From positions 1 to 9,004 of the forward strand of contig QMMZ01000047.1 of the NCBI GenBank assembly GCA_003647525.1: a stretch of DNA of 9,004 nt. The letters run 5' to 3'. This document shows positions 1 through 9,004 of the stretch, piece by piece. Positions within the stretch are counted from its first letter, which is position 1. The number at the start of each line of letters is the position of its first letter. The notes beneath the pieces are model-generated. The model had not been told where the DNA came from. It saw only the letters and a program-made list of their open reading frames with translations, and did not search any database. The stretch is from Deltaproteobacteria bacterium. GTDB lineage: Bacteria; Desulfobacterota; Desulfobacteria; Desulfobacterales; ETH-SRB1. Both the position numbers and the translations under genes were made by a program.

Positions 1-65
1 GTCTTTTAGCTTGATAGCTACGTCCTGAATATTGGATTGTAATCTGCAGCAATTGCGATGCTTTT

Positions 66-84
66 AGACCCCTTCGAGGGGTCT
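66..84. repeat. Perfect short hairpin (8-bp stem, 3-nt loop)
   Basis: The sequence AGACCCCT-TCG-AGGGGTCT folds into an 8-bp GC-rich stem. It is not followed by a T-run on either strand, so I do not call it a rho-independent terminator with confidence. It could still end a transcript that enters from the left, or be an extragenic palindromic element. No gene adjoins it except the helicase remnant downstream. Confidence 0.5.
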
Positions 85-102
85 TCATCAAACCACGTCC
101 TA

Positions 103-127
103 TAGGCGTGTTAGGTGATTACGCCTA
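103..127. repeat. Inverted repeat TAGGCGT / ACGCCTA
   Basis: Two perfect 7-nt arms (103-109 and 121-127) are separated by 11 nt. The right arm lies inside the start of the helicase remnant. The left arm contains the in-frame stop (TAG at 103-105) that closes the remnant's frame on the upstream side. It may mark the edge of a rearrangement, but nothing identifies it as a known element. Confidence 0.4.
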
Positions 128-272
128 ATATCATTGTGCTGGATCGGATCAGAACGGATTTTGACGGGTTACGGATATTCTTTGAAGACCCTGTGCTGCC
201 GCCCAATGGATATTCAGGCGGTTTTGATGAACTCGTGGTGCTGAATGACGAGGCGCACCATATTCATGATCC

Positions 273-309
273 CCAAGCGGAATTTCAGGAACGTGGATAC
301 TCCGCTTGG
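273..309. repeat. 9-bp inverted repeat CCAAGCGGA / TCCGCTTGG
   Basis: Perfect 9-nt arms at 273-281 and 301-309 enclose a 19-nt loop. The left arm begins where the helicase similarity of the preceding frame ends, so it may be one end of a small inserted palindromic element or a deletion scar. I see no transposase, no matching copy elsewhere in the window and no integron attC core site. Confidence 0.5.
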
Positions 310-346
310 AAGGCGCATCCATTAACTTTAGGCACTTCAAAAGTCA

Positions 347-359
347 GCACCGAAGGTGC
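347..359. repeat. Short hairpin GCACC-GAA-GGTGC
   Basis: A 5-bp perfect stem with a 3-nt loop lies at the end of the remnant frame. A T-run (CTTTTT, 371-376) follows 11 nt later. That is too far for a standard rho-independent terminator, so any terminator role upstream of the cassette is speculative. The rest of 310-430 shows no gene and no convincing promoter. Confidence 0.3.
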
Positions 360-430
360 GCTAATTTAACCTTTTTATGGTACCCATTATCAAAGGTAGT
401 AGTTTAATACGATTAACCAAGCTCAAAACC

Positions 431-436
431 AGGAGG
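431..436 (+). promoter_or_regulatory. Shine-Dalgarno AGGAGG setting a TTG start
   Basis: A full AGGAGG lies 11 nt upstream of TTG at 448. The first in-frame ATG is at 463, 26 nt away and beyond normal reach, so the sequence favours TTG as the initiation codon of the first cassette gene. Confidence 0.7.
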
Positions 437-447
437 AAGCTGTAAAA

Positions 448-1851
448 TTGGATACAACAGAAATGGTAAACAAAATGTGCCATCTTGAGCTGACCGCTGT
501 GGACATTAAAGCTCTGTGTAGAAGCCGTGGTTTTACTTCCAGGGAGGCTAATTCCCGCAACCTTCTTGAAGGCTTTTTCTTGTCTGAAACAGGGGTAGCA
601 AACGCTATCAACGGACTGACAAGGGATGAGGTTATTCTGCTTCATCTGATGAAATTGATCCCTTTAACTGTGGATGCGGCATTTTTTGATCGCATCTATG
701 GCGCTGAAAATAGGCACAAATGGCGTTTTGGAACCTTTAATCAAAAATATAAGGATATCTTCAAGCAGGTAAAAATATCTCTTATTCGCCGGGGAGTAAT
801 CCTCTTTGCCGAAGAACATGAAACCTGGGGAAAAAATACAAAGCTGGAAAGACTGCGATTCAAATTTCCAAAAGAATTTCATCCATTTCTTCCTTTTCCC
901 TTTGGTCAGGCCAGGAGCATCCCAGGCCCTGGTAATTTCAACCAGAACGTTGTCAAAGACAAATTGATGGAAATATTAGACTGCCATACATCTGCATCTG
1001 AAACAAATGGAGCAAAGCACAGCCTGAGCATTAAGGATGGGGAATTGCGTATGGGCGGCAAGGAGTTCCGGGCCGAATACCTCGTGGAATGGCAAAGGGA
1101 TATTTGGGATTTGGCCTTAAAAGAGAAAAGCTATAAAAAAGCCGGGCAAGGTTCTGTATCTCCAACCAAAGCCGCAACCTATGCTTTTTCTCTGCTCAGG
1201 CCAGGAGAATGGATACTGCCTGATGAACTCTCATTACTTTTTAAGATTTTTTGCTATGGCATGGACCAGCCCGATCCCGAAAAGGTTTGCCAAGCCGGCT
1301 GGAAACAGGGGTGTCTGGCCAAACAAACGCTTGCCGGAAATACATATTACGCTCTGCCGGAAGATCATACTGATGCCGAAGATCAAATGGATCCCGGCCG
1401 GTTCTTGAAAAAAACCAATGACGGCACCGTAATAGTAGATATTTCAACCATTCCTTATGCAAGCCTGGAATTTCTGGCCTGGATATCGAATTTTAACGTG
1501 GCCGGCTCGCAATTGACAGCATCCCCCAACTCTGTCAAAATAGGCAGGGTCATTATGGATATTGACCAGGTCCCACTGACATCATGGCTCAGGGAAAATG
1601 CATCTGCATTTGCCGGCGCTATCTCTAAGATAAAGAAGCGGTGGGGAAAGCTGGTTGTGCATCAAAACCTTTTGGTGGCCAGGGTAAGAGACCTTAGTCT
1701 TAAAGTAGCAATCCAGAAGGCATTTGCAGATTCCGGCAAGGTTATTTTTTTGCCGGACAATTTTATTGCTTTTCCAAACGATCTGACAAAAAAAATGGAA
1801 GCACTGGTAAATAAATCCGGATATGTTGTCAAAGCCATAGAGGCAAAATGA
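448..1851 (+). CDS. Hypothetical protein, first gene of XPB-helicase cassette (helicase-associated winged-helix-like)
   Basis: This is a 467-residue soluble protein with no signal peptide or membrane segment. I do not recognise a named family with certainty. Residues 44-75 (GLTRDEVILLHLMKLIPLTV core) look like a winged-helix segment of the type seen in bacterial helicase-associated-domain proteins. Residues 317-420 (GTVIVDISTIPYASLEFLAW, later LVVHQNLLVARV) align by eye with the XPB N-terminal / Helicase_C_3-like domain in the two downstream proteins, though less clearly than those two match each other. No nuclease, methylase or ATPase motif is visible, and nothing suggests the archaeal XPB partner Bax1. 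Its stop overlaps the next gene's ATG by 4 nt (ATGA), so translation is probably coupled and the product is probably a partner of the XPB helicase. The role (DNA binding, scaffold or regulator) is unknown. The start is TTG, chosen by the AGGAGG upstream. Confidence 0.85.
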   Translation: MDTTEMVNKMCHLELTAVDIKALCRSRGFTSREANSRNLLEGFFLSETGVANAINGLTRDEVILLHLMKLIPLTVDAAFFDRIYGAENRHKWRFGTFNQKYKDIFKQVKISLIRRGVILFAEEHETWGKNTKLERLRFKFPKEFHPFLPFPFGQARSIPGPGNFNQNVVKDKLMEILDCHTSASETNGAKHSLSIKDGELRMGGKEFRAEYLVEWQRDIWDLALKEKSYKKAGQGSVSPTKAATYAFSLLRPGEWILPDELSLLFKIFCYGMDQPDPEKVCQAGWKQGCLAKQTLAGNTYYALPEDHTDAEDQMDPGRFLKKTNDGTVIVDISTIPYASLEFLAWISNFNVAGSQLTASPNSVKIGRVIMDIDQVPLTSWLRENASAFAGAISKIKKRWGKLVVHQNLLVARVRDLSLKVAIQKAFADSGKVIFLPDNFIAFPNDLTKKMEALVNKSGYVVKAIEAK

Positions 1852-1868
1852 GTGAAATGAGTGAAATG
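1848..1868 (+). repeat. Tandem ATGAGTGAA repeat at the start codon
   Basis: The 9-mer ATGAGTGAA occurs twice (1848-1856, 1857-1865) and is followed by a third ATG at 1866, giving an N-terminus MSEMSEMN. The repeat multiplies possible start sites and could change length by slippage without breaking the frame. Confidence 0.7.
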
Positions 1869-3560
1869 AATTTAAAACAGATTGACGTTAATGGGCTGAA
1901 AGTATTTGCAAACCACTGTGACCTGCGAAAAGACCTGCATGTTTTTATGGCTTATGTCGGGAACCGGCATGTCAAGCGTTCAACAAGGGGGAACGCTCTG
2001 CCCAAAATGGATGCAAGAAGACTTGCAAAGCTGATAAGCGATCCTTTGGCCCCTGAAGAAGTGGAAGAATATGGATACAGCACATGGCTCGATTATATTG
2101 ACAAGACCGCCTTGAATCTCGGATTTGTCTCTTATGATACTAAAGGGGTGTATTTGGGGTATAGCAGTTCAGAGCCATCCTATCCTGACAATTATATTAA
2201 AATAGATGAGCGCAAATACAATAATTTCCTGAACATGACCCTTCAAGACCAGGAGAACCTGTTTGTTAAGAACCTGATTGGCGAATATACAGCCTGCGAT
2301 AATGAATTTTTTTATACCGGAGTTATGGGAACTCTTGATACCTTTAGCTTCAGTGGCTGCGCTACCGGTGTGCTTCCATCTTTAAACTTTGCCAAAATAA
2401 GAAATTTCTTGTTAAAGATCATGCAGCGTTGTCAAAGCGGGGTCTGGTATAGTACTGCATCTTTTATTCGGTATCTCAAGGCCGAACATCCTTTTTTCCT
2501 TATCCCCGAAAAACCGCGTTACAAGTATAAGTCAGACCGGATTAACGGCCGTTATGGTAACTTTGATGAAAGAAAAGAGTACCATGACCGTGATATTAAT
2601 ATTAAGATTACAGCCAAAGATTCCAATGCCTTTGAAAGGGTTGAAGGACGATATGTGGAACGTTTTCTGGAGGGCATCCCCCTTGCGCTGGGTTATGTTG
2701 ATCTGGGCTATGGAAAATCCGAATATAAAGAACGGAAGCCATCTTTAAACGCTCTCAAGGCATTCAAAGTGAATGAATGTTTCCTTTGTTTCATGGAGGG
2801 GAATATTCCCGATCCAAAAGTTACGGTTCAACCGAATTTTGAAATTCACGTGGAATCGGAGTTTTATCCGGCCGGAATCCTGGACAGGCTGAATACTCTT
2901 GCAGATATCATTTCCGAAAATACGGTCACCATCCTGAAATTGAATAAAAGGAAGGTAACTGCCCGGTTGGCAAATGATGAGTCATTGGATGTGGTTGCCA
3001 TACTCCGGAATCTTTCTGATTCAAACGTTCCGCAAAATGTTTTGACCGAACTTGAGGAATGGGTCGGCCACTCAGAGGTTTTTACTCTGTATCACGGGTT
3101 TGGATTGTTGGAAGGAGACTCGAATCTCGACATGGCAAAAAATTTTACTGTAAAAAGTATCAGTCCTACACTCAGAATTGTTAAAGAGCCGAAGAAACTT
3201 TTTGACAGACTGGAAGAAGCAAAACTGATCCCAATAATTGTAAAACATTCCGACAAGGCATTCAGGTCGCTTCCGGATGGCGTCAAGTCCAGGTTCCCCA
3301 AAAAGTCGGATATGATAGTCAAACGCAAGAAGAAAAAAACCGTTACTTTAAAGCGCAAAACTGTCATTACACTTTATTTTCCCGATAAGATGGTGTTAGA
3401 AAAATGCAGCAAGGCTCTAATCCACGAAAGATGCGATATTGAATTGAACCGGAAAAATAAATCTATCAGCTATTCAGGAGAGGAGCAGAAACAGATAAAC
3501 TCAGCATTAAAAACTCTCAAAAAAGAATATGTCATTAATATAAAGGATATTGACTGGTGA
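1848..3560 (+). CDS. Helicase-associated-domain protein (XPB/Ssl2 N-terminal-like), second gene of cassette
   Basis: This is a 570-residue cytoplasmic protein without ATPase motifs. Residues 42-66 (STRGNALPKMDARRLAKLI) match the short motif that opens many bacterial helicase-associated-domain proteins. Residues 315-415 give the clearest domain: VTVQPNFEIHVES, then a helical stretch with ISENTVTILKLNKRKV, then SDSNVPQNVLTELEEW and VFTLYHGFGLLEG. This is the pattern of the Helicase_C_3 / XPB-Ssl2 N-terminal domain (PF13625, from memory), which in XPB binds damaged DNA or partners. A very basic stretch (about 480-495, KRKKKK) and a small C-terminal alpha/beta-looking segment (495-570) follow. 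It overlaps both neighbours by 4 nt, so it is likely made in fixed ratio with the helicase. Three in-frame ATGs (1848, 1857, 1866) lie in a 9-nt tandem repeat. I chose 1848 because GAGG (1840-1843) sits 4 nt ahead and it overlaps the previous stop, but 1857 is possible. Precise function is unknown. Confidence 0.88.
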   Translation: MSEMSEMNLKQIDVNGLKVFANHCDLRKDLHVFMAYVGNRHVKRSTRGNALPKMDARRLAKLISDPLAPEEVEEYGYSTWLDYIDKTALNLGFVSYDTKGVYLGYSSSEPSYPDNYIKIDERKYNNFLNMTLQDQENLFVKNLIGEYTACDNEFFYTGVMGTLDTFSFSGCATGVLPSLNFAKIRNFLLKIMQRCQSGVWYSTASFIRYLKAEHPFFLIPEKPRYKYKSDRINGRYGNFDERKEYHDRDINIKITAKDSNAFERVEGRYVERFLEGIPLALGYVDLGYGKSEYKERKPSLNALKAFKVNECFLCFMEGNIPDPKVTVQPNFEIHVESEFYPAGILDRLNTLADIISENTVTILKLNKRKVTARLANDESLDVVAILRNLSDSNVPQNVLTELEEWVGHSEVFTLYHGFGLLEGDSNLDMAKNFTVKSISPTLRIVKEPKKLFDRLEEAKLIPIIVKHSDKAFRSLPDGVKSRFPKKSDMIVKRKKKKTVTLKRKTVITLYFPDKMVLEKCSKALIHERCDIELNRKNKSISYSGEEQKQINSALKTLKKEYVINIKDIDW

Positions 3561-5209
3561 ACGATCCGGGACCACTCATAGTTCAGAGCGACCACACCAT
3601 TATGGTTGAAGTAGCTCACCCTCAGTATGCCCGATGCCGCGATTTTTTGAACAGCTTTGCAGAATTGGTCAAGTCTCCGGAGTTTATTCATACATACAGA
3701 GTTACACCCCTCTCTCTGTGGAACAGTGCTGCCCTTGAAATAGGCATGGATGAGATCATAAACAGGTTGATACGCTATTCCCGTTATGAAATACCTTCCA
3801 ATGTGCTCTTTGATATCAGGGAATGGTATGAAACTTACGGCAGCCTGGTACTTGAAAAGGTATCTGAAGATAGTTTGCGATTGAGAATCAGCGATTCCAT
3901 AATCCTTAACCGGATCCAACAGGATAACGATCTGGAACGATTCTGGTTAAAAAAAACAGAGGACGGATTTTTGATCTCAGCCGGCGAACGGGGAAATCTG
4001 AAGCATGCCCTTGTAAAAACAGGTTATCCGGTCAAGGATACCTGCGGATACGTGCCAGGCGCTCCGATTGACTTAAGTTTACGCACTATTGATGCCCACG
4101 GTCGCGCCTTTGACCTCCGTGGCTATCAAAAAGAGGCGGTTGACGCCTTTTATCAGGCTGGCAGTGCCTCCGGCGGTAGCGGTATCATTGTCCTTGCATG
4201 TGGTTCCGGAAAAACCATTATCGGGTTGGGGGTTATGAGTAAGGTAGGCAGCCATTCCCTCATCATTACAACCAATAACGTATCCGTGCATCAATGGCGT
4301 GAGGAATTGCTTTCCAGGACGACATTGGATAATGAGGAAATCGGCGAGTTCACCGGCCTTATAAAAGAGATAAAGCCGGTAACTATTACTACCTACCAGA
4401 TGTTGACCTATCGTCGAACAAAAGAAGATCCGCTCCTTAATCTGGATATTTTTACAAAACATGACTGGGGCCTGATCATTTACGACGAGGTTCACCTCCT
4501 TCCTGCTCCTGTGTTCCGTGCAACAACTTCCATTCAGGCCAGACGACGGCTGGGACTCACAGCCACCCTTGTGCGGGAAGACGGCAAGGAAGACGATGTG
4601 TTTGCCCTGATCGGGCCGAAACGATATGATGTTCCATGGAAAACCCTGGAAAGCAAAGGCTTTATTGCAGAGGCAATCTGCATAGAGTACAGACTCTTAC
4701 TGCCTTCGAAGGAAGAACTCGAGTATGCCCATGCCTCAAAGAGGCAACGCTTTCGCATTGCCGCTGAGAATTCCGGAAAACTTACGCTGGTTGAAGAACT
4801 GATCTGTCATCACTCAGATGACAGCATCCTTGTTATAGGCCAGTACATTGCGCAGGTAGAAAAAATCGCCAAGAAACTGAACCTGCCGATTATCACAGGC
4901 AAAACAAAGCATGAGGAACGTAAAAAAATATATACGGATTTCAGGAAAGGGCGGATCAAGGTCCTGGTTGTCTCAAAGGTAGCCAACTTTGCGGTGGATC
5001 TTCCTGATGCCAACGTGATGATACAGGTCTCCGGCACCTTTGGATCACGCCAGGAAGAGGCACAGCGCTTAGGTCGCATCCTCAGACCCAAAAAACGAGC
5101 TTCTTGCTTTTACACCCTTGTCTCAAAAGGCACAGACGAACAAAATTTTGCCGTTAACCGCCAGCTTTTTCTGGTTGAGCAGGGCTATAAGTATCAGATC
5201 CGCTATTGA
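3557..5209 (+). CDS. XPB/Rad25/Ssl2-type SF2 DNA helicase
   Basis: This is a 550-residue ATP-dependent DNA helicase/translocase of the XPB family (TFIIH and excision repair in eukaryotes; scattered in archaea and bacteria). An N-terminal damage-recognition/Helicase_C_3-like domain spans about 7-120 (LIVQSDHTIMVEV, TYRVTPLSLW, IPSNVLFDIREW). The ATPase core follows: LRGYQ (187-191), Walker A ACGSGKT (214-220), TTYQ (278-281), motif II DEVH (310-313) and motif III TAT (335-337). The XPB RED motif is present (R340-E341-D342) and is followed by the family's LIGPKRYDVPW block. A segment at about 375-410 is in the place of the thumb insert. The second RecA domain has ILVIGQY (424-430), ITGKTKHEERKKIYTDF and motif VI EEAQRLGRILRP (500-511). 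All catalytic residues look intact and the length is typical of prokaryotic XPB. It starts at GTG inside the previous stop (GTGA), with AAGGA (3543-3547) 9 nt upstream. No adjacent Bax1 nuclease is visible, so it probably works with the two upstream proteins, in repair or in defence. Confidence 0.95.
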   Translation: MNDPGPLIVQSDHTIMVEVAHPQYARCRDFLNSFAELVKSPEFIHTYRVTPLSLWNSAALEIGMDEIINRLIRYSRYEIPSNVLFDIREWYETYGSLVLEKVSEDSLRLRISDSIILNRIQQDNDLERFWLKKTEDGFLISAGERGNLKHALVKTGYPVKDTCGYVPGAPIDLSLRTIDAHGRAFDLRGYQKEAVDAFYQAGSASGGSGIIVLACGSGKTIIGLGVMSKVGSHSLIITTNNVSVHQWREELLSRTTLDNEEIGEFTGLIKEIKPVTITTYQMLTYRRTKEDPLLNLDIFTKHDWGLIIYDEVHLLPAPVFRATTSIQARRRLGLTATLVREDGKEDDVFALIGPKRYDVPWKTLESKGFIAEAICIEYRLLLPSKEELEYAHASKRQRFRIAAENSGKLTLVEELICHHSDDSILVIGQYIAQVEKIAKKLNLPIITGKTKHEERKKIYTDFRKGRIKVLVVSKVANFAVDLPDANVMIQVSGTFGSRQEEAQRLGRILRPKKRASCFYTLVSKGTDEQNFAVNRQLFLVEQGYKYQIRY

Positions 5210-5218
5210 AAGTCTATA

Positions 5219-5248
5219 GAGCATGTTATATCTGGCCGAATAATGCTC
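5219..5248. repeat. Bulged hairpin after the helicase gene
   Basis: GAGCA-(tg)-TTAT pairs with ATAA-TGCTC around a 10-nt loop, just 9 nt after the helicase stop. No T-run follows, so it is not a classic terminator. It could stabilise the 3' end of the cassette transcript. Confidence 0.3.
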
Positions 5249-5250
5249 AT

Positions 5251-5259
5251 TGCTATAAA
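5251..5259 (+). promoter_or_regulatory. Possible extended -10 promoter of the liv operon
   Basis: TGCTATAAA matches the extended -10 form TGnTATAAT at all but the last base. No good -35 lies 16-18 nt upstream (ATCTGG or TCTGGC). If used, transcription would start near 5266, and the mRNA leader of about 105 nt would contain the whole heptamer inverted repeat. Confidence 0.35.
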
Positions 5260-5275
5260 AATTTGAAATAAACAA

Positions 5276-5349
5276 ACGGTTAACAGTTTACGGTTTACGG
5301 TTGTTCAAAACATAAAACTGTAAACCGTGAACCGACAACCGTAAACCGT
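5276..5349. repeat. Facing heptamer repeat arrays (ACGGTTN), 4 forward and 5 reverse
   Basis: Reading forward, 5276-5303 is four abutting 7-mers: ACGGTTA, ACAGTTT, ACGGTTT, ACGGTTG. On the opposite strand, 5349 back to 5315 is five: ACGGTTT, ACGGTTG, TCGGTTC, ACGGTTT, ACAGTTT. The 11 nt between (5304-5314) are AT-rich. The arms 5290-5304 and 5335-5349 are perfectly complementary over 15 bp, so a strong hairpin or cruciform can form. The array ends 21 nt before the livH ATG. Low-complexity 7-bp repeats of this kind are, from memory, scattered between genes in several deltaproteobacterial and other genomes. No function is established to my knowledge. Confidence 0.85.
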
Positions 5350-5370
5350 TACGAAGTAAATTTGTCTAAA

Positions 5371-6273
5371 ATGGAATATTTTCTTGAACTTGTTCTTGGA
5401 GGGCTGACTCGAGGGAGTATATATGCCCTTATTGCCCTGGGCTATACCATGGTGTACGGCATTATTCAGTTGATCAATTTTGCCCATGGTGAAATTTATA
5501 TGATAGGAGCATTTACGGCCCTTATTTTTACAAGTGTTCTGACATTACTGGGTTTTAACGAGATTGCAGTAATTGTGCTCGCGTCTTTAGCGGCGGTTAT
5601 ATATTCTTCGGCTTATGGCTATACCGTTGAAAAGATAGCTTACAAGCCACTTCGCCATGCTTCGCGTCTTTCACCCCTTATCAGCGCTATTGGCATGTCA
5701 ATTTTTCTTCAAAATTACGTGCTGTTGGCACAAACATCCGACTTTCTTCCCTTCCCGAACCTTATTCCTGAATTTGAATTTATAAAGCCATACAGGTATA
5801 TTATTAGTTCATCGGAGATAGTCATTCTGATTACTACCTCGACGGCTATGATTTTGCTGACTTTTCTGATCAAGTTTACCAGGACGGGAAAGGCTATGCG
5901 TGCAACAGCCCAGGACAGAAACATGGCTATGCTTGTTGGGATAAATGTTGACCGTGTGATTTCTATAACATTTATAATTGGTTCTGCTTTAGCCGCACTG
6001 GGCGGAGTCCTGATTGCCTCGCATGTTGGTCAGATAAATTTTTATATTGGTTTTATCGCAGGAATAAAAGCATTTACTGCTGCCGTACTTGGCGGAATAG
6101 GCAGTATCCCCGGCGCTGTTTTAGGTGCGCTTGTTCTCGGGCTGACAGAAAGTTTTGCAACAGGTTACATTTCAAGTGATTATGAAGATGTTTTTGCTTT
6201 TGGATTGCTTGTGCTGATTCTTATATTCAAACCGGCGGGCATTCTCGGTCGAGTTACAGCTCGAAAAATATAA
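5371..6273 (+). CDS. livH: Branched-chain amino acid ABC transporter permease LivH
   Basis: This is a 300-residue inner-membrane permease, one half of the channel that imports leucine, isoleucine, valine or related hydrophobic amino acids from a periplasmic binding protein. The N-terminal family signature is clear at residues 11-48 (GLTRGSIYALIALGYTMVYG, then INFAHGEIYMIGAF). About eight hydrophobic spans follow. The cytoplasmic EAA-like coupling loop (about 171-195, RTGKAMRATAQDRNMAMLVG) contacts the ATPases, and the C-terminal GGIGSIPGAVLGALVLGL block is typical. Length is close to the E. coli protein (about 308). I chose ATG 5371 because the protein family begins near MEYF. A TTG at 5362 would add three residues. 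Neither has a strong Shine-Dalgarno (CGAAG at 5352-5356 at best). First gene of the livHMGF operon, 14 nt before livM. Confidence 0.97.
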   Translation: MEYFLELVLGGLTRGSIYALIALGYTMVYGIIQLINFAHGEIYMIGAFTALIFTSVLTLLGFNEIAVIVLASLAAVIYSSAYGYTVEKIAYKPLRHASRLSPLISAIGMSIFLQNYVLLAQTSDFLPFPNLIPEFEFIKPYRYIISSSEIVILITTSTAMILLTFLIKFTRTGKAMRATAQDRNMAMLVGINVDRVISITFIIGSALAALGGVLIASHVGQINFYIGFIAGIKAFTAAVLGGIGSIPGAVLGALVLGLTESFATGYISSDYEDVFAFGLLVLILIFKPAGILGRVTARKI

Positions 6274-6287
6274 GTTGGATCTAACTA

Positions 6288-7490
6288 ATGATTAAAGCTC
6301 AAGAAATAAAAAAATCATTTCTTGTTTCTATCTGGTTTATGTTTTTGACATTTCCTATAATGGTAATCCGTGTCAATCCTGTAGAGAAATTTGTTGAATG
6401 GCGCTGGAAGAACATGCTCATTGTAGGAATCGGCAGTTTTTTGCTATCCTTTGTCTGGCGTTATATGCTGAAAAAAAAGGAAGCAGGGAATAAACGAGCT
6501 GAAACCGGTGAATCAGGCAAAACTTTTTTGATTCAGAGTATATTGGAAGAACGCAGATTCTATATTCCTTTAGTGACAGGCTTAACTATTATCGCAGTCT
6601 CTTTTCCTTTTATTTTTTCCATGTATCAAACCAGTATAATGACAACTGCTTTAATGTATATTGTCCTTGGCCTGGGCCTTAATATCGTGGTGGGTCTTGC
6701 AGGGCTGCTCGATCTTGGGTATGTTGCCTTTTATGCTGTAGGCGCTTATAGTTATGCATTGCTGAACCACCATTTTGGCCTTGGTTTCTGGTCGGTACTC
6801 CCCATAGGAGCTGTCTTGGGCTTTATTTTTGGTGTACTCCTTGGTTTCCCGGTGCTGCGCCTGCGAGGTGACTATCTTGCCATTGTTACCCTTGGGTTTG
6901 GAGAAATAATCAGGCTTGTATTGGAAAACTGGAATGAATTCTCTTTTGGCCCAAGCGGCATTGCCAATATTGACAGACCGGGTTTTTTTGGTATCCAGTT
7001 TTCCCTTCAGACTGCAGGCATATATCTTTATTTTCTTATGATCGGCCTTGTTATATTTACGATCATTGTAGTTAACAGGCTGCAGAATTCAAGAATAGGC
7101 AGGGCCTGGATAGCTTTGAGAGAAGACGAAACAGCATGTCAGGCTATGGGAATTGACAAAACCAGGACAAAACTGAGGGCATTTGCACTTGGTGCAACAT
7201 GGGCTGGAATGGTTGGTGTAATATTTGCCGCCAAAACTACTTTTATTAATCCCGCAAGTTTTACCTTCCTTGAATCAGCCATGATACTTTCAATCGTAGT
7301 CCTGGGAGGCATGGGTTCGATTATAGGCGTAATTATCGGAGCGTTAATCCTGATCCTTCTGCCTGAATATCTCAGAGCTTTTTCCGACTACAGAATGCTT
7401 ATTTTCGGAGCCATAATGGTTATTATGATGGTTTTCCGGCCACAGGGTATAATTGCCAACATACGCCGCACTTATAAATTTAAGAAATAG
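6288..7490 (+). CDS. livM: Branched-chain amino acid ABC transporter permease LivM
   Basis: This is a 400-residue inner-membrane permease, the second half of the LivHM channel. An N-terminal extension with two hydrophobic spans (about 10-28 and 42-61) and a charged linker (62-90) resembles the extra N-terminal domain of E. coli-type LivM (DUF3382-like, from memory). The conserved core begins near 100: NIVVGLAGLLDLGYVAFYAV (132-151), LRLRGDYLAIVTLGFGEIIR (190-209), FGPSGI (220-225), and the EAA-like ATPase contact loop (about 281-315, GRAWIALREDETACQAMGID). GGMGSIIGVIIGA (340-352) and FRPQGI near the C-terminus complete the family pattern. Length is near the E. coli protein (about 425). Start ATG 6288 has only a weak GGAT-like site upstream, so coupling to livH is plausible. 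It ends 4 nt before livG. Confidence 0.97.
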   Translation: MIKAQEIKKSFLVSIWFMFLTFPIMVIRVNPVEKFVEWRWKNMLIVGIGSFLLSFVWRYMLKKKEAGNKRAETGESGKTFLIQSILEERRFYIPLVTGLTIIAVSFPFIFSMYQTSIMTTALMYIVLGLGLNIVVGLAGLLDLGYVAFYAVGAYSYALLNHHFGLGFWSVLPIGAVLGFIFGVLLGFPVLRLRGDYLAIVTLGFGEIIRLVLENWNEFSFGPSGIANIDRPGFFGIQFSLQTAGIYLYFLMIGLVIFTIIVVNRLQNSRIGRAWIALREDETACQAMGIDKTRTKLRAFALGATWAGMVGVIFAAKTTFINPASFTFLESAMILSIVVLGGMGSIIGVIIGALILILLPEYLRAFSDYRMLIFGAIMVIMMVFRPQGIIANIRRTYKFKK

Positions 7491-7494
7491 AATC

Positions 7495-8286
7495 ATGAAT
7501 ACTGTTCTGGAAGTTAAAGATTTAAGCATGAATTTTGGTGGCCTGCGTGCTCTGGATCACCTTGATTTGAATGTGGTTGAAGGAGAGATAGCAGCTATTA
7601 TTGGCCCGAACGGGGCAGGCAAAACAACTTTTTTTAACTGTATAACCGGAATATATAATCCAACTGAAGGAGAAATACTGATTTCACCCCCAGGGAAAAA
7701 ACGTAAGAAAATAAATGTGTTAAAACCAAATCGTGTCACAAAAAAAGGTATGGCCCGTACTTTTCAAAATATCCGTCTGTTTTCCAATATGACTGTTCTT
7801 GAGAATGTTATGATTGGACGCCACTGCCGTACTTCTTCGGGTATTCTGGGCGCTATATTAAGAAGAAGCTCAACAATTAAAGAAGAAAAAGATGTGGTTG
7901 ATTTCAGCTACAACATTTTAAAAAAGACCGGCATTTCGCACTTTGTCAACGAGTTTGCAAAAAACCTTCCCTATGGAGCACAAAGGCGTCTTGAAATAGC
8001 AAGAGCGATGGCTACCGAACCTTTTCTGCTTCTTTTGGATGAACCGGCCGCCGGCATGAATCCCCAGGAAACCAGAGAACTTGACGAACTGATAACCAAT
8101 CTGCGAGATGAAGACAATATTTCCATATTGATGATTGAGCATGACATGAAACTGGTCATGAGTCTGTCCGACAGGATATTTGTTATGGATTACGGAAAGA
8201 AAATCGCACAGGGAACACCCCATGATATTATTAATAATCCTGTTGTGATAAAGGCCTACCTTGGAGAAGATATAGATGATGCTTAG
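7495..8286 (+). CDS. livG: Branched-chain amino acid ABC transporter ATP-binding protein LivG
   Basis: This is a 263-residue cytoplasmic ATPase that powers LivHM, working as a heterodimer with LivF. Walker A is GPNGAGKT (37-44), the Q-loop lies in ARTFQNIRLF (87-96), Walker B is LLLLDEP (178-184) and the H-loop His is H216 (IEHDM). The ABC signature is the LivG variant LPYGAQRRLEIARA (158-171), not LSGGQ. The C-terminal YLGEDIDDA tail is typical of LivG (YLGE). I chose ATG 7495, 4 nt after the livM stop. An in-frame TTG at 7453 would add 14 residues inside livM and does not fit the family's start. No strong ribosome-binding site is visible, so translation probably depends on coupling to livM. 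It overlaps livF by 11 nt. Confidence 0.97.
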   Translation: MNTVLEVKDLSMNFGGLRALDHLDLNVVEGEIAAIIGPNGAGKTTFFNCITGIYNPTEGEILISPPGKKRKKINVLKPNRVTKKGMARTFQNIRLFSNMTVLENVMIGRHCRTSSGILGAILRRSSTIKEEKDVVDFSYNILKKTGISHFVNEFAKNLPYGAQRRLEIARAMATEPFLLLLDEPAAGMNPQETRELDELITNLRDEDNISILMIEHDMKLVMSLSDRIFVMDYGKKIAQGTPHDIINNPVVIKAYLGEDIDDA

Positions 8287-8986
8287 GCTAAGGAATATAA
8301 ACTCATTCTATGGAAATATTCAGGCGCTGAAGAATGTAAATATTGAGATTTCCAGAGGAGAGATTATAACTCTTATAGGTGCAAACGGCGCGGGCAAAAC
8401 AACAACTCTTATGACGATCTCGGGTTTAGTTCCATCGCGTTCAGGCGAAATTACTTTTATGGGTAAAACTATTCATAATATGAGACCGGACAGGATCGTT
8501 TCGCTTGGAATCAGCCAGGTTCCAGAGGGACGGAGAATCTTTCCATATTTAACGGTTCTGGAAAATCTGGACATGGGAGCTTTTTTAAGGACGGACAGAA
8601 AAAATATAAAAAAAGACATGGAATATATTTTTGACCTTTTTCCGATTCTTAGTCAAAGGAGAAATCAGTTTGGGGGAACTTTGAGCGGAGGCGAACGGCA
8701 AATGCTTGCCATTTCAAGGGCAATAATGGCAAAGCCGGTACTTTTGCTGCTGGATGAACCATCTTTGGGACTGGCCCCCCTTATAGTAAGGCAACTGTTT
8801 GAGATCATAAAGAAGATAAATATCGAAAACCAGACAACTGTTTTTCTTGTAGAACAGAATGCAAATCTTGCGCTAAAAGCAGCTCACAGGGGCTATGTTA
8901 TGGAAAACGGACGTATAACTCTTTCAGATTCCGCAGAAAATCTTCTTTCAAATGAGAATGTAAGAAAAGCATATCTGGGGTTGTAG
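8276..8986 (+). CDS. livF: Branched-chain amino acid ABC transporter ATP-binding protein LivF
   Basis: This is a 236-residue cytoplasmic ATPase, partner of LivG. Walker A is GANGAGKTT (35-43), the Q-loop lies in the QVPEGRRIFP segment (81-90), the signature is LSGGERQ (136-142) and Walker B is LLLLDEP (156-162). The H-loop position reads VEQN (Q184) in place of His, a normal trait of LivF, so it is not a sign of inactivation. QVPEGRRIFPYLTVLENL is a hallmark of LivF. Length matches E. coli LivF (about 237). The start is ATG 8276, inside livG, with GGAG (8263-8266) 9 nt upstream. ATG 8279 is the alternative. The operon's binding protein is not found in the remaining 18 nt of the window. Confidence 0.97.
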   Translation: MMLRLRNINSFYGNIQALKNVNIEISRGEIITLIGANGAGKTTTLMTISGLVPSRSGEITFMGKTIHNMRPDRIVSLGISQVPEGRRIFPYLTVLENLDMGAFLRTDRKNIKKDMEYIFDLFPILSQRRNQFGGTLSGGERQMLAISRAIMAKPVLLLLDEPSLGLAPLIVRQLFEIIKKINIENQTTVFLVEQNANLALKAAHRGYVMENGRITLSDSAENLLSNENVRKAYLGL

Positions 8987-9004
8987 TTTTTCAGGGAATC
9001 GTGA

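What the first reader, a model, noticed from the sequence alone, without database searches (positions are those of the whole stretch)
448..5209. Three-gene XPB helicase cassette of unknown function: candidate undescribed repair or defence system
Seen: a complete XPB-type helicase is translationally coupled to two large non-enzymatic-looking proteins through 4-nt overlaps (ATGA, GTGA). Known: in archaea XPB usually pairs with the nuclease Bax1, and in eukaryotes it acts in TFIIH. Inference: here the two upstream proteins replace Bax1 as partners, forming a three-subunit complex. The locus sits directly behind the debris of a restriction-type helicase, as expected for a defence island. I do not recall a named phage-defence system with this composition.
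Basis: partly seen in the sequence, partly recalled or inferred. Interest (0 to 1): 0.75.

Follow-up and report, generated by a model that had tools for sequence, protein, structure and literature searches.

The report
Bacterial XPB with two p52-like partners
Three overlapping genes encode the DNA-opening motor XPB and two partner proteins whose predicted shapes resemble p52, the protein that anchors XPB in the TFIIH transcription and repair complex of eukaryotes.

The parts
115..369 (+). 84-aa remnant of a DEAD/DEAH (restriction-type) helicase, outside the trio
   Evidence: Residues 1-35 68.6% identical to two plasmid records, one annotated DEAD/DEAH helicase; residues 37-57 weakly match NF046055 (E 0.043)
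431..436 (+). AGGAGG, likely ribosome-binding site of A, 11 nt before the TTG at 448
   Evidence: read from the sequence; inference
448..1851 (+). A: 467-aa p52-like subunit
   Evidence: 62 proteins at E<=0.001; AlphaFold model pLDDT 85.4; Foldseek's 9 matches at E<=0.001 are all chains of TFIIH-containing entries, in p52/Tfb2 position
1399..1647 (+). A residues 318-400: clutch-like domain (tentative)
1648..1824 (+). A residues 401-459: p8/Tfb5-like C-terminal domain (tentative)
1848..1851 (+). ATGA overlap, stop of A / start of B
1848..3560 (+). B: 570-aa p52-like subunit
   Evidence: 886 proteins at E<=0.001; model pLDDT 79.8; Foldseek's 20 matches at E<=0.001 are all chains of TFIIH-containing entries, best E 5.2e-7 to Tfb2
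1857..2801 (+). B residues 4-318: region matching the N-terminal half of p52
2811..3077 (+). B residues 322-410: clutch / XPB-N-terminal-type domain
3339..3551 (+). B residues 498-568: small alpha/beta C-terminal domain, in the position of the p52 C-terminal dimerisation module
3557..3560 (+). GTGA overlap, stop of B / start of C
3557..5209 (+). C: 550-aa XPB helicase
   Evidence: NF045503 814.5 bits, cut-off 610; yeast and human XPB in the PDB, best E 1.1e-81
3575..3955 (+). C residues 7-133: XPB N-terminal domain, the p52-docking domain in TFIIH
   Evidence: PF13625 100.4 bits; profile of 11 bacterial XPB N-termini matches yeast XPB at E 7e-19 and human XPB at about 2e-17
4109..4573 (+). C residues 185-339: helicase domain 1 (ResIII)
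   Evidence: 68.1 bits
4646..5200 (+). C residues 364-548: helicase domain 2 (ERCC3_RAD25_C)
   Evidence: 159.8 bits
5276..5342 (+). 27-nt inverted repeat between the trio and the liv operon
   Evidence: 81% complementary arms; stretch 5270-5362 folds at -31 kcal/mol, z -4.4; no T-run, role unknown

Best explanation
The cassette encodes a minimal TFIIH-like DNA-opening module. C (XPB) is the dsDNA translocase. B is a p52-like scaffold: winged-helix half, then a clutch domain of the same fold as XPB's N-terminal domain, then a small C-terminal domain. By analogy with TFIIH, B's clutch pairs with C's N-terminal domain and holds and stimulates the motor. A is a second, more divergent p52-like subunit whose small C-terminal domain may pair with that of B, as p8 pairs with p52. 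Shown: conserved gene linkage, C's identity, predicted folds of A and B. Inferred: the complex, the contacts, the stimulation. The likely role is accessory DNA repair (opening damaged or blocked duplex DNA beside UvrABC), with the cassette passed between lineages. The role is the least certain step.
Confidence: 0.6

Rival explanations
1. An anti-phage defence system: the XPB motor with two sensor/scaffold subunits acts on invading DNA.
For: Patchy distribution (16 of 291 genomes), relatives named from bacteria and archaea, A and B much more diverged than XPB (L040: A 36%, B 45%, C 67% identical to the window), one copy directly beside BREX brxA-brxB-brxC (L044), a weak Argonaute-like ORF near another (L039), helicase debris next to the window copy.
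Against: One clear defence neighbourhood among 14 (tally shows 25 of 178 families). PDC-S01 and RtcR hits recur among 96 control ORFs, and the SNF2 helicase in L039 scores best with an SCO1167-type family. No nuclease or other effector domain found in A, B or C beyond the helicase. No A or B on 72,556 plasmids, no B in 50,697 phage records or confirmed in viral contigs.
Confidence: 0.2
2. A housekeeping repair locus: simply the common bacterial XPB plus its helicase-associated partner, split into two genes.
For: Single partners sit beside XPB in Deinococcota, Bacillota, Actinomycetota and Cyanobacteriota records and in loci of this phylum; B shares their clutch.
Against: A has no match to the single partner beyond a weak 50-residue stretch. 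One locus (L039, G650) has single partner, XPB, A and B in a row, so A+B do not merely replace it. XPB is in 19 of 291 genomes of the order, so it is not housekeeping there.
Confidence: 0.15
3. The p52 resemblance is only a generic winged-helix resemblance, and A and B are unrelated DNA-binding adaptors.
For: Winged-helix domains are common; A's VIA rows mix PerR/Fur/ArsR-type regulators with TFIIH chains at the same Z; no sequence match of A or B to p52.
Confidence: 0.15

Closest known systems
XPB-p52-p8 arm of eukaryotic TFIIH
   Same: XPB with the N-terminal docking domain; a partner with winged-helix half, clutch of XPB-N-terminal fold and a small C-terminal domain, in that order
   Different: Two p52-like subunits and no separate p8 gene; no p34, p44, p62 or XPD within the trio; B aligns from about p52 residue 110-120 on, so the N-terminal winged helix that binds p34/p62 seems to be missing (inference); no p52 sequence signature
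Bacterial XPB with one helicase-associated (PF13625) partner
   Same: XPB of the same equivalog; partner with a clutch-type domain near XPB
   Different: The trio has two partners, neither over the PF13625 cut-off in the window (B 19.5 against 34.2 bits); the single-partner profile ends in a WYL-like region, which A and B do not show
Archaeal XPB-Bax1
   Same: XPB with a dedicated partner (PMC13024598, passages)
   Different: No Bax1 in 17 of 17 genomes with trio genes; no nuclease domain found in A or B; Bax1 binds the thumb and HD2 of XPB (PMC13024598, passage), not an N-terminal clutch
BREX
   Same: One trio copy lies beside brxA-brxB-brxC (L044)
   Different: A and B match no BREX or other PADLOC model at E<=1; BrxA and BrxC models each matched a single ORF of the 96 flanking ones

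Membership tests
DNA repair helicase XPB, bacterial (NF045503) | score over the curated cut-off of 610 bits, full length | tested here: met
   C: 814.5 bits, residues 6-548 on 1-547 of 548
TFIIH XPB-p52-p8 module | XPB with the N-terminal domain that pairs with p52 | tested here: met
   PF13625 100.4 bits; bacterial N-terminal profile finds yeast and human XPB at 7e-19 to 2e-17
TFIIH XPB-p52-p8 module | p52 fold in B: winged-helix half followed by clutch | tested here: met
TFIIH XPB-p52-p8 module | p52 C-terminal dimerisation module in B | tested here: inconclusive
   small alpha/beta domain in the right place, no specific match
TFIIH XPB-p52-p8 module | p52 fold in A | tested here: inconclusive
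TFIIH XPB-p52-p8 module | p52/Tfb2 sequence family | tested here: not met
   No Tfb2 model (I recall that Pfam holds one) among Pfam hits of 19 B and 23 A sequences at E<=10; no p52 chain by profile of A or B
TFIIH XPB-p52-p8 module | separate p8/Tfb5 subunit | tested here: inconclusive
TFIIH XPB-p52-p8 module | physical XPB-p52 contact and ATPase stimulation | not testable with these tools
   needs biochemistry or complex prediction
Archaeal XPB-Bax1 | Bax1 nuclease (DUF790, PF05626; identity of family recalled) in the genome | tested here: not met
   0 of 17 genomes with trio genes; 4 of 14 control genomes ring
Named anti-phage systems (PADLOC 2.0.0) | component models match A or B | tested here: not met
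   0 families at E<=1 for A and B; C shows matches to helicase models only
Defence island | neighbourhoods richer in defence genes than control regions | tested here: inconclusive
   BREX in 1 of 14; 178 PADLOC families matched by 96 flanking ORFs against 49 by 96 control ORFs, but inflated by one BREX locus and one SNF2 helicase with 33 families

The most novel reading that the evidence does not exclude
The XPB-p52 arm of TFIIH is older than eukaryotes: bacteria and archaea (a B homologue is also named from a Promethearchaeota record, P0055) carry it as a self-contained, transferable operon in which XPB is clutched by p52-like subunits, and eukaryotic TFIIH took over such a ready-made module.
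Probability: 0.35. Interest if true: 0.9.

Novelty: new variant of a known kind. Interest (0 to 1): 0.72.

Why it matters
A 2012 study of a bacterial XPB states that homologues of other TFIIH subunits had not been identified in bacteria and that bacterial XPB probably acts without a TFIIH-like complex (PMC3353954, passages). A 2026 review says archaea lack a TFIIH-like assembly and that XPB's function in archaea and bacteria is elusive (PMC13024598, passages). If A and B are p52-like partners, the open question of what bacterial XPB does gets a defined complex to purify, and the origin of TFIIH can be studied in a three-protein system.

Tried and rejected
Bax1 replacement taken literally: no Bax1 found in these genomes. 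Mobile carriers: no A or B on plasmids, no B in phages or viral contigs (29 stretches matched a pattern, none confirmed); A was not searched in phages or viral contigs. B against A by hhalign: nothing. Sequence route to p52 from A, B and B's clutch: nothing; clutch of B against XPB N-termini only 54.9%; only the single-partner profile reached p52, at E 0.011. A second A search with the alignment returned 62 proteins, as the first did. ZorD/DpdE reading of the L039 helicase dropped: it scores best with SCO1167-type, under that cut-off. Rfam: none in the window. Promoter and terminator scans gave counts near those of shuffles. Literature: ten searches; no listed title or abstract, and none of the passages I read in five papers, describes a prokaryotic p52 or an XPB trio. 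Only open-licence PMC papers are held, no preprints.

My ORF picker failed on high-GC plasmid loci L073, L075, L076, where I used the annotation (L076 has none). L047-L052 were found through their partner, so they do not count for how often XPB has one.

Full report
What is there. The window holds three complete, overlapping genes, A (448-1851), B (1848-3560) and C (3557-5209), followed by a Liv-type amino-acid transporter operon and preceded by a short helicase remnant. Between C and the first transporter gene lies a 27-nt inverted repeat (5276-5302/5316-5342) in a stretch that folds better than shuffled sequence (-31 against a mean of -17 kcal/mol). Its role is unknown.

C is XPB: 814.5 bits to NF045503, cut-off 610, and its closest solved relatives are yeast and human TFIIH XPB. 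It carries the N-terminal Helicase_C_3 domain (100.4 bits). A profile of 11 bacterial XPB N-termini finds yeast XPB at E 7e-19 and human XPB at about 2e-17. A and B reach no family cut-off.

Is the trio conserved? In 291 genomes drawn from the order of G002, B is in 16 and XPB (E<=1e-60) in 19, both in 15 (Fisher p 1.3e-20). The one B without XPB (G618) lies on a contig that ends 148 nt beyond A, where C would follow in its gene order. In 12 of the 16 loci parts of all three genes lie on one contig. Not all are whole: C runs off the contig in G599 and G511, only A's last 62 residues are recognisable in G002, B contains stops in G632, and B's end diverges in G518. G001, G623, G618 and G651 are cut by contig ends. 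Of the four XPB genomes without B, G487 has C followed by A at a contig edge, G460 has a single partner, G497 shows no partner and G642 has a truncated XPB; G416 has a second XPB with a single partner. In a broader draw of 395 genomes of the phylum of G001, 10 matched and only G001 had a full B; the other nine were matches of about 100 residues, and in the six that I fetched they lie in a single partner next to XPB. Elsewhere, A and B are both named from Nitrospiraceae and ANME-2 archaea, A also from SAR324, Desulfosarcina and Fuerstiella, B also from Anaerolineales, Euryarchaeota and Promethearchaeota. Eleven longest-contig lengths coincide between the two hit lists (62 A, 120 shown of 886 B) against 0-1 in ten shifted comparisons.

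Gene order and descent. Two arrangements exist. In A-B-C loci (window included), B-to-C can overlap by 4 nt in 10 of 11 and A-to-B in 6 of 9 (one by 8). In C-A-B loci, C-to-A overlaps by 4 nt in 3 of 6 and A-to-B by 8 nt in 3 of 5. Trees split A (14 rows) and B (17 rows) into these two groups with support 100. The A-B-C XPBs form one clade (100/100) that groups with single-partner XPBs of the phylum (99/99), while the C-A-B XPBs group elsewhere with one single-partner XPB among them (100/99). So A and B travel together and have joined XPB, or exchanged it, at least once; roots are uncertain. XPB is far better conserved than A and B (L038 against the window: C 70%, A 30%, B 44%).

Why this is more than a shape match. 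[quoted passage not shown] p52's C-terminal module binds p8 (PMC6422496, passages). Here the protein with the clutch fold is encoded next to an XPB that keeps the docking domain. The single partner beside other bacterial XPBs shares B's clutch region (hhalign 97.4%, E 1.1e-11). A profile of 11 single partners, searched against 177,635 PDB sequences, finds PafBC by its WYL-like end (E 1.8e-5), then XPB chains (from E 7e-5) and then human p52 in the clutch (E 0.011 and 0.012). Each row of that alignment is found by a profile made without it (E 1e-14 or better). Of 12 XPB loci chosen by XPB alone (8 plasmid records, 4 of the order), 9 have such a partner within about 3 kb (L014-L017, L073-L075, L077, L079), L076 has a partial hit, L078 and L080 none. 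One locus (L039) has single partner, XPB, A and B in a row.

Against: no sequence link from A or B themselves to p52, low whole-chain TM-scores, no complex model, some XPBs without any partner. I therefore call A and B p52-like and do not file them as members of the Tfb2 family.

Role. No nuclease, methylase or toxin domain was found in the trio. UvrB is over its cut-off in 15 of 17 genomes with trio genes; the incomplete G002 shows a contig-edge fragment and G001 only weak matches inside other proteins. The trio thus adds to excision repair where this can be judged. Defence: 96 flanking ORFs from 14 loci gave one BREX cluster (brxA, brxB, brxC beside the trio in L044), an SNF2 helicase and a weak Argonaute-like ORF near L039, PDC-S01 near L042 and RtcR near L037; PDC-S01 and RtcR also occur among 96 ORFs from 14 control regions of five genomes. 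I favour accessory DNA repair with moderate confidence and leave defence open at 0.2.

Novelty. Ten full-text searches listed no paper on a prokaryotic p52 or on this trio. PMC3353954 (passages) says homologues of other TFIIH subunits had not been identified in bacteria; PMC13024598 (passages) says archaea lack a TFIIH-like assembly. PMC9258230 (passages) names an archaeal 'TFIIH-like' family, but it relates it to RAD25/XPB, not p52. Preprints and subscription papers were not searchable.

Noticed in passing
window 5276-5342: Strong inverted repeat between the trio and the transporter operon without a T-run; the stretch folds at z -4.4. Could be a terminator-like or repeat element.
   Followed up: partly
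L044 58-5426: brxA, brxB and brxC lie directly beside the trio, which stands on the opposite strand where I would expect further BREX genes (order recalled).
   Followed up: partly
L039 1745-8323: Four-gene array: cyanobacterial-type single partner, XPB, A, B. It joins both partner systems in one locus.
   Followed up: partly
protein P0182 (284 aa): UvrD-type helicase N-terminus fused in frame to an internal stretch of A (79% identical over 18% of A): a rearranged A remnant, or a misassembly.
   Followed up: no
alignment A4 (L014-L017, L039, L047-L052 partners), profile positions 564-625: The profile of single XPB partners ends in a region matching WYL domains such as PafBC (E 1.8e-5); which rows carry it was not checked one by one.
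   Followed up: no
L043 9470-11086: B copy of G632 contains stops beside an open XPB and an open A.
   Followed up: no
L002 1-202: In G002 only A residues 406-467 are recognisable; the 202 nt before them do not match A, so A is disrupted there or the contig end is misassembled.
   Followed up: no
L039 10055-11506: 484-aa ORF with a weak match to prokaryotic Argonaute models (E 5.6e-14 to an Argonaute-associated model, 1.2e-9 to pAgo), no NCBIfam family at E 1e-10.
   Followed up: no
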